DNA of 64,000 nucleotides from Parvibaculum sp. (GTDB taxonomy: Bacteria > Pseudomonadota > Alphaproteobacteria > Parvibaculales > Parvibaculaceae), in NCBI GenBank assembly GCA_030645235.1, contig JAUSMV010000030.1:558001-622000 (forward strand), written 5' to 3'. Positions 1-64,000 of the stretch are shown here, piece after piece (positions within the stretch are counted from its first letter, which is position 1; each line of letters opens with the position of its first letter). Under the pieces are notes generated by a model. That model worked only from the letters and a program-made list of their open reading frames with translations. It was not told where the DNA came from and made no database searches. Made by a program: the position numbers and the translations under genes.

Positions 1-2
1 AA

Positions 3-125
3 ATATTTGAACGGCTGGGACTCAACGAGCATCTGAGCCCGCAGCGTTCGAACGGCCTTTATTCGATGGTCGAGCGCGTCAAAACCGAAGCGGCTACAGC
101 ACTTGCCGCTGCCTCACCGCATTGA
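3..125 (+). CDS. Possible C-terminal end of a gene entering from the left edge
   Basis: Frame 3 is open from the left edge to a TGA at 123-125 and would encode about 40 residues beginning IFERLGLNEHLSP. I do not recognise the family. It converges on the DUF6456 gene and would overlap its last 67 bases. The DUF6456 protein has a tail beyond its domain exactly in this overlap, so both ends could be real. An open frame this short can also occur by chance. Confidence 0.3.
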   Translation: MFERLGLNEHLSPQRSNGLYSMVERVKTEAATALAAASPH

Positions 126-919
126 GGGCGGCGACGCTGAATATTGGCACTCACATAATGCTCCACCAAACGATCCAGCGCGATTTGCAAAACAACCTTG
201 CCTGACCGTCGTGGCCAGCCGAACAAACGCTCGATCTCTTCCAATCCCCGTTGATTGCAGCACGCTTCCATCAGCACGCCGGCAAGACCGCTGCCAACAT
301 CTTTCAACGCACGCGCCAGGCGTTCACGTGCCGCAAGCGCTCGATCGGTGACGTTTGCAGGATCGCGCAGGCGGCTGCCGTCTATATTTATGCCGAGCTC
401 AAATGACCAGTTGGTTGTCACTCTGGCGCTCATACCCGATAGCATGTGATCGCGCCGCAAACGCTCGCCCGCTTCCAACTGATCCTCACTGATAAGCGGC
501 CTGCCGTTGGCTCCTTTACGCCGATAGAGCCAGACGAGCGGTGTTTCGGCATCGTTCACGTCCACCTTGATGGCCTTATTGTCACTCACGATCACGCGGC
601 TTGCCCGCAGATGATGCTGGGCGCGGAATGGGTCGGCACTATGCTCATGCACCAGACGCCGCCAATAGGCCCGCCCTGTTTCGCTCAAGCGCCACTCAAC
701 GCGTATGCCATCGTCATGGAAGTCAATGAGATCGCGCTGCGCGAATGCCTGCCAAATGGAATTTGAAATGCGCAATACAGGCTTTTTACGATTGTCCCGT
801 TTTGCATAGAGCGCAAATTCTGTCGGACCAGACTGAACGACAAAGCTTTCCAGCTCCGAAAAATGCCGCAACACACGCCGGGCCTCCCTCTCAAACTCCC
901 GATCTGAAATGACTGTCAT
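59..919 (-). CDS. DUF6456 domain protein
   Basis: A 286-residue protein of unknown function. Residues about 125-255 match the alphaproteobacterial DUF6456 family: the PLVWLYRRKGANGRPLIS stretch, the GERLRRD segment, then a C-terminal helical part with GLEEIERLFGWP and KVVLQIALD. The N-terminal 100 residues look like a winged-helix segment (ISNSIWQAFAQRDLI). Family members are thought to bind DNA, but this is inference. The start ATG overlaps the TGA of the upstream DnaA-like gene as ATGA, so the two are translationally coupled. The last 28 residues extend past the usual family end and lie antisense to a possible gene entering from the left. Confidence 0.8.
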   Translation of the reverse strand: MTVISDREFEREARRVLRHFSELESFVVQSGPTEFALYAKRDNRKKPVLRISNSIWQAFAQRDLIDFHDDGIRVEWRLSETGRAYWRRLVHEHSADPFRAQHHLRASRVIVSDNKAIKVDVNDAETPLVWLYRRKGANGRPLISEDQLEAGERLRRDHMLSGMSARVTTNWSFELGINIDGSRLRDPANVTDRALAARERLARALKDVGSGLAGVLMEACCNQRGLEEIERLFGWPRRSGKVVLQIALDRLVEHYVSANIQRRRPQCGEAAASAVAASVLTRSTIE

Positions 920-1341
920 TGATGCAGCCCTTCATCGGGTATCGGGCGAACCGCAAACTCCAGGCGGCCCACCAATATGTCGAAATCAGGATCGTCCCTG
1001 CGGTCTTCGATCAGGCGGCAGGCATGCGCGGCAGTTGTCCGGTCCCGACCGAAATGACGTCCCACTGCGGACAGGCTCAAGCCGAATACAACATGCATGA
1101 GATACATCGCAATCTGACGCGCTTCAGCAACGGGAGCTGTGCGGCGCGTCGGTGCGCGCATCTCGGACACCGACACTCTGAAGGCACCCGCAATGACTTC
1201 CTGTGTGACAGCTACCTGCGACGCCCGTTCAATTTCACATGACCGTCTCAGGTCGGCGCGGGTGATTCCCGGTGGCGGTGTCTGCAGAACTCCGCGAAAT
1301 CCGGTGCCGGCGTCCTGCTTGCTCCAGCCTTCTTCCTGCAT
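916..1341 (-). CDS. Stand-alone DnaA domain-IV-like DNA-binding protein
   Basis: A 141-residue protein whose residues about 45-115 resemble only the C-terminal DNA-binding domain of DnaA. It has the helix-turn-helix and a signature-like GRDRTTAAHACRLI at 98-111, comparable with the GRDHTTVLHA type segment of DnaA. There is no AAA+ ATPase domain and no Walker motif. It probably binds DnaA-box-like sequence without initiator activity; regulation of transcription or replication is inference. The ATG at 1341 is preceded by GGGAG. It is the first gene of a two-gene operon with the DUF6456 gene and diverges from the XRE regulator at 1487. Confidence 0.85.
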   Translation of the reverse strand: MQEEGWSKQDAGTGFRGVLQTPPPGITRADLRRSCEIERASQVAVTQEVIAGAFRVSVSEMRAPTRRTAPVAEARQIAMYLMHVVFGLSLSAVGRHFGRDRTTAAHACRLIEDRRDDPDFDILVGRLEFAVRPIPDEGLHQ

Positions 1342-1444
1342 CTTGAAACTCCCCGGTTTCCGATAATTATTTAGAACATTAAAAGAACATCAATTGGATT
1401 CCCATGATAAAATTACGCCTTTCGTACATAGTGGGGATAAATTC

Positions 1445-1459
1445 ATGTAAATTTTACAT
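1445..1459. promoter_or_regulatory. Perfect 15-bp palindrome in a divergent promoter
   Basis: ATGTAAA-T-TTTACAT reads identically on both strands. It lies 28 bases upstream of the GTG of the XRE regulator and about 100 bases upstream of the DnaA-like gene. The position fits an operator for the XRE protein. Nearby, AGAACAT occurs twice at 1374-1391 and could be a second binding site. Function is inferred from position only. Confidence 0.4.
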
Positions 1460-1486
1460 AGCCGCACCAACCGACGGAGGCCCTTT

Positions 1487-2056
1487 GTGAAGACACGTAT
1501 TCGATACCACCGGAAGTTGCGGCATTGGACCCAGGCCAACCTCGCGCGTCAGGTGGGCACGACGGCAGCGACTGTCTCGCGGCTTGAGACGGCCGACATG
1601 AATGTGTCCATGGACTGGCTGGAAAAGTTTGCTGATGTATTTGGTGTGCCGGTCGCAGCACTCCTTGATGAGACGCGCGCGGCGACCACCGTTCCTTGTG
1701 TCGGGTTCATCGATGGCACCGGCACCTTGTCGGCGGACGACAATGATGACAGGGAAGACGTGACGCTTGAAACGATGGCCCGAAATCCGGTTGCGCTCCG
1801 TATCCGCGAGACCTTCGGTACCTACCAAGCAGGCGACATTGTGATTGCCGACCGCATATCTGCCGACGATCTGCCACGCGCCTTGGGGCGCGATTGTCTT
1901 GTCGGTATCAAAGGTTCAGCCAGTGGCTTTGGCCGCTTCGTTTCGTCAGGTCACGGAACTTATTTATTGATCCCGCCCGAACCCGGCACGGACGCGCGCC
2001 ACCTTCCCCTGCCGGAATGGGTGGCCCCCGTCGTCATGCTTATCAGGCATCTCTGA
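1487..2056 (+). CDS. XRE-family helix-turn-helix regulator
   Basis: A 189-residue protein with an N-terminal HTH of the XRE type at about residues 6-60: RKLRHWTQANLARQVGTTAA is followed by TVSRLETADMNVS and FADVFGVPVAALL. Residues 65-185 form a second domain of beta-rich appearance (GTFGTYQAGDIVI, GRDCLVGIKGSASGFGRFV) that resembles the S24/LexA-like C-terminal part of phage-type repressors. I do not see a confident Ser-Lys catalytic pair. The start is GTG at 1487 with GGAGG at 1476-1480. The stop abuts the stop of the convergent secreted-protein gene with no intergenic base. The palindrome at 1445-1459 is a plausible autoregulatory site. Confidence 0.83.
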   Translation: MKTRIRYHRKLRHWTQANLARQVGTTAATVSRLETADMNVSMDWLEKFADVFGVPVAALLDETRAATTVPCVGFIDGTGTLSADDNDDREDVTLETMARNPVALRIRETFGTYQAGDIVIADRISADDLPRALGRDCLVGIKGSASGFGRFVSSGHGTYLLIPPEPGTDARHLPLPEWVAPVVMLIRHL

Positions 2057-2524
2057 TTAGTTATTGGCGCAAACCACTTTGACATCTTGCGCGCCTGCGG
2101 CAGCGCCGTCGCATTGCTGGCCCGGAAAGCACATGGCTGAAGGGACACCCGTGAATGCGAATGCGACATAGGCATCGCCTCTGTTGGCCTCAACAGATCC
2201 CACTAGTTCGTATCGGCGCGTTTCATTGGGCGCAAATGAGACCACGTCTCCGACTGAGGGTTCTGACAAAGGAATGTAATGATCGCCGTCAAAGGTCAGG
2301 CTGGCTCGCCCGCTTGTTGTCACTTCACACCACGCGTTCAAGTCTTCTGATGTGTCGGCTGATGAGGTGATGGCAAATTGCGCGGTCTCACCGACTTTGA
2401 TGACCTGCTCACCGGCCGCGAGCGTCGCTTTGCCTGACGCCACCGAAGGGGAAGCGAACAAGAACACGCTGGCACAGAGCACACTCGCGCCTAACGCTAC
2501 GAAACAGCCTCTACGAAAACGCAT
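2057..2524 (-). CDS. Hypothetical secreted protein
   Basis: The chosen start at 2524 gives 155 residues and is preceded by a GGAGCGGAG ribosome binding site. The N-terminus is a clear signal peptide: MRFRRG, a hydrophobic core ALGASVLCASVFLFAS, then a likely cleavage near SVASG. The mature part is about 120 residues, beta-rich, with several cysteines (the end reads CFPGQQCDGAAAGAQDVKV) that could form disulfides in the periplasm. I do not recognise a family. It converges exactly on the XRE gene, and both stops abut. Confidence 0.72.
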   Translation of the reverse strand: MRFRRGCFVALGASVLCASVFLFASPSVASGKATLAAGEQVIKVGETAQFAITSSADTSEDLNAWCEVTTSGRASLTFDGDHYIPLSEPSVGDVVSFAPNETRRYELVGSVEANRGDAYVAFAFTGVPSAMCFPGQQCDGAAAGAQDVKVVCANN

Positions 2525-2636
2525 TTTTTTACTCCGCTCCCCGACAATACGCAAAAAAATTGCGCGGCGCCATTGTGGCTCAGGCAGACGGTAGAGTTCA
2601 AGTCAGGCGAAAATAGGTCAAATCACGCGAAACAGA

Positions 2637-3170
2637 TCAGGCCATACGAAGATTGGCGCGACCTGCAATAGCGCGGGCCTTCTCAGATTGTAAGAACGCA
2701 TCGTGACCAAGCACCATGACAATCCGGCCTTGCTCGTTCATCAAAGGCAGGCGCAACCAGAACTGAAAAATTTGCGGCTGGCCCCAAGGCACCAACGGAA
2801 TGACACCAAGCGCCGGACGGGCGCCGGACAACACTTCCTGATAGGCAGCCGCCCAGTAGTCGCGCTGTTCGCCCAGATCAAAATCGGCGACGCATTTGCC
2901 GGTTGTCTCCACGCCGAGATAATCGCGCAGACGCGTACCCGCCAAACGGACACGCAACTGCAAAGCATCTTCTCCGATCACCTCAAGAATGCTGAGCGAG
3001 GGCAAGAGCGAACGGATTTCTGATGGTTGTATATCGGCACGCAACGGGAACCGGCTGTCGGTGCATTTCGCACGCCAGTAATCAAACAGGTCAACCTGTT
3101 CCGGGATAACGAGTTGGGCTCGAATAGCCTGATCCTGCGGTGTCAGAACACCCTCCATCGACTCCGCCAA
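2637..3170 (-). CDS. PAS domain protein (PAS_5-like)
   Basis: A 177-residue cytoplasmic protein matching the alphaproteobacterial stand-alone PAS family. It has LFDYWRAKC near residue 28, a segment with IRSLLPSLSILEVIGEDAL, then RVRLAGTRLRDYLGVETTGK and a closing GRIVMVLGHDAFLQ. There is no output domain. Such proteins are often found as single-domain sensors of unknown ligand; some relatives contribute to flagellar or cell-cycle control, but nothing here specifies that. It lies upstream of and in the same direction as nothing obvious; MucR, also on the minus strand, is 140 bases away. Confidence 0.83.
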   Translation of the reverse strand: MAESMEGVLTPQDQAIRAQLVIPEQVDLFDYWRAKCTDSRFPLRADIQPSEIRSLLPSLSILEVIGEDALQLRVRLAGTRLRDYLGVETTGKCVADFDLGEQRDYWAAAYQEVLSGARPALGVIPLVPWGQPQIFQFWLRLPLMNEQGRIVMVLGHDAFLQSEKARAIAGRANLRMA

Positions 3171-3284
3171 ACGAAGATGGCGTTACGAATCACTTAGATG
3201 ATGATGAGTCGAGCCGCGTATCAATGCAAGCGGGACCGCGCTCAGCGCAATCGAATTGAGCCGGGTGATGCAACAAACATTCAG

Positions 3285-3300
3285 ATTAGCTTTCGCTAAT
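3285..3300 (-). terminator. GNRA-tetraloop hairpin after the MucR gene
   Basis: Read on the minus strand, ATTAGC-GAAA-GCTAAT forms a six-base-pair stem with a GAAA tetraloop 11 bases after the stop of the MucR-family gene. There is no strong U-run, so it may stabilise the 3' end rather than terminate transcription by itself. Confidence 0.3.
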
Positions 3301-3310
3301 GCGTGCAGGC

Positions 3311-3730
3311 TTACTTCACACCGGCTCGGCGGCTTTTACCGCTTTGGCCCAGACCCATTTTTTTGGCGAGCTTGGAGCGGGCCTGTGCGTAGTTGGGCGC
3401 GACCATCGGATAGTCTCGCGGTAAGCCCCATTTTTCGCGGTATTCGTCGGGACCAAGATTGTAATGCGTACGCAAATGACGCTTGAGAGACTTGAACTTT
3501 TTTCCGTCTTCCAAACAAATCAAATAGTCCGGCGTGATTGATTTGCGAATAGCAACGGCAGGTTCTGATTTCTCCGCCGATATCTTGGCTGTGCCATCAG
3601 AGGCGCTCTGCAAAGCTCCGTAAACTTGATGAATCAAGGACGCAAGGTCATCAGCAGCGACCGTATTATGGCCGACATAAGCAGACACGATCTCCGTTGT
3701 CAGATCGATAAGTTCGGTCTTCGCGCTCAT
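3311..3730 (-). CDS. MucR/Ros-family zinc-finger transcriptional regulator
   Basis: A 139-residue protein with the complete Ros/MucR core. Residues 66-90 read TPDYLICLEDGKKFKSLKRH and continue into LRTHYNLGPDEYREKWGLP. The zinc ligands of this subclass are Cys72, an acidic residue at 75, His85 and His89. Family members bind AT-rich DNA and repress exopolysaccharide, motility and cell-cycle genes in Alphaproteobacteria. Length and C-terminal RSKLAKKMGLG are typical. The start at 3730 is preceded by GAAAGGAA. The 374-base upstream region is AT-rich and could contain MucR target sites; autoregulation is known in the family. Confidence 0.92.
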   Translation of the reverse strand: MSAKTELIDLTTEIVSAYVGHNTVAADDLASLIHQVYGALQSASDGTAKISAEKSEPAVAIRKSITPDYLICLEDGKKFKSLKRHLRTHYNLGPDEYREKWGLPRDYPMVAPNYAQARSKLAKKMGLGQSGKSRRAGVK

Positions 3731-4104
3731 TTATTCCTTTCCTTCATCGTCTTTCAGGCGGGCGGAATGGGGGGTCAGGCGCGCCGATTGTGTGCCAATC
3801 GACAAGCATAGGGTCTATGTCGAGGTGGAATACTCATTACACTTAAGTGAAGCACGGGAGACTTATATCAATAGGACCGATTTTCATCAATAGATGTCAA
3901 ACCAGATAAGGAAATAAACCACGTAGGTCCAATATTCGCGGAAACTATGATACCTAAATACAGGTTTTTCTTGTTACTAACTGCCTTGGCAAAGGCTAAA
4001 TCCACCAAACGCTACGGCGAATTTGAATATCAAAAAATTCAGGGTTCAATTTTAAGCATTGAATGACGTATATGTTCGTTCGAACAATGACCGGATAGGC
4101 CGCT
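3731..4104. other. AT-rich intergenic region upstream of the MucR and Rieske genes
   Basis: No convincing gene is seen in these 374 bases between divergent genes. The region is notably AT-richer than its neighbours, as expected for a promoter region targeted by MucR. A short inverted repeat, TGTTCG-TT-CGAACA at 4073-4086, ends 18 bases before the Rieske start codon and could be an operator for its regulation. Confidence 0.4.
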
Positions 4105-5160
4105 ATGTATCTGAAAGATATTTGGTACTTCGCAATACCGGGCGAGAGCCTGAAGGCGGGGGCCCTCATCCACAAAGTGATGCTCGGCGAACCATTGGTC
4201 ATCGGACGTACGGCTGAGGGCGAAGCCTTCGCGTTGCGCGATATTTGTCCGCATCGCGGCGTACCCCTGTCAGCGGGTCAATTGCTCGACACGACCAGGA
4301 GTGCCTGTGGCACGTCCGTCATTGAGTGCCCCTATCATGGCTGGCAATTCCGCACTGACGGGCATTGCGCACATATCCCCTCGCTCGTGCCGGGACAAGA
4401 CGTCGAAGTCGCGCGTATCAAGGTGCGCTCGTATCCTTTGCGCGAAGTTCAGGGAAACATCTGGCTTTATTTTGCCGACGAAAAACGTATCGACCTTGCG
4501 CCGACACATGAGCCGCCGGTGATGCCGGGCTTCGATGATCGCCCCGCAAATATTCGCGAAAGCATGATGTTCTCCTGCCACGTCGATCATGCCGTTATCG
4601 GCCTGATGGATCCGGCACATGGCCCCTTTGTGCATCGCGCGTGGTGGTGGCGCTCGCAAGCCTCGATCCATGAAAAGGCTAAAGCGTTTGCCCCGACCGA
4701 ATTTGGCTTTGCGATGGTGGAACATCAACCCTCAAGCAATTCGCTCGCTTACAAAATTTTGGGGGGCAAGCCCACAACTGAAATTACCTTCCGCCTTCCC
4801 GGCATCCGCATTGAGCGCATCACAGCGGGACGGCATCGCCTCGTCGGACTTACCAGCGTTACACCTATTGATGAAAAGACCACGGAAATCACACAGTCCT
4901 TTTATTGGACAATCCCGTTTCTGTCGGCGTTTAAACCCATTGCGCGCCATTTCCTCAAGCGTTTCCTCGGACAAGACCGCGACATGGTCAATCTGCAACA
5001 GCGTGGCCTGAAGTTTGATCCGCGCCTCATGCTTATCAACGATGCAGATGTGCAGGCAAAGTGGTACCAGCGGTTGAAGTCGGAATGGTCCACGTCACTG
5101 GATCAGGGACGGCCGTTTGAAAACCCCGTCAAGCCCGCCACATTACGTTGGCGTAGCTAA
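4105..5160 (+). CDS. Rieske non-heme iron oxygenase, VanA-like
   Basis: A 351-residue oxygenase alpha subunit of the ring-hydroxylating/O-demethylase type. The Rieske [2Fe-2S] ligands are in CPHRG (Cys48, His50) and CPYHGWQF (Cys75, His78). The mononuclear iron site lies in the region HVDHAVIGLMDPAHGPFVH at about 159-177, followed by a VanA-like C-terminal domain. It should use a ferredoxin reductase partner that is not encoded nearby. The substrate cannot be read from the sequence; aromatic acids or lipids are both known in this family. It stands alone between the MucR and XRE genes. Confidence 0.9.
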   Translation: MYLKDIWYFAIPGESLKAGALIHKVMLGEPLVIGRTAEGEAFALRDICPHRGVPLSAGQLLDTTRSACGTSVIECPYHGWQFRTDGHCAHIPSLVPGQDVEVARIKVRSYPLREVQGNIWLYFADEKRIDLAPTHEPPVMPGFDDRPANIRESMMFSCHVDHAVIGLMDPAHGPFVHRAWWWRSQASIHEKAKAFAPTEFGFAMVEHQPSSNSLAYKILGGKPTTEITFRLPGIRIERITAGRHRLVGLTSVTPIDEKTTEITQSFYWTIPFLSAFKPIARHFLKRFLGQDRDMVNLQQRGLKFDPRLMLINDADVQAKWYQRLKSEWSTSLDQGRPFENPVKPATLRWRS

Positions 5161-5213
5161 GTCTTTAATGACGCACCTCAATATTTGATTTTGAAAATCT
5201 CCGCATGAGGTTT

Positions 5214-5230
5214 ATTGGACATTGTCCAAT
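5214..5230. promoter_or_regulatory. Perfect 17-bp palindrome upstream of an XRE gene
   Basis: ATTGGAC-ATT-GTCCAAT is a perfect 7-3-7 inverted repeat, 49 bases upstream of the GTG start of the XRE-family gene. A half site ATTGG recurs at 5243. Spacing and position fit an autoregulatory operator. Function is inferred. Confidence 0.42.
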
Positions 5231-5279
5231 CGCTATGCTTCGATTGGCAAATGAAACTATCTGAGCGGAGAAGTATCGC

Positions 5280-6110
5280 GTGAGCGAGCCCCTCGTTGAC
5301 AAAAATACAGACGGCAAAGAGCCGCAATCTCTGAAAAGTGCCGACGGGCAAACGCAGTTTGTTGTCCTGACGGCAGAGGACTATGCGCTCCTCATGCAGA
5401 CGGTTGAAGCTGCGCGCGAGTTGATGAATGTGCGCGCTGCTATTGCCGGAAAGATTGTTGACCGGATGGGTGGCAAAGACGGTGTGCCTGCAACAGTCGC
5501 TCATCGTATCGCAGAGGGTCACAGTCCCGTGCGCGTCTGGCGCGAAAATCGCGGTCTCAAAGCTGTCGCTCTTGCGCGTGCTGCCGGTATCAGCCCCGCT
5601 TATCTTTCGGAAATTGAAACCGGCAAAAAGGACGGCACCTTCCGCACCATGGCCGCGATTGCGCAAGTGCTGAACGTGTCACTTGATGATCTCGCACCGC
5701 CGATTGACGATGACGGCCGCAAGACGCGTGAACGCCGCGCTCTTGTCGAAGGTGTACGCGCGCAGGTACGCATGCTTGTGAACCTCGTCACCGGTCCCGT
5801 TGACTTCAACACGGCAGCGGTGCGCCGCGCCGTCACGACATTGGCGGGTGATGCTGTGTCGCTCAAAGCCAATAGCACTGAGTATGGAGTTGACGGCGAA
5901 GCATGGCTTGATGATGTGCTGAAAGGTGTACGGGATGTGCTTGATCTCGTCGATCATGCTGAAAGCGATATTATCGCGACGGCGGCGCGCGCGCGCAAAG
6001 CGCTTGAAGATATTGTAACGCAACCGGGCTTTATGCCATCCGCCGAACAGGTCGTGCGCCCCTTGAATGATGGCGATGTTGAACGTCAGGCTGCAAGCGC
6101 CGCCGAGTAA
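5280..6110 (+). CDS. XRE-family regulator with antitoxin-like N-terminus
   Basis: A 276-residue protein beginning at GTG 5280, with GCGGAG upstream. Residues about 23-55 (QFVVLTAEDYALLMQTVEAA) resemble the Phd/YefM-type antitoxin fold or a coiled segment found before HTH domains. A canonical XRE HTH follows at about 85-135, with the RENRGLKAVALARAAGISPA core then YLSEIETGKK and ALAQVLNVSL-like helix (IAQVLNVSLDDLAPP). The C-terminal 135 residues are helical and unrecognised. No toxin partner is adjacent, so an orphan regulator is more likely than a toxin-antitoxin module. Its stop directly abuts that of the convergent DUF2336 gene. Confidence 0.82.
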   Translation: MSEPLVDKNTDGKEPQSLKSADGQTQFVVLTAEDYALLMQTVEAARELMNVRAAIAGKIVDRMGGKDGVPATVAHRIAEGHSPVRVWRENRGLKAVALARAAGISPAYLSEIETGKKDGTFRTMAAIAQVLNVSLDDLAPPIDDDGRKTRERRALVEGVRAQVRMLVNLVTGPVDFNTAAVRRAVTTLAGDAVSLKANSTEYGVDGEAWLDDVLKGVRDVLDLVDHAESDIIATAARARKALEDIVTQPGFMPSAEQVVRPLNDGDVERQAASAAE

Positions 6111-7220
6111 TCAACCGTCAATCGGCATTTGCGCGTCGGCGGACATTGCCCAATCCCAGCAATGCAACACAAAGTCAGCTCGATCATTTGAAATCATATC
6201 AAATACTGTGCTAACGCGCGTTTGCGATCTGACATCATCAGGATCAAGGCCGCGCATGGACGCAAGTGCGCTGAGCAGGTCTGAAAATTCAGAGCGTGAC
6301 ATGCCGACCGCTTTACCAAATACGGCCATCGGCTCACCGCCAATGTCTGAGAAAATACGGTAGGCGGTTTCGGGTCTGACGCGACCCATGAATGAGATTT
6401 CGGCAATCAGTTCATCGCGTGAATGGCGCGTGGCATGATCAACCAATCGCGCTGATTGCTGCTTTGTCGCAAGCACAGGCATGCGCACAAGTGACAGGGC
6501 CGCTTGCAGGACTTCGTCTGTGGCGCTTGCCGCAAGGCCGCTTTCCAGCACGTCGTCGAGAGCGGTATAGAGCTGACGCCGCTCGACTGAATAGCGCGTC
6601 AGAATTTCGCGACGCGCTTCCGGCGAGACCCACCAGAACATCAACTGCGCCAAACGGATATTCATTTCAGAGCGTGCGAGCAGCAAAGGCTGCAACTCTT
6701 CTTCTGCGGCGCTTCGACGGACCAGAATTTCGAGTGAGCGGTTCGACACTTCCGCTGCCGGATTGGCGAGCAAGCGGCAATGAGCAGCAAGCTCCGCATG
6801 TTCCACAAGTGCATCGACCACAGCGCCCGGCAAATGTTTTCGTTCCGCAATGGCAAGGTGATGAGCGTCGCTTGCCTCGCGGATGATTTGCACCAGTTCA
6901 CCCGATGGCAGACCGACGCTACCGCGCAAGACGGGACCGGCGACTTCAATTTCGTCGCGTGCCAGTGCAAGCGTCAGTTCCGCCGGACCTTCGGGCAATT
7001 GCGCGACGCGCTCCGCCAGACGTTTGCGGGACACGACATCAAGGCGCGATACGCCGGACGCCAAAACGAGATCGACCAGCGCGCGCTCCTGCGCGGTCAA
7101 GCGTCCTGGCGGAAGCACAGCAAGATCGGACATGCGCCGCAACAGCAGTCCGCGCGCATGCGTATCAAGCGATACATCATCGTCGCCCGTGTTGATTGCT
7201 TGCGTTGTGCCCAGAGCCAT
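6111..7220 (-). CDS. DUF2336 domain protein
   Basis: A 369-residue, almost wholly helical protein of the alphaproteobacterial DUF2336 family. Visible family features are an N-terminal ALVDLVLASGVSRLDVVSRK-like segment, repeated helical hairpins (ALARDEIEVAGPVLR, NRSLEILVRRSAAEEELQP) and a C-terminal MSRSEFSDLLSALA. The fold is HEAT-like, suggesting protein-protein interaction. The function is not established; no enzyme motif or membrane segment is seen. It is monocistronic, convergent with the XRE gene and divergent from the small lipoprotein gene. Confidence 0.85.
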   Translation of the reverse strand: MALGTTQAINTGDDDVSLDTHARGLLLRRMSDLAVLPPGRLTAQERALVDLVLASGVSRLDVVSRKRLAERVAQLPEGPAELTLALARDEIEVAGPVLRGSVGLPSGELVQIIREASDAHHLAIAERKHLPGAVVDALVEHAELAAHCRLLANPAAEVSNRSLEILVRRSAAEEELQPLLLARSEMNIRLAQLMFWWVSPEARREILTRYSVERRQLYTALDDVLESGLAASATDEVLQAALSLVRMPVLATKQQSARLVDHATRHSRDELIAEISFMGRVRPETAYRIFSDIGGEPMAVFGKAVGMSRSEFSDLLSALASMRGLDPDDVRSQTRVSTVFDMISNDRADFVLHCWDWAMSADAQMPIDG

Positions 7221-7359
7221 TGGATATTCTGCTGTCTTTAACGATCAAGCCGACATAAGACCACTGACGACGTTAAAACCTCGTAAACCTTCGCGCTGGT
7301 ATCGCGCCGTCGCGAACACTATGCTTGCCGCACCAAAGTTGACGTAAGGAGTTTCTGCC

Positions 7360-7686
7360 TTGTCCCGCCGCCTTGTCAAAACCCTCGCAATTACCCTATT
7401 TTTTGGCGCTGTCACCGCGCTCAGCGGATGCGCGATGGGCAAAAGCGAATATGCCGACGACCCGCTTTATGCATCCGGTTACACAGATGGATGCGGTACA
7501 GGCACAGGTTTTAATCCGTCTGACCGGTCAACGGTTTTGCGCGATCCCGAAGGCTGGAGCAAAAGCAAAGCCTATCGCGCCGGGTGGAAAAAAGGGTTCA
7601 ATGCCTGTCGTCCTTCCAATAGCGGCAATACGAGCGCCTATCCGGCTGATGCGCGCGGACGCGGCAACGGTCCCAGCGGTTTTTAA
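7360..7686 (+). CDS. Small lipoprotein, hypothetical
   Basis: A 108-residue protein starting at TTG 7360, chosen because TAAGGAG lies just upstream and the reading gives an intact signal. The N-terminus has charge (SRRLVK), a hydrophobic core (TLAITLFFGAVTAL) and a lipobox LSGC at residues 22-25, so Cys25 should be lipidated and the protein anchored in the envelope. The mature part carries YASGYTDGCGTGTGF and YRAGWKKGFNACR, a pattern of small envelope proteins with paired Cys. No function is recognised. It is followed 19 bases later by another small envelope gene, probably an operon. Confidence 0.75.
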   Translation: MSRRLVKTLAITLFFGAVTALSGCAMGKSEYADDPLYASGYTDGCGTGTGFNPSDRSTVLRDPEGWSKSKAYRAGWKKGFNACRPSNSGNTSAYPADARGRGNGPSGF

Positions 7687-7705
7687 AATATCGGAGCTTT
7701 GAGGC

Positions 7706-7981
7706 ATGCGTTTTATTTTTGGTTCGGTCCTGCTGGTCGTGATTGTTGCTGTCGGCACTATACTTTTTCAATACGGAACGCTTGATCCATGCCGCATGCT
7801 GGCGCAGGATCTGGCTGACGAAGGTTACGGGCAAATTGCATCTGTGATTGGCGTGGAGCCCGGAGAGACACCAGAATCGGCGCATTCGATGGCACGCATG
7901 ATGACGAGCCAGTACACGCAGAAAGAATGTATGACGAAGCTCAAAGATCGCTGGCTGGGACTCGAGAAGCCCGCGCAATAA
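7706..7981 (+). CDS. Small single-pass membrane or secreted protein
   Basis: A 91-residue protein with an N-terminal hydrophobic helix (FIFGSVLLVVIVAVGTILF, residues 3-21), which is either a membrane anchor or an uncleaved signal, followed by a soluble domain with three cysteines (DPCRMLAQDLADEG, KECMTKLKDRW). It is preceded by GGAG and lies 19 bases after the lipoprotein gene. I do not recognise the family. Codon use matches its neighbours. Confidence 0.68.
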   Translation: MRFIFGSVLLVVIVAVGTILFQYGTLDPCRMLAQDLADEGYGQIASVIGVEPGETPESAHSMARMMTSQYTQKECMTKLKDRWLGLEKPAQ

Positions 7982-7987
7982 AAGCTC

Positions 7988-9115
7988 CTAGTGAGAGCCG
8001 ACAGGTGCCACATCGACATTCAGCGTGCTGATTTCTGACGGGTCGGGAAGCTCGCGCCAATGAACGGCGGGCATGTTTTCAACAAGCGCACCACCGGCAA
8101 CCTGCGAGGGAAAATGCGCGCCGGTCGGTGCTTTTCCGTCCATCACGATCTTCGCCAGCGCCAGCGTAACATCGGCTGTGTAGAGCGGTGCTGCGGGTGT
8201 TTCAAGCCGCGCACGCGACACGCGGCCATTGGCGTCGCGGGCTTCACCCCACAAAACGCATATTGATTTTGCAAGGCTTTTAGCGTTTGGTCCTTCGCGG
8301 CGACCTGCGATCCTGCGCTCCAGCGCCGCTATGCGCCAGCCACGCCGGAACATGAAACGGCGCAAGCCTGATTTCGTCACGGCACGGATCAAAGCAGAGT
8401 GAAAGACCTCATAAGCGTCAACATTTTTGTACGGTCCGTGACGCATCGCGATGGTGCTGTCGGCACGCCATGGCGCGAGAAAAGCAGTTGTTGCGCCATG
8501 GCCAAAATCAATGCTGATGCTGCGCTCACCTGCTTTTGCAGCGACCATTTTTCCGTCTTTTAACACACTGCCAGTGACACCACACGCTTCCACAATCGCC
8601 TTGGCTTCGTCTTTTGAAAGCGGCGAACGGGCGACCGCGATGGTGAGATTTGTCGCGTTGGGACGCATGGTGGCGAGCCTTGCGGCGAGCGCATCGGCGG
8701 CGCTGACATCGAAACTTAAACCGGGGATAAGAGAAATTCCGCTCGCTTTTGCCTCGCTGTCACGCTGGAAAACTTGTGAGAGATCGAGTGTTTTCGAGCA
8801 GAGATCGAGATAGTGCGTGCGCGTGTTCAAACAGGCGTCAATTAAAGATATCCCCGTGTCTGAAAAGCGGGGACAACAGTTCACGACGACCGCGACATCA
8901 TCTAACTGACCGGCGAGTTTTTCTTTATCCCCTAATCCGAAGATTCGCGGCTCGACAAGATTGGGCGTTGCCTTTGACAACTCGTTCGACAGAATAGCGA
9001 CACGGGCAATGTCATGACCGGCGGCGATGTGGCCAAAGCCTCTCTCGGCGGCGCGGCGTGAGATCAACCCGCCGGCATAGCTATCGACGCCATAGATCAG
9101 CAATCTCGATTTCAT
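7988..9115 (-). CDS. Saccharopine-dehydrogenase-like NAD(P)-binding oxidoreductase
   Basis: About 375 residues. The N-terminus shows a Rossmann fold, LLIYGVDSYAGGLISRRAAE, followed by VVVNCCPRFSDTGISLIDACL and THYLDLCSKT, the layout of saccharopine-dehydrogenase/trans-acting enoyl reductase proteins. These act on lipids or polyketides in several bacteria, but the substrate cannot be inferred here. The middle contains SLIPGLSFDVSAADALAARLA, also family-typical. ATG 9115 is preferred over GTG 9118 on spacing from the purine-rich GAGCGGA. It stands alone. Confidence 0.78.
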   Translation of the reverse strand: MKSRLLIYGVDSYAGGLISRRAAERGFGHIAAGHDIARVAILSNELSKATPNLVEPRIFGLGDKEKLAGQLDDVAVVVNCCPRFSDTGISLIDACLNTRTHYLDLCSKTLDLSQVFQRDSEAKASGISLIPGLSFDVSAADALAARLATMRPNATNLTIAVARSPLSKDEAKAIVEACGVTGSVLKDGKMVAAKAGERSISIDFGHGATTAFLAPWRADSTIAMRHGPYKNVDAYEVFHSALIRAVTKSGLRRFMFRRGWRIAALERRIAGRREGPNAKSLAKSICVLWGEARDANGRVSRARLETPAAPLYTADVTLALAKIVMDGKAPTGAHFPSQVAGGALVENMPAVHWRELPDPSEISTLNVDVAPVGSH

Positions 9116-9200
9116 CACTTTTCCGCTCGTGGTCCCTTTGAGAGGGCTTCCAGATTCGACCGCTGTTGGTCCATTGTTAAGACAACACGGAGTCTAAGCA

Positions 9201-9644
9201 ATGACCATTTCACCAATCGTTACCAGAGGTGCCCGCGCGCTCATGCTTTGTGCGCTGACGATTGTTTTTATATGCGCATCGGCGACGCATGGTGAAGCCT
9301 CGCCCGCCCGTATTTCTACAGGTAAAGACCTTTATGAAGCGTGCAAACAATTAAGCGAATTTGCTTTGAACCCGCAGGGACCGACACCGCGACGGGCGCT
9401 TTATTGCCGTCAGTTTTTGTCGGGATATTTTACGTCGCTGAAATATATGAATGGCAACGAGGCCGCGAACGAAGTTCAGGGCATACCTGTTTATGCGCAG
9501 GACTGCCTGATGCTGAAGGGGCCGCGCTCATATGACCAACTCGCAAACCAAGTGGTGCATCATGGCGAGTGGCATCCCGAATTAATGGGTAAGCCTGCAA
9601 TGGAACTGGTAGAGTTGACATTCGGCGGGAAGCCGCCTTGCTAG
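9201..9644 (+). CDS. Rap1a/Tai-like secreted protein
   Basis: A 147-residue exported protein. A signal peptide occupies about residues 1-32 (hydrophobic LMLCALTIVFICASATHG). The mature part has the layout of the Rap1a/Tai immunity-protein family: DLYEACKQLSE, then CRQFLSGYFTSL, AQDCLM, and a closing AMELVELTFGGKPPC, with four cysteines likely forming two disulfides. Rap1a proteins neutralise periplasmic type VI amidase effectors in Serratia; most alphaproteobacterial relatives have no nearby effector and their role is unknown. No effector is present here. Confidence 0.7.
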   Translation: MTISPIVTRGARALMLCALTIVFICASATHGEASPARISTGKDLYEACKQLSEFALNPQGPTPRRALYCRQFLSGYFTSLKYMNGNEAANEVQGIPVYAQDCLMLKGPRSYDQLANQVVHHGEWHPELMGKPAMELVELTFGGKPPC

Positions 9645-9651
9645 TGCCCCA

Positions 9652-10716
9652 TTAATTCCAGATCGTAAACCGGCCATGGAAATCGGCTTTGCCGAGGTCG
9701 CGGGTCTCACCCGTCGGCCAAATCGTCAAACGAACATTCGCATACGGATTGGTGCCGTCGGGTTCGACGCGGAGCCAGGCGACGGGGGCGTCCGTGGTCG
9801 CCGCTTCACCAGCTTTATGCATCGCCGCTTTGATGCGGGCCTGCACGGCATCGGGGAGATATTGCCAGACGATGGAATGGACGAGTGTGCGGGTGACACC
9901 CTTCTCCGCCGGTTGTGAAAACATATTCTCGACCCAATCGGCAGCATCGGCCTTTTCAACGCGAAGGCCGGAGCGGGCGGTGCTGATGAGCGCGGCGTTC
10001 AGACGCGCGATGCGGGCCGACTGGTCGGGCCAGACATAGGACAGGAGCCGCGTGCGATGTTCGTCTGATGACGGATCGAGGGGGTTCTGATCGCAGCCGC
10101 GCCGATGACGCACGGTGAGCGGCGCGTCGAGCGGCGGCGGGTTGCCCTGCCAATCCTGAATGATGCGGACACCTTCGGCGTCTGATCCCCATTCGGCAAT
10201 GCCGAGATCATAATGATAGCGGTCGAAGCTGAGATTGAGACCGGCACTGGAACCAATTTCATACAAATCGAGCGGCAGGCCGGTCATAGCAGCAAGATGC
10301 AACGCACCGCCAAGGATGCTGCCGGAGCGCGAGACTTCGTTGGTCTGGGGCGGACTATCGAGATAGGTCTCCAGGAAAACATCATGTGCCGCAATGGCTT
10401 TTTCGATTGCGGACCAGAGCGCTTCGTCGCTGACGTCATGCGGCGGATAGGCTTCCGTGAGCACAGCACAATCACCGCGACGGGCGAGCGCGTTCAAAGC
10501 GCCGGTGGCACGGAGTGCGAGAGCGTCGCCCAAAAGATTGCCCTGCCAGTTCAGAATACGAGCGGCGAAAGTGCCGCCTGATGCGTCCAGATGGTCTGCA
10601 AGCACATTACAAACGCGGGCGGTGAAGGGCGAGCCCAGAGCGTTGCAGGCAGTGCCCTGGGCTTTAAACCGTTCACGCACATCTGCTTCTGCATTCGCTT
10701 TGACTGCCGTGTTCAT
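9652..10716 (-). CDS. DUF2332 family protein
   Basis: A 354-residue protein matching DUF2332 along its length, with RFKAQGTACNALGSPFTARV at the N-terminus, the core GALHLAAMTGLPLDLYEIGS continuing SAGLNLSFDRYHYDLG, and a later TLVHSIVWQYLPDAVQARI. The pattern resembles an S-adenosylmethionine-dependent fold, but the function is not established. Its ATG at 10716 directly follows the TAG of the upstream citrate synthase gene (TAGATG), so the two are translationally coupled and probably cotranscribed. Confidence 0.85.
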   Translation of the reverse strand: MNTAVKANAEADVRERFKAQGTACNALGSPFTARVCNVLADHLDASGGTFAARILNWQGNLLGDALALRATGALNALARRGDCAVLTEAYPPHDVSDEALWSAIEKAIAAHDVFLETYLDSPPQTNEVSRSGSILGGALHLAAMTGLPLDLYEIGSSAGLNLSFDRYHYDLGIAEWGSDAEGVRIIQDWQGNPPPLDAPLTVRHRRGCDQNPLDPSSDEHRTRLLSYVWPDQSARIARLNAALISTARSGLRVEKADAADWVENMFSQPAEKGVTRTLVHSIVWQYLPDAVQARIKAAMHKAGEAATTDAPVAWLRVEPDGTNPYANVRLTIWPTGETRDLGKADFHGRFTIWN

Positions 10717-11835
10717 CTACGCCGCCTGATTGTCCGGCCAATGGCCGATATAGGTTGACGCCGGACGGATGAGGCGCCCCACTCTCTCCTGTTCGATCAC
10801 ATGGGCCGACCAGCCGACGATGCGCGACAGAGCAAAGACCGCTGTCACAGCGCTGCGGGGGATGCCCAAGGCTTCGAGCAGGATGGCTGTGTAATATTCC
10901 ATGTTCGTGTCGAGGCGCTGATCGGGCTTCATTTCTTTGAGCGTTGAAAGCGCCACGGCTTCAACGTCGCGCGCGAACTTCACGCGTTCGTTGCCGTTGG
11001 TCAGCAGCATCACCGCCTTGTTGAACACATCGGCCCGGGGGTCGCGCACCTTATAGACGCGGTGGCCGAAGCCCATCAGGCGTTCGCCTTTTGAGATTTC
11101 GTCAACGAGCCACGGCTTGATGTGGTCGCGCGTGCCGATGGCATCGAGCATGTCGAGAACGGGACCGGGCGCGCCGCCATGAAGCGGGCCTTTCAGCGCA
11201 CAGAGCGCACCGACCGTGGCGGAGATCAGACCGGCACGCGTCGAGGCAATCACGCGGGCTGTGAAGGTGGAGGCGTTCATGCCGTGGTCTGTGACCGTGA
11301 CGAGATAGGCGTTGAGCGCCTCGACCTCGGCCGCAGAAGCGGGGGCACCGCGCAGCATGCGCAGGAAGTCTTCGGCGTGACCGGCATAGGCAACGGGGGC
11401 GACGGCGGGCAGACCCTCATCGCGACGGCACAGGGCAGCCACAAAGACGGGGACAGAACCGACCGCACGGATATGGGCGGGAAGGTCTTTATCCTCATCC
11501 GGCAGCAGAGACAGGCCCGCACGGAGACCTTCCGTCACCGTCAGCCCCCTTGCGGCAGCCAGAAGGACGGGAACAAGGCGGAAGGCGGCGACGCGGGCGG
11601 CGCCGAGCTGTGCGCGCACTTCGGAGGCCGAGGGCGCGGGGTCGAGACCGGCTGTGGACCAGAGCAGCGCCGCCGTCGCCTCAAAATCATGTGTGGCAAC
11701 AAGAGCTTCGAGGTCATAACCGGCGATGATGAGACGGCCTGCCTCGCCATCGACATGGCTCAGGGCTGTTTCGGCGGCGACGACTTTGTCGAGACCGTTG
11801 GAACTGGCGCGGGCGAGAATGGAACTATCCGACAT
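10717..11835 (-). CDS. Citrate synthase family protein (short type)
   Basis: A 372-residue citrate/2-methylcitrate synthase-like enzyme, condensing acetyl-CoA or propionyl-CoA with oxaloacetate. Histidines in LHGGAPG (His219) and GFGHRVYKVRDPRAD (His258) match the oxaloacetate and acetyl-CoA sites. In the C-terminal motif the residue usually read as Asp (NVDFYS in typical enzymes) appears as Glu in TNMEYYTAILLEALGIP, which would alter the general base. It diverges from a second, HTH-fused citrate synthase gene and is coupled to the DUF2332 gene. Confidence 0.88.
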   Translation of the reverse strand: MSDSSILARASSNGLDKVVAAETALSHVDGEAGRLIIAGYDLEALVATHDFEATAALLWSTAGLDPAPSASEVRAQLGAARVAAFRLVPVLLAAARGLTVTEGLRAGLSLLPDEDKDLPAHIRAVGSVPVFVAALCRRDEGLPAVAPVAYAGHAEDFLRMLRGAPASAAEVEALNAYLVTVTDHGMNASTFTARVIASTRAGLISATVGALCALKGPLHGGAPGPVLDMLDAIGTRDHIKPWLVDEISKGERLMGFGHRVYKVRDPRADVFNKAVMLLTNGNERVKFARDVEAVALSTLKEMKPDQRLDTNMEYYTAILLEALGIPRSAVTAVFALSRIVGWSAHVIEQERVGRLIRPASTYIGHWPDNQAA

Positions 11836-11924
11836 GATGACACCTCAGTTTTGGCAGGCGGTGGACGAAAACAAGCTGTCCGCCTTGAGGGGTAATCTGG
11901 TTCGCGCTTGCAATATCGTCAATC

Positions 11925-11941
11925 TTGATTAAGCTAATCAA
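11925..11941. promoter_or_regulatory. Perfect 17-bp palindrome between the two citrate synthase genes
   Basis: TTGATTA-AGC-TAATCAA is a perfect 7-3-7 inverted repeat in the 116-base divergent promoter. It ends 10 bases before the start of the HTH-fused citrate synthase, and a TATAAAAT sequence sits directly against that start codon (11944-11951). This is the obvious candidate operator for the fusion protein's own DNA-binding domain, but binding is inference. Confidence 0.5.
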
Positions 11942-11951
11942 TGTATAAAAT

Positions 11952-13217
11952 ATGAGCAAGCCCATGCAGCAGAAACCGGACACGCGCAAAACCGCGCCCG
12001 AAAATCTCTATCTCTCGGCCAAGGAAGCCGCCGCCGAACTGGGGGTGAGCCTCGCCACGCTCTACGCCTATGTGAGCCGCGACATGATCCGGTCGGAACC
12101 CGTCGCCGACAGCCGCGCCAAGCGCTATCGGGCCGAAGACGTCCGTGGGCTGAAAGACCGGCGCATGGCGCAGACGGCGACACCGGCAAGCGCAGGCGAT
12201 GCGCGGGCCGCGATGAGCTTTGGCGGCTTGCCGGTACTCGACAGCGCCATCACGCTGATTGCCGACGGGCACCTCCATTATCGCGGGGTGGACGCGACGA
12301 CACTGGCGCGGAACTCAAGTCTGGAACAGGTCGCCGCCCTTCTCTGGGGCTGCCGCGATGTGCAGCCCTTTACACGTGACGCTGTGCCCGCCATGACGCC
12401 GCTGCTGACGCGGATGAGCGCCGATGTCGCAGACCTGCCGCCGATCACGCGCTGCTTGTCGCTGCTGCCGGTCGCCGAGATGGATGATCCTTCCGTTTAC
12501 AACCGCACAGAGCGGGGGCTCGCCACGACGGGCGCAAGATTGATGCGGCTGGTGACTGGCGTGATTGCGGGCGTTGAACCCTCCGCCGAACCTGTGCATG
12601 AGGTGCTGGCCCGCGCGCTCACGATGGGCGACCGGCGGGCGGCGGAACTGATCCGTGCAGCCCTTGTTCTGTGTGCGGACCATGAGTTGAATGCGTCGGC
12701 TTTTACCGCGCGCTGCGTGGCGGGCACAGGCGCAACGCTTTACGCATCCGTGCAGGCAGGCATTTGCGCGGCGGAAGGACCGCGCCATGGCGGTTTCACC
12801 AGTCGCGTTGAGACGTTTCTGACGGACATGGCACATCGCCAAGACCTTGAGGATGCTGTGCTCCTGCGTTTGCGCAACGGCGATCCGGTGCCGGGCTTTG
12901 GCCATCCGCTTTACCCTGACGGCGATCCGCGCGCTGAGACTTTGTTTACCCTGATGCAGGAAACCTATGGCGATGATCCCGCTTTTCAGCGATCACAACG
13001 TGTCATTGAAGTGATGGCGGAAGCAGGCGGCGTGAAACCGTCAATTGATTTTGCCATTGGCGCGATGGGGGCGACGCTGCGCATGTTGCCCGGCGCGGGG
13101 CTGGCGGTTTTTGTCGTCGGGCGCACGGCGGGATGGATCGGTCATGCGATTGAGCAGCACCGGTCCGGGCAGATGATAAGGCCGCGGGCGCGGTATATCG
13201 GCGATAGTCCGAGGTGA
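11952..13217 (+). CDS. Citrate synthase with N-terminal MerR-like HTH domain
   Basis: A 421-residue fusion. Residues about 18-75 form a helix-turn-helix of MerR/excisionase type (YLSAKEAAAELGVSLATLYA, then SRDMIRSEPVADSRAKRYRAEDV), and residues 85-421 are a citrate synthase: His in RHGGF and GFGHPLYPDGDPRAE, and the general-base Asp retained in SIDFAIGAMG. Such fusions are known in Alphaproteobacteria but largely uncharacterised. No good ribosome binding site precedes ATG 11952, and TATAAAAT abuts it; a leaderless or near-leaderless transcript, or a start at the Met codon 11961, is possible. A TIP30-like gene follows 21 bases later. Confidence 0.9.
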   Translation: MSKPMQQKPDTRKTAPENLYLSAKEAAAELGVSLATLYAYVSRDMIRSEPVADSRAKRYRAEDVRGLKDRRMAQTATPASAGDARAAMSFGGLPVLDSAITLIADGHLHYRGVDATTLARNSSLEQVAALLWGCRDVQPFTRDAVPAMTPLLTRMSADVADLPPITRCLSLLPVAEMDDPSVYNRTERGLATTGARLMRLVTGVIAGVEPSAEPVHEVLARALTMGDRRAAELIRAALVLCADHELNASAFTARCVAGTGATLYASVQAGICAAEGPRHGGFTSRVETFLTDMAHRQDLEDAVLLRLRNGDPVPGFGHPLYPDGDPRAETLFTLMQETYGDDPAFQRSQRVIEVMAEAGGVKPSIDFAIGAMGATLRMLPGAGLAVFVVGRTAGWIGHAIEQHRSGQMIRPRARYIGDSPR

Positions 13218-13238
13218 TGGTTTTAGAAGGATGTTGGC

Positions 13239-13913
13239 GTGATGAAAAATAACCGATCAGCACTCATTGCAGGCGCAACAGGCCTTGTGGGCGGGCATGT
13301 ACTGAAACTGCTTCTGGCATCGCCGCATTATGATGAAGTGATTGCCGTCACGCGCAAGCAGATCAAGAGCACCAATGCGAAACTGCGGCAGATTGTGGGC
13401 AGTCTTGGCGATGCGGAAGAGGCTGTCGCCAGCGCGCACGTGCAGACGACGGATGCTTTTTGTGCGCTGGGCACAACAATCAAAGTGGCGGGAAGCCAGG
13501 AGGCGTTTCGCAAGGTTGACTTTGACTATGTGGTAAAATTTGCCCGCGCGGCGAAGGCCGCAGGGGCAACGCGCTTTATGCTGGTCTCGGCCATCGGCGC
13601 GGCTCCGCTGTCCAAGATTTTCTATTCACGCATCAAGGGTGAGACGGAGCAGGCGCTCTCCGACATGGGCTTTGAGGCGTTACATATTTTCCGGCCCGGA
13701 CTGTTGCTGGGCGACCGCGCCGATACACGTGCCGGTGAAAGCATGATGATGAAGCTGACACCGCTGCTCAATCCTCTGCTGATACGGCGTGCTTCTGTTT
13801 ACAAGAGCATCGACGCGGAAGTTGTAGCGGCGGCGATGGTCGCGGCAGCGGAGAGCGACGTCATGGGGCGGCATGTTTATGCGTTTGATGAGATGGTGAA
13901 GCTCGCCCGATAG
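13239..13913 (+). CDS. NAD(P)-binding SDR, TIP30/HTATIP2-like
   Basis: A 224-residue atypical short-chain dehydrogenase. The Rossmann motif is ALIAGATGLVGGHVL, with DAFCALGTTIK, FARAAKAAGATRFMLVSAIGA and RIKGETEQAL containing the family-typical Y(F)SRIKGE pattern, as in human HTATIP2/TIP30 and bacterial YwnB/semialdehyde-like relatives. The substrate is unknown. The start is GTG 13239 or ATG 13242, preceded by AGAAGG at 13225. It lies 21 bases after the HTH-citrate synthase gene and ends before a strong terminator, so the two genes form an operon. Confidence 0.8.
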   Translation: MMKNNRSALIAGATGLVGGHVLKLLLASPHYDEVIAVTRKQIKSTNAKLRQIVGSLGDAEEAVASAHVQTTDAFCALGTTIKVAGSQEAFRKVDFDYVVKFARAAKAAGATRFMLVSAIGAAPLSKIFYSRIKGETEQALSDMGFEALHIFRPGLLLGDRADTRAGESMMMKLTPLLNPLLIRRASVYKSIDAEVVAAAMVAAAESDVMGRHVYAFDEMVKLAR

Positions 13914-13956
13914 GTGCTCTGGGGTGCCGTGAGAATTTCCGGCGAATGTAAAAAAG

Positions 13957-13993
13957 GAAAACGCTCCGGCGAGAGATCGCCGGAGCGTTTTTT
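13957..13993. terminator. Strong rho-independent terminator, bidirectional
   Basis: A near-perfect stem AAAACGCTCCGGCGA / TCGCCGGAGCGTTTT with a GAGA loop, followed by T-rich sequence on the plus strand and by TTTTCC on the minus strand. It lies between the convergent TIP30-like and DUF1302 genes and can serve both. Confidence 0.88.
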
Positions 13994-14002
13994 ATCACAA
14001 GG

Positions 14003-15862
14003 TCAGAACGAGTAAGAAACGCTGGCGGCGGCAAAGTCGCGGTCAGTCATAGCGTTGTACCAACCAGCGCCAAAATAGTTGGTGTAGCTGACGGATGCAT
14101 TCCAGCTCTGATACTTCGCGTTGACACCGGCCGTTGCCGTCTTCGTGCCCTTTGCGTAGCCCGCCGTATTCGGTCCGGGCGAACGGCCCTGGACACCATG
14201 CGAGAACTGGAGAACCGGCGAGACGGAGATCGGGAGGTTCCACGGATTTTCGTAAGTCGCCGTGAGCATCGCGGTGTAACCCCATGACCAGTCGGTGGCA
14301 TAGGTGGTCGACTGGTTGGCATTGCCGTAGTAGTCGGGCGTGATGTAATAGGCCGCGAAGTAGTTGGTGAGACCTGCATTGAGGCCGCTATAGCTCAACG
14401 GATAGAGGCCAGCGTCTTTTGCATAAACAAAGCCTGGGTTGAAAATGAAGGCGGCGCTGTCGGCCCTGATCGCGCTCGGCAGCAAATCACTCCCGTTGAA
14501 GACCGTGATCGTCGTGAACTGACCCTGCCATGTATTGAGATCAACATGAGTGACGGTGGATTCGCCAGGCGAGGCGGCGCCGAGGCGGCTCCAGCGCGTA
14601 TAGGCGCCGGCGGTGAGAAACTGGGTTGCGCCGGTACCGTCGCCTATGGACGCAAGCTGTTCATAGAAATCGGTGGCAAGCGGCATATTCGGCGTGAAGC
14701 TCACTTCGCCCGAAAGCGCCGTGCCCGCGACCGTTGTGTTGAAGCTTGCGCCGAGTTCATTGATCTTGTCAGGGAATTCGTAATAGTAGGTGATGTCATT
14801 CGCACCGGCGATGTAAGCCGTACCGACCTCCGTGCTGTTGGAGCAGACGTGGCCGTAGATGGCGACGCAGGTGGCAACGAAGCTCGATGAACCGGATATC
14901 GCGCCGATGTAAGGCAGCTTGCTCGTGTAGCGCACTGCATAGAGCGCCGTGTCGGTGCCATTGTTCACATTCGGAAAATAGTTTCGCAGAGCGACGCCGA
15001 ACTGATTGTCGTCACTGCCGCGATCATCCGGCGACCGATAGATATGCACGATGGCATTCGCATCGTTGGTGCCGCCGCTATTCAGCGAGATGGAGCCGGG
15101 GCCGGTAATATCACTATTGGAAAAGTAGGAACCGGAGGGATCGACTTCGGTTTCCGCGAAACCAAACTGCCAGAAGCCTTCAATGCTCAGAGTGTCATTC
15201 AGCGCCAGCGATGCAAAAGCCATAGGCATCGGCGTGATGATGTCCTTCAACTCGGCACCCGGACGGCGGGCGGCGCTGACATCAATAGCCTGATAGGCGT
15301 TGATACCACCGCGCTGAAAAGTGCTTTCGCCCCAGTTCACCACCTGCTTGCCAACGCGAACGCTGGCAGGAAGTCCGACAACGTCGAAGTTCGAGAAGAC
15401 GAAGGCGTCCAGAATATCGACGCCGTAGTCGAGGCGCTGCCTGGCATCGTGGTTAAGATCCTTCCACCGCAGGTCGTTCTCTGCATAGACGGCGTCGTAG
15501 AACAACCGCGGGCGCAGGAAGATTCCTGAATCTTGCCATTTGATCTCGATATCAGAGACGGATTTCAGAGTCGCGCCCGTTAAATCCCAGCGATCGAAAT
15601 TCAAATTGCCGTCGTCGGAGTTCAAACCGCCCGCTTTTACGCCGGACGGACAGCCACCGTCCCCCTTGGCAACGTGACTGCAATCTCGGTTTGAAACGCG
15701 TGTTGAAATTCCGGCGGAGATCGTTGTGTCGATGCTGATATTGACGTCGCCGAAAGTGAAGTCCGCAGCCAATGCCGCATTTGCGGTCGAGAGAAGAGCG
15801 GCGGTTGCAAAAAGAAGCGCGCGGAATTTTCCGTGGCATGTCGTGAGTGTGAGCAAGTTCAT
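14003..15862 (-). CDS. DUF1302 outer-membrane protein, porin-like
   Basis: 619 residues from ATG 15862, which has GGGGAGGA upstream. A signal peptide (residues 1-33, core RALLFATAALLSTANAALA) precedes FTFGDVNISIDTTISAGIST, the typical N-terminus of DUF1302 beta-barrels. Ser/Asn-rich repeats and a terminal aromatic ending in SVSYSF match outer-membrane insertion signals. Relatives are often next to DUF1329 and sterol- or alkane-degradation genes; no DUF1329 partner is nearby. Likely substrates are hydrophobic compounds, by inference. A terminator follows; a hairpin sits in the 5' leader. Confidence 0.87.
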   Translation of the reverse strand: MNLLTLTTCHGKFRALLFATAALLSTANAALAADFTFGDVNISIDTTISAGISTRVSNRDCSHVAKGDGGCPSGVKAGGLNSDDGNLNFDRWDLTGATLKSVSDIEIKWQDSGIFLRPRLFYDAVYAENDLRWKDLNHDARQRLDYGVDILDAFVFSNFDVVGLPASVRVGKQVVNWGESTFQRGGINAYQAIDVSAARRPGAELKDIITPMPMAFASLALNDTLSIEGFWQFGFAETEVDPSGSYFSNSDITGPGSISLNSGGTNDANAIVHIYRSPDDRGSDDNQFGVALRNYFPNVNNGTDTALYAVRYTSKLPYIGAISGSSSFVATCVAIYGHVCSNSTEVGTAYIAGANDITYYYEFPDKINELGASFNTTVAGTALSGEVSFTPNMPLATDFYEQLASIGDGTGATQFLTAGAYTRWSRLGAASPGESTVTHVDLNTWQGQFTTITVFNGSDLLPSAIRADSAAFIFNPGFVYAKDAGLYPLSYSGLNAGLTNYFAAYYITPDYYGNANQSTTYATDWSWGYTAMLTATYENPWNLPISVSPVLQFSHGVQGRSPGPNTAGYAKGTKTATAGVNAKYQSWNASVSYTNYFGAGWYNAMTDRDFAAASVSYSF

Positions 15863-15909
15863 TATGTCCTCCCCAAGGAACACGAAACAGATGAATGAAG
15901 GTTGCAAAG

Positions 15910-15940
15910 TTGCGGTCGACCCAGCCCGGGCCGACCGCAA
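15910..15940 (-). promoter_or_regulatory. Leader hairpin upstream of the DUF1302 gene
   Basis: TTGCGGTCG and CGACCGCAA form a perfect nine-base-pair inverted repeat around a 13-base loop containing CCCGGG. It lies 48-78 bases upstream of the DUF1302 start on the minus strand, in the probable untranslated leader. It could affect mRNA stability, attenuation, or be a protein operator. Confidence 0.35.
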
Positions 15941-16183
15941 GGTGTTGAGGGATGCCGACCTTTAGCGAGAGGAGTCGCCGGTCAATTCTTGTTGTTTTTC
16001 GGAGTGCGTATTTTTTGGTATAGGTTTTTAAATACTTAGGTTTTCTCAAATAAATCTAAGTTCATTTCTTTTTCATGAGCAATTACTAGAAATAATAATA
16101 AGTATAATTTGTAGTATATTTGTATATCTCCGTTTTAATGCTTTAGTTTTGCCAGTATTGCGCGTGGCTGACGGAGTGAGGGT
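15941..16183. other. AT-rich divergent intergenic region before PadR
   Basis: No gene is seen. The segment 16000-16140 is strongly AT-rich with runs of A and T and TATA-like stretches, and should hold promoters for the DUF1302 gene and the PadR-type regulator. ACTTAG (16034) and CTAAGT (16056) form a loose inverted repeat of uncertain meaning. Confidence 0.4.
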
Positions 16184-16759
16184 GTGATGAAAGAGCGCGG
16201 CATAAGCACGAGGGAAATTCTTCTGAGCCTGCTGCTTGAAGGTCCCATGACCGGCTATGACATCAAGAAAGCTCTCGACATCGACATTTCGAACATCGCC
16301 GATATCCGCATCAACAACCTCTATCCACTGCTGAGCAATCTGGCGGAAGACGGGCTGCTGACATTCACCCGCGTCGAGCAGGAAAAGCGGCCGAGCAAAA
16401 AAATCTATGCGCTGACGGAGAAGGGCCGCAAAACCTGCATGGAAGCTCTGGCAACCTGCAAGGCAAAGCACAGGCTCAAATCAGAATTTTTGTTCGTGCT
16501 GAAATTCGCGCCGATGCTGAACGCAGCACGCATCAGCCAGCTTGTCGAAGGTCGGCTGCACGACATCGGCAAATCGCTTGAGGCGCTGGCGTCGGGAGAG
16601 GCGCGGCGCAGCGCTTGCGCAGGGACGGCGGAGGAATTCGCGCTTGGTCTTGCGCGCGCGTTGCTGGAGGCAGAGATCGAGTTCATCCGCGATAATCGCG
16701 CACGACTATGCGATGCAGGGCTGGGAACGACAACGAAACGGGCGATGCCCGCAGGCTGA
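16184..16759 (+). CDS. PadR-family transcriptional regulator
   Basis: A 191-residue regulator with the PadR winged helix at residues 10-85: ILLSLLLEGPMTGYDIKKAL, NLYPLLSNLAEDGLL and KKIYALTEKGRK. The C-terminal helical domain (residues 95-175) is of the Vir_act_alpha_C type used for dimerisation. Family members are ligand-responsive repressors of neighbouring genes, often in hydrophobic-compound catabolism. It is divergent from the DUF1302 gene, a plausible target. GTG 16184 and ATG 16187 are both possible starts. Confidence 0.85.
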   Translation: MMKERGISTREILLSLLLEGPMTGYDIKKALDIDISNIADIRINNLYPLLSNLAEDGLLTFTRVEQEKRPSKKIYALTEKGRKTCMEALATCKAKHRLKSEFLFVLKFAPMLNAARISQLVEGRLHDIGKSLEALASGEARRSACAGTAEEFALGLARALLEAEIEFIRDNRARLCDAGLGTTTKRAMPAG

Positions 16760-16762
16760 ATG

Positions 16763-17938
16763 TCAGGCGGCAACACTTTTCTGGCGGATGGTGCGTTCCG
16801 GCGGCAGAGCGACACAGACGCATGTGCCGCGACCCAGCTCGCTGCTGATATGCAATGTGCCGCCGTGAATTTCGACCATGGCTTTGACGAGCGGCAGGCC
16901 GAGACCTGTGCCTGCCCGCGTGCGCGTGAACGAGTTTTCAATTTGCTCGAATGGCTCCAGCACCTTGTCGAGCTTATCGGCAGGGATGCCTATACCCGTG
17001 TCGGACACTGACATTTCCAGCCCGCCTGCCTCATTCTCATGGGCGGCGAGCGTGATCACACCGCCCGCAGGCGTGAACTTGATGGCGTTTGACAGGAGAT
17101 TGACCAGCACACGACGGACCTGCTGCTCGTCGGCTCGGATTTGCGGCAAGGCGGCGCGGATATCGATCCTGAGCGTGACACGCGCGATCTGAATGGATTG
17201 ACGCATCATGCGCAGCACTTCATTGCCAAGGAGCGCAAGATCCACTTCATCTTCGTGCAATTCGAAATGGCCGGATTCGATCTTGGCCATGTCGAGAAGT
17301 TCGTTAATCATAGCAAGAAGGTGGATGCCGCTGCCGTGAATGTCCTGCGCATATTCATGGTAGCGCGTTGGTGTCATAGGTCCCAGCAATTGCAGGCGCA
17401 TCAGGTCAGCAAAGCCGATAATGGCGTTGAGCGGCGTGCGCAATTCGTGGCTCATGCTGGCCAGAAACTGTGATTTGCTTTCACTCGCCGCTTCGGCGCG
17501 CTGACGCTGGCGCTCCAACTCATCGGCACGCGCGGCCAGCATATCGGCTGTCGCCAGCATAAGCGTGGCGGCGGAGCCAAGGCCGAAATAACGGCCATGT
17601 TCAGTGACGATATAGCCCTGCAAGGGTGAGTGAGTCTCGTTTGAAAACAAGGCGGTGCCAATGTCCTCGCAGCTGGCTTCAGCGTCAACGATCACCGGAT
17701 GCGTGTTCATCAGGCTTGAGACCGGCTGACGGCCATACAATTCGCGGCCATACATGCGCACATAGACCAGCATGAAATCCTGACGGCTGACGAGGCCGAC
17801 CGGACGATCTCCGCAGACAACCGGAATATGCATGATCTCGGTTTCCGCCAGAAGCCGCGCAAAGACATCGGCGCAGCTTGTATCCGGACGCAGGGGCACA
17901 ACATGTTCGGACAGATCGCGGGCGATTGGATTGGACAT
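16763..17938 (-). CDS. CBS-domain sensor histidine kinase, cytoplasmic
   Basis: A 391-residue kinase without transmembrane segments. Residues 1-125 form a CBS pair (LAETEIMHIPVVCGDRPVGL then a second copy with MNTHPVIVDAEASCEDIG), a fold that binds adenine nucleotides or metals. A coiled segment leads to HisKA at about 155-220 (ASMSHELRTPLNAIIGF, phospho-acceptor His) and HATPase_c at 265-380 (LVNLLSNAIKFTPAGG, DTGIGIPADKL, GTGLGLPLVKAM). No response regulator is adjacent, so the partner must be elsewhere. Its C-terminus converges on the PadR gene, ending 3 bases away. Confidence 0.88.
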   Translation of the reverse strand: MSNPIARDLSEHVVPLRPDTSCADVFARLLAETEIMHIPVVCGDRPVGLVSRQDFMLVYVRMYGRELYGRQPVSSLMNTHPVIVDAEASCEDIGTALFSNETHSPLQGYIVTEHGRYFGLGSAATLMLATADMLAARADELERQRQRAEAASESKSQFLASMSHELRTPLNAIIGFADLMRLQLLGPMTPTRYHEYAQDIHGSGIHLLAMINELLDMAKIESGHFELHEDEVDLALLGNEVLRMMRQSIQIARVTLRIDIRAALPQIRADEQQVRRVLVNLLSNAIKFTPAGGVITLAAHENEAGGLEMSVSDTGIGIPADKLDKVLEPFEQIENSFTRTRAGTGLGLPLVKAMVEIHGGTLHISSELGRGTCVCVALPPERTIRQKSVAA

Positions 17939-18154
17939 GCGTGGCGGACCCTAAAAGCATACTGAACGAGGTGAGCCATTTATGCTAAGGGCTGCTTAAG
18001 GAAGGCTGAAACTCGCGTCTGCCTCACGTCATGTCAAAAAAAATTCACAGAACTGCATTGGAAGCGAGCATGGCGAAAGACAGGTGCTATAGTTGAGAGC
18101 AAATCAGCGAGAGCCTGAGCCGGTTGCGGCCCATGATGATGGCGGGGGAAGCCG

Positions 18155-19426
18155 GTGACGACTTTTGATGAGACGGATGACGCAGCGGCAGCGCGGACGC
18201 AGAGAGAGCGGTCGGGGCGGCTGAAGCTCTATTTCGGCGGTCAGGCGAGCTGGTTCATCAGCCTCGGCATTCAATTCGTCCTCTTTCCCTATCTCGCTGC
18301 GGAAATGCTGCACGAGACGCCCGCGCGCGTCGGCATTGCGCAAATGTCGCTGATGGCCCCGGCGATCCTATTTATTCTGCTTGGCGGGACAATTGCCGAC
18401 CATTCGGATGTCCGGCGCATTCTCGTGCGCATGCATGCGCTCTCAGTGTTGCCGCCGCTGATGCTGTTTGCTGTGATTTTGAGCGGACATCTCACTTACG
18501 GCATTCTCATTGCCTATGCACTGGCCATGGGCACGCTTGGTGCTTTCGCCATGCCTGCGCGGGACAGTGCGCTCAACCGCATCGCCGAGACGAACATTCA
18601 GCAGGCGGTGACGCTTGCGATGGGCACGCAGATGGGGAGCCAGCTCCTTGGCATGTTGTTCGTCACTCTTGCGGCGCTCACGCTCAGCGCCGTTGTCAAC
18701 ATACCCATTCTGCTGTTGTTCCAAATGACCATGCTCGCCGCCGGTGCGGTGTTGACGGCAAAGCTCGATCCGCTGCCGCCGGAACATGCACCATCGGGCG
18801 CGGGACGGTTTGCGCAAATTCTTGACGGGATTGCGTCCGCCTGGGAGCAGCCGATTTCCTTCATGGTCATTGTGCTCAATTTTGCCGTCGGGCTTTTTTA
18901 TGTCGGCAGTTTCATGGTCGTTCTGCCGCTGAGCATGCGCGACGTTTATAATTTCAACGGCACCGAATTTACGAGCCGTTTCGCGATGATCAATATCGCC
19001 TTCTGGGGCGGCACGATTGCGTCGAATATTGCGCTCCTGAAGGTCGGGCATATCGTACATCGCGGACGCGTGATGATGGGCGCGGTGACGGCCGGTTTTA
19101 TTATTCTGGCGCTGATGTCTCTGACACTGCCTTTCGCTGTGCTGTGTCTCCTCTGCTTCCTTTGGGGCGTCGGTGCGGGCACAACAATGACGATGGGGCG
19201 GACGATTGTGCAGATCGCCGCCAAGCCGAGCCACCGCGCACGTGTGCTGGCGCTTTATCAGCTTGGCTTTTCGGGCGGCGCGCCGATCGGTTCGCTCATC
19301 ATGGGATTTCTTGTCGGCTGGTACGGCGTCCACGACGCTGTGCTCATTCCGGCGGGCATCATGGTGCTCATCATTCTGAGCCTCTTTTTCTCGCCACTCT
19401 GGAACTATCGGGCGGATGAGGCATGA
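18155..19426 (+). CDS. MFS transporter (first of a coupled pair)
   Basis: A 423-residue inner-membrane transporter of the major facilitator superfamily (MFS_3/drug-efflux type), with about twelve predicted transmembrane segments and the motif-A-like GGTIADHSDVRRILVR between segments 2 and 3. GTG at 18155 is the start, preceded by GGGGGA. It overlaps the next gene by ATGA and is its paralog, sharing the HETxARVGIAQMxxM segment. The substrate is unknown. Confidence 0.87.
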   Translation: MTTFDETDDAAAARTQRERSGRLKLYFGGQASWFISLGIQFVLFPYLAAEMLHETPARVGIAQMSLMAPAILFILLGGTIADHSDVRRILVRMHALSVLPPLMLFAVILSGHLTYGILIAYALAMGTLGAFAMPARDSALNRIAETNIQQAVTLAMGTQMGSQLLGMLFVTLAALTLSAVVNIPILLLFQMTMLAAGAVLTAKLDPLPPEHAPSGAGRFAQILDGIASAWEQPISFMVIVLNFAVGLFYVGSFMVVLPLSMRDVYNFNGTEFTSRFAMINIAFWGGTIASNIALLKVGHIVHRGRVMMGAVTAGFIILALMSLTLPFAVLCLLCFLWGVGAGTTMTMGRTIVQIAAKPSHRARVLALYQLGFSGGAPIGSLIMGFLVGWYGVHDAVLIPAGIMVLIILSLFFSPLWNYRADEA

Positions 19427-20661
19427 GCGCGCCGGAGACACATGAGGATGCGCCGGGGTCTGATCTCGGCTGGTACATGGGCGGCATCTGGTTTTATTTT
19501 ATTTCCAGCGGCATTCAGGGCGTGATGTTTCCCTGGATCATCACGATTGTGCTGCATGAAACCTCAACGCGCGTCGGCATCGCGCAAATGATGACGATGC
19601 TGCCGATGCTGATCTTCACGCTGTTCGGCGGGGCGCTCGCTGACCGTGTTGATCTGCGCCAGCATCTGATGCGGTTGCAAATGATCCAGACCGTACCGCC
19701 GATAGCGCTGGCGATCATTATTTATACCGGCCATCTCTCTTATGAAGTGATGCTTGGCTTTGGTGTGTTGCTTGGTGTGGTCGGTGCCTATGTGATGCCG
19801 ACACGCGACGCGATGCTGACCCGCGTTGCCATGGCGAGCCTCAAGGGCAATATTCAGCGCGGCGTCGCTCTGTCGATGAGCGGGCAATTCCTCGGACAAG
19901 TCGGCGGGTTCCTCATTGGCAGCTTTGCCTGGTTGTTCGGTGCACCGGTCCTGTTTGTGACACAGAGCCTGTTGCTGCTTGGTGCTGTGTTCACAACAAG
20001 CAAGCTCTCACCTGCCCCACCGTCGAACTTCGGTCGCCCGCAAACCTCGCAGCTCACCGCCATCAAGGAAGGGCTTGTCGTTATCTGGAAGAGCGAGCGG
20101 CTCAGGCCCGTCATCATCATGATGTTCATGTCGGGCATCTTGTTCATGGGCGTCTTTATGGTGCTCTTTCCGATCATGGTGCGCGACGTCTATCACGGCT
20201 CGTCGCTGGAAATCGGCATCATCAATATGTGTTTTTTCGGTGGCATCGGCATTTCGTCCTTCACGCTGTCGCGGCTGAAACCCATCCGCCGTCAGGGCCG
20301 CGCGATGATGCTGGCCATGTGCACCGGCTCATCCGTGATGGTGGTCATGCATTTCGGGTTTCCGATTTATGTCGTCGATTTTCTGGCGCTGTGCTGGGGG
20401 CTGGCAGGCGGTGTTTCGATGACGCAATCGCGCGCGGTGGTGCAGGAATTTGCCGAACCGCATATGCGCGCGCGCCTCATCGCGGCGTTTCAGCTGGGCT
20501 CAATGGGCGGCGGTCCCATCGGCGCGGTGATGACCGGCTATGTGATTGCCTATCTCGGACCACTCGATGCCGTGCTGGTGCCTGTGGCGCTGATGGTGGT
20601 GTTGTGGCTGTCGATCTTCTTCTTCACGCCGCTATGGAAGCTGGAAGCAATGCCGAAGTAA
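19423..20661 (+). CDS. MFS transporter (second of a coupled pair)
   Basis: A 412-residue MFS protein paralogous to the preceding one: both have HETSTRVGIAQMMTM-type and GGALADRVDLRQHLMR-type segments in the same positions. The four-base ATGA overlap makes translation coupled and equal expression likely, so a heteromeric transporter is conceivable; MFS proteins normally act alone, so this is inference. A strong bidirectional terminator follows directly. Confidence 0.87.
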   Translation: MSAPETHEDAPGSDLGWYMGGIWFYFISSGIQGVMFPWIITIVLHETSTRVGIAQMMTMLPMLIFTLFGGALADRVDLRQHLMRLQMIQTVPPIALAIIIYTGHLSYEVMLGFGVLLGVVGAYVMPTRDAMLTRVAMASLKGNIQRGVALSMSGQFLGQVGGFLIGSFAWLFGAPVLFVTQSLLLLGAVFTTSKLSPAPPSNFGRPQTSQLTAIKEGLVVIWKSERLRPVIIMMFMSGILFMGVFMVLFPIMVRDVYHGSSLEIGIINMCFFGGIGISSFTLSRLKPIRRQGRAMMLAMCTGSSVMVVMHFGFPIYVVDFLALCWGLAGGVSMTQSRAVVQEFAEPHMRARLIAAFQLGSMGGGPIGAVMTGYVIAYLGPLDAVLVPVALMVVLWLSIFFFTPLWKLEAMPK

Positions 20662-20690
20662 AAAGGGCGGACCCGATGGTCCGCCCTTTT
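20661..20690. terminator. Bidirectional rho-independent terminator
   Basis: AAAAGGGCGGACC and GGTCCGCCCTTTT pair perfectly around a CGAT loop, with T-runs in both directions. It sits at the stop of the second MFS gene and 6 bases after the end of the convergent enoyl-CoA hydratase gene. Confidence 0.9.
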
Positions 20691-20695
20691 CAATA

Positions 20696-21601
20696 TTACT
20701 TATATTCGCGCTTCGGCCACCATGGGAAGAAGGACGGCATGTTCTTCGACACTTTGTCGGGATAGACCGCCGGACGCTTTTCGAGGAAGGACACGACGCC
20801 TTCTTTGGCATCCTGCGTGCGGCCACGCGCATAGATGGCGCGGCTGTCGATCTTGTGGGCTTCCATCGGATGATCCATCGCCGAGATACGCCACATCATC
20901 TGGCGCGTCAGCGCGACGGACACGGAGGCCGTGTTGTCTGCAATTTCGCGCGCCATGGCGCGGGCCGCAGGCAGCAGATCTTCGGGCTTGTAAATCGCGG
21001 AAACGAGACCACCGGCAAGCGCTTCCGACGCGGGGAAGACGCGGCCTGAATAGGTCCATTCCAGCGCCTTGGAAATGCCGACAATGCGGGGCAGGAACCA
21101 GCTTGAGCAGGCTTCCGGCACGATGCCGCGACGCGCGAAGACAAAACCGAATTTCGCGGTGTCGGAGGCGAGGCGAATGTCCATCGCAAGCTGCATCGTG
21201 ACACCGATGCCGACGGCGGGACCGTTGACCGCCGCGATGACGGGCTTCAGCGATTCAAAGATGCGCAAGGTCAGACGGCCGCCGCCGTCGCGCACGGCTT
21301 CGTGGCTCCAGTCGATGGAGCCGTCGGCCTGCACAGGATTGCCCTGCTTGTCGGGGCGGTCGGTGCGGGCTTCATAGTCGAATGTCTTGGCACCAGCGGA
21401 CAGATCAGCACCGGCGCAGAAGGCGCGGCCTTCGCCTGTGACGATGATGGCGCGGATTTCGTCGTCGGCATCGGCGCGGTCAAAGGCGTCGATCATTTCC
21501 ATCATCATTTCGCCCGTGAAAGCATTGAGCTTGTCGGGACGGTTCAGCGTGAGGGTCAGAATGTTCTCCGAGACCTCGTATTTGATTGTCGTGTAGGCCA
21601 T
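20696..21601 (-). CDS. Enoyl-CoA hydratase/isomerase (crotonase family)
   Basis: 301 residues from ATG 21601, which has GGGAG upstream. The crotonase fold is clear: IRAIIVTGEGRAFCAGADLS (oxyanion-hole segment), later AAVNGPAVGIGVTMQLAMDI and FGFVFARRGIVPEACSSWFL. The Glu of GIVPE aligns with one catalytic position of hydratases, and the other Glu/Asp varies. Such enzymes hydrate trans-2-enoyl-CoA in beta-oxidation, but isomerase or hydrolase activity cannot be excluded. It is divergent from an acyl-CoA ligase gene. Confidence 0.87.
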   Translation of the reverse strand: MAYTTIKYEVSENILTLTLNRPDKLNAFTGEMMMEMIDAFDRADADDEIRAIIVTGEGRAFCAGADLSAGAKTFDYEARTDRPDKQGNPVQADGSIDWSHEAVRDGGGRLTLRIFESLKPVIAAVNGPAVGIGVTMQLAMDIRLASDTAKFGFVFARRGIVPEACSSWFLPRIVGISKALEWTYSGRVFPASEALAGGLVSAIYKPEDLLPAARAMAREIADNTASVSVALTRQMMWRISAMDHPMEAHKIDSRAIYARGRTQDAKEGVVSFLEKRPAVYPDKVSKNMPSFFPWWPKREYK

Positions 21602-21662
21602 TTTTTGCTCCCTGTTTGCGGCATATGCCAAATTTTCTGGTGCCGGACTTGTTGTGGCCGTT

Positions 21663-21686
21663 GCGTCAACTGCAAAAAGTTGACGC
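21663..21686. promoter_or_regulatory. Perfect 9-6-9 inverted repeat between crotonase and acyl-CoA ligase genes
   Basis: GCGTCAACT-GCAAAA-AGTTGACGC lies 62 bases upstream of the crotonase start in a 248-base divergent promoter. It could be an operator for a fatty-acid regulator of TetR or FadR type, or a leader hairpin. A weaker inverted repeat (TTTGGGG/CCCCAAG) lies at 21705-21730. The rest of the region holds no gene. Confidence 0.4.
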
Positions 21687-21849
21687 CGGTCTCAACTTGC
21701 GGTCCTTTGGGGTCCAACAAGGTCCCCAAGTTCAACGAATATCTTGTGACCTGATATAACAACGCCGCCGAAGAAAAGCGAAGCCCCCCATTCGGGCTAT
21801 TGCTTCACGGCCCGTATGACGGCCTATGCGCCCCAGGGAGACGACGACG

Positions 21850-23403
21850 ATGCATCCTTCTGTCCATGCTAAAACCACGCCGAACAAAGCCGCCTATATC
21901 ATGGCCGCGACCGGCGAGACGGTGACCTATAAAGAACTTGATGAGCGCTCAAACCAGCTGGCGCATCTCTTTCGTGATGCCGGCCTGAAACGGGGCGACG
22001 CTATTGCGATCTTCATGGACAATAACGCGCGGTTTTATGAAATCTGCTGGGCCGCGCAACGCTCAGGCCTTTATTACACGGCCGTCTCATCGCGCCTGAC
22101 AGCGGGTGAAATCGCCTATATCGCGGATGACTGCAACGCCAAGATGTTCTTCACCTCGGTTGCGCTTGCGCCTGTCGCATCGGAACTGATTGCCGGCAAT
22201 CATCTGCCGAAGGTGAAGCGCAAATTTGTCGTCGGCGGCACACTCGCCGGATATGAATCCTACGAAGAGGCGCGGGCGAAATTTCCGGTGACGCCGATTG
22301 CCGACGAATCCTCAGGCGTTGACATGCTCTATTCGTCGGGCACAACGGGACGGCCCAAGGGCGTGCGCCATGCGCTGCCCGATACGCCGATTGAAGAGCC
22401 CGGCGCATTGGTCGGTCTCGCCATGATCCTTTACGGCATGGACAATAATTCGATCTATCTCTCGCCCGCGCCGCTCTATCACGCCGCGCCCCTGCGCTGG
22501 TCGATGTCGGCGCAGAAGCTCGGCGGGACAGTCATTGTCATGGAACATTTCGACGCCGAAGAAGCGCTGAAGCTCATCCAGAAATACAAGGTCACGCACA
22601 GCCAGTGGGTACCGACCATGTTTGTCCGCATGCTGAAAATGCCGGAAGCGGACCGCAAGAAATATGACGTGTCGTCGCTGAAAGTGGCGATCCACGCCGC
22701 CGCCCCCTGCCCCATCCCTGTCAAAGAACAGATGATCGCCTGGTGGGGTCCGGTGATTTACGAATATTACGCAGGCTCGGAAGGCAACGGCTTCACGGCG
22801 CTCAATTCCGAAGAATGGCTGGCGCATAAGGGCTCGGTCGGCAAGCCGCTCAATGCCATTGCGCATATTTGCGACGATGAAGGCAATGAGTTGCCCACAG
22901 GCGAGGCCGGCACGATCTATTTCGAGAGCGATGCGGTGTTTGAATATTTCAACGATCCGAAGAAGACAGCGGAATCGCGCCATCCCAATCATCCGACATG
23001 GTCAACCCTCGGCGATATCGGCAAGGTCGATGCGGAGGGCTATCTCTACCTCACCGACCGCAAAGCCTTCATGATTATTTCCGGCGGCGTGAATATCTAT
23101 CCGCAGGAATCTGAAAACCTGCTCGTCATGCATCCGAAGGTCGCCGACGTTGCCGTGATCGGCGTGCCGAACGAAGATTTCGGCGAAGAGGTGAAAGCCG
23201 TTGTGCAGCCGGTGAACTGGGCCGAGGCCGGTCCCGAACTTGCCGCTGAGCTGATGGACTATTGCAAAAGCCAGCTCTCAGCCATCAAGTGCCCGCGCTC
23301 CATCGACTTTGAGGCTGAACTGCCGCGCCATCCGACAGGCAAGCTCTACAAACGCCTGATCCGTGACCGCTACTGGGGCAACCGCGATTCCAAGATTGTT
23401 TGA
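21850..23403 (+). CDS. Acyl-CoA ligase (AMP-forming)
   Basis: 517 residues from ATG 21850, preceded by CAGGGAG. The adenylate-forming enzyme has the P-loop motif DMLYSSGTTGRPKGVRHA, the A4/A5 type motifs EYYAGSEGNGFTALN, the A8 hinge region LYLTDRKAFMIISGGVNIYP, and the terminal catalytic Lys in HPTGKLYKR. It activates a carboxylic acid, probably a fatty or aromatic acid, to its CoA thioester. The divergent crotonase and the downstream MaoC hydratase suggest a fatty-acid degradation context. A terminator follows. Confidence 0.9.
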   Translation: MHPSVHAKTTPNKAAYIMAATGETVTYKELDERSNQLAHLFRDAGLKRGDAIAIFMDNNARFYEICWAAQRSGLYYTAVSSRLTAGEIAYIADDCNAKMFFTSVALAPVASELIAGNHLPKVKRKFVVGGTLAGYESYEEARAKFPVTPIADESSGVDMLYSSGTTGRPKGVRHALPDTPIEEPGALVGLAMILYGMDNNSIYLSPAPLYHAAPLRWSMSAQKLGGTVIVMEHFDAEEALKLIQKYKVTHSQWVPTMFVRMLKMPEADRKKYDVSSLKVAIHAAAPCPIPVKEQMIAWWGPVIYEYYAGSEGNGFTALNSEEWLAHKGSVGKPLNAIAHICDDEGNELPTGEAGTIYFESDAVFEYFNDPKKTAESRHPNHPTWSTLGDIGKVDAEGYLYLTDRKAFMIISGGVNIYPQESENLLVMHPKVADVAVIGVPNEDFGEEVKAVVQPVNWAEAGPELAAELMDYCKSQLSAIKCPRSIDFEAELPRHPTGKLYKRLIRDRYWGNRDSKIV

Positions 23404-23425
23404 CCTCAGCATAATCTGACTAGGT

Positions 23426-23463
23426 AAATGCCGCAGCGCAGGAATATGCGTCTGCGGCATTTT
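23426..23463 (+). terminator. Terminator-like hairpin after the acyl-CoA ligase gene
   Basis: AAATGCCGCAG and CTGCGGCATTT pair perfectly around a 15-base loop, followed by a short T-run and C. It lies 23 bases after the acyl-CoA ligase stop. Confidence 0.72.
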
Positions 23464-23518
23464 CACGGGCGCGCTGTGCTAAACTGCGGCTCACACCATT
23501 TGAGTCGAGGTTTCCCCC

Positions 23519-23992
23519 ATGAAAAAACTTTCCGTTGCCTATGCTGCTCTGATGATCGCTATCGGTGCTTATCTCGCCGCGACGCCTGCCGAGGCCGCCA
23601 ACGAGGTCTATACCTCGGCGCTTCGCTGCAACAACAAGGCGGATGCGAGCAGCGAATTTAAAAAAGACCGTTACGTCTATTTCGACACAGATTCGAGCCG
23701 CGTACGCGATGGCGACCGCGACAAAATCAAACATATTTACGGCATCGCCAAAGGGCGCAGCGCCCAGCAGATTTGCCTCTTTGGTAAAGCCAGCAAAATA
23801 GGCGGGACAAGCGGCAACGCAGATCTGGGGCGCAAGCGGGCTGAAAAGGTCGCTCAGGAATTTGAGGCGCTCGGCTGGCCGCGCTCACGCATCGTCATCG
23901 GCACCGAAGGCGAGGCCTGGGGCTGGATGGAAGATATGCTCACCAGTGACGCCGAAGCCGACCGGCGCGTGCTGATCCGTCTCTCGATGTGA
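23519..23992 (+). CDS. OmpA-like envelope protein
   Basis: 157 residues with a signal peptide (MKKLSVAYAALMIAIGAYLA, cleavage after AEA near residue 25). The mature domain is OmpA-C-like: YVYFDTDSSRVRDGDRDKI, a middle ICLFGKASKIGGTSGNADLG, and a final GRKRAEKVAQEFEALGWP with SDAEADRRVLIRL. This is the peptidoglycan-binding fold. The usual NxxLSxxRA motif is replaced by NADLGRKRAEKV, so peptidoglycan binding is likely but not certain. It probably sits in the periplasm. It is monocistronic. Confidence 0.78.
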   Translation: MKKLSVAYAALMIAIGAYLAATPAEAANEVYTSALRCNNKADASSEFKKDRYVYFDTDSSRVRDGDRDKIKHIYGIAKGRSAQQICLFGKASKIGGTSGNADLGRKRAEKVAQEFEALGWPRSRIVIGTEGEAWGWMEDMLTSDAEADRRVLIRLSM

Positions 23993-24155
23993 GCAATCGG
24001 GCTTTTCTGGCCTGAATCAGGTTGGCAGCACTTAAATCAAGTTGGCTCTTAGAGCCTTGCCCGCTACCTTACGGCAAGCCATTTTGGGGCGGGCGGGGTC
24101 TTTCGTTTGTCTGCCCCTCAGAACGAAATCCAACAAACGAACGGGAGACGCCAAT

Positions 24156-24608
24156 ATGCGTATGTTCAACACGGTCGCCGAATACATCGCCGAAAAGGGC
24201 AATGAAATCGGCGTCAGCGAATGGGTCCAGATCGATCAGGACCGCATCAACAAATTTGCCGACGCAACAGGCGACCATCAGTGGATCCACATTGATCCCG
24301 AACGCACGAAAAAAGAACTCGGCATGCCCACGATTGCGCATGGTTATCTGACGCTCTCGCTCCTGCCCTTCCTGATGAGCAAAGTCAGCGGCGTGAAAAG
24401 CGCGACACGCGGCATCAACTATGGCTCGAACTCAGTGCGTTTCACGCAGATGGTGCCCGTCGGCTCCAAAGTACGTGCCCGCGTGAAGCTGAAAGACGCC
24501 GTGCCGAAAGCCGGTGGCTATCAGGTGACAAACGAAGTGACGATGGAAATCGAAGGCCAGGAACGCCCCGCAATGGTGGCTGAGACACTGAGCCTGATTT
24601 TCGAATGA
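24156..24608 (+). CDS. MaoC-like (R)-specific enoyl-CoA hydratase
   Basis: 150 residues from ATG 24156, after ACGGGAGA. This is a hot-dog-fold MaoC/NodN-type hydratase. The catalytic Asp and His are in FADATGDHQWIHIDPERTK, and TIAHGYLTLSLLPF is the family-typical helix. It hydrates 2-enoyl-CoA to (R)-3-hydroxyacyl-CoA, linking fatty-acid oxidation to polyhydroxyalkanoate or other pathways. It is monocistronic, preceded by a long leader. Confidence 0.87.
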   Translation: MRMFNTVAEYIAEKGNEIGVSEWVQIDQDRINKFADATGDHQWIHIDPERTKKELGMPTIAHGYLTLSLLPFLMSKVSGVKSATRGINYGSNSVRFTQMVPVGSKVRARVKLKDAVPKAGGYQVTNEVTMEIEGQERPAMVAETLSLIFE

Positions 24609-24647
24609 ACTGACTTGCGTGAGGGCGTTGCTCTCACCAAATATCTG

Positions 24648-24678
24648 CTGTCATCCCGTGCTTGTCATGGGATGACAG
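24648..24678. repeat. Palindromic hairpin, possible REP-like repeat or terminator
   Basis: CTGTCATCCC and GGGATGACAG pair perfectly around an 11-base loop, then GTTTTC. It follows the MaoC gene by 39 bases and ends 22 bases before msrB. GTCATCCC-type palindromes are common dispersed repeats in Alphaproteobacteria; a terminator role is equally possible. Confidence 0.55.
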
Positions 24679-24700
24679 TTTTCATTTGACGGGAGGCACC

Positions 24701-25111
24701 ATGACCGACACACCCATCAAAAAAATCATCAAGACCGATGCTGAATGGAAGGCGGAACTCACGCCTGACCAATATGCTGTGACGCGTGGCGCAGGCACCG
24801 AACGCGCAGGTACCGGCCCGTGGCTCCATGAGCACCGCGCAGGCATGTTCAAATGCGTGTGCTGCGGCACCGAGCTTTTCCGCTCCGAGACCAAGTTTGA
24901 GAGCGGGTCGGGCTGGCCGAGTTTCTTTGCGCCGGTGACGCGCGAGGCGGTTGAAGGTATCGAAGATAATTCGCACGGGATGCAGCGCATCGAAGCGCGT
25001 TGCGCGACCTGCGAGGCGCATTTAGGTCATGTGTTTCCCGACGGGCCGGAGCCGACAGGTCTGCGCTTTTGCATGAACGGGCTCGCTTTGGATTTCGATG
25101 CGGATGAGTGA
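24701..25111 (+). CDS. msrB: Peptide-methionine (R)-S-oxide reductase MsrB
   Basis: 136 residues. Zinc ligands are Cys52/Cys55 and Cys101/Cys104. The catalytic Cys lies in RFCMNG (Cys124), and conserved GSGWPSF and HLGHVF flank the active site. It reduces methionine-R-sulfoxide in oxidised proteins using thioredoxin. The start at 24701 has GGGAGG just upstream. It is cytoplasmic; no signal peptide is seen. It is followed 24 bases later by an oligopeptidase gene in the same direction. Confidence 0.95.
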
Positions 25112-25135
25112 GCATCGCCACATATTGGAAATTTG

Positions 25136-27220
25136 ATGAAACTCACGCCGCCTGCCGTCGCGCCTGTTGCTGATATCCGTCCCGTCACAGATACGCATCA
25201 CGGAATCACACGCACTGACAATTATGCGTGGTTGCGCGACAAGGATTGGCGCGAGGTGATGCGCGAACCCGACGCGCTCGACAAAGACATCCGCGCCTAT
25301 CTCGAAGCCGAAAACGCTTATACGGAAGCAACCGTCGCGCCGCTCAGCGAGCTGCGCGAGACACTCTTTCAGGAGATGAAGGGTCGCATCAAGGAAGATG
25401 ATGCGTCGGTGCCGTCAAAGGACGGGCCTTACCATTATTTCAGTCGCTTTGAGACCGGCGGTCAGCATCCGGTTTATTGCCGCACGGGCACGAACGGCGA
25501 CGAGACTTTGCTTGACTGCAACAAGGAGGCGGCGGCCCACGCCTATTTTCATATCGGCGATGTTGAGCACGCGCCGACGCATGCGCGGCTTGGCTGGTCG
25601 GTTGATCTTAAAGGGTCTGAATATTTTTCGGTGATGGTGCGCGATCTTGCCACCGGGCGCGACCTTGATGATATCGTGCATGACACATCAGGCGGCATTG
25701 TCTGGGACGCGGCGGGTGCCAGTTTTTTCTATGTGCATGTGGATGAAGAACACCGCCCGCTTAAAGTCTTCCGGCATGTGGTGGGCACGGACGCCGCGAG
25801 CGATGCGTTGGTCTATGAAGAAAAAGACACAGGCTTTTATGTCGGTGTCGGCAAGACATCGAGCGAGCGCTTCATCACCATTGAAACGCATGACCATCAG
25901 ACAAGCGAAATCCGCCTGATACCAGCGGACAGGCCGGAGACCCCGCCGCGCCTCGTTGAACCGCGTCAGCACGGTGTTGAATATGACATTGAGGATGATA
26001 GCCCTCGCGGTCGCTTTCTCATTCTCACCAATGCGGACGACGCTGAAGATTTCAAACTGGTGGAAGCGCCGCATGATGCACCTTCACGCGCGAATTGGCG
26101 CGATGTGGTGGGCCATCGCGCTGGCACGCTGATATTGGCACAAGCGGCCTATAAAGATTTTCATGCGCGGATGGAACGGCGCGACGGCCTCACGCGGATT
26201 GTTGTGCGCCAACTCGCAGACGGCGCAGAGCACGAGATTTCGTTTGATGAAGATGCCTATGACCTGAGCCTCGCAGCGGGCTACGAATACGACACCACGC
26301 TCACGCGCTTTACCTATAACTCCATGACAACCCCGCGCGAGACTTATGACTATGACATGGCCACGCGCGAACGGACCTTCCGCAAGCGGCAGGAAGTGCC
26401 CTCAGGCCACAACGCGGCCGACTTTGTAACGCGGCGGATTTTTGCCACAGCCGCCGACGGCGTGAAGGTTCCCGTCTCGATCCTCTATCACAAGGATACA
26501 AAGCTCGACGGCTCCGCGCCTTGTCTCCTTTACGGCTACGGCTCTTACGGCATTTCCATTCCGCCGTCTTTTTCCGTCACGGCTTTGTCGCTGGTCACAC
26601 GCGGCTTTGTCTATGCCATCGCCCATATTCGCGGCGGCAAGGACAAAGGCTATGGCTGGTACAAGGACGGCAAGCTTCAGCGCAAACGCAATACGTTCAC
26701 CGATTTCATTGCGGCAGGCGAGCATCTGGCAGCAGAGAAGTTCACATCGCGCGGACGCATCATCGGCCAGGGCGGAAGTGCCGGCGGCATGCTGATGGGC
26801 GCGGTGGCCAATATGGCGCCGGACCTCTTCAAAGGCATCATCGCCGAAGTGCCGTTTGTTGATGTGATGGCGACGATGCTTGACGCGTCATTGCCGCTGA
26901 CGCCGCCCGAATGGAACGAATGGGGCAATCCGATTGAGAGCGCAGAGGACTATCGCTATATGGCGTCCTATTCGCCTTACGACAATGTCGGCGCGCAAGC
27001 CTATCCGCATATCTTCGCGCTCGGCGGTCTCACCGATCCGCGCGTGACCTATTGGGAACCTGCGAAATGGGTGGCGAAGTTGCGCGCACTCCGCACCGAC
27101 CAGAACCTCACCATGCTGAAGATCAATATGGATTCAGGACATGGCGGCGCATCGGGGCGCTTTGATCGCTTGAAAGAAGTGGCACTAGTCTATGCTTTTG
27201 CAGTGGCGGTCAGCGAGTAA
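25136..27220 (+). CDS. Oligopeptidase B-like S9 serine peptidase
   Basis: 694 residues. An N-terminal seven-blade beta-propeller (about 75-420) covers a C-terminal alpha/beta hydrolase. The catalytic Ser is in GQGGSAGGML, the Asp lies in LTDPRVTYWEPAKW, and the His is in DSGHGGASGR. The layout matches family S9A oligopeptidase B, which cleaves short peptides after basic residues in the cytoplasm. ATG 25136 is preferred; an in-frame TTG precedes it at 25133. It probably forms an operon with msrB. Confidence 0.93.
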   Translation: MKLTPPAVAPVADIRPVTDTHHGITRTDNYAWLRDKDWREVMREPDALDKDIRAYLEAENAYTEATVAPLSELRETLFQEMKGRIKEDDASVPSKDGPYHYFSRFETGGQHPVYCRTGTNGDETLLDCNKEAAAHAYFHIGDVEHAPTHARLGWSVDLKGSEYFSVMVRDLATGRDLDDIVHDTSGGIVWDAAGASFFYVHVDEEHRPLKVFRHVVGTDAASDALVYEEKDTGFYVGVGKTSSERFITIETHDHQTSEIRLIPADRPETPPRLVEPRQHGVEYDIEDDSPRGRFLILTNADDAEDFKLVEAPHDAPSRANWRDVVGHRAGTLILAQAAYKDFHARMERRDGLTRIVVRQLADGAEHEISFDEDAYDLSLAAGYEYDTTLTRFTYNSMTTPRETYDYDMATRERTFRKRQEVPSGHNAADFVTRRIFATAADGVKVPVSILYHKDTKLDGSAPCLLYGYGSYGISIPPSFSVTALSLVTRGFVYAIAHIRGGKDKGYGWYKDGKLQRKRNTFTDFIAAGEHLAAEKFTSRGRIIGQGGSAGGMLMGAVANMAPDLFKGIIAEVPFVDVMATMLDASLPLTPPEWNEWGNPIESAEDYRYMASYSPYDNVGAQAYPHIFALGGLTDPRVTYWEPAKWVAKLRALRTDQNLTMLKINMDSGHGGASGRFDRLKEVALVYAFAVAVSE

Positions 27221-27227
27221 TCTTTAG

Positions 27228-27830
27228 CTACTGAGAGGGAAAAAACCCAATTCGATGAAGGAAGCCGCTAATCAGTCCCTCGCGTTGTATGGAGCTCGGC
27301 GCTTTATCAGCGGTCACTAAAAATTTCCCACGTTGAATGTCGATAGTCAGCGATCTAGAAAAAATGACCTGCGTTTCCTTCGCATGCCTGCCAATAGAAT
27401 TTCTTTGAGCAAGTGCAGCTTGAATAATGGCCAATGCATAATCTTGTTCATCGACAGATTTGAACCGATATGTGCCCGTGGCATCTACCATTTGACCTTT
27501 GTCAAAGTCCATGCAGCTAAGCGGAATGCATAATTTTCCGATGATTTGAAACCTCGGCCGTCCCGCATATGGCTCTGCCATTGTCATATCGAACCGCCAA
27601 TCGGTTGCAGCGAGTTCGGCAAACAACTCCTCTTCAAGAGGTTCTGAAAAGCCAATCCGATTTCCCGCATACGCCAGCACGAATCTGTCGGTTTCCTGCC
27701 AGCTACCCCGGCAGTCCTTGACCCAGATTTCCGGATCATCACAAATGATTGGACCTTCGATATCCACCTTCCGAAAGTTCAGCGCCTCAACTTCTTTGAA
27801 GATTCTTTCACCGAACATCATTGCTCTCAT
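27228..27830 (-). CDS. Hypothetical protein of unknown family
   Basis: A 200-residue protein with start ATG at 27830, preceded by no clear ribosome binding site. It is predicted soluble and beta-rich, with conspicuous WVKDCRGSWQETDRFVLAYA, GRPRFQIIGKLCIPLSCMDF and KSVDEQDYALAIIQAALA segments. No family is recognised, and codon use is less GC-biased than its neighbours, which could mean recent acquisition. It stands alone, convergent with the oligopeptidase gene. Confidence 0.6.
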   Translation of the reverse strand: MRAMMFGERIFKEVEALNFRKVDIEGPIICDDPEIWVKDCRGSWQETDRFVLAYAGNRIGFSEPLEEELFAELAATDWRFDMTMAEPYAGRPRFQIIGKLCIPLSCMDFDKGQMVDATGTYRFKSVDEQDYALAIIQAALAQRNSIGRHAKETQVIFSRSLTIDIQRGKFLVTADKAPSSIQREGLISGFLHRIGFFPSQ

Positions 27831-27900
27831 TTATGGTTCAGCTGACTCGAACTCAATATATGGGCGTAATGACCATTAGTCATCAATGGGCGGAGCCCCA

Positions 27901-27947
27901 AATAAGGAAGGGGCCGCATCCCTCCCCAGAAATGCGGCCCCCTTATT
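27901..27947. terminator. Long GC-rich hairpin between two minus-strand genes
   Basis: AATAAGG..GGGGCCGCAT pairs with ATGCGGCCCC.CTTATT, a 16-pair interrupted stem with a 12-base loop. It separates the DUF1254-type gene from the downstream hypothetical gene, which is on the same strand. It probably terminates the operon ending at 27965. Confidence 0.6.
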
Positions 27948-27964
27948 GCGCTCAACAACCTTTT

Positions 27965-28492
27965 TCAAAGAGGAGCGCAAACCGATGATTTTCGCGTCGT
28001 GTCAATTTCACCAAACGCTGCAGCACTTTCTACGACACGGCGGACAAGCACAAGGCTTTTTGTTGTCGGCGCTGTCACAAGCTCGGCACCTTCGGGTAAA
28101 CTTTCCGGTTTCGGTGTGCCTTGTCCTATGACAACAACATCCAGTGATTTGCCACCCGTGTCACGATCATTCCGTACAAAATAATTGTCAGTATTGGTCG
28201 CGTAAAGCGCAACTGATGTGTAAGGCTTGGTAAGCGGCACTTCGATATGCACAGGGCCGTTGGTCAGGTCGATGGTGCAGATCGAATAAGCCAGATCGGG
28301 GCTCGGGCGCACGACAGCACGGGCCTTGTCAGTCGGTAAGGGCATATGCGCGAACGCATTCATGCCTCCGTCGCCGCCAATTTTCGTCATTACTTTACTC
28401 ATAATGACATTGGGCAGCGCGTGAAGCACGCCGACATGAACAAAAATAGCAATCACTACTGCGCCGATGACAAAGGTAATGAGGCGTTTCAT
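27965..28492 (-). CDS. DUF1254-like membrane-anchored protein
   Basis: A 175-residue protein with a hydrophobic N-terminus (ITFVIGAVVIAIFVHVGVLH, residues 4-23) and a soluble domain that resembles the N-terminal DUF1254 half of larger two-domain proteins (KARAVVRPSPDLAYSICTID then GPVHIEVPLTKPYTSVALYA). The start ATG overlaps the TGA of the DUF1214-like gene as ATGA, so the halves are translationally coupled. Split DUF1254/DUF1214 pairs are known; the function is unknown. Confidence 0.78.
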   Translation of the reverse strand: MKRLITFVIGAVVIAIFVHVGVLHALPNVIMSKVMTKIGGDGGMNAFAHMPLPTDKARAVVRPSPDLAYSICTIDLTNGPVHIEVPLTKPYTSVALYATNTDNYFVRNDRDTGGKSLDVVVIGQGTPKPESLPEGAELVTAPTTKSLVLVRRVVESAAAFGEIDTTRKSSVCAPL

Positions 28493-29064
28493 TGGCAGCT
28501 CTCCTTGGTGATTGTCGGCAGTTCGGCTTTTTCAGGCGCGGTATAGACTTCAGGCTCCGGATTATAGAAACGCGCCGTCATGTCGAAGCTTTCGCCTGCT
28601 TTCACCGGCAACCAGTTGCCCGGCTGCTTGTCGGCTGAAATGCGCACGACATAGGAATTATCGGCCTCGCGCTGCACGGAAGGTTTGGAAAAAGAAAAAA
28701 TGTTTGCCTCATTGGGGATGAGAAAACTATCGCGATCATAAGCCGTCACCGACCACCAGCGGGCGGCGAGGTCACGACCTTTGAGAACATAGGTGCAGGA
28801 GCCGGAGAGCTTTTCGCCCGCGCTGTCTGTGCCTGCTGTGTAATAGATCGTTTCTTTTTTATCGAGCGCGAGCAAACCAAAGAGTGCAACGCGGGCGCGT
28901 GTTGTCGCGTCAGCGTCAACGCCGCCCACGGTGAGATTGGTGTTCCACGGACCGACGCTCACATTGCCGGAAACAGAAGCGCCGCGCAGGGTGAGCGCCG
29001 TTGCGCCGAGACCAAGCACGGTGCCGGCGACGACAACGCCTAACCAGAAGAGAATGTTTTTCAT
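28489..29064 (-). CDS. DUF1214-like membrane-anchored protein
   Basis: 191 residues from ATG 29064. An N-terminal hydrophobic helix (ILFWLGVVVAGTVLGLGA) anchors a domain resembling the DUF1214 half (SCTYVLKGRDLAARWWSVTA, NIFSFSKPSVQ, KQPGNWLPVKAGESFDMTAR). It is translationally coupled to the DUF1254-like gene by ATGA, and follows a dioxygenase gene on the same strand with a 37-base gap. The two halves are fused in many bacteria, which suggests physical association of the products. Confidence 0.82.
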   Translation of the reverse strand: MKNILFWLGVVVAGTVLGLGATALTLRGASVSGNVSVGPWNTNLTVGGVDADATTRARVALFGLLALDKKETIYYTAGTDSAGEKLSGSCTYVLKGRDLAARWWSVTAYDRDSFLIPNEANIFSFSKPSVQREADNSYVVRISADKQPGNWLPVKAGESFDMTARFYNPEPEVYTAPEKAELPTITKESCQ

Positions 29065-29101
29065 TACTGTAATTTCCGATTTTAATAAGGCCAGAGTCTT
29101 A

Positions 29102-29971
29102 TCAATAAGGTCTGTCGCCGATGATCGTGGCGCGCTCCATACGGCGCAGGGCAGGAAAATAATCAGATACGGCGTAATGCTGGCAGGCGCGGTTGTCCCA
29201 GAAGGCGAGTGAATTTGCCGCCCAGCGGAAGCGGCACTGATATTCAGGGATCGCCGCCTGTGCATAGAGATATTTCAGCATGGCGTCGGACTTGTCCTTG
29301 TCCATGCCGACAATGTGCTGCGTGAAGGCGGTATTGACATAGATGCCTTTGCGGCCGGTTTCGGGATGGGTGCGCACAACGGGGTGCTCGACCATTGGAT
29401 ATTTTTTGTTCATGGCTTCAATTTCTTCTTCCGGCACGCCGCGCTTGCGCATGCCGGTGCGAAAATACGCGAAATCATGGACGGCCACTTTACCGTCGAT
29501 CTCGGCCTTCACACTGTCGGGAAGATTATCGTAAGCGGCATACATATCGGAGAAGAGCGTGTCACCACCGACATCGGGCACTTCGAGCGCGCGGAGAATG
29601 GACCCGAGCGAGGGCGCTTCGCGCCATGTGACATCGGAATGCCAGACATTTTCCTTACCCTTATTTTTTTCGTCATGGGTGATGGGAAGGATTTCGGGAA
29701 AGCCCGGCTTTTTCGGAGCGAAGGGATGGATTTCCAACTCGCCGAAATTGCGCGCAAAAGTCAGATGCTGCTCGGTCGTGATGTTCTGATCGCGGAAGAA
29801 AATAACTTTCCAGTCGAGCAATGTCTGGCGCAGCGCGGCGAGCGTCGCCGCATCCACCGGCTTGGCAAGGTCGATATCATGCACTTCAACGCCGATGGTG
29901 GGCGTCAATGGCTTCAGCGTGAAAGGAAGCGTGGCGGCACTGATCGCGGCAGATGACAGGTGCTTGTTCAT
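29102..29971 (-). CDS. TauD/TfdA-type Fe(II)/2-oxoglutarate dioxygenase (first of three)
   Basis: 289 residues from ATG 29971, which has GGAGGATCC upstream. The iron motif HxD is at 111-113 (VWHSDVTW), the distal His lies in WDNRACQHYAV, and an Arg near the C-terminus binds 2-oxoglutarate. VGGDTLFSDMYAAYD is the family-typical helix. The substrate is not readable; relatives hydroxylate taurine, 2,4-D or alkyl sulfates. It is divergent from an IclR regulator and probably cotranscribed with the DUF1214/DUF1254 pair. Confidence 0.9.
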   Translation of the reverse strand: MNKHLSSAAISAATLPFTLKPLTPTIGVEVHDIDLAKPVDAATLAALRQTLLDWKVIFFRDQNITTEQHLTFARNFGELEIHPFAPKKPGFPEILPITHDEKNKGKENVWHSDVTWREAPSLGSILRALEVPDVGGDTLFSDMYAAYDNLPDSVKAEIDGKVAVHDFAYFRTGMRKRGVPEEEIEAMNKKYPMVEHPVVRTHPETGRKGIYVNTAFTQHIVGMDKDKSDAMLKYLYAQAAIPEYQCRFRWAANSLAFWDNRACQHYAVSDYFPALRRMERATIIGDRPY

Positions 29972-30040
29972 GGGATCCTCCTCCAATGATGACGCAAACC
30001 TATGCGCTCGTCGGCCTGCCGCGTAAGGGCAAAGTTTGCC

Positions 30041-30059
30041 AATTCCGCAGCGCGGAATT
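30041..30059. promoter_or_regulatory. Perfect 19-bp palindrome at the IclR gene start
   Basis: AATTCCGC-AGC-GCGGAATT is a perfect 8-3-8 inverted repeat 10 bases before the IclR ATG and 70 bases upstream of the TauD start. ATTCCGC-N3-GCGGAAT resembles known IclR-type operators. Autoregulation and control of the dioxygenase gene are inferred. Confidence 0.5.
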
Positions 30060-30069
30060 AGGATGAGGC

Positions 30070-30831
30070 ATGGATGAAAAAACCGCAGATATACAACCCG
30101 TTTTGCGTGCCTTGCAGGTGCTGGAGGCATTGAACCTGCACAAGGTCACGCCGCTCGCCGTGTTGCATGATCTGACAGGATTGCCGAAATCAACCTTGGT
30201 GCGCCTCCTTGATACGCTGATTGCGGGCGGCTATGCCGAGCGCGTGTCGCGCCTCGCCGGATATGCGCTCACTGAGCGCGTGTTGCAGCTTTCCGGCGGG
30301 TTTCACCATGCGGATAAGATCGTCGAAGCGTCGCGACCCTTCCTCTCGGCCCTCACCGCACAGCATAAATGGCCATTGGCGCTTGCCACACCTGACGATG
30401 ATGTGATGCTGGTGCGCTTCAGCACGCGGGCCGAAAGCCCCTTTGCATCGGACAAGGAATATCTGGGGCGGCGCGTACCGATGCTCTTGTCGGCTTTGGG
30501 ACGCGCCTATTTCTCATTCTGTGCGGAGGACGAGTGCGAGACGCTGATGAAGCTGATGCGCAGCTCGCGCGCCCGGCGGAATGCGATGGCGAAGGATGAG
30601 CGCGCGGTGGCGCGGCTCGTCACGCAAATCCGCGAGCGTGGTTTTGCGACGACCTCGCCCGCGCCCGGCGACACGCTGGCAGGCTTTGCCGTGCCGGTGA
30701 TGAAGGACGGGCGACCACTGGCCGCGATCACGCTGCGCTACTATGGCTCGGTGATGAACGAAGCCGAAGCAGCGCAGCGGTTTCTGGTGCCGATGCAGGA
30801 CGCGGCAAAGGCAATTGCGGCGGGGGTTTAA
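30070..30831 (+). CDS. IclR-family transcriptional regulator
   Basis: 253 residues: an N-terminal winged helix (ALQVLEALNLHKVTPLAVLH, then LPKSTLVRLLDTLIAGGYAE), then an IclR-type GAF-like effector domain (RVPMLLSALGRAYFSF, ERGFATTSPAPGDTLAGFAV). It probably controls the divergent TauD-DUF1214-DUF1254 operon through the palindrome at 30041. It is followed by a palindromic repeat. Confidence 0.88.
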   Translation: MDEKTADIQPVLRALQVLEALNLHKVTPLAVLHDLTGLPKSTLVRLLDTLIAGGYAERVSRLAGYALTERVLQLSGGFHHADKIVEASRPFLSALTAQHKWPLALATPDDDVMLVRFSTRAESPFASDKEYLGRRVPMLLSALGRAYFSFCAEDECETLMKLMRSSRARRNAMAKDERAVARLVTQIRERGFATTSPAPGDTLAGFAVPVMKDGRPLAAITLRYYGSVMNEAEAAQRFLVPMQDAAKAIAAGV

Positions 30832-30837
30832 ATCTTC

Positions 30838-30860
30838 CACCTCCCCCTTGTGGGGAGGTG
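30838..30860. repeat. Copy of the CCTCCCC palindrome family (arm 1 only)
   Basis: CACCTCCCC-CTTGT-GGGGAGGTG lies 6 bases after the IclR stop and 34 bases before the convergent GH5 gene's end. It is the first hairpin of the composite repeats at 35624, 38113 and 42657, without the second hairpin. It may also terminate transcription. Confidence 0.7.
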
Positions 30861-30894
30861 AAAATAGGAGCGTCCCTAGGTACGACCGGAACTT

Positions 30895-32865
30895 TCACAA
30901 CCGCGTAATCGTGACCCCGACCTTGCCGATGCCGTCGGCGCGGACCAGCAAAGACTGGTTGGCGTCATTGCGGGTCGAGACACCGCCTTCGACTTCGACG
31001 GTGAAGCCATTGGGATATTGCAAAGCGGGCACGAAGATTTCCGTGACGGCATCGCTGGAGGCTTCATAGACAAACCGGAACAGACCCGTCTCGCGCTTAA
31101 ACTTCACTTTCAACGGGCGACCGGCGATGGAGCGCGCATAGGGGCGCACAAAACCGGCAAGCGCCCGACCGCCGCTATTGATGTCGTTTCTGTTATTGCG
31201 CTGATCGACGCTGTAGATCGACAGGTCTTCCTGGTTCCAGCCATCACCCACGGCCTGATCGTTGCGGTTCGACGCTGTGTAGTTCCAATGGGTCGATGAG
31301 ATCAGCAGTTTGTCCATCGCCGAATACATGAGATCCAATGCGATCACATGTTTTTCCCATGGCGCGTCTGAATGGTCGCCTGCGGCCCATGCTTTGAATG
31401 CGGCGGCATCGTGGAGGTCATAAGGAATGCCGAATTCGCCGATCAATGTCGGCGCGCCGAGCCCGTCATTCAGTGTTTTCGCGGTCTCTTTGATGAAGCC
31501 CAGTTGCTTGGTGTAAAGCTCTTCAATCGCCGCCGCGCCTTCAAGCGTGCGGCCATTGTAAGGGTTCACCCATGTCGGGAAGCCGAAGGTCTTGGTGCCG
31601 AGCGTCACAATGTCGTACCAGTGGCTCGCATTCACCGTGCCGCGCGGCGTGTCCTTGGGGAAGCCATGCGCAAAGCCTTCGCCGGGATCGAGTTCGGCAA
31701 AGAGCAGCCAGTCAGGCTCAATCGCACGCATGGCGAGCGCGACGCGCTGGAAGAACGGCCCCATGAAATCGACTTCCATGCGCACTGCTTTGCCATTCAC
31801 TTTGCGGAAGAAATCTTCATTCAGCACTTCGATCTTGCCGTCCTTGAGACGGTAGCAACCGGCCTGCTCGAACGGGCATTTAGCACCGTCGAGCCAGATC
31901 GACACGCCATCGGGATTGACGCGCTCGGTCCCTGCGGGGACAACGGCTTTGACCGACCAGTCAAGTTTCAGTTTCGGAATGTCGCGCGGAATACCACGCG
32001 CCACAGCGAGACCGTCAAGCACCGTCCAGTCGAGACCCGGACGGCGGTGCTTCAATTTGCTTGCGCCTTCTTCGGATGCCGCCGCGCTGACGGGGTGGCC
32101 GACATAGCCCGAACCCGGCTCGTTGAGACTGTCAAAGCCGATGACATTGGGCAGGTCTTTCAGACGACGGGCGACAGCTTCCATCGCGCCGATATAATGG
32201 TCCTGCAGATAGTCCTGCACATTGCGCCCGTCGATCATGAAATCGGGGCAGAAGGTTTTGCCCGCAAAGAACAGGGTCCACATGAACGCATTGGCGGGGT
32301 AGCGATAGTTTTGCGACCAGGTCATCGTGCCGTAGCGGTCTTCCTGACGCCCGCCTTTGGCGAAGTCATATTTATATTGCATCACATGCGCGGCACCGGC
32401 GGCGCGGAATTTTGTGAAGTCGAGACCGACCGCTTCAAAGCACCAGCCCGGCGCGCCGTCGCCGCCTGTCATGCGGCTCCAGACGTCTTGGTGAAAATCG
32501 ACAAAGACATACATGCCGTAATCGTCGGCCATGGCGCAGAGCCTGGCGAAATAATCGAGATAGGCTTCGTCATATTGACCGGGTCCGGCATGCTCGACCG
32601 CTTCCCATGTGGTCAGCAGGCGCAGGCAGTTGAAGCCCCAGGCTTTGAGGCGGCCGAAATGTTCAGCGGCTTCATTCAACGGGAACGGGCGGCCGATGAA
32701 AGAGACCGTGCGGTGGTCGGAGAAGTCGGTCGGCAGATTGGTATGGCCATTGGGCGTGAACGGCATTTTGCAATCGCCGCCGAGATTGACCCCTCTGAGG
32801 ATACGGGCATGGCCGCTTGCATCCGTGAACCATTCGCCTTCGATCTGCAACCGCTGCAACGCCAT
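30895..32865 (-). CDS. Glycoside hydrolase family 5, steryl-glucosidase-like
   Basis: 656 residues from ATG 32865, preceded by AGGGAG. Residues 20-150 match fungal GH5_12 glycosidases in ILRGVNLGGDCKMP, RTVSFIGRPFPLNEA, TTWEAVEHAGPGQYDE and HQDVWSRMTGGDGAPGW. The acid Glu is in SLNEPG (249) and the nucleophile Glu in LIGEFG (477). Fungal relatives cleave ergosterol glucoside or glucosylceramide. No signal peptide is seen, so it appears cytoplasmic. A C-terminal beta-rich domain (about 540-656) follows. The substrate is inferred from similarity only. Confidence 0.82.
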   Translation of the reverse strand: MALQRLQIEGEWFTDASGHARILRGVNLGGDCKMPFTPNGHTNLPTDFSDHRTVSFIGRPFPLNEAAEHFGRLKAWGFNCLRLLTTWEAVEHAGPGQYDEAYLDYFARLCAMADDYGMYVFVDFHQDVWSRMTGGDGAPGWCFEAVGLDFTKFRAAGAAHVMQYKYDFAKGGRQEDRYGTMTWSQNYRYPANAFMWTLFFAGKTFCPDFMIDGRNVQDYLQDHYIGAMEAVARRLKDLPNVIGFDSLNEPGSGYVGHPVSAAASEEGASKLKHRRPGLDWTVLDGLAVARGIPRDIPKLKLDWSVKAVVPAGTERVNPDGVSIWLDGAKCPFEQAGCYRLKDGKIEVLNEDFFRKVNGKAVRMEVDFMGPFFQRVALAMRAIEPDWLLFAELDPGEGFAHGFPKDTPRGTVNASHWYDIVTLGTKTFGFPTWVNPYNGRTLEGAAAIEELYTKQLGFIKETAKTLNDGLGAPTLIGEFGIPYDLHDAAAFKAWAAGDHSDAPWEKHVIALDLMYSAMDKLLISSTHWNYTASNRNDQAVGDGWNQEDLSIYSVDQRNNRNDINSGGRALAGFVRPYARSIAGRPLKVKFKRETGLFRFVYEASSDAVTEIFVPALQYPNGFTVEVEGGVSTRNDANQSLLVRADGIGKVGVTITRL

Positions 32866-33105
32866 ACTGAACTCCCTGTTTCGCTTCTGCCGTTTGTTGG
32901 GGATGACTTTGAGCCAGTTAGGGGCGGAGGGCAATGGAGGCGTTTGGGTCGGGTGTTGACCGGGTAAACATAAGAATCACTAAAAAAACGCGTCTCACGG
33001 GGAAAACACGTAAATGGGATTTACAGTCGGGCTGTGCGCGGGCACGATTGAGCCCGATTAAAACGCATCACAAAGAATGCCACCTCAAAGAATGTAAGGT
33101 TTGAC

Positions 33106-34560
33106 ATGACGAAGTTTGAGCCCACTCTCGCCTCACTCAATGAACACAAGGTTCCCAAATGGTATGACGATGCCAAGTTCGGCATTTTCATTCATTGGGG
33201 CATGTGGGCCATTCCGTCTTTCGCCGCCTCAAGCGGCTCGATCGGCGAAGTCTTCGCCAAGGAATATGACATTGCCGTCGCGCAGACGCCTTACACCGAA
33301 TGGTATGCCAACGCGATCAAGGTGCCGGAAAGCGACAGCGCGAAATATCACAAGGAGGTCTGGAAGGACGCACCTTACGAGGATTTCCGCGCGCCGTTTC
33401 TGAAAGGGCTTGAGCAATGGGACCCGAAGGCCTGGGCGAAGCTCTTCAAGCAGTCGGGCGCGAAATATGTGGTCCTCGTGACCAAGCATCATGACGGCTA
33501 CAGCCTCTGGCCCACCGGTGTCAAACATCCGTATAAGGATGGCTGGCACACGGAACGCGATATTGTGGGCGAACTTGGTGCCGCCGTGCGCGCCGAGGGC
33601 CTTGAATACGGGCTTTATTATTCGGGCGGTATTGACTGGTCGTTCAACACCGAACCCTTGCGCACGCTGGGCGATTTTGTCGGCTCGGTGCCCGGCGGCA
33701 AATATCCCGATTATGCCACCGCGCAGGTCAAAGAACTCGTCGAGAAATATAAGCCCGCGATCCTGTGGAACGATATTTCATGGCCGACATCGCTCGACGA
33801 CATGGCCAAGGTCTTCGCGCATTACTACAACACTGTGCCGGACGGTGTGACCAATGACCGCTGGATGCCGCAGACATGGAAGACGAAGCTGATGCGTCTG
33901 AAATGGGTGCGGGCGCGGTTTGATAAGAAGGTCAAGGCCTATATGCAGAATAACCCTGTGCGCAAGGGCGTCATTCCGCAGGAGCCGCCGCATTATGATT
34001 TTCGCACGCCGGAATATATGCGCTTTGATGATATCCAGACGCGCAAATGGGAAGCGACGCGCGGCATGTCGCATTCCTTCGGCTATAATCACCGCGACAG
34101 GGACGAGGATTATCTCTCCGTCAATGAGCTGGTGCATGACTTTGTCGATGCGGTGTCGAAGAACGGCAATCTGTTGCTGAATGTCGGCCCGCGCGGCACG
34201 GATGCGCAGATCCCGCCGGAGCAATCCTCCCGCCTTGAAGCCTTTGGCAAATGGATGGCCGTCAATGGCGAGGCGATTTACGGCACGCGGCCGTGGATCC
34301 GTGCCGAGGGCGTCACGGCGGATCATCTGCCGGTGCGCTTCACCGCCAAGGGCAAGGGCCTCAATGCGATTGTGATGGGCCAGCCCTCAGGCAGCGACGT
34401 GACGCTGTGCGATATCCGGCCTGCCGATGATGCGACGCTGACGCTGCTCGGGCATGGTACCGTTCAATGGCGGCAGGCAGGGCATGATGTGGTCATTACA
34501 ATGCCGATGCTGATTGATACGCCTGCCTTCACGATTTCGATTTCCAGGATTTCTCTATGA
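33106..34560 (+). CDS. Alpha-L-fucosidase, GH29
   Basis: A 484-residue GH29 enzyme: KFGIFIHWGMWAIPSF (residues 24-39), VTKHHDGYSLW (126-135), the nucleophile Asp in LWNDISW (Asp223), and a C-terminal beta-sandwich. It removes terminal alpha-L-fucose from glycans. No signal peptide is visible, so substrates must be imported. It overlaps the serine hydrolase gene by ATGA and is thus translationally coupled. It is divergent from the GH5 gene. The 240-base gap to that gene holds two CAAAGAATG direct repeats near 33070. Confidence 0.9.
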   Translation: MTKFEPTLASLNEHKVPKWYDDAKFGIFIHWGMWAIPSFAASSGSIGEVFAKEYDIAVAQTPYTEWYANAIKVPESDSAKYHKEVWKDAPYEDFRAPFLKGLEQWDPKAWAKLFKQSGAKYVVLVTKHHDGYSLWPTGVKHPYKDGWHTERDIVGELGAAVRAEGLEYGLYYSGGIDWSFNTEPLRTLGDFVGSVPGGKYPDYATAQVKELVEKYKPAILWNDISWPTSLDDMAKVFAHYYNTVPDGVTNDRWMPQTWKTKLMRLKWVRARFDKKVKAYMQNNPVRKGVIPQEPPHYDFRTPEYMRFDDIQTRKWEATRGMSHSFGYNHRDRDEDYLSVNELVHDFVDAVSKNGNLLLNVGPRGTDAQIPPEQSSRLEAFGKWMAVNGEAIYGTRPWIRAEGVTADHLPVRFTAKGKGLNAIVMGQPSGSDVTLCDIRPADDATLTLLGHGTVQWRQAGHDVVITMPMLIDTPAFTISISRISL

Positions 34561-35618
34561 CACAGGCCTCTGCCCTGCCCCTTCTGCCGACCCAGCCTGC
34601 GGACACGCCATGGCCGACCGCTGGCTGGCCATTGGGTGAGATACCGGCGCATGTGGACAGGGCAAAGCTCGTCGCGCATATCGAACGCGCTTTCACAGCG
34701 ACCGCACCCGCCGACCTTGAAGAGACCCATGCGCTTGTGATCGTGCAGGGCGGCAGGCTGATCCATGAGCGCTACTGGACCGGCTTCGGGCCGGACGTCA
34801 CCTGCCCCTCATGGTCGAAAGCCAAGAGCATCACGCAGGCGCTTGTCGGCATGCTTGTCGGTGACGGCAGGATTGATATTCACGCGCCTGCCGATGTGCC
34901 CGAATGGCGTGAGGCCCCCAATGATCCGCGCGCCAAGATCACACTCGATCAACTCTTGCGCATGTCGGGCGGATTGGCCTTTCGCGAGGACTATGTGGAC
35001 GGCGAAGCGTCGGACGTGATCGAGATGCTGTTTGGCAAAGGCAAAGACGATATCGGCCATTTCGCGGCCTCGTTTCCGCTTGCTCATGCGCCGGGCACGT
35101 TCTGGTCCTATTCGTCCGGCACGACCAACATCATCGCACGCGCCGCACAGAAGGCGGCGGGCCTGAAAGGCGAGGCGTTTGAGACCTTCATGCGCCAGCG
35201 CCTCTTCGATGTGATCGGCATGACAAGCGCCGCACCGAAATTTGATGCGGCAGGCACTTTTGTCGGCTCGTCCTTCTGCTATGCGACGCCCCGCGACTTT
35301 GCGAAATTCGGCCTTCTCTATCTGCGCGACGGCATCTGGGACGGCAAGCGCCTGCTCCCCGAAGGCTGGGTGGACTATGCCCGCACACCGACATGGCAGC
35401 AGCCCGAAGCCGTCGCTGAGAACACGCCTTACGGTGCGCAATGGTGGATGGGGCTTGGCGGCGAAGGTTCTTTCTCCGCCAATGGCTATCATGGGCAGTT
35501 CACCTGTTGCATTCCCGATCTCGACATGGTGATCGTGCGCCACGGCAAGACCAATGCGCTGCAGGGCCCGCATGTCAAGGCGTGGATCAAGGCCATTGCG
35601 GATTGTTTTCGCCCTTAG
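34557..35618 (+). CDS. Beta-lactamase-fold serine hydrolase (class C-like)
   Basis: A 353-residue serine hydrolase of the beta-lactamase/esterase fold. The nucleophile motif is S-x-x-K within SWSKAKSITQALVGML (Ser87, Lys90). A tyrosine motif appears in FWSYSSGTTN and a YHGQFT segment near 290 corresponds to the KTG-like strand. Such enzymes are esterases, peptidases or amidases; the specific substrate is unknown. The ATGA overlap with the fucosidase suggests the two act on the same fucosylated, perhaps acylated, substrate; this is inference. Confidence 0.87.
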   Translation: MTQASALPLLPTQPADTPWPTAGWPLGEIPAHVDRAKLVAHIERAFTATAPADLEETHALVIVQGGRLIHERYWTGFGPDVTCPSWSKAKSITQALVGMLVGDGRIDIHAPADVPEWREAPNDPRAKITLDQLLRMSGGLAFREDYVDGEASDVIEMLFGKGKDDIGHFAASFPLAHAPGTFWSYSSGTTNIIARAAQKAAGLKGEAFETFMRQRLFDVIGMTSAAPKFDAAGTFVGSSFCYATPRDFAKFGLLYLRDGIWDGKRLLPEGWVDYARTPTWQQPEAVAENTPYGAQWWMGLGGEGSFSANGYHGQFTCCIPDLDMVIVRHGKTNALQGPHVKAWIKAIADCFRP

Positions 35619-35623
35619 TCTTC

Positions 35624-35687
35624 AACCCTCCCCTTGAGGGAGGGTCAAACGGCGCCTTCGCCGTTTGGGGCGGGGGCGCGGTCCATC
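35624..35687. repeat. Composite palindromic repeat, copy b
   Basis: Hairpin 1, ACCCTCCC-CTTGA-GGGAGGGT, is followed by hairpin 2, CAAACGGCG-CCTT-CGCCGTTTG, then the G-rich tail GGGCGGGGGCGCGGTCCATCG. It immediately follows the serine hydrolase stop. See the finding on repeats. Confidence 0.85.
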
Positions 35688-35719
35688 GTCTGGTTTTGAA
35701 TTTGCGTTGACCTTCTTTC

Positions 35720-35773
35720 CCCCGCCCCAAAAAATCAAAGATGATTTTTTGACCCTCCCTCAAGGGGAGGGTT
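35720..35773. repeat. Composite palindromic repeat, copy c (inverted)
   Basis: On the opposite strand, CCCGCCCC, a hairpin with AAAAAATCA/TGATTTTTT, then the CCCTCC..GGAGGG hairpin. It faces copy b across 32 bases, forming a large inverted pair between two plus-strand genes. Confidence 0.85.
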
Positions 35774-35857
35774 AAAGATTTCGCTTTGTTATTTGTAGTT
35801 GCGCCTTTTCCGGCGCTACACTCCTCTCAACAAAACCAGAACCATCGGGAGAGAGAC

Positions 35858-37099
35858 ATGAACGTAGCCGCAAAAGTTGTGAGCGCTGAAGATGTGGGGC
35901 TGATTGCATCGCGGCTCAAAGAGATTCCGAATTTCATGCAGTCCTATCTCGACAGCGGCAAGCTCGCGGGCGTCTCGACGCTTGTTGCACGCCATGGTGA
36001 GATCGCGCATTTCGAGTGCATCGGTGTCAAGGACAAGGACACGAAAGAGCCGGTCCAACACGACACGATCTTCCGCATCTATTCGATGACAAAACCGATC
36101 ACATCACTCGCCCTGATGATGCTGCATGAAGAAGGCAAGTTTCAGCTCAATCATCCGGTTCACAAATACATTCCCGAATTTAAAAAGCTGAAAGTCTGGG
36201 CAGGCGGCTCTGCCCCCATCACCGAAACAAAGCCCTGCGAAAGGGCGATGACGATCCGCGATTTGCTGACGCATACGTCCGGCCTCACCTATGGCTTCAT
36301 GCAGCAAAATGTGATCGACGCGCGTTACCGCGATGTCGGGATCGACGGCGCGAATACGGTCGGCATCACATTGGAAGAAATGGTGCGCCGCCTGTCTGAG
36401 ATTCCGCTGCTCTTCTCGCCCGGCGAAGAATGGAGCTATTCGGTGGCGACCGATGTTTGCGGACGGCTTGTCGAAATCCTGTCCGGCATGGCGCTTGACG
36501 AATTTTTCCTCGCGCGCATTTTCAAGCCGCTCGGCATGGTGGATACGGGCTTCTTCGTGCCGAAGGACAAGCTCCATCGCTTCGCCAGCAATTATTTCAA
36601 AAATCCTGTGACCCACACAGAAGGTCTGATGGACAAGGGCGATGCGACCAGCAGCTATGCCAAGCCGCCGGTCTTCCTGTCCGGCGGCGGCGGTCTCGTC
36701 TCGACCATGATGGATTATTTCCGCTTCTGCCAGATGCTGCTGAACGGCGGCACGTATGACGGCGCGCGCCTCGTCTCGCGCAAGACGGTCGAATTCATGC
36801 GCCTGAACCACCTGCCCTTCAACAACACGATGAAGGAAATGTCCTCCTCGGCCTTCTCCGAACTCGCCGCCGAAGGCACAGGTTTCGGCCTCGGCTTTGC
36901 CGTGGTGCTCGATCCCGCCGAAGCACAGTCGATCGGCAGTCCCGGCAATTTCTCATGGGGTGGTGCCGCCTCGACTTACTTCTGGATTGATCCGGAAGAA
37001 GACATTGTCGCCATTCTGATGACGCAGCTTTATCCGTCCTCGACCTATCCGCTGCGGCCGCAATTGCAGCAACTGGTTTATGCGGCAATTGAGGATTGA
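35858..37099 (+). CDS. Beta-lactamase-fold serine hydrolase
   Basis: 413 residues from ATG 35858, after CGGGAGAG. The S-x-x-K motif is in RIYSMTKPITS (Ser76, Lys79), the Tyr motif in WSYSVATDV, and a later GAASTYFWIDP is the W/HTG strand region of class C-like esterases. Substrate unknown. It is not an exported protein by sequence. It is flanked by palindromic repeats. Confidence 0.87.
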   Translation: MNVAAKVVSAEDVGLIASRLKEIPNFMQSYLDSGKLAGVSTLVARHGEIAHFECIGVKDKDTKEPVQHDTIFRIYSMTKPITSLALMMLHEEGKFQLNHPVHKYIPEFKKLKVWAGGSAPITETKPCERAMTIRDLLTHTSGLTYGFMQQNVIDARYRDVGIDGANTVGITLEEMVRRLSEIPLLFSPGEEWSYSVATDVCGRLVEILSGMALDEFFLARIFKPLGMVDTGFFVPKDKLHRFASNYFKNPVTHTEGLMDKGDATSSYAKPPVFLSGGGGLVSTMMDYFRFCQMLLNGGTYDGARLVSRKTVEFMRLNHLPFNNTMKEMSSSAFSELAAEGTGFGLGFAVVLDPAEAQSIGSPGNFSWGGAASTYFWIDPEEDIVAILMTQLYPSSTYPLRPQLQQLVYAAIED

Positions 37100-37105
37100 T
37101 TTTTA

Positions 37106-37145
37106 ATCCGTCATTGCCGCGTCGCTTGCGCTCGCAATGACGGAT
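37106..37145. repeat. CGTCATTGC palindrome (REP-like)
   Basis: ATCCGTCATTGC and GCAATGACGGAT pair perfectly around a 16-base loop, 6 bases after the serine hydrolase stop. A half-copy (ACCGTCATTGCGAAG) occurs at 38077-38091 after the next gene. This is typical of REP-like repeats in Alphaproteobacteria; it could also end transcription. Confidence 0.65.
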
Positions 37146-37170
37146 AAAATTATCTATCGTCACTGACACC

Positions 37171-38076
37171 ATGCCCCTCTGGATTCCCATCACCATCGCC
37201 GCAGCGTTTTTACAAAACCTGCGCTCCACATGGCAGAAGCAACTGACAGGTGATCTGTCAGCGACGGCGGCGACCTATGTGCGCTTTGCTTTCGGCCTGC
37301 CGGTGGCGGTGGTTTATCTCTGGGGCTTGCATACGCTTGGCGGCTTTGCGCTGCCCTCGCCCAATACAATGTTTCTCATCTATTGCGTCATCGGCGGCGT
37401 CACACAAATTTTGGGGACGTTCCTGCTCGTTGCACTTTTTGCCTATCGCAATTTCGCGGTGGGCACGACTTACTCCAAAACCGAAACCGTGCAGGCTGCA
37501 TTGTTCGGCATCATCGTGCTGGGCGATCATCCGAGCCTCGGCGCGGTCGCGGCGATCCTTGTGAGCTTTGCGGGCGTTGTCGCGATCTCGATGGCGAAAT
37601 CGCATCTCACCATGATGAATTTTGTCCGCTCCCTCACCGACCGGCCGACGCTGATGGGCCTCGGCACAGGCGCGGGCTTTGGTGTGTCGGCGGTGTGCTA
37701 CCGCGCAGCGTCGCTCTCGCTTGAAGCAGACGGATTTCTCATCTCGGCGTCTTACACGCTTGTTGTCGTGCTCCTCATCCAGACGGTGCTGATGGGCCTC
37801 TGGCTCGCCTGGCGCGAACCGCAGCAGCTCCTCAAGACAGCAAAGACATGGAAGGTGAGTTCACTTGTCGGCATATCGGGCGCGATGGCCTCGATGGGCT
37901 GGTTCACCGCCATGACGATTGAAAACGCGGCCTATGTGCGCGCGCTCGGCCAGATCGAACTTCTGTTCACCTTCGCCTCGTCGCGCTTTCTGTTTAAGGA
38001 AAAGACGGAGCCGCTTGAGCTTGTCGGCATCGCATTGGTGATCGGCGGCTTGCTGCTTCTTCTTTTTCTCAGATAA
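37171..38076 (+). CDS. EamA/DMT-type transporter
   Basis: A 301-residue inner-membrane protein with about ten transmembrane helices in two EamA repeats (residues about 5-140 and 155-300). Features include a helix near TTYSKTETVQAALFGIIVLGD and the C-terminal VGIALVIGGLLLLLF. Such proteins export metabolites or drugs, or import compounds; no substrate can be read. It is a single gene, bounded by repeats on both sides. Confidence 0.87.
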   Translation: MPLWIPITIAAAFLQNLRSTWQKQLTGDLSATAATYVRFAFGLPVAVVYLWGLHTLGGFALPSPNTMFLIYCVIGGVTQILGTFLLVALFAYRNFAVGTTYSKTETVQAALFGIIVLGDHPSLGAVAAILVSFAGVVAISMAKSHLTMMNFVRSLTDRPTLMGLGTGAGFGVSAVCYRAASLSLEADGFLISASYTLVVVLLIQTVLMGLWLAWREPQQLLKTAKTWKVSSLVGISGAMASMGWFTAMTIENAAYVRALGQIELLFTFASSRFLFKEKTEPLELVGIALVIGGLLLLLFLR

Positions 38077-38112
38077 CCGTCATTGCGAAGGGCCAAGCGT
38101 AAGTGAGTACTT

Positions 38113-38164
38113 GACCTCCCCCTTGTGGGGAGGTCGAAACGCGGAACGCGTTTCGGGTGGGGGG
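38113..38164. repeat. Composite palindromic repeat, copy d1
   Basis: GACCTCCCC-CTTGT-GGGGAGGTC, then hairpin 2 GAAACGCG-GAA-CGCGTTTC, then GGGTGGGGGG. It belongs to the same family as the copies at 35624 and 42657, with a different second stem. Confidence 0.85.
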
Positions 38165-38206
38165 CACAAAACTCAATATACGCTGCACTCCAACGATGAT
38201 CCGCAA

Positions 38207-38289
38207 CCCCCACCCAAAAAATTCTGAGTGAATTTTTTGACCTCCCCACACCTTGCGCGTAGGCGCAAAGAAAAGGAGGGGGGAGGTGG
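38207..38289. repeat. Composite palindromic repeat, copy d2, with internal insertion
   Basis: Inverted relative to d1: CCCCACCC, a hairpin with AAAAAATTC/GAATTTTTT arms, then the CCTCCCC arm. Its partner GGGGGGAGGT follows only after about 30 extra bases that hold their own small hairpin (CTTGCGC/GCGCAAAG). This looks like an insertion into the first hairpin. Confidence 0.72.
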
Positions 38290-38309
38290 GAAGCTATATC
38301 ATTTCGATC

Positions 38310-39188
38310 TTACCTCGGCCGGTCCCCCGCCACTGTCGTCCTGTGCATCACGCGCAGATGCCCGTCATAGCCGCCATCGGCATAATGCAGCGTCGAGCGG
38401 TTGTCCCACATGGTCAGCATGTTCTCGCGCCATTTGTGGCGATAGACGAATTTTTCCTGCGTCATATGATTGTAGAGGAAACCCAAAACGGCTTTCGACT
38501 CTTCCGGGGTCATGCCTTCAATGCCGACCGTATAGACGGGGCTGACATAAAGCGCCTTGCGGCCGGACACGGGATGTGACCGCACCAGCGGATGAGGGAA
38601 AGTTTTGTCGGCTTCGGGGCTCACAATAATTTGCATCGTGCGGTCGTTTGCGCCCGCCTGCTCATGCGCGAAGAGACCTTTGGTGCCGTAAGGCAGCGCG
38701 GCGCTGTGGATCGCGACGAGACCGTCGATCATCTTCTGCATCACAGGCGAGAGCGCCTCATAAGCCGCAAAGCAATCGGCATAAAGCGTGTCGCCGCCAA
38801 CGGGGGGCGTCACTTTCGAGTGCAGGATTGTGGCCGATGGCGGCTCGGGTTGAAAGCTCCAGTCGGAATGCCAGCCCGCACCGAAATTACGCGCGGTCTC
38901 ACCCGCCTCACGGCGCAGTTCCAGAATATGCGGGCGCCCTTCCATCGGCTTGATGAAAGGGTCGTAGCCGAAGGGGCCGATCTGTTGCGTGAACGCTTCA
39001 AGCTGGTCATGCGTCAGCGGCTGATCGGGAAACCAGACGACGCCGTGCTTGACCCATGCCGCTTTAACGGCCTCAACGCTCGCCGCATCCAGCGGGCGCG
39101 ACAGATCAACGCCGGTGATCTCGGCGCCGAAGCCCGACGCATTGGGCAGCACGCGGATCGCACTTTGTTTCAAAGCGGCTTCGCTCAT
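38310..39188 (-). CDS. TauD/TfdA-type dioxygenase (second of three)
   Basis: A 292-residue Fe(II)/2-oxoglutarate dioxygenase: HxD in GWHSDWSFQ, TLYADCFAAYEALS helix, distal His in WDNRSTLHYADGGY, and Arg in LRVMHRTTVAGDR. It follows the third TauD-type gene by 23 bases on the same strand, so the two form an operon that diverges from a Crp/Fnr regulator. Confidence 0.9.
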   Translation of the reverse strand: MSEAALKQSAIRVLPNASGFGAEITGVDLSRPLDAASVEAVKAAWVKHGVVWFPDQPLTHDQLEAFTQQIGPFGYDPFIKPMEGRPHILELRREAGETARNFGAGWHSDWSFQPEPPSATILHSKVTPPVGGDTLYADCFAAYEALSPVMQKMIDGLVAIHSAALPYGTKGLFAHEQAGANDRTMQIIVSPEADKTFPHPLVRSHPVSGRKALYVSPVYTVGIEGMTPEESKAVLGFLYNHMTQEKFVYRHKWRENMLTMWDNRSTLHYADGGYDGHLRVMHRTTVAGDRPR

Positions 39189-39211
39189 AATTCCCTCCCC
39201 GGAATTATCAT

Positions 39212-40042
39212 TCAGCCAAGCGGCACACCTTTGATTGTGATGCGGTGCATCAGCCGCTCATGGCCGTGATAGTCGTTCGCCGCATAATGCCATGTGGCAC
39301 GATTATCCCAAAATGCTATTGAGCCCTCTTCCCAGCGGAAGCGGCAGGTGAATTCAGGTTGCACGGCATGTCTGTAGAGGAAATCGAGGAGCGGCTGACT
39401 TTCCATCGGCGTCCAGCCTTCAAAACGCGTGGTAAAGGCCGCATTCACATAAAGCGCCTTGCGGCCGCTTTCGGGATGGGTGATGACGACGGGGTGGCTG
39501 ACTTCGGGATGCTCACTCGCCACTTTCATGCCGCCGCCCTGGTCGGTCTGCTGATAGAAGCCCGCCGCCCCAAAGGCCCGCGCTGTGGAATGTAAAGCGC
39601 GCATCCCTTCCAGTGTTTTCTTCAGGCCCGGCGACAGTGCGTCGTAAGCGGCATACATGGACGAAAACAGCGTGTCGCCGCCCTCCTCCGGCAATTGCCG
39701 CGCGACAAGGATCGACCCCATCGCAGGGTCCGCGTCATAGGAATGATCCGTGTGCCAGCCGCCGCCGATATTGGTCTTTTGCTCTTTTTCTTTGCGCACT
39801 TCGGCGATCAACGGATTTTCAGTCGGCGTGAAATATTTATTGATGACAATGTCGCCCCAGCGGCGCGCAAAGGCGATGTGCTCGTCCGGCGTGATTTTCT
39901 GATCACGGAAAAAGATGACGCCATGATCGACATAGGCTTGGCGCACCGTTTCCATATCGGAATTGCTCAAGGATGCGAGATTGACGCCGAGCACTTCGGC
40001 CCCGCAGGCACCCGTCATTTTCTTTACGTGGATATTGCTCAT
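39212..40042 (-). CDS. TauD/TfdA-type dioxygenase (third of three)
   Basis: 276 residues from ATG 40042, preceded by GGGGAGAG. HxD is in GWHTDHSYDADP, and WDNRATWHYAANDYHGHERL holds the distal His. The family-typical GGDTLFSSMYAAYDALS follows. It is upstream of and probably cotranscribed with the second paralog, and diverges from a Crp/Fnr-type gene across an 82-base promoter with overlapping inverted repeats. Confidence 0.9.
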   Translation of the reverse strand: MSNIHVKKMTGACGAEVLGVNLASLSNSDMETVRQAYVDHGVIFFRDQKITPDEHIAFARRWGDIVINKYFTPTENPLIAEVRKEKEQKTNIGGGWHTDHSYDADPAMGSILVARQLPEEGGDTLFSSMYAAYDALSPGLKKTLEGMRALHSTARAFGAAGFYQQTDQGGGMKVASEHPEVSHPVVITHPESGRKALYVNAAFTTRFEGWTPMESQPLLDFLYRHAVQPEFTCRFRWEEGSIAFWDNRATWHYAANDYHGHERLMHRITIKGVPLG

Positions 40043-40095
40043 CGTCTCTCTCCCCGAAACTGTGATGGCTTGAGGATAGACGCGGATCGGCGCAT

Positions 40096-40122
40096 AATTG
40101 TCACCAAAGTTACAATTGGTGA
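40096..40122. promoter_or_regulatory. Overlapping inverted repeats between TauD and Crp/Fnr genes
   Basis: Two perfect inverted repeats overlap: AATTGT-N10-ACAATT (40096-40117) and TCACCAA-N8-TTGGTGA (40101-40122). They lie in the short divergent promoter, just before the regulator's start at 40125. The first resembles Crp/Fnr-type half-site spacing. Autoregulation and control of the dioxygenase operon are inferred. Confidence 0.45.
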
Positions 40123-40124
40123 TC

Positions 40125-40829
40125 ATGGACAAGTTTTCAACACGCGACAGGCTGACAGGCGTCCTTGAGCGCAATAACTGGTTTTCGCGCCGCCCGGCAG
40201 ACCTCCGGCGCAGGCTCATTGCCCATGCGCAGGTCTCGACCGTCGAGGCGGGCCACTGGCTTTACGACAAGGGCGACGAGGCGCGCGGCCTTTACGGGGT
40301 GCTGACCGGCTCAGTCACGACCTATGTGACGCTCGACAATGGCGAAGAGGTGCCGGTCAATATATCGGGGCCAAGCTCGATCTTCGGTTATGCCGCGCAG
40401 GTGCTGGGCGGCCATCGCGTCACGACGGCGGTGGCGCATGAGCGCTCGGAAATCATCTTCGTGCCGCAACACGCGCTTGCCGCCATCGCGCGTGAATTTC
40501 CCGCGCTCTGGCTTCATTTTGCCGAACTTGCCACCGAGCAACTGATGTGGATGGCGCGGGCGCTGGCCGAACATGCGCGCCTCACCCCCAAAGCCCGGCT
40601 CGCCTCCCGCCTTCATGCCTATGCGGGCGTCTGGGAAAAGAAAGACGGCATCATCACATTGCCGATCCGTCAGGATGAACTCGCCGATCTCACGGGCCTG
40701 TCGCGCAAAACGATCAATCTCATCCTGCGGGACTTTGAAAAGGAGGAATTGCTCACGCTGGGCTACCGCGCCATCCATATCCGCAATGCAGGCGGATTGC
40801 TGAAACGCGCCATGGGCGGATCGGGCTAA
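40125..40829 (+). CDS. Crp/Fnr-family transcriptional regulator
   Basis: 234 residues. A cyclic-nucleotide-binding-like beta barrel at residues 20-135 (HWLYDKGDEARGLYGVLTGS, ISGPSSIFGYAAQVLGGHR) is followed by a winged helix (LPIRQDELADLTGLSRKTIN). No Cys cluster of Fnr type is seen, so it is not an oxygen-sensing iron-sulfur protein. It probably controls the divergent pair of dioxygenase genes. No strong ribosome binding site precedes ATG 40125. Confidence 0.85.
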   Translation: MDKFSTRDRLTGVLERNNWFSRRPADLRRRLIAHAQVSTVEAGHWLYDKGDEARGLYGVLTGSVTTYVTLDNGEEVPVNISGPSSIFGYAAQVLGGHRVTTAVAHERSEIIFVPQHALAAIAREFPALWLHFAELATEQLMWMARALAEHARLTPKARLASRLHAYAGVWEKKDGIITLPIRQDELADLTGLSRKTINLILRDFEKEELLTLGYRAIHIRNAGGLLKRAMGGSG

Positions 40830-41012
40830 TCGGCGCAGGCTCGCGGCGCGGCGTGCAGCTATCCCTAATTATTCCTTACACGGTTTAACAATGGCTCTGA
40901 CGCTACGTTTTATCGCGCAGGTTCACACCTCCTTAAGCCAAAGCCACTAACTTCTCCGGCGGGAAGCGCCTTGTTGCCAAGGGGATGGCAGGAGGGTGCG
41001 GGAGGGGAACTT

Positions 41013-42629
41013 ATGCAAAAACCAACAATCAGCGCCGCTGATCTGGCTGACATTGTGCTGGAGGCTGTCAACCTTCTGCCCGGCGGCTTTGTCATCTTCG
41101 GTCCGGATCACGAAATTCTGCTCGCCAACGCGCAGAATGAGCGCGATTTTCCTATCACCAATCAGGGATTGCGCAACGGCCTGACCTACCGCGAAGCGGC
41201 CTACAACAGCGTCAAAGATCTTGTGCCGGACATTGATCACGAGTCCGCTCTTCAAGCAGCTGACAATATCGTGAGCTCGCTTGAACGCGGCGAGCATGTC
41301 GAACTCAGAACCCATGTCGGCACGGTCATGCAGGTTGTGGAATTGCCGCTCTCGTTCGGCGGATCTGTCGCGGTCGGCGCGGACATTACCTCGCTGCGCG
41401 AGCGCGAACGCGAATTGAAAAAAATGCGCAAAGCCGCTGACGCGGCCAGCGAAGCAAAGTCAGCCTTCCTCGCCAATATCAGCCACGAAATCCGCACGCC
41501 GCTTAACGGCATTCTCGGCATGACGCAGTTGCTCGCATCGGGCAACCTGACGCATGAGCAGCGCGACCAGATCGAGACCATATTGGATAGCGGCAAGACA
41601 CTGATGGCCATTCTCAACGACGTGCTTGATTTGTCGAAGATCGAAGCAGGGCGTTTTGAAATTTCACCCATCGACAATGATCTTGAGAACCTGCTGCGCC
41701 GGCTGAACAAGCTCTGGGCGCCCCGCGCGGCGGAAAAAGGTCTCACGCTCGATCTCGACATTGATCCGGCGATGGTGAGCTTCCTGCGTTTTGATCCGAT
41801 CCGTGTGCGTCAGTGCATTTCCAATCTTGTCTCCAATGCGATCAAATTCACAGAGACCGGCAAGATCACGATCTCGGCAAAAGCGCTGCCGCTCGGCAAT
41901 GATATTTTCGAGGCGCATTTGTCAGTGAGCGATACCGGCCTTGGTATGAGCGCCGAAACTCTTGAGCGCTTGTTCACACCGTTCACGCAAGCCGATGCTT
42001 CAACGTCGCGACAGTTCGGCGGCACGGGGCTTGGCCTCTCGATCAGCCAGAAACTTGCGCGCCTCATGGGCGGCGATATCACCGTGACCAGTGAGCTCGG
42101 ACGTGGCTCGTGCTTCACGCTCGCCTTCCGCGCGGCCAGGGGACGCTACTCCGAAGAAGCGGCGAAAGACGAAGATGCGGACCAGACCGGCGGCGCGCGC
42201 TGGGCCCGCGGGTTTGTCGCCCTGCTCGTTGACGATCATCCGCTGAACCGCAAAGTGGCGCGTTTGTTTCTGGAACCGCTTGGCATTGAGATTGTGGAAG
42301 CCGAGCATGGCGGCGAGGCTATGCGCCTGATGGAGAGCCGCGCCTTTGATATCGTGTTGCTCGATATGCATATGCCGGTGATGGACGGGCCGGAAGTGCT
42401 GCGCCGGATGCGGGCGGAAGGTTCTCCGTATGCTGACATTCCGGTGATCGTGCTGACGGCAGATTCATTGGGACCGGATAATGCGCGCTACGATCTGATG
42501 GGCGCCAACGGCTATATCCAAAAACCGATCGACCATCGCGAACTGACACTCGAAATCGGCCGCGTCCTCGAAGTCCGCCACGGTCGCTCGCCGATGCCGC
42601 GCGAGGCGGCGGATATGAAGCGGGCGTAG
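41013..42629 (+). CDS. Hybrid sensor histidine kinase/response regulator, cytoplasmic
   Basis: 538 residues from ATG 41013, with GGAGGGG upstream. Domains in order: a PAS-like domain (residues 14-125: NLLPGGFVIFGPDHEILLAN), HisKA with phospho-acceptor His in NISHEIRTPLNGILG, HATPase_c (NLVSNAIKFTETGK, SDTGLGMSAETL, GTGLGLSISQKLARLMGG), and a receiver domain near the C-terminus (LLVDDHPLNRKVA, phospho-acceptor Asp in IVLLDMHMPVMDG). There are no membrane segments. It must pass phosphate to a partner encoded elsewhere. It is monocistronic. Confidence 0.92.
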   Translation: MQKPTISAADLADIVLEAVNLLPGGFVIFGPDHEILLANAQNERDFPITNQGLRNGLTYREAAYNSVKDLVPDIDHESALQAADNIVSSLERGEHVELRTHVGTVMQVVELPLSFGGSVAVGADITSLRERERELKKMRKAADAASEAKSAFLANISHEIRTPLNGILGMTQLLASGNLTHEQRDQIETILDSGKTLMAILNDVLDLSKIEAGRFEISPIDNDLENLLRRLNKLWAPRAAEKGLTLDLDIDPAMVSFLRFDPIRVRQCISNLVSNAIKFTETGKITISAKALPLGNDIFEAHLSVSDTGLGMSAETLERLFTPFTQADASTSRQFGGTGLGLSISQKLARLMGGDITVTSELGRGSCFTLAFRAARGRYSEEAAKDEDADQTGGARWARGFVALLVDDHPLNRKVARLFLEPLGIEIVEAEHGGEAMRLMESRAFDIVLLDMHMPVMDGPEVLRRMRAEGSPYADIPVIVLTADSLGPDNARYDLMGANGYIQKPIDHRELTLEIGRVLEVRHGRSPMPREAADMKRA

Positions 42630-42656
42630 AGCCCCCTCCCGGTCCTTTCCTTACTC

Positions 42657-42723
42657 AACCCTCCCCTTGAGGGAGGGTCAAAAAATCAACTTTGATTTTT
42701 TGGGGCGGGGTCGCGGTCCATCG
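42657..42723. repeat. Composite palindromic repeat, copy e
   Basis: AACCCTCCC-CTTGA-GGGAGGGT, then CAAAAAATCAA-CT-TTGATTTTTTG, then GGGCGGGGTCGCGGTCCATCG. It matches copies b and c, and its tail GGTCCATCG is identical to that of copy b. Confidence 0.85.
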
Positions 42724-42957
42724 CCAATGCACGACTCTCATTGAAGCTCGTCCCCCCTGTTCGCGCTCACGCACGCAGAAGAGGGAAAATAATCCCCTAT
42801 CCCCACCTGATTATTTCTCTTCCGACCGCACCCTCGACAGGCTCAACGAACTGATCAACGATCTCTGCATGGAAACACTCGATCTCTTGCAAGAAACACT
42901 CGAAATCCGAGCCTCAAAGTTGATGGATAAAGTGCCTATCCCCGCTTTTCGCGAATC
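42724..42957. other. Intergenic region without a recognisable gene
   Basis: These 234 bases between the hybrid kinase's trailing repeat and a terminator hold no open frame with a ribosome binding site or family signature. I see no RNA gene. Confidence 0.4.
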
Positions 42958-42988
42958 AAAAAAGGCACGTCCGCAGACGTGCCTTTTT
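42958..42988. terminator. Bidirectional rho-independent terminator
   Basis: GGCACGTC-CGCA-GACGTGCC with AAAAAA on one side and TTTTT on the other works in both directions. On the minus strand it lies 22 bases after the stop of the nitronate-monooxygenase-like gene. Confidence 0.88.
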
Positions 42989-43009
42989 ACGTTTTTGCGC
43001 CTTAAAAAA

Positions 43010-44008
<999 letters not shown>

Positions 44009-44275
44009 TTAGATCACTCCCCTGAGAGCATTGTCGGACATAACGTCCAATTGGTTTTGTTGAGCCGTTTCTAGCAGAAATATTGGTCTTTTGGCACGTT
44101 AGAATTGTCCAAACGCCCTTCCCCGCCGTTCCGCTGCGTAAAGGTGAAGGCTTGAAATCCGCTTCCAACGGGACCATCTTGCGATCAGAAACAATCGGGG
44201 GGCGTGTTCAGTGATGAACAATGGAAACTTTTGAGCGCGCGGTCAGCGTCGGGCGGTGAACCCGCAGGCAGCCTG

Positions 44276-45175
44276 ATGAGCGCCGCCGGATGGGACGCCT
44301 ATCGCATCTTTCTGGCGGTCGCTGAAACGGCGAGCCTTTCGGGTGCGGGACGCAAACTCAAACTCAGTCACGCCACCGTCGGACGCCATATTGCGGCGCT
44401 CGAAAAAGAACTCGGCGCGAAACTCTTTATCCGTGAGCCCGTGGGCTATGCGCTGACCGCGGCGGGCGAACGTCTGCGCGTGGAAGTCGAACCGATGGCG
44501 ACGGCAGCAGAACGCGCGGCGCGCGCCGCCCTTGCCGAAGACGGTGAGCCGCGCGGCACCGTGCGCATCTCAGTGGCCCCCGGCATTGCAGGGCAATGGC
44601 TGGTGCCGCATCTGCTTGAATTTCACGCCCTCTATCCGGCGCTGGAACTTGAGTTCGTCACGGAGAGCTGGCCTGCCAGCGTGCGTCGGCGTGAAGCCGA
44701 CATTGTGCTCAGGCTCTACGGACCCGGCGAAGAAAATCTGGTCGGGCGCAAAGTCGGTCGCCTTGGTGTCGCGTTTTACGCGTCGAAAGAATACGCGGCC
44801 AAGCATGGTCTGCCGACGAAGCGTGAGGAATGGGCCGATCACATGATCCTCGGCTTTGCAGGTTCATCCTCGCAGGCGGAATTCTCACGCTGGAGCGGAC
44901 ACGTCACGCGCGATACGCCGACGCATTTTCGTTTTTCATCGCAGATCGACACGGTTCATGCGGTGCTCGCAGGCACAGGCATCGGCGCTTTGACATGTCT
45001 CACCGGCGATGCTTACCCGCAACTTGTGCGCATTTCGCCCGACAAACTCTTCAGCACCACCGATATGTGGTTGCTGGCGCATCCCGATTTGAAAGATACG
45101 CCGCCTGTGCGTGTTGTAATGGATTTCATCATGGCCAAGGCAAAGGTCGATAGAGCCAAGCTGACCGGACGTTAA
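44276..45175 (+). CDS. LysR-family regulator between two nitronate-monooxygenase-like genes
   Basis: A 299-residue LysR regulator from ATG 44276 (an in-frame GTG at 44204 would add 24 residues). The winged helix lies in residues 5-65: RIFLAVAETASLSGAGRKL, LSHATVGRHIAALEKELGAK. The substrate domain follows (GTVRISVAPGIAGQWLVPHL). It diverges from one nitronate monooxygenase gene and precedes the second by about 100 bases. A GGAC-ATAAC-GTCC repeat near 44034-44046 may be its operator. Confidence 0.87.
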   Translation: MSAAGWDAYRIFLAVAETASLSGAGRKLKLSHATVGRHIAALEKELGAKLFIREPVGYALTAAGERLRVEVEPMATAAERAARAALAEDGEPRGTVRISVAPGIAGQWLVPHLLEFHALYPALELEFVTESWPASVRRREADIVLRLYGPGEENLVGRKVGRLGVAFYASKEYAAKHGLPTKREEWADHMILGFAGSSSQAEFSRWSGHVTRDTPTHFRFSSQIDTVHAVLAGTGIGALTCLTGDAYPQLVRISPDKLFSTTDMWLLAHPDLKDTPPVRVVMDFIMAKAKVDRAKLTGR

Positions 45176-45280
45176 CGGGTGGGCTGTGCGCGAATGAACA
45201 ATCAAATTGATGTGGGCGCACAGGCGCGGAACCGGAATCCGTGGCTATAGTTCGGCCAACATTTTTTCGTGGAGGATATT

Positions 45281-46255
45281 ATGGCTCTACCCAAATGCCT
45301 TGAAGGGCATCTTGAACTTCCGTTGATCGGTTCGCCGCTCTTTATCGTATCGGGTCCTGAACTCGTTATCGCCCAATGCAAGGCGGGTATCGTCGGTTCG
45401 TTCCCCGCGCTCAATGCACGCCCCGCGCATGTGCTGGAAGAATGGATCATCCGGATAAAGAGCGAGCTTGCCGAATATCAGGCAGCAAACCCTGACAAGA
45501 AGGTTGCGCCCTTTGCGGTCAATCAGATCTGCCACGCCTCAAACGATCGTCTCGCACATGACATTGAAGTCTGCACACGCCAGCAGGTGCCGATCATCAT
45601 CACGAGCCTGCGCCCGCCCAAGGAAGTTGTGGACGCGGCGCACTCCTATGGCGGCGTTGTGTTCCATGACGTGATCAATGTGAAGCACGCCAAGAAAGCA
45701 GCTGAACAGGGCGTTGATGGTCTCATCCTCGTCTGTGCCGGTGCGGGCGGACATGCAGGCACATTGTCGCCCTTCGCGCTGGTGCGTGAAGTGAAGCAGT
45801 GGTTCAAAGGCACGGTCATTCTGTCGGGCGCTTTGTCTGACGGCTATGGCATCGCCTCGACGCTCGCGCTGGGTGCGGACCTGGCATACATGGGCACGCG
45901 CTTTGTGGCGACGGCTGAAGGCAATGCCGAGCCGGGCTATAAGCAGAGCCTGATCGACTATGCGGCTGATGATATTGTCTATACCAACCTCTTTACCGGT
46001 GTGCATGGCAACTATCTCGCGCCGTCTGTCGCGGCAGCGGGGCTTGATCCGCACAATCTGCCTGAAGCTGACAAATCGAAAATGAATTTCGGTTCGGGCG
46101 GCAACATGAAGCAGAAAGCATGGAAAGATATTTGGGGTTCGGGTCAGGGCATCGGCCAGATCACCGATGCACCACCTGTCGCGGTGCTGGTGGACCGGCT
46201 GAAAGCGGAATACGCGCAGGCCTGCAAAGAGTTTGCAGCACGGATGCCTGCCTGA
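45281..46255 (+). CDS. Nitronate monooxygenase-like flavin enzyme (second of two)
   Basis: 324 residues from ATG 45281, with GGAGG upstream. FMN TIM-barrel: LIGSPLFIVSGPELVIAQCK, ICHASNDRLAHDIEVC and a His in AGAGGHAGTLSPF, a segment matching family members. GALSDGYGIASTLALGADL is the phosphate-binding region. It is related to but clearly different from the enzyme at 43010. A strong terminator follows. Confidence 0.88.
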   Translation: MALPKCLEGHLELPLIGSPLFIVSGPELVIAQCKAGIVGSFPALNARPAHVLEEWIIRIKSELAEYQAANPDKKVAPFAVNQICHASNDRLAHDIEVCTRQQVPIIITSLRPPKEVVDAAHSYGGVVFHDVINVKHAKKAAEQGVDGLILVCAGAGGHAGTLSPFALVREVKQWFKGTVILSGALSDGYGIASTLALGADLAYMGTRFVATAEGNAEPGYKQSLIDYAADDIVYTNLFTGVHGNYLAPSVAAAGLDPHNLPEADKSKMNFGSGGNMKQKAWKDIWGSGQGIGQITDAPPVAVLVDRLKAEYAQACKEFAARMPA

Positions 46256-46276
46256 ACTAAGTGAGAATGAAGCAAG

Positions 46277-46310
46277 ACCCTCTCCCGCTTGCGGGAGAGG
46301 GTTTTCTTTT
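46277..46310 (+). terminator. Strong rho-independent terminator
   Basis: ACCCTCTCCCGC-TT-GCGGGAGAGGGT followed by TTTCTTTT, 22 bases after the flavin enzyme's stop. Confidence 0.92.
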
Positions 46311-46313
46311 GCC

Positions 46314-46430
46314 TCACGCCACAAAGCGCGTGACGCCGAGGGAGAAGGCCGCGAGGTAGCAGCTGAACACGGACAGGATGAGGAGGAGTGTCAGTTGTTC
46401 GGCGCGGACACGAATTTGCTTGGGCCACAT
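46314..46430 (-). CDS. Small membrane protein, downstream of the interrupted SDR gene
   Basis: A 38-residue protein from ATG 46430, preceded by AAAGGA with 8-base spacing. It has a basic start (MWPKQIRVRAEQ) and one hydrophobic helix (LTLLLILSVFSCYLAAFSLG). No family is recognised. It starts 4 bases after the end of the SDR reading frame on the same strand, so it is probably translated from the same transcript. Confidence 0.5.
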   Translation of the reverse strand: MWPKQIRVRAEQLTLLLILSVFSCYLAAFSLGVTRFVA

Positions 46431-46434
46431 GGGA

Positions 46435-47460
46435 TTATTCCTTTGTCTGAAATGCGAGCGCGCTCGGGGCGGCGGCTTTGCGTGATGCGTCAGAAAGACA
46501 TCCAAGACCGGTCAGCGTGACGCGGAGCGCCTGATCGGTTGAGGTGTGAGGCTCAGCGCCCAAAAAGGCGACGAGTTTTTTGTTGTCGAGGCGCAGCGGC
46601 TTTTTCCAGAGGTAACGCATCTCCAGCATTTCGCGGAGTGTCTCGGAAAAGAGCGCGGCGAGGTAGAGCGCGAACCATGGCAGGCGTTTGATCGGTGCAT
46701 CGGGCACACCTGCTGCGCGGGCTGTGGCGCGGGCGATTTCGACGCCGTGCTCAAACCAGTGACCGCCAAATTAGAAGACCTCGAATGCGCCAAGCTCGCT
46801 GTCGCGGTCAATGAGACGGGCGAAAGTTTCGGCGAGGTCCGGGAGAAAGGCCCAGGCATGGCCGACTTTGTGCGGGCCGGGATAAGTCACCGACAGGACG
46901 GGCTTGCCGGGCTTGATAAGGCCTTGGGCGAACCAGTTGTTGCCGCTATGCGGACCGAAGAAATCTCCGGCACGGACGATCAGGACTTTGACGCCATCGC
47001 GCGCGGCGTCCGCTAAACGATTTTCCATGGCGACGCGGATCGCGCCTTTACGGGTATGCGGATTTTGCGGCGAGGTCTCGCTGACCACCGGAAAGACATC
47101 GGGACCGAAATTATAGACCGTGCCCGGAAAGACGAGGCGTGCGCCGACGGCTTTGGCCGCGGCAATCGAGCTTTCGAGCATGGGGAGCGCCGTGCCCGCC
47201 CAGTTTTTATAACCGGGAGGATTGGCCCCGTGGAACACCAGTGACACGCCCTTGGCAGCAGCGAGCACGTCGGCGGGGTTCATGGCATCGCCCTTGACCC
47301 ATTCGACAGGCCCGAGACGGGCCATAGCTTTGGCGGCCTTGACGGGAGCCCGATTGAGCGCCCTGATGCGCCAGCCATGGGCCTGAAGGGCCAAAGCTAC
47401 TTCTGAGCCGATGCCGCCTGTGGCACCAATGATGAGGGCTGTCTGGGTCACGTTGGCCAT
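46435..47460 (-). pseudogene. NAD(P)-binding SDR interrupted by an in-frame TAA
   Basis: One continuous reading frame of 341 codons carries a single internal TAA at 46771-46773. Before it lie 229 residues with a Rossmann motif (LIIGATGGIGSEVALALQ) and NmrA/epimerase-like segments (VFHGANPPGYKNW, GHAWAFLPDLAETFARLI), ending GAFEVF. After it the same frame continues FGGHWFEHGVEIARATARAAG and then PDAPIKRLPWFALYLAALFSE, the expected C-terminus. The start ATG 47460 has AGGAG upstream. One base change from TAC or TAT would create this TAA. It may be a pseudogene, a sequencing error, or a truncated functional protein. Confidence 0.8.
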
Positions 47461-47505
47461 GGGTTTCTCCTGAAGATCGTCATTTCGATGTTCAGAAGAT
47501 GGACT

Positions 47506-47525
47506 ATTCATTATCGAATATGAAT
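47506..47525. promoter_or_regulatory. Inverted repeat in a LysR/SDR divergent promoter
   Basis: ATTCAT-TATCGAAT-ATGAAT is a perfect 6-8-6 inverted repeat, 34 bases upstream of the LysR start and 45 bases upstream of the SDR start. The spacing fits a LysR-type T-N11-A operator. Confidence 0.42.
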
Positions 47526-47559
47526 TGTCGAAATTTCTCGATCATCTATACTTTTTTGT

Positions 47560-48453
47560 ATGAAACAGATTGAACCCGGCTGGGAACACTACCGGACACT
47601 TTTGGCGGTTATCCGCGAGGGCAGCCTTTCGGCGGCGGCCCGCGCCTTGGGCCTGACGCAGCCGACTATCGGACGGCATGTGGATGCGATGGAGGAATCG
47701 CTGGGTCTTGCCCTTTTCACCCGTTCTCAAGGAGGCCTGGCACCCACCGAAAGTGCTCTGGCGCTCATGCCCCACGCCGAGGCTATGGCGAACGCGGCGG
47801 AGGCCTTGCGCCGGACCGCTACCGGCGAGGCGGAGGAAGATCGCGGCACAGTGCGTATCACGGTGAGTGAAATGATCGGGACAGAAGTGCTGCCCGCGAT
47901 CCTCACGCGGTTCCGCGAGAAGCATCCGCGCATCGCCATTGAACTCATGCTGTCCAATCGCAGCGAAGACCTGTTGCAGCGCGAGGCTGACATTGCGGTG
48001 CGTATGGTGCAGCCGACGCAAGCGGCACTGCTGGCAAAAAAGGTCGGTGTCCTCAATATCGGATTGCATGCACACCGCGCTTACCTCGCGGCCCACGGGA
48101 CGCCGAAGACGATTGATGATCTGCGGGAGCATTCGGTCATCGGCTATGACCGCGACCCGTCTGTGCGCCGTCAGCTCAATCTCGGCATTGAACTCACGCG
48201 CGAACTTTTCTCGTTCCGTTGCGATAGTGATGTGGCGCAGTTTGCCGCTTTGAGGGCCGGATTTGGCATCGGCATGTGCCAATACACGCTGGCAAAGAGA
48301 TATCCGGACCTTGTACCGCTGCTCGACGGGCTGGTGAAATTTGAGCTTGGCGTCTGGATCGTCATGCATGAGGACCACAAGACGAGCCTCAGGATGCGGC
48401 TGATGTTTGACCATCTGGCTACCGAATTGGCGGACTATGTAAACGGGAAGTGA
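47560..48453 (+). CDS. LysR-family transcriptional regulator
   Basis: 297 residues with a LysR winged helix (YRTLLAVIREGSLSAAARAL, LTQPTIGRHVDAMEESLG) and a substrate-binding domain (GTVRITVSEMIGTEVLPAIL, SEDLLQREADIAVRMVQPT). It is divergent from the interrupted SDR gene, its probable target. A weak ribosome binding site precedes it. Confidence 0.88.
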   Translation: MKQIEPGWEHYRTLLAVIREGSLSAAARALGLTQPTIGRHVDAMEESLGLALFTRSQGGLAPTESALALMPHAEAMANAAEALRRTATGEAEEDRGTVRITVSEMIGTEVLPAILTRFREKHPRIAIELMLSNRSEDLLQREADIAVRMVQPTQAALLAKKVGVLNIGLHAHRAYLAAHGTPKTIDDLREHSVIGYDRDPSVRRQLNLGIELTRELFSFRCDSDVAQFAALRAGFGIGMCQYTLAKRYPDLVPLLDGLVKFELGVWIVMHEDHKTSLRMRLMFDHLATELADYVNGK

Positions 48454-48528
48454 GGGGGGCGCACTCGCCATTATTGCCCTGCCCTGCTATATGAGCGGCA
48501 AATCTATGTTTCCGCGAGGTCTTTTCCC

Positions 48529-49746
48529 ATGTCCCAAACTGCCCCGAAGCCCGAAGGCAAAGCCAATCCGCCGCTCGCCCATTTCAATTGGGAAGACCCG
48601 CTTTTGCTCGACGAGCAGTTGAGCGAAGACGAACGCATGGTGCGGGACAGCGTGCGCGCCTTTGCGACAGAGCGTCTGATGAGCCGCGTCAAGGAAGCGA
48701 ACCGCCACGAGATTTTTCATCGCGAAATTATGAACGAGATGGGAGCGCAGGGCATGCTCGGCTCGACGCTGCCGGAAAAATATGGCTGCGCCGGATTGAA
48801 CTATGTCTCCTACGGGCTTGCCGCGCGCGAAGTGGAGCGCGTGGACTCAGGCTATCGCTCGGCGATGAGCGTGCAATCCTCCCTCGTCATGCATCCGATC
48901 TATGCTTACGGCACGGAAGCGCAGCGCGAAAAATATTTGCCGAAGCTTGCGAGCGGCGAATGGGTCGGTTGTTTTGGTCTCACCGAACCCGACCATGGCT
49001 CTGATCCGGGGTCGATGGTGACGCGCGCGAAAAAGGTTGATGGCGGTTACATCATCAATGGCGCCAAAATGTGGATCACCAATGCGCCGATTGCCGATCT
49101 CGCTGTTGTCTGGGCGAAGACCGAAGACGATGTGATCCGTGGCTTTGTGGTGGAACGCTCGTTCAAAGGTTTCTCAACACCGAAGATCGAAGGCAAGTTC
49201 AGCTTGCGCGCGTCTGTCACCGGCGAGATCGTTTTGCAGGACGTATTCGTGCCTGATGAAAATCTGCTGCCGAATGTGCGCGGCCTTGCCGGCCCTTTCG
49301 GCTGCCTCAACCGCGCGCGCTATGGCATTGCCTGGGGCGCGATGGGCGCGGCGGAGTTTTGCTGGAACGCGGCGCGGACCTATACGCTGGAGCGCAAACA
49401 ATTTGGTCGTCCACTTGCTGCCAATCAGCTTGTGCAAAAGAAGCTTGCCGATATGCAGACGGAAATTACCCTGGGCCTGCAAGGCTGCTTGCAGCTTGGT
49501 CGTATGTTTGACCAAGGCAAGGCCGCGCCCGCCGCGATCTCACTGATGAAGCGCAACAATTGCGGCAAGGCGCTCGACATTGCCCGCGTCGCCCGCGACA
49601 TGCATGGCGGCAACGGCGTGTCGGACGAATACCACGTCATCCGCCATGTGATGAACCTTGAAGCGGTGAACACTTATGAAGGCACGCACGACGTTCATGC
49701 GCTGATCCTTGGCCGCGAAATCACAGGGATTGCGGCTTTCTCTTGA
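48529..49746 (+). CDS. gcdH: Glutaryl-CoA dehydrogenase
   Basis: A 405-residue acyl-CoA dehydrogenase-fold flavoprotein closely resembling glutaryl-CoA dehydrogenase: [18 protein letters not shown] (substrate Arg just before it, in GYRS), [16 protein letters not shown], and the catalytic Glu in [10 protein letters not shown]. It oxidises and decarboxylates glutaryl-CoA to crotonyl-CoA in lysine, tryptophan and aromatic breakdown. It is followed 10 bases later by an MFS gene in the same direction. Confidence 0.9.
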
Positions 49747-49756
49747 GGCGTGGGTT

Positions 49757-50980
49757 ATGAGCGAAGCGGCACTGGGCGCGAAGAACAAGACGGGAAGTGA
49801 CGGCCAGAACACGGCTTTCATTGTGCTGCTTGGTTTGAGCTTCTGTCATTTACTCAATGATATGATCCAGTCGCTGCTGCCTGCGATCTATCCGCTGCTC
49901 AAAGTGAGCTTTGCGCTGAGTTTCACGCAGATCGGATTCATTACTTTTGCGTTTCAGGTCACAGCTTCGCTCTTACAACCACTGATTGGCTATGCGACTG
50001 ATAAAAAATCGCGACCCTATTCGCTGACTATCGGCATGGGCTTCACGCTAGTCGGCTTGTTGCTGCTGTCAGTGGCCGCTAATTTTGAGACGATCCTGAT
50101 TGCCGCCATGCTGATCGGCACTGGCTCGTCGGTGTTCCACCCGGAAAGCTCGCGTATTGCGCGGCTGGCATCGGGCGGGCAGCATGGCCTCGCACAATCC
50201 ATCTTTCAGGTGGGCGGCAATACGGGTTCGGCCATTGGACCACTGCTGGCTGCTATCATTGTTATCCAACGCGGACAGGCGAGCGTGGCGTGGTTTTCGC
50301 TCGCAGCGGCGCTCGCCATTATTCTTCTTTGGAAAGTCGGTAGCTGGTATAAAAACCATCTGGCGGCGGCAGCGAAGAAGCCTGCGGTCCTCATCCGTCA
50401 TCACGGCTTGAGCCGGGGACGCGTCACCTTCGTTGTCGGCTTGCTGATGTTGCTCATCTTCTCGAAGTTTTTCTATCAGGCGAGCCTGTCGAGCTATTAC
50501 ACGTTTTATTTAATCGACAAGTTCCATGTGTCGGTTGAACAGTCGCAGGTGATGCTGTTTGTCTATCTGTTTGCGACGGCAGCCGGCACGCTGATCGGCG
50601 GGCCAATCGGCGACCGCTACGGACGGCGTTTTGTCATCTGGGTGTCGATCCTCGGCGTGTTACCTTTCACGCTCATTCTACCACACGCCAATCTGTTTTG
50701 GACGGGCGTTCTCACTGTTCCCATCGGACTTATCATTGCGTCGGCTTTCTCGGCCATTCTCGTTTATGCGCAAGACCTGATGCCCGGGCGCGTTGGCACT
50801 GTGGCCGGATTGTTCTTCGGGTTTGCTTTTGGCATGGGCGGCATCGGCGCGGCGTCGCTCGGTATGCTCGCCGACCACACGAGCATCGGCTTTGTGTACA
50901 ACGTCTGCGCCTTCCTACCCGCGATCGGATTGCTGGCACTGCTGCTGCCCAATCTTGACCGCCTGCTCAGAAAGGCCTGA
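49757..50980 (+). CDS. MFS transporter, fosmidomycin-resistance-like
   Basis: A 407-residue, 12-helix MFS protein resembling the Fsr fosmidomycin-resistance exporter family: SFCHLLNDMIQSLLPAIYPL near the N-terminus, then PLIGYATDKKSRPYSL and SSVFHPESSRIARLASGGQ. It is the second gene of a probable operon with gcdH. Substrate unknown; no link with glutaryl-CoA metabolism is apparent. Confidence 0.88.
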   Translation: MSEAALGAKNKTGSDGQNTAFIVLLGLSFCHLLNDMIQSLLPAIYPLLKVSFALSFTQIGFITFAFQVTASLLQPLIGYATDKKSRPYSLTIGMGFTLVGLLLLSVAANFETILIAAMLIGTGSSVFHPESSRIARLASGGQHGLAQSIFQVGGNTGSAIGPLLAAIIVIQRGQASVAWFSLAAALAIILLWKVGSWYKNHLAAAAKKPAVLIRHHGLSRGRVTFVVGLLMLLIFSKFFYQASLSSYYTFYLIDKFHVSVEQSQVMLFVYLFATAAGTLIGGPIGDRYGRRFVIWVSILGVLPFTLILPHANLFWTGVLTVPIGLIIASAFSAILVYAQDLMPGRVGTVAGLFFGFAFGMGGIGAASLGMLADHTSIGFVYNVCAFLPAIGLLALLLPNLDRLLRKA

Positions 50981-50985
50981 CGCTC

Positions 50986-51975
50986 ATGAACAAACGTGCA
51001 TTGATATTCGGGTTATGCGGGCAGGACGGGGTCTATCTCGCCAAGCTGCTAAGTGATCAAGGCTATGAAGTGCATGGCACGTCGCGCGACAAAGAAATGG
51101 CCAATACGTCCGGCCTGCGTCGCATTGGCGTTCTGGACGACGTGACAATCCACTCCGCAGCCCTTTTGGATTTTCGCTCTGTGCTCCAAGTGATCGACGA
51201 TGTGCGGCCTGATGAGATTTATAATCTTGCAGGGCAGTCATCCGTCGGATTGTCATTCGTGCAGCCGGTCGAAACCTTTGAAGGCATTATTCTCGGCACG
51301 CTCAACATTCTGGAATGCATCCGTTTTCTGAAACTACCCGCACGCTTTTATAACGCGACATCAGGCGAAGTTTTTGGCAATACGGAAAAACCCGCCAACG
51401 AGACAATGCCCTTTCAACCACGCAGCCCCTATGGCGTGGCAAAATCCACCGCCTTCTGGACAGTGGCGAATTATCGTGAGTCCTACGGCATCTTCGCGTG
51501 TTCCGGTATCCTCTTCAATCACGAGAGTCCGCTGCGTCCATCGCGCTTCGTCACACAAAAAATTGTGCGTGGTGCGGTCGATATAGCACAAAAGAAGACG
51601 GACCAACTGACGCTCGGCAATCTTGATGTGTCACGCGATTGGGGTTGGGCACCTGAATATGTGGACGCAATGGCACGAATGCTTCGCCAAGATGCGCCGG
51701 ACGATTATGTAGTAGCAACGGGTGTATCAAGCACACTGACCGGCTTTGTTGAAGCGGTGTTTGATTGTTTAGGCCTCAGGTGGCGGGCCCATGTGGAAAC
51801 CGCCGCCGAACTGATGCGCCCGACCGACATTCGCGTCAGTGTCGGGGATCCGGCCCGTGCCAAGGCTAAGCTCGGTTGGAGCGCGAGCACGAAAATGCCG
51901 CATATCGTCAATCGACTTGTCGATGCGGAGCTTGAGCGCCGCGCGGGCAAGGCTGATTTACGCGCCGCGCAATAA
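50986..51975 (+). CDS. GDP-mannose 4,6-dehydratase-like epimerase/dehydratase
   Basis: A 329-residue extended SDR. Rossmann: ALIFGLCGQDGVYLAKLL. Gmd-type motifs are EIYNLAGQSSVGLSF, the catalytic SGEVFG and YGVAKS (YxxxK), FNHESPLRPSRFVTQKI and LGNLDVSRDWGWAPEYVDAM. It probably forms GDP-4-keto-6-deoxymannose, a precursor of surface deoxysugars. It is shorter than most Gmd proteins (about 350-370 residues), so exact specificity is uncertain. It starts 5 bases after the MFS gene and converges on btaB. Confidence 0.85.
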   Translation: MNKRALIFGLCGQDGVYLAKLLSDQGYEVHGTSRDKEMANTSGLRRIGVLDDVTIHSAALLDFRSVLQVIDDVRPDEIYNLAGQSSVGLSFVQPVETFEGIILGTLNILECIRFLKLPARFYNATSGEVFGNTEKPANETMPFQPRSPYGVAKSTAFWTVANYRESYGIFACSGILFNHESPLRPSRFVTQKIVRGAVDIAQKKTDQLTLGNLDVSRDWGWAPEYVDAMARMLRQDAPDDYVVATGVSSTLTGFVEAVFDCLGLRWRAHVETAAELMRPTDIRVSVGDPARAKAKLGWSASTKMPHIVNRLVDAELERRAGKADLRAAQ

Positions 51976-51977
51976 TC

Positions 51978-52634
51978 CTATTGCATGCGCAGCACAGCAC
52001 TCCATGCATAGCCACGATAGAGCGGCGTGAAGGTGAGCGTCGCGCTGTGCTTCATAGCGAGTGCTTCAAGCACCGCATGCAGGTCGGCGCGCGGGCTGAC
52101 GTGAAACAGATCAAGCCATTTGAAAAGCAACATGCGGAACAAGGCAGGCAGGCGCTCTTGTTGACCAAAATCAACAATATGCAATTCGCCACGCGCTGGC
52201 AGGTGAGATAATGCGTGTGACAGTGCGCCTTGCCAGTCCGGAATCATCGATAAGGTGTAGGACATGAAGATGCACTCAAAGCCAGTTTGGCCAAAAGCAA
52301 GTTGCGGATCAAATCGCGTTGCATCGCCTTGCGCAAAACTCAATTGATGACCGAGGCCAGCACGATTTGACGCGCGGCGGGCCGTTGTCAGCATCTCGGA
52401 CGAAATGTCCACGCCATAGTATTGGGCCAAGGGGTATGTCCGGATCGCCGCGATGAGATTGCGCCCTGTTCCGCATCCCATTTCGAGAATACGATCGCCG
52501 ATTTTTGGTCGCAGCGATTGCAACATGCGATCACGCCCCAAGAGATACCAGGCGCGCGTCACATCATAAAAATGACGCTGCTGGCGATAAACTCTGTCCA
52601 TCAAGGCCGACTGATCGAGGACAACGTCGCTCAT
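51978..52634 (-). CDS. btaB: Betaine-lipid N-methyltransferase BtaB
   Basis: 218 residues from ATG 52634. A class I methyltransferase: ILEMGCGTGRNLIAAI (SAM-binding motif I), YYGVDISSEMLTTARRAS and a downstream MSYTLSMIPDWQGAL motif. In the btaAB pair BtaB adds three methyl groups to diacylglyceryl-homoserine to form DGTS. It lies 4 bases after btaA on the same strand, which supports the assignment. Cytoplasmic face of the inner membrane is likely. Confidence 0.85.
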   Translation of the reverse strand: MSDVVLDQSALMDRVYRQQRHFYDVTRAWYLLGRDRMLQSLRPKIGDRILEMGCGTGRNLIAAIRTYPLAQYYGVDISSEMLTTARRASNRAGLGHQLSFAQGDATRFDPQLAFGQTGFECIFMSYTLSMIPDWQGALSHALSHLPARGELHIVDFGQQERLPALFRMLLFKWLDLFHVSPRADLHAVLEALAMKHSATLTFTPLYRGYAWSAVLRMQ

Positions 52635-52638
52635 CAAG

Positions 52639-53904
52639 TTAGCCCTCAAATGTGTAGAGATGAAAGCCACCATAGATTGATGAGCGGTCACGCGCTGTCC
52701 AGTCGAGGCTTTCCTTAGCGTGATAGGTCCAGCGCGCCAGCACATCCGGTGCGAGACGACCGGGCAACAGGCTGGGCTCAGCCGCTGTCCGGAAAATGAC
52801 GCGGGCACCTTTGCGTGCCGTGCGCGTGATCCCGTGCCACAGGTCGTTCAACTGCTCGTCAGTCATCCAGTCCTGCGCATCAAGCAAGACATAGCGGTCA
52901 CAACTTGCGATTGTTTGCGTTTGTAAAAATTCGGAAAAACCGAGATTGAGCACATTGACGCGTTCTGCATTGGCTTGCAGAACTGAAAAATTCTCGCGTC
53001 GCAGATAGGGCGGCAGGGAAGCGTCTTCGCCGGAGGCATAGCGGCGCGCGAAGGCTTGCCATGCAAAGTAATTGTCCGAAATGTCAAAATCACAGACGAG
53101 GCGCTCAAGGCGTTCACGCAGGACTTCGTACATCGGACGTCCGCCGCTCAGTTTTTCATATTGCGATGGCGGGATGCCCAAACCATAGAGCGACTCCGGC
53201 TTGCCGGTGATCCAACGCACAAGCCTGTGATCAAAGAGCGGGGCCAGTTGCGCATCAAAGAAGCGACGCTGATCAGCTCGTGTTTTGGACTGGAGCAACG
53301 GGCGAAAATCGACGCCATACAGCCAGGCGGCGATATGTGCCCAACCGATAAAATAGCCAAGCAGTCCGTGACGGTAGAAGCCGCGCGTGAACAGAGAAAT
53401 ACGCGGACGCAGATTAAATGCGCGCTGGTCCCAATAGGTCCGCGATGATACGTCGAGATGCGATTTGAGAAACCGGCGATAGAGGCTCAGATTGCTACGC
53501 TTGTCGGCCTCACCGAAGAAACGAAAGAAGCTGTCATAAGACGGCAGGTGGGCGGCACCGGCAACTTTGAGTTTGGTCAGGGCGACATGGGCTTGGTTGA
53601 GATCGACCGCCGTTATATGAGCGGGGCTTGCAGCGAGATAAGACATGACGTTGCAACCGCCTGACGTGATTGTCACGATATGGCTCTCGGGTGTCAGAGC
53701 TAAAGCCTCCAGATCGATGAGCGGATCTTCCCAAATTTGGGGATAAACGAGACCTGAAAAAACGGCTGTGAAGATACGTTCCAACAGACCGGACCGCGTA
53801 GTTGCCTTGTGCTGATGCACGGCATCTTTGAGCCGCTTATTATTGCCGGATTGGGCAGCATAGGGGGTGTCGACATCCAAAAGTGCTGAAACCTGTTCGC
53901 TCAT
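52639..53904 (-). CDS. btaA: SAM:diacylglycerol 3-amino-3-carboxypropyltransferase BtaA
   Basis: A 421-residue protein of the DUF3419/BtaA family: FSGLVYPQIWEDPLIDLEAL, a SAM-site ITSGGCNVMSYLAASP, AVDLNQAHVALTKLK and later YFAWQAFARRYA and VLLDAQDWMTDEQLNDLW. It transfers the 3-amino-3-carboxypropyl group of SAM to diacylglycerol, the first step of betaine lipid (DGTS) synthesis. It is upstream of and cotranscribed with btaB. Betaine lipids replace phospholipids under phosphate limitation in many Alphaproteobacteria; no Pho box was identified. Confidence 0.9.
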   Translation of the reverse strand: MSEQVSALLDVDTPYAAQSGNNKRLKDAVHQHKATTRSGLLERIFTAVFSGLVYPQIWEDPLIDLEALALTPESHIVTITSGGCNVMSYLAASPAHITAVDLNQAHVALTKLKVAGAAHLPSYDSFFRFFGEADKRSNLSLYRRFLKSHLDVSSRTYWDQRAFNLRPRISLFTRGFYRHGLLGYFIGWAHIAAWLYGVDFRPLLQSKTRADQRRFFDAQLAPLFDHRLVRWITGKPESLYGLGIPPSQYEKLSGGRPMYEVLRERLERLVCDFDISDNYFAWQAFARRYASGEDASLPPYLRRENFSVLQANAERVNVLNLGFSEFLQTQTIASCDRYVLLDAQDWMTDEQLNDLWHGITRTARKGARVIFRTAAEPSLLPGRLAPDVLARWTYHAKESLDWTARDRSSIYGGFHLYTFEG

Positions 53905-53919
53905 TGTCGCTGCTCGTCC

Positions 53920-54069
53920 TCAAATCGGGCTGGGTTCACCCTCTCCGCATCGGCGTAATGAACATCCGTGACAGGGGCATGACCCTTTGATGGCGGTTGG
54001 AATATGGCCTTCTTGATAAAGTGACAGCGCTGGCTTCCGAATCACTTTGCGGGGCGTATAGTCAGGCAT
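53920..54069 (-). CDS. Possible small Cys-rich ORF upstream of btaA
   Basis: A 49-residue frame from ATG 54069 ends 15 bases before btaA. It contains CPCHGCSLRRCGEG near the end, which could bind a metal, but no family is recognised and the codon pattern is not decisive. It lies in the 270-base gap between btaA and an ABC transporter and may be chance. Confidence 0.22.
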   Translation of the reverse strand: MPDYTPRKVIRKPALSLYQEGHIPTAIKGSCPCHGCSLRRCGEGEPSPI

Positions 54070-54174
54070 CCGTTTCAAAAAGCCGGACAGGCCGACGCTC
54101 CAATTCTGGCGCGGGCGGCTGAAACCGGTTGTGTGCGCGCCTCTCAAAGCGTTGCCAAGCCCGGTCTGATCCTG

Positions 54175-55998
54175 ATGGATATCGCGCGCACTGACGCTTC
54201 CAAGACGCATCCGCTCTGGCGGATTGTGCCACTTATCAACCGCCATGGCTGGCGCTTTTGGGGCGGAATGTCCCTTATCAATCTTGGGAGACTGCTTGAA
54301 GCCTTCATGCCACTTTGCCTCGCCATGGGCATCGACCGGATGGCCAAAGGCGATACGCGCTTAAGCGAGCCTGCGCTCTATATTCTGAGCCTGATGGTAC
54401 TACGCTACTTCTCCTTTGCCTTCGGACGGCGCTATGTGCGCGAGGTAGGCGTTGAGGTGGCGTTTGAAATGCGCCAAAAACTCTATTGGCATCTCGAACT
54501 GATGGGACCGCGCTTCTTTTCCGGTTTCACCACCGGCGATCTGATGGCGCGCGCGATCAACGACATTGGCCTCATCCGCCAGATGATCGGCATGGGCACA
54601 CGGCTTCTATTCGTGCTCGGCTTTTCAGGCATCATCTCCTTCGTCTTTATGCTGCATCAATCGGCATCACTGACGCTGTTGCTGCTGCCTGCCTTGCCCT
54701 TTTTTGGCATTTTCGGCTATGTGCTTGCCAATCGCATCTACACGCAATCGACGATAGTGCAGGAAGGGTTTTCCGATCTTTCAGCGCAGGTGCAGGAAAA
54801 TCTCAATGGAATCCGCACTATTCAAACGCACGCACAAGAAGCGAATGAAATTCGTCGTCTGACCAATACGTCAAGCCGCTATGCCGCTGATTTCTACAAG
54901 CTGATGTTTTTCAACTCCGCGCTCAACGCCTGGATGCTGGTCATCACCGGCTTTACGACGCTACTCATTGTTGGTTTCGGCGGTGCACAAGTTCTGGCTG
55001 GTACGATCACGGTCGGCACGTTTACGGCGTTTCTGTTTTATCTCGGCATGATGCTCTCGCCCGTCAGAGAAGGCGGCGTAATGGTGACCATGTTTCAGCG
55101 AGGCGGATCGGCGGCAGCACGGATATTTGAAATTCTCGATTATGAGCCGGAAATCCGTGACTCGAACGATGCGGCACCGCTCGATAAAGTGGGCGGCGCG
55201 ATCAGCATACGCGGCTTGAGCTATCGCCATTCTGGTCGCGGCACGGAACGCGAAGGCGGCTGGCCCGCGCTTGATGATGTGTCGCTCGACATAGCGCCCG
55301 GTGAAATGATCGCAGTGCTCGGTCGCGTCGGGTCCGGCAAATCGACATTGTTGCGGCTTATGGTACGGTTGCTTGACCCGGCACCGGCCAGTATTTTTCT
55401 CGACGGATCGGACATACGTCAATTGCCCATTGCACAGGTGCGAAGCGACATTACGCTTGTGCCGCAAGACCCGTTCCTCTTTGCCGCACGGCTTGGACAC
55501 AATATTGCCTATGACAATCCGGACCGTGCTTTGGACGAGGTATGGCAGGCTGCCCAATCAGCCGATCTTGAAACAACGATCAATCGTTTTCCAGACCGAT
55601 TGGAAACACAAGTGGGCGAGCGCGGCGTGACACTGTCGGGAGGACAGAAGCAACGCGCGAGCCTCGCGCGCGGGCTGATCCGCGAGGCCCCTGTGTTGCT
55701 GCTCGATGATTGCTTCTCATCAGTGGACACAGAGACGGAGGAATTTATCTTATCGCGGTTGAAAAAACTGCGGGCGGGTCGCACAACGATAATGGTATCG
55801 CACCGCGTCTCGACCGCCCGGCACGCTGACCGTATTGTTGTGCTCGATAAGGGGCGCATTGCTGAGATCGGGACACATCAGGAGTTGCTGGCTAGGGGCG
55901 GGCTCTATGCCGCGCTGGAAAAAGCGCAAGGGCAGCGAGAGATGTTGACCCGGACGCTGGCCGAGACCGGCGCGATTGTGGCAGAGGAGGCCCAGTGA
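54175..55998 (+). CDS. ABC exporter subunit with degenerate nucleotide site (half 1)
   Basis: 607 residues from ATG 54175 (an in-frame GTG at 54133 is a possible earlier start; neither has a good ribosome binding site). A six-helix ABC exporter membrane domain (about 30-320) precedes an ATPase with Walker A GRVGSGKS (383), LSGGQ (487) and Walker B LLLDDC. The residue after the Walker B Asp, normally Glu, is Asp (512), so this site should hydrolyse ATP poorly. It overlaps the next gene by four bases and forms a heterodimer with it. Confidence 0.87.
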   Translation: MDIARTDASKTHPLWRIVPLINRHGWRFWGGMSLINLGRLLEAFMPLCLAMGIDRMAKGDTRLSEPALYILSLMVLRYFSFAFGRRYVREVGVEVAFEMRQKLYWHLELMGPRFFSGFTTGDLMARAINDIGLIRQMIGMGTRLLFVLGFSGIISFVFMLHQSASLTLLLLPALPFFGIFGYVLANRIYTQSTIVQEGFSDLSAQVQENLNGIRTIQTHAQEANEIRRLTNTSSRYAADFYKLMFFNSALNAWMLVITGFTTLLIVGFGGAQVLAGTITVGTFTAFLFYLGMMLSPVREGGVMVTMFQRGGSAAARIFEILDYEPEIRDSNDAAPLDKVGGAISIRGLSYRHSGRGTEREGGWPALDDVSLDIAPGEMIAVLGRVGSGKSTLLRLMVRLLDPAPASIFLDGSDIRQLPIAQVRSDITLVPQDPFLFAARLGHNIAYDNPDRALDEVWQAAQSADLETTINRFPDRLETQVGERGVTLSGGQKQRASLARGLIREAPVLLLDDCFSSVDTETEEFILSRLKKLRAGRTTIMVSHRVSTARHADRIVVLDKGRIAEIGTHQELLARGGLYAALEKAQGQREMLTRTLAETGAIVAEEAQ

Positions 55999-57860
55999 GC
56001 GCGCAGAAAAAGGATTACTCGGTCTTTGAAGACGATATTGATACGCGCAAGTTTGACATCAAGCTCGTTTGGCGGCTGACGCATTGGATTGCGCCTTACA
56101 GGATGCAGATGCTTGGCGCGTTGGCGTTGGTGCTCCTGTCGGCAGGCGCAGCGGTTCTCGCCCCTGTTGTAGTCAGCCGCGTTGTCATTGACGATATTTT
56201 GCTGCATGCGCCTGACACGGCGGCGCCGGACCTCATGCAGAAAGCATTGAGTCATTGGCTGATTCAAGTGACAGAGCTTAATCCACTCATCGTTGCCTGC
56301 GGGATTTATGCTGTGTGGATCGCGCTTTGGGCACTGTTCGGGCATGGGTTTCGCATCATGCTGGCGCGCGCAGTACTGAAAGGCTTGCGCGATTTGCGGC
56401 GTGATCTTTTTGCACATCTCGAACATCTACCGTCGAGCTTTTATGATCGCGTGGCGGTAGGCCGCGTGATGACGCGCTTGACCAATGACATTGAAACGCT
56501 ATTTGAACTGCTCGCGGGATTTGGCGTGTTGCTCGGCGAATTTGTGCCTTTTTTTGTCGCCATTACCATCATGTTGGCGCTCAATCCGACGCTGACACTG
56601 GAGTTGCTCGCGATCCTTCCACTCGCGGCCATTGCAACGGTGGTCTTCCGTATTGTCTCGCGCAATGTCTATCGTGCCTGCCGCTCGACTGTTTCAATGC
56701 TCAATCAGAACTTACAGGAGAACCTGTCGGGTATCGAAGTGGTACAGCTTTATGGCCGCGAGAAGCTGAACTATGAAGCTTATTCGGTCATCAATCGCGA
56801 GAACCGCGACGCGGAGAACCGTGCTGTACTGGTTGAAAGCTATTATGGCCCGACGATGGACAGCATGGCCTTCATCGCCATCACAGTCATCATTTGGTTT
56901 GGCGGGCGCGATGTGCTGGGCGGCATTACGACGCTCGGCACGGTTATTCTCTTTGCGCAATTTGCCGATATGCTGTTCCGTCCCATCGTCGCGATGGGGG
57001 ACCAATGGAATGTGGTGTTTCGCGCCATGGCGAGTTGCGAACGGATTTTTCAGGCGCTTGATTGGGACGAAGCTCTCAAAGCTCCGGCTCATCCTGTGGC
57101 GTTACCTGCGGACCTCAAAGGCGAGGTCGAGTTCCGTCATCTCAATTTTGAATATCTGCCGGAAAGTCCGGTCCTCAAAGATGTGAGCTTCACGATTAAG
57201 CCCGGTGAGAAAGTTGCCATTGTCGGACCTACTGGTTCGGGCAAGACAAGCCTTATCCGTTTGCTCTGCCGTTTTTATGACGTACCGGAAAATTCCATTC
57301 TGATTGATGGCATCGACATCATGGATATTGCGCCATCTGATATTCGCCGTCGCATCGGTGTTGTGCTGCAAGACTTCCATATTTTCTCCGGCAGCGTTTA
57401 TGACAATATCGCGCTCGGCAATCCGTCGATCACACGAGCGGACGCGGAGCGCGCGGCAAAGCTCGTTCATGCGGACGGGTTCATTTCAACATTACCGCAA
57501 GGCTATGAGACGCCGCTGACCGAGCGCGGGCGGAATCTGAGCCACGGGCAACGACAATTGCTCGCTTTTGCGCGGGTACTGGCGATGAATCCTGACGTGC
57601 TGATCCTTGACGAGGCGACCGCTAGCATCGATACGGAGACGGAACTCGTTATTCAGGATGCACTCCACAAGCTCACCGAAGGACGTAGCTCGATCATTAT
57701 TGCGCACCGTTTACAGACGATCCGCGAAGCTCATCGCATTGTTGTACTGACGCAGGGCGAGGTGCGCGAGATCGGTACGCATGAAGAGTTAATGGCACTC
57801 GGCGGCACCTATAAAACACTTTATGAGTTGCAGGTGCAGGATGTGCGCGAAAAGGGCTGA
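55995..57860 (+). CDS. ABC exporter subunit (half 2)
   Basis: A 621-residue ABC exporter half with GTG start preceded by GAGGAGG. Its Walker A is GPTGSGKT (411), Walker B LILDEA with the catalytic Glu540 intact, but its signature motif is LSHGQ instead of LSGGQ (515). In the paired subunit the signature is canonical and the catalytic Glu is changed, so one composite site is active and one is degenerate. That is the pattern of heterodimeric exporters such as TM287/288. Substrate is unknown; lipid or glycan export would fit the surroundings. Confidence 0.9.
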   Translation: MSAQKKDYSVFEDDIDTRKFDIKLVWRLTHWIAPYRMQMLGALALVLLSAGAAVLAPVVVSRVVIDDILLHAPDTAAPDLMQKALSHWLIQVTELNPLIVACGIYAVWIALWALFGHGFRIMLARAVLKGLRDLRRDLFAHLEHLPSSFYDRVAVGRVMTRLTNDIETLFELLAGFGVLLGEFVPFFVAITIMLALNPTLTLELLAILPLAAIATVVFRIVSRNVYRACRSTVSMLNQNLQENLSGIEVVQLYGREKLNYEAYSVINRENRDAENRAVLVESYYGPTMDSMAFIAITVIIWFGGRDVLGGITTLGTVILFAQFADMLFRPIVAMGDQWNVVFRAMASCERIFQALDWDEALKAPAHPVALPADLKGEVEFRHLNFEYLPESPVLKDVSFTIKPGEKVAIVGPTGSGKTSLIRLLCRFYDVPENSILIDGIDIMDIAPSDIRRRIGVVLQDFHIFSGSVYDNIALGNPSITRADAERAAKLVHADGFISTLPQGYETPLTERGRNLSHGQRQLLAFARVLAMNPDVLILDEATASIDTETELVIQDALHKLTEGRSSIIIAHRLQTIREAHRIVVLTQGEVREIGTHEELMALGGTYKTLYELQVQDVREKG

Positions 57861-57926
57861 AGCTTGAGCCTTTCAAGCCTTGGCCATGCATGATCTAATC
57901 GACCCAGTTTTAATAGGGTTTGAGAG

Positions 57927-58490
57927 ATGTATCAAAAGGTATTCAACGAACATATTCAGGTGGCGGCTGACACAGCCAAAAGGCTCGAAACGCCGCTAAA
58001 CCTTCTGATCGAGGCTTGCGCCAAATCGGTGGCGGCCGGCGGCAAGCTAATGTTCTGTGGCAACGGCGGCAGCGCGGCCGACGCGCAGCACATAGCCACG
58101 GAACTTTCAGTGCGCTATGTCGGCGATCGTGCGCCTATCGCGGCGTTGGCTCTCACCACTGACACGTCCGCACTGACGGCGGCGGCCAATGACATGGGTT
58201 ATGAACAAGTATTTGCGCGGCAGGTGTTGGCACTTGGCCGCAAGGGCGATGTGGTGGTCGGCATTTCGACATCGGGCAAAAGCCGCAATGTTGTGCTGGC
58301 CCTTGAAACCGCCCGGCAAATGGGTATCGTGACGGCGGCCTTTACCGGTGACAATGGCGCGCTGATGACGTCGCTGGCCGATCATCTGATCAATGTACCT
58401 TCGACCGTCACAGCACGCATTCAGGAAATGCATATCACGCTTGGCCACCTCCTCTGCGAATCGCTGGAGAAGCGACTTGGGCTGGTCTGA
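57927..58490 (+). CDS. gmhA: D-sedoheptulose 7-phosphate isomerase GmhA
   Basis: 187 residues, SIS-domain isomerase. KLMFCGNGGSAADAQHIATE is the GmhA signature, with VVGISTSGKSRNVVLALETA and the terminal HLLCESLEKR also matching. It converts sedoheptulose 7-phosphate to D-glycero-D-manno-heptose 7-phosphate, the first step of heptose synthesis for LPS or other glycans. It is followed 2 bases later by the gmhB-like gene. Confidence 0.9.
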   Translation: MYQKVFNEHIQVAADTAKRLETPLNLLIEACAKSVAAGGKLMFCGNGGSAADAQHIATELSVRYVGDRAPIAALALTTDTSALTAAANDMGYEQVFARQVLALGRKGDVVVGISTSGKSRNVVLALETARQMGIVTAAFTGDNGALMTSLADHLINVPSTVTARIQEMHITLGHLLCESLEKRLGLV

Positions 58491-58492
58491 CA

Positions 58493-59137
58493 ATGTTGCT
58501 TGAAAACGGGATATGGATTTCCAGTGACACCCCGCGCCAATCCACAAGCGGTGCGGCGCTGTTTCTGGATCGCGATGGCGTTGTCGTGAAAGAGATGAAC
58601 TATCTCTCACGCATCGAAGATGTTTCGCTGGAACATGGTATTATTGAACTGCTCGCATGGGCGCACGGCGCGGGTCTTGCGACCATCATCGTGACGAACC
58701 AATCGGGTATTGCGCGCGGGCTTTTTGATTGGGCGACGTTTGAAGCGGTGCAGGCCGAGGTAACGCGACAACTGGCTGCACAGGGTGTGAGCGTTGATCT
58801 CACTATTGCCTGCCCGTTTCACGATAAGTTTACGCGCGGCTATGGACCTGCACAGGCGCGCTGGCGTAAACCCGGCCCCGCCATGCTTGAACTTGGCGCG
58901 GCGATGACGGCGAGTGACGGTAGAAGAAGCTGGATGATCGGCGACCGCGCGGGTGATATGGCCGCGGCACGCAATGCGAGCCTTGTAGGCGGCGTACATG
59001 TAGCGACCAGCCAAGGAGCGGATGAGCGGGCTGCGGCACTTGCATTAGCTGATGAGTATTTTCGCGTGATCGAAGCGGCACATCCAATGGACGCACTTCA
59101 ATCATTGCGCAAGATATTTCCGAACACATCTTCATAA
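58493..59137 (+). CDS. gmhB: Heptose-bisphosphate phosphatase GmhB-like, lacking CxC zinc ligands
   Basis: A 214-residue HAD-IIIA phosphatase: ALFLDRDGVVVKEMNYLSR with catalytic Asp residues, IVTNQSGIARG and MIGDRAGDMAAARNA. It should remove the 7-phosphate of heptose 1,7-bisphosphate. Unlike E. coli GmhB, the zinc loop lacks the C-x-C pair: CPFHDKFTRGYGPAQARWRK has only the first Cys and His. Some HAD relatives lack zinc, so it is either a zinc-free GmhB or a related phosphatase. Its end overlaps the convergent glycosyltransferase by 40 bases. Confidence 0.8.
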   Translation: MLLENGIWISSDTPRQSTSGAALFLDRDGVVVKEMNYLSRIEDVSLEHGIIELLAWAHGAGLATIIVTNQSGIARGLFDWATFEAVQAEVTRQLAAQGVSVDLTIACPFHDKFTRGYGPAQARWRKPGPAMLELGAAMTASDGRRSWMIGDRAGDMAAARNASLVGGVHVATSQGADERAAALALADEYFRVIEAAHPMDALQSLRKIFPNTSS

Positions 59138-60246
59138 AGCGACAAGAGATGCGCGATGGCGCGCTCGTTTGAAAATTTCGCTTGCGCATGAGCTCGGGCG
59201 GCGAGACCCATATCACGGCGACGGTCAGCGTCAGCTATGAGAGTACGCAAGGCGTTGGCGAGCGTTACCACATCGCGCGGCGGCACAAGGAGACCTGTTA
59301 CGTGATCCACCACAACATCGCGGCAGCCCGGCCAATCAGTAGTGACGACAGGGCGACCTATGGCGGCAGCTTCAATCAGGATACGTGGTGCGCCCTCGCG
59401 GTAGTATGTGGGCAGGCAAATAACAGCGGAGGCTCGCAGGACAGCGGCGATGTCGTCCTGCCAGCCCCAAACTTCAACAACACCTTCATGCGACCACGCC
59501 TCAAGAGTCGCAATGTCGATACTATCTGGATTGCCTTTATCGCCCTCACCCACCAAAGCAAACCGCGCGACGACGCCCTGAGATTTCAGAAGACGCGCAG
59601 CAGAGACAAACTCATGCACGCCTTTGGGTACGATGAGGCGCGAGGGCAAGGCAATAAGTGGCACGGCAGCGTCGGGTGGCGGTGTGAAAGCAAAAGCATC
59701 AAGATTGAGACCGCTGCCAATGAAGACGGATGATTTTTCAGGTAGCAGAATGTTTCGCGCGACAAGCTCGTCGCTGTCGTCTGGGTTCTCAAACAGAACA
59801 CGCGCATTGGGATGCGCGAAGGCATAACGCAGCAGGTGCTCAACGATGGAGCGCAGGCTGCGCGCGACAAAACGCGAACTGGCATAAAGAAATCCCAAAC
59901 CCGTCAACGAATAGATCGCGGCGGGCACACGCATGTGCTTCGCGAGAATCCCCCCATAAGCAACCGGACGAATTGTGATGGCGTGAAGAATATCCGGCTT
60001 TAACTCGCGGATAAGATTTCGTATCGAGAGGAAGCAGGAAATTTCGGCCATGAGTGCGGGCATCCCACGGCGCAGAGGCAAATCGTGTAGCTTTGCGTTG
60101 TGAAGGCCAATGCTCTTAAGGTCATCATCAAAGGGTACACCGATATGGACGTCGTAACCTTGCGCTACGCATGCGCGGATACGGTCCGTCCAGTGGGCGC
60201 GCATGTAACGCGCAAGCGGGAAAAGGAAAAGTATACGCTTAGACAT
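59098..60246 (-). CDS. GT4-type glycosyltransferase
   Basis: 382 residues from ATG 60246. Two Rossmann-like halves with a family-4 donor site: ALPSRLIVPKGVHEFVSAAR, VVEVWGWQDDIAAVLRASAV and PTYYREGAPRILIEAAAIGR with the E-x7-E motif (EGAPRILIE). It is retaining. No transmembrane segment; it acts at the cytoplasmic face. It overlaps the upstream WbpL-like gene by 8 bases, indicating one operon. Sugar specificity is unknown. Confidence 0.87.
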   Translation of the reverse strand: MSKRILFLFPLARYMRAHWTDRIRACVAQGYDVHIGVPFDDDLKSIGLHNAKLHDLPLRRGMPALMAEISCFLSIRNLIRELKPDILHAITIRPVAYGGILAKHMRVPAAIYSLTGLGFLYASSRFVARSLRSIVEHLLRYAFAHPNARVLFENPDDSDELVARNILLPEKSSVFIGSGLNLDAFAFTPPPDAAVPLIALPSRLIVPKGVHEFVSAARLLKSQGVVARFALVGEGDKGNPDSIDIATLEAWSHEGVVEVWGWQDDIAAVLRASAVICLPTYYREGAPRILIEAAAIGRPVVTTDWPGCRDVVVDHVTGLLVPPRDVVTLANALRTLIADADRRRDMGLAARAHAQAKFSNERAIAHLLSLYEDVFGNILRND

Positions 60247-61234
60247 GCTTCCCCTCCGCCAATCCTGCGTGGAAGTACCATGCGAGTATGATAAGCGGCA
60301 TGTAAGCAACGAGCGTCCAAACAACGGCCCATCGCGGAAATACGTAGGCTGCAATGGCGCAAGGCAGAAGCCATGCAACATTGATGATGATGGAAGAGAG
60401 CAACACGGCCCGGTGGGACCCGAAGCGGCGAGCAGCCCATTGATAGGCGTGAGTACGATGTGCGAGCCAGACTTTTTCGCCGCGCAGGGCACGGTGCGCG
60501 AGCGTCAACGAAGCATCTGTGACAAAGAGGCCCACGACAATGAGCAGTGGCCAAGGCGATACGGAGACCGTTGTTATTGCATGAAGTGCCAGAACGCCGA
60601 TGATGAAACCCAGAAAGCCGCTACCAACATCCCCCATAAAAATTCGCGCGGGCGGCCAATTAAGACAGAGAAAGCCGAGCGCGCCAGCAGCGAGCAGAAC
60701 GCATACGAGAGGCGATGCTCCCAACAGCGCGAAGGCGAGCGACACGAAGATGGCTTCGCAGGCGGCTATGCCGTCGATACCATCCATGAAGTTGAACAGG
60801 TTGGTGAGCCAGATGAGGCCGGCACAGGCAACAAGACTGCCGACTATGCCCCAATAAAGATTGGTCACGCCAAGATCTAGAGTGGTCCATGCATCAAGCC
60901 AGCCAACAGCAAGAAATGCGGCGACGCAATGAAAGGCAAGACGTGCGCGCGCCGAGAGAGTTTTGTGGTCATCGGCATAGCCAGCACCCGCAACAACGAG
61001 ACCCGCACCGAGCGCAACAAGCAGATTGGATTCGACATAACCCAATACACAAGCGATCAGCAAACTGCCATAAAATACAATGACGATGGCGAGGCCGCCG
61101 CCGCGCGGGGTCGGCGTGTCATGCGAGCTGCGTTGATTGGGGATGTCGATGGATTGCGTATAGCGACGCACGAGAAATGTGGCCGCGAAAGCCAGCGCCG
61201 CTGTTGCCATCATTACAAGCGCCAAGACAATCAA
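60239..61234 (-). CDS. WecA/WbpL-like polyprenyl-phosphate sugar-1-phosphate transferase
   Basis: A 331-residue integral membrane enzyme with about ten helices. Catalytic motifs are GYADDHKTLS (Asp-Asp), NLFNFMDGIDGIA, FMGDVGSGFLGF and HRTHAYQ. It transfers a sugar-1-phosphate to undecaprenyl phosphate and starts O-antigen or exopolysaccharide synthesis. The neighbouring WbpV-like gene suggests an N-acetylquinovosamine or N-acetylfucosamine phosphate donor, as in Rhizobium WreU or Pseudomonas WbpL. The inference rests on gene order. Confidence 0.88.
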   Translation of the reverse strand: MIVLALVMMATAALAFAATFLVRRYTQSIDIPNQRSSHDTPTPRGGGLAIVIVFYGSLLIACVLGYVESNLLVALGAGLVVAGAGYADDHKTLSARARLAFHCVAAFLAVGWLDAWTTLDLGVTNLYWGIVGSLVACAGLIWLTNLFNFMDGIDGIAACEAIFVSLAFALLGASPLVCVLLAAGALGFLCLNWPPARIFMGDVGSGFLGFIIGVLALHAITTVSVSPWPLLIVVGLFVTDASLTLAHRALRGEKVWLAHRTHAYQWAARRFGSHRAVLLSSIIINVAWLLPCAIAAYVFPRWAVVWTLVAYMPLIILAWYFHAGLAEGKHV

Positions 61235-62148
61235 GCTTTGCCTCCGGGAAACTCACGCGCCATATCAATAATAGCCGCTTCAAGAGACTGAGAAGATTGC
61301 CAACCCAAAAGAGTGCGTGCCTTGGCCGCATCTACTTCGAGAGATTGCAACAGAACATCCGCGTCACGCTGGCGGCCTATAAGTGAAGCCGCCAAGCCGA
61401 TAGCGGCAGGGGGGCAGGGAAAGACACGAGGCGGAACGCCCAGACCTTTTGCTAACAAACGTAAGAGTACGGGTGTTGATATAGACGGTTCGTCCGCGGC
61501 CAAGAACGTTTCATTGGCAGCGGCAGGATGAGTCAGGCAGAGCGACAAGAAGCCCGCGAGATTTTCAACACTGACCATGCTGCGTCGATTGCTGACTGAG
61601 CCGAACGGAAGCGGGAGACCACGCTCTGTTGCAAACATGAGCCGCTTGAGATTACCGCCTGCGCCTCGCCCGCATACGAGTGGCGGACGGACAATGACAA
61701 TTTCCATTCCGGTTTCAGCGCTCACCTGGTGCAGGACAATTTCTGCATCACGCTTTGAGCGACCATATGCATCTGTCGGTGCGAGTGGATCATCCACACG
61801 CAACGGTCGGCCATGTGTCACATCACCATGCGCTTTGACAGAGCTCACATAGACAAAACGCGTGACGCCCATGCTTGCGGCCTCACGCGCGAGACGCTCG
61901 CTACCTTGCACGTTGACGCGTTGAAAGGTATCGCCTGCGCCATCGGGTTCGTGGACATGACCGGCAAGGTGGAGCACATGTGTCACACCATTGAGCACGC
62001 TTTGCCAACGGGTCGCCGGCCCGATGTCGCCAACCACCCCCCGCGGCGCTTCAACCACATCCCAACCTTCGCAACGCAGGTGCGCGACGGCCACGGCGCC
62101 GATAAAGCCATCTGCCCCAGTGACGAGGACTTTGCGCGAAAGGCTCAT
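61231..62148 (-). CDS. WbpV-like nucleotide-sugar epimerase/4-ketoreductase
   Basis: A 305-residue extended SDR: LVTGADGFIGAVAVAHL, THVLHLAGHVHEP, SVKAHGD and Y-x3-K in YGRSKRDAE. It most resembles WbpV/WreQ-type enzymes that reduce UDP-4-keto-6-deoxy-N-acetylhexosamine to UDP-QuiNAc or UDP-FucNAc. It overlaps the WbpL-like gene by ATGA, so enzyme and transferase are coupled. It is the first gene of the three-gene operon ending at 59098. Confidence 0.85.
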   Translation of the reverse strand: MSLSRKVLVTGADGFIGAVAVAHLRCEGWDVVEAPRGVVGDIGPATRWQSVLNGVTHVLHLAGHVHEPDGAGDTFQRVNVQGSERLAREAASMGVTRFVYVSSVKAHGDVTHGRPLRVDDPLAPTDAYGRSKRDAEIVLHQVSAETGMEIVIVRPPLVCGRGAGGNLKRLMFATERGLPLPFGSVSNRRSMVSVENLAGFLSLCLTHPAAANETFLAADEPSISTPVLLRLLAKGLGVPPRVFPCPPAAIGLAASLIGRQRDADVLLQSLEVDAAKARTLLGWQSSQSLEAAIIDMAREFPGGKA

Positions 62149-62322
62149 TTGCTATGGCCGGACAATTTAAAGGACAATGAATCAACTGAAAATAATATCT
62201 GAGGAAAAACGGGTTGCAAAATCTCAGAAACGACTTCGAATCTCAGTATATGTTAGAATGAACAAGTCTTTTGCTCATGAATACAGCAATCTAATCAGAG
62301 TGCGGCCATCTAGCTGACCGCC

Positions 62323-64000
62323 ATGAGCATAAGTTGGGCCAAAAGTATGGATGCGACAGGTCAAAAGAAAGCCCGACTACTCATAGCTGTTTGGGGCAGT
62401 AAATATTTCGATTATTTGACGGAATTTTCACTGCCGTCTTGGCTTGCCCCCGACAACCTTCCCGCATTAGCCCGTTTGGTCGATCTCGAAATTGATTTTC
62501 TGACGAGCGATGCAGACGCCCGCAATTTTTCGGCCACGACACATTTTGCCAATCTGCAAGCTATCTGTCCGGTCAATTTCGTATCCATAGACGACCTTAT
62601 CGGCCGCGATATGTATACGATCACGCTGACCGGTGCTTTTGGTCGAGGCATGATCCGGCATGGCGAGGGCATGACGGATATTGCATTCATATTTATGAAT
62701 GCCGATTTTGTATTAAGTAATGGATCTCTCGCTCATGTCGGCTCACTCATCCTGAGCGGAGAAGAAGCTGTCATGGCGCCGAGCTATCGTTCCACAGAAG
62801 AGGCTGTGGCACCACAACTTACCGAGTGGTTCAACTCGCATGATGAGACGCTCAACATATCGTCGCGCGACCTCGTCCGCTTTGCATTACGCGCGCCGCA
62901 TCCCACAACAATTGCAAAATCAGTAACACAATCAGGATTTGTTACGCGCCGACCCAATCAGCTCTATTGGCCGGTCGATGACAACACAGTGATCGGACAT
63001 CACCTGCTGTCTTTTATGTTGTGCATAAAGCCGGATCGAGTTGTCACCCATGTCAATTCTTATTGCGATTACAGTTTTATTCAGCATTTTTCTTCACTTA
63101 GAAAACTACATACGATCAGTGATTCAGATGATTTTTTTATGCTCGAAATGCAATCGCATGATTTTGAACGCGACCTTATACATACCGGGGAAAACAGCGC
63201 TGACTACGTTGTTCAGATGACACGACGCTGGGCAACGGCACTCCATTATGAAAACCTGAAACAGCAGCTTGTGTTTCACGACCAGGAATTGCCCGAAAAT
63301 TTTGAATCTCACGCGGTGCGGGCCCATGTATTCATTGAGCAGGTCCTGAAAAAACTTCCGTCGCCGCACGATCACGTTGGCCATCCGCATTGGATCGGTG
63401 GCTTAATAAATTGGAGGCTCCGATCAGACATTCGTATCGTACCGGATGAATTTGACCATGCTGATAACCACAACGGCTTGACCCCGACTTCGGCGAGTCA
63501 GAGATTTCTACGGCTCATTCGCCGGATGAACCGCAATTTCAACGATGATTTACCAAGAGTACACTTCTGGCATTTTTATTGGTCTACATATCGACGTTTT
63601 GCTTCCGAGATCCGGACAGAAAGCGCCCGTGGAGAAATGTTGCTGATACGCGATACGGAGGTTCACGCGAACGGAATCGACCGCCTTGCAAAAAACCGTG
63701 TCGTTTCATGGACGCTCCAGGACCTCTTGCGAGAGTCAGATAAAACGGTGGAGACCGAAGCACATTTTGCCGCCGTCATTCTGCATCCCGACCGTTTGCG
63801 AAATGGAAGGCGTCTGATCGAAGCGCTGCATCGCCGCTTTCCATCGGTCACCAAAATAGCTCTTTTCAGCCCGCTCCATCTAGCTGTATATCCACAAATC
63901 GGCGTTCCGGTTTCTTCTGTACTTCGCTATGTCGATGATATTTTTCCGAACACGACATCAAAAATGAAGTTGCGGTTTTCAGGGCAGCGCCTGCATATGC
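62323..64000 (+). CDS. Large unrecognised ORF, open at the right edge
   Basis: From ATG 62323, the first ATG after an in-frame TAG at 62311, the frame stays open for 559 codons to the window's end, far longer than chance allows. I do not recognise a family. No signal peptide is seen; a segment near residue 20 (KARLLIAVWGSKYFDYLTEF) resembles the start of a nucleotide-binding or glycosyltransferase strand, and RDTEVHANGIDRLAKNRVVS and KIALFSPLHLAVYPQIGVPV suggest alpha/beta structure. It is lower in GC than its neighbours. Divergence from the sugar-transferase operon makes a polysaccharide role plausible but unproven. An AT-rich intergenic stretch of 174 bases lies upstream. Confidence 0.78.
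   Translation, partial: MSISWAKSMDATGQKKARLLIAVWGSKYFDYLTEFSLPSWLAPDNLPALARLVDLEIDFLTSDADARNFSATTHFANLQAICPVNFVSIDDLIGRDMYTITLTGAFGRGMIRHGEGMTDIAFIFMNADFVLSNGSLAHVGSLILSGEEAVMAPSYRSTEEAVAPQLTEWFNSHDETLNISSRDLVRFALRAPHPTTIAKSVTQSGFVTRRPNQLYWPVDDNTVIGHHLLSFMLCIKPDRVVTHVNSYCDYSFIQHFSSLRKLHTISDSDDFFMLEMQSHDFERDLIHTGENSADYVVQMTRRWATALHYENLKQQLVFHDQELPENFESHAVRAHVFIEQVLKKLPSPHDHVGHPHWIGGLINWRLRSDIRIVPDEFDHADNHNGLTPTSASQRFLRLIRRMNRNFNDDLPRVHFWHFYWSTYRRFASEIRTESARGEMLLIRDTEVHANGIDRLAKNRVVSWTLQDLLRESDKTVETEAHFAAVILHPDRLRNGRRLIEALHRRFPSVTKIALFSPLHLAVYPQIGVPVSSVLRYVDDIFPNTTSKMKLRFSGQRLHM

Follow-up and report, generated by a model that had tools for sequence, protein, structure and literature searches.

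What is the role of a citrate synthase that carries a DNA-binding-type domain and whose gene faces that of a second citrate synthase? This question is raised by a locus in a 64,000-nucleotide stretch of Parvibaculum sp. DNA, referred to here as the window. Two open reading frames diverge at this site, one on the forward strand (11952-13217, 421 amino acids) and one on the reverse strand (10717-11835, 372 amino acids). Both match the Pfam model Citrate_synt, which agrees with the divergent pair of citrate synthase (CS) genes reported in a preliminary description of this DNA. The forward gene encodes the fusion of a helix-turn-helix (HTH) to CS and is the proposed regulator, and the reverse gene is its proposed target. 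The comparisons given below suggest that the fusion is very probably a gene switch built from an enzyme.

The CS domain of the fusion (amino acids 91-412; 12222-13187, forward strand) is full length. It covers positions 3-357 of the 357 in profile PF00285 with 209 bits against a curated cut-off of 27, and the Pfam E-value is 1e-61. The HTH_17 model matches amino acids 20-64 (12009-12143, forward strand) at E 2.9e-4 and 21.5 bits, which is under the curated cut-off of 27 in the window protein, and it is above cut-off in all three of the relatives' fusion proteins that were scanned. Similarly, MerR_1 scores 14.5 bits in the window protein (cut-off 21.6) and is above cut-off in two of these three relatives. 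The joining of an HTH to a complete CS, as described previously, is therefore upheld, with this qualification on the HTH score. An AF2 model of the full fusion has a mean pLDDT of 88, with block values of 90-95 over amino acids 21-70 and a poorly predicted linker at amino acids 76-93, and the HTH modelled alone has a mean pLDDT of 92. Pfam and AF2 thus both place a DNA-binding-type domain and an enzyme domain in a single chain. A structure prediction without a recognition helix had been named as an observation that would refute the proposed regulatory role, and the AF2 model has this helix at amino acids 34-42. The sequence LYAYVSR at amino acids 37-43 is near-invariant, and L37, Y38, S42 and R43 are kept in 141 of 141 aligned rows when two weak homologues (L188 and L189) are excluded. 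Foldseek searches with the HTH model return weak matches to SoxR, RacA, Xis and BldC (best E 0.007) and none at E 0.001 or better, and so point weakly to a MerR/Xis-like winged HTH. The CS part of the fusion groups with methylcitrate and citrate synthases in the same kind of search.

The partner gene encodes a CS of the CitA/PRK12350 type, as indicated by its matches to Citrate_synt (E 2.5e-94, Pfam) and PRK12350 (385 bits, cut-off 332, NCBIfam). Its best solved relatives are M. tuberculosis CitA and the B. subtilis structure 2c6x, labelled 'citrate synthase 1', which we take to be CitA. There is a third CS gene elsewhere in the window genome. The partner CS is followed immediately by a DUF2332 gene (9652-10716, reverse strand), which possibly shares its transcript. 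This arrangement is also found in some relatives (such as L231), and in two loci that represent a distant family (L030 and L183) DUF2332 itself diverges directly from the fusion.

The preliminary description had stated that fusions of this kind exist in related bacteria, and they prove to form a distinct family that is present in several phyla. Among 289 genomes of the class, 31 match the fusion with an E-value of 2.5e-50 or better, including one (G148) in which the fusion is split and the HTH part lies at the end of another contig. The partner CS, at an identity of at least 51%, is present in 22 of these 289 genomes, all of which also carry the fusion, and five further genomes have a relative of the partner at 39-45% identity and lack the fusion. 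A scan of species genomes uncovered at least 593 stretches that encode fusion relatives, of which the best 80 were retained for analysis. Among the matches listed are members of the Alpha-, Beta- and Gammaproteobacteria, Chloroflexota, Deinococcota, Actinobacteria, Gemmatimonadetes, Acidobacteriota, a deltaproteobacterial bin and Eremiobacteraeota, although some of these placements may be wrong because several are metagenome bins. Most of the fusion matches listed from a plasmid collection carry the annotation 'citrate synthase family protein'. In a quick tree, built with no mixture model from sequences with the HTH trimmed off, 88 fusion rows chosen from 139 loci fall on one side of a branch with support 100, and 43 partner rows fall on one side of another with support 98. 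The fusion stem branch is long (1.35 changes per column), and the sister group of the fusions is unsure because long branches meet at this stem.

The fusion also appears to have an intact active site. H244, H279, H318, R327, D366, R391 and R410 are all present in the window protein, and each is kept in 139-141 of 141 rows, consistent with the previous statement that catalytic residues are retained. The underlying alignment has 143 rows, from which L188 and L189 were set aside, and five of its rows duplicate others. The roles of these positions (catalytic His, His and Asp, and oxaloacetate-binding His and Arg) are presumed from their equivalence to the pig enzyme. Because this pocket is conserved, it is plausible that the fusion senses its own substrate. 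One possibility is that it goes further, as a bifunctional trigger enzyme that acts as a regulator while retaining (methyl)citrate synthase activity, with switching like that of PutA. The catalytic positions are conserved beyond what substrate binding might need, and the fusion retains the canonical catalytic Asp, whereas the partner carries Glu (Glu313) there in 98 of the 98 rows with a letter at this position, as does 2c6x. However, the long stem branch of the family argues against this variant of our preferred explanation, as does the behaviour of a likely family member. Caulobacter crescentus has two CS paralogues, CitB and CitC (CCNA_03757 and CCNA_03758), alongside its main CS, and a citB citC double deletion has been made (PMC7083601). 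Their identities to B. subtilis CitA are 37% and 32%, respectively (PMC7083601), which fit CitB as the partner type and CitC as the fusion type, and CitC is probably a member of the fusion family. CitB, not CitC, complements an E. coli gltA mutant (PMC7083601). The Caulobacter pair thus resembles the window pair in that only CitB works as a CS in E. coli, as would be expected if CitC is an HTH fusion. The account of CitC in the excerpted text of PMC7083601 makes no mention of an HTH or of gene control. Overall, we give the bifunctional proposal distinctly less than an even chance, and prefer a regulator whose CS pocket serves at least as a likely sensor.

If the fusion binds DNA, a conserved site should accompany its gene, and the palindrome TTGATTA-AGC-TAATCAA reported between the two genes provides a candidate. 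It is present exactly as described at 11925-11941 of the forward strand, 10 bases upstream of the fusion ATG, and it is the sole match in the window at up to two mismatches (0.11 expected from shuffles). The 7-3-7 palindrome was rejected as the conserved unit. Relatives instead conserve TTGATT-N5-AATCAA plus an RTCAAT box, and alignment of the loci from outside the window's own family gives a longer, asymmetric operator-like element, RTCAAT-n-TTGATT-n5-AATCAATnT (11918-11944, forward strand), of which the palindrome forms the core. The exact core occurs once in the 3.83 Mb genome, and there are nine other places with one mismatch, none of which comes closer than 3 mismatches in 19 to the longer element.

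Conservation of the core was assessed upstream of the fusion with the letters of the window, as TTGATT-n4..6-AATCAA with spacers of 4-6 and up to 2 mismatches in 12. There are 139 loci in this comparison, 38 from the window's own family and 101 from outside it, of which five repeat the same genomes and were recounted without; the loci share descent and hence their counts are not independent. The core is found at all 38 own-family loci (33 of 33 distinct) and at 94 of the 101 outside loci, where Markov shuffles predict 2.1 and 3.6, respectively. At one mismatch or fewer, the numbers are 37 and 84. Control regions yield 0 of 139 in the 240 bases downstream and 7 of 139 in a stretch inside the gene. 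The check proposed in the preliminary description, namely whether the palindrome is conserved with the fusion gene in relatives, did not refute the proposal, as its core is conserved. The TCAA of the element is invariant in 72 of 72 aligned sites, and also in 116 distinct sites. The longer element, at up to 3 mismatches in 19, is present at 37 of the 38 own-family and 92 of the 101 outside loci and in none of the shuffles, counts that serve as description and not as an independent test because the positions counted were read from the outside loci. Nine outside loci exceed this limit in the tested region. In two of them (L080 and L101) the element lies before ilvA, which itself precedes the fusion; in L030 it is just outside the tested region; L017, L018, L069 and L134 have variant elements with 4 mismatches; and L188 and L189 are without the element there. 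These last two encode weak fusion homologues of approximately 30% identity in which the HTH is retained and 3 and 4 of the seven catalytic positions, respectively, are lost. They are possible pseudo-enzyme regulators with a different site.

Searches of whole genomes with a fixed-spacer pattern reveal the same association. At one mismatch or fewer the element is found in 20 of 31 genomes with the fusion versus 5 of 258 without (Fisher p 1e-18), which leaves 11 of the 31 unmatched. At up to two mismatches there are matches in 24 of the 31, all at the fusion gene, and in 7 there are none; in G148 the element precedes the N-terminal part of the fusion at the contig end. A two-mismatch match is also present in 67 of the 258 genomes without a fusion, many of which are small genomes with AT-rich matches. 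Among own-family genomes, 34 of 37 have the element, and the others are G309 and G319, with no full fusion match, and G242, with a variant site. Five CS genes that are 39-45% identical to the partner come from genomes that lack the fusion (L174-L178), and none of them has a site at fewer than 2 mismatches in 12 within 1500 bases of either end. Four plasmid-borne fusions carry the site as well, in A. fabrum C58 and Deinococcus with 1 mismatch, in Ensifer with 2 and in Comamonas with 4. The annotated start of the A. fabrum pAt gene ATU_RS25370 (4887-6164 of L195) is upstream of the element at position 4948, and its start codon has probably been annotated too far upstream because the element lies inside the annotated gene. 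The conserved site supports sequence-specific binding by the fusion.

The genes opposite the fusion are not constant. We compared the 139 loci with 12 query proteins and recorded the nearest divergent match within 400 bp. A CitA-type CS is the partner at 99 loci (94 without repeats), a class III CoA-transferase at 17 and prpB at 9, with prpC present at 9 of 9 and acnD at 5 of 9 of the latter. The prp identities are based on NCBIfam equivalog models that score above cut-off in the members scanned (six for prpB, three for prpC and three for acnD). Rarer partners are DUF2332 (2), leuB followed by CS (1) and a main-type CS (1). The remaining loci have ilvA before the fusion with CS beyond (2), a cupin followed by DUF2332 (1, L182), no match to any query (5) or a weak homologue of the fusion (2). 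The element and the fusion thus stay while the divergent partner changes. On a plasmid of Deinococcus sp. QL22, the divergent partner (3620-4663 of L196) is annotated as a pyruvate carboxyltransferase and has no NCBIfam match at 1e-30. Some mechanically called ORFs were antisense or wrong-frame calls, for instance L132 4314-5438 and L085 4566-7199, both of which match no family.

Sites away from the known fusion loci provide a further view of this association. In a genome of the same genus (G306), a CoA-transferase III gene 26 kb from the fusion is immediately preceded by a second site, with 1 mismatch, and the product of this gene is 47% identical to the divergent partner in Paraburkholderia. 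In this locus (L229 2560-5263), the CoA-transferase gene adjoins an acyl-CoA dehydrogenase gene, and together they possibly represent a glutarate-type pathway. Named loci gave access to 15 genomes with a total of 18 sites, comprising 14 known fusion sites and four extra sites, and none is found in Calidithermus. One extra site, in the Burkholderia genome of L122, is exact and located directly before a gene whose product is 39% identical to the cupin of L182, with no fusion in the 3 kb locus. Two others precede second fusion genes in Telmatospirillum (L246) and Pandoraea (L248), and the fourth (L249, 1 mismatch) has no related neighbour. The second Pandoraea fusion (1627-2991 of L248) diverges from a long ORF that by eye resembles an MFS transporter. 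The window genome has no CoA-transferase like the G306 target at E 1e-40, an empty result that, without a known match, shows little. Two unlinked sites therefore precede likely targets, which are relatives of genes that diverge from the fusion elsewhere.

Given these observations, we consider it very likely that the fusion acts as a sequence-specific transcription factor with a CS effector domain that controls both itself and its partner, with the pocket as the likely sensor. In the preliminary description, the palindrome had been proposed as the means by which the fusion controls both genes. Comparison strongly supports this proposal, as the site accompanies the fusion in different families and phyla and is also found before likely targets elsewhere. 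Such regulation may be interpreted as the 'metabolic switch' suggested at that time. It is conceivable that a different regulator of citrate metabolism uses the element, with the HTH of the fusion vestigial or otherwise employed, as the low HTH_17 score of the window protein might hint. However, the residues of the recognition helix are near-invariant, and a third-party regulator would have to co-occur with the fusion throughout the phyla and partner types over which the site tracks it. This makes the involvement of another regulator highly improbable.

The location of the element relative to predicted promoters offers some indication of how the fusion might act on its two genes. A predicted promoter for the partner has its -35 box, TTGACG, at 11917-11922 of the reverse strand, where it overlaps the element, and its -10 box, CAGATT, at 11894-11899 of the same strand, which is 17 bp from the -35. 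When read toward the partner, the RTCAA of the element is TTGAY, and part of its conservation may stem from a -35 box and not from contacts with protein. In 43 of 70 loci, a set that omits the own family and Bradyrhizobium, a box carrying A as its second letter and T as its sixth follows at a spacer of 17, and the next best is 14 at a spacer of 16. The spacer-17 box is seen in groups linked to CS, to prp and to CoA-transferase genes. No clear -35 is apparent for the promoter of the fusion itself, where TATAAA at 11944-11949 is a candidate -10. In 112 loci, the fusion's first in-frame ATG is a median of 9 nucleotides past the core, and some ATGs are within the element. Promoters controlled by MerR have a 19-20 bp spacer with the operator inside, and thus MerR-type activation through a long spacer is unsupported by the 17 bp predicted for the partner.

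The element overlaps the predicted -35 of the partner from upstream and abuts the start region of the fusion, and its centre is about 44-46 bp before the partner start predicted from the -10. Perhaps the fusion is a pure repressor of both genes, wherein the partner promoter is on by default, is blocked when the fusion covers the -35 and is released by a ligand. A good -35, an optimal 17-bp spacer and an element that overlaps the -35 and abuts the fusion start codon are in keeping with this variant, but the -10 is poor and most of the element is upstream of the -35, which is where class II activators sit. We regard pure repression as a serious contender that falls somewhat short of an even prospect. 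Because of the position of its centre, class II-like activation of the partner is about as likely as repression within our preferred explanation of an autoregulated switch.

This explanation draws on what can be read from sequence (the domains, conserved pocket and element, promoter geometry, partner swapping and unlinked sites), and from these features we infer DNA binding, an oligomer, a sign of control and a ligand. The CS domains would hold the protein together as an oligomer whose winged HTHs bind the element at 11918-11944. Because the element adjoins the fusion start codon and includes the -35 predicted for the partner, binding should silence the fusion gene itself and determine the output of the partner promoter, from which the CS and probably DUF2332 would be expressed. 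In the simplest reading, the fusion would be an autoregulated local factor acting on its divergent gene and, in some cases, on one further gene. The metabolite reported by the CS pocket most likely belongs to the reaction that converts oxaloacetate and an acyl-CoA to (2-methyl)citrate. Since the partners include methylcitrate-cycle, CS, threonine deaminase and CoA-transferase genes, a signal near oxaloacetate, acyl-CoA or (methyl)citrate is favoured. The window genome has no prpB above cut-off (best 259.6 bits, cut-off 354.4) and one MmgE/PrpD-family gene, and its context leaves the ligand undecided because the methylcitrate cycle is not found there. A bolder and rather unlikely version is that these are cross-phylum transcription factors in which a working CS site does the sensing. 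Turnover of oxaloacetate and acetyl- or propionyl-CoA, or the catalytic state, would then report flux into citrate or 2-methylcitrate, rather than concentration, to the promoters of CS, methylcitrate-cycle, CoA-transferase and related genes.

If the preferred explanation is true, an enzyme of central metabolism joins the list of enzymes turned transcription factors, and its operator can be read from genomes. There would also be a likely function for a family whose present annotation goes no further than 'citrate synthase family protein', a possible explanation for the failure of a Caulobacter CS paralogue to act as a citrate synthase, and a proposed regulator of methylcitrate genes in the Lysobacteraceae sampled. 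In addition, two poorly understood groups, DUF2332 and a group of CoA-transferase III genes, would be tied to citrate-type metabolism, which gives the uncharacterised DUF2332 a functional link. Searches of open-access papers, a scope outside which most subscription papers and all bioRxiv preprints fall, turned up no account of these proteins as regulators.

There are several known systems with which the fusion can be compared. PutA, BirA and NadR are trigger enzymes with a fused DNA-binding domain, and PutA switches between DNA and catalysis. Like these proteins, the fusion joins an enzyme fold to a DNA-binding domain and adjoins genes of its own pathway, but its enzyme part is a citrate synthase. 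In B. subtilis, the minor CS gene citA diverges from citR, which encodes a LysR-type regulator. A CS of the same type diverges from its proposed regulator in the window, although here the regulator is itself a citrate synthase. Finally, weak Foldseek matches liken the winged HTH of the fusion to MerR-, Xis- and BldC-type proteins, from which the fusion differs in having CS as its effector domain and, compared with MerR, in the shorter spacer predicted for its partner promoter.
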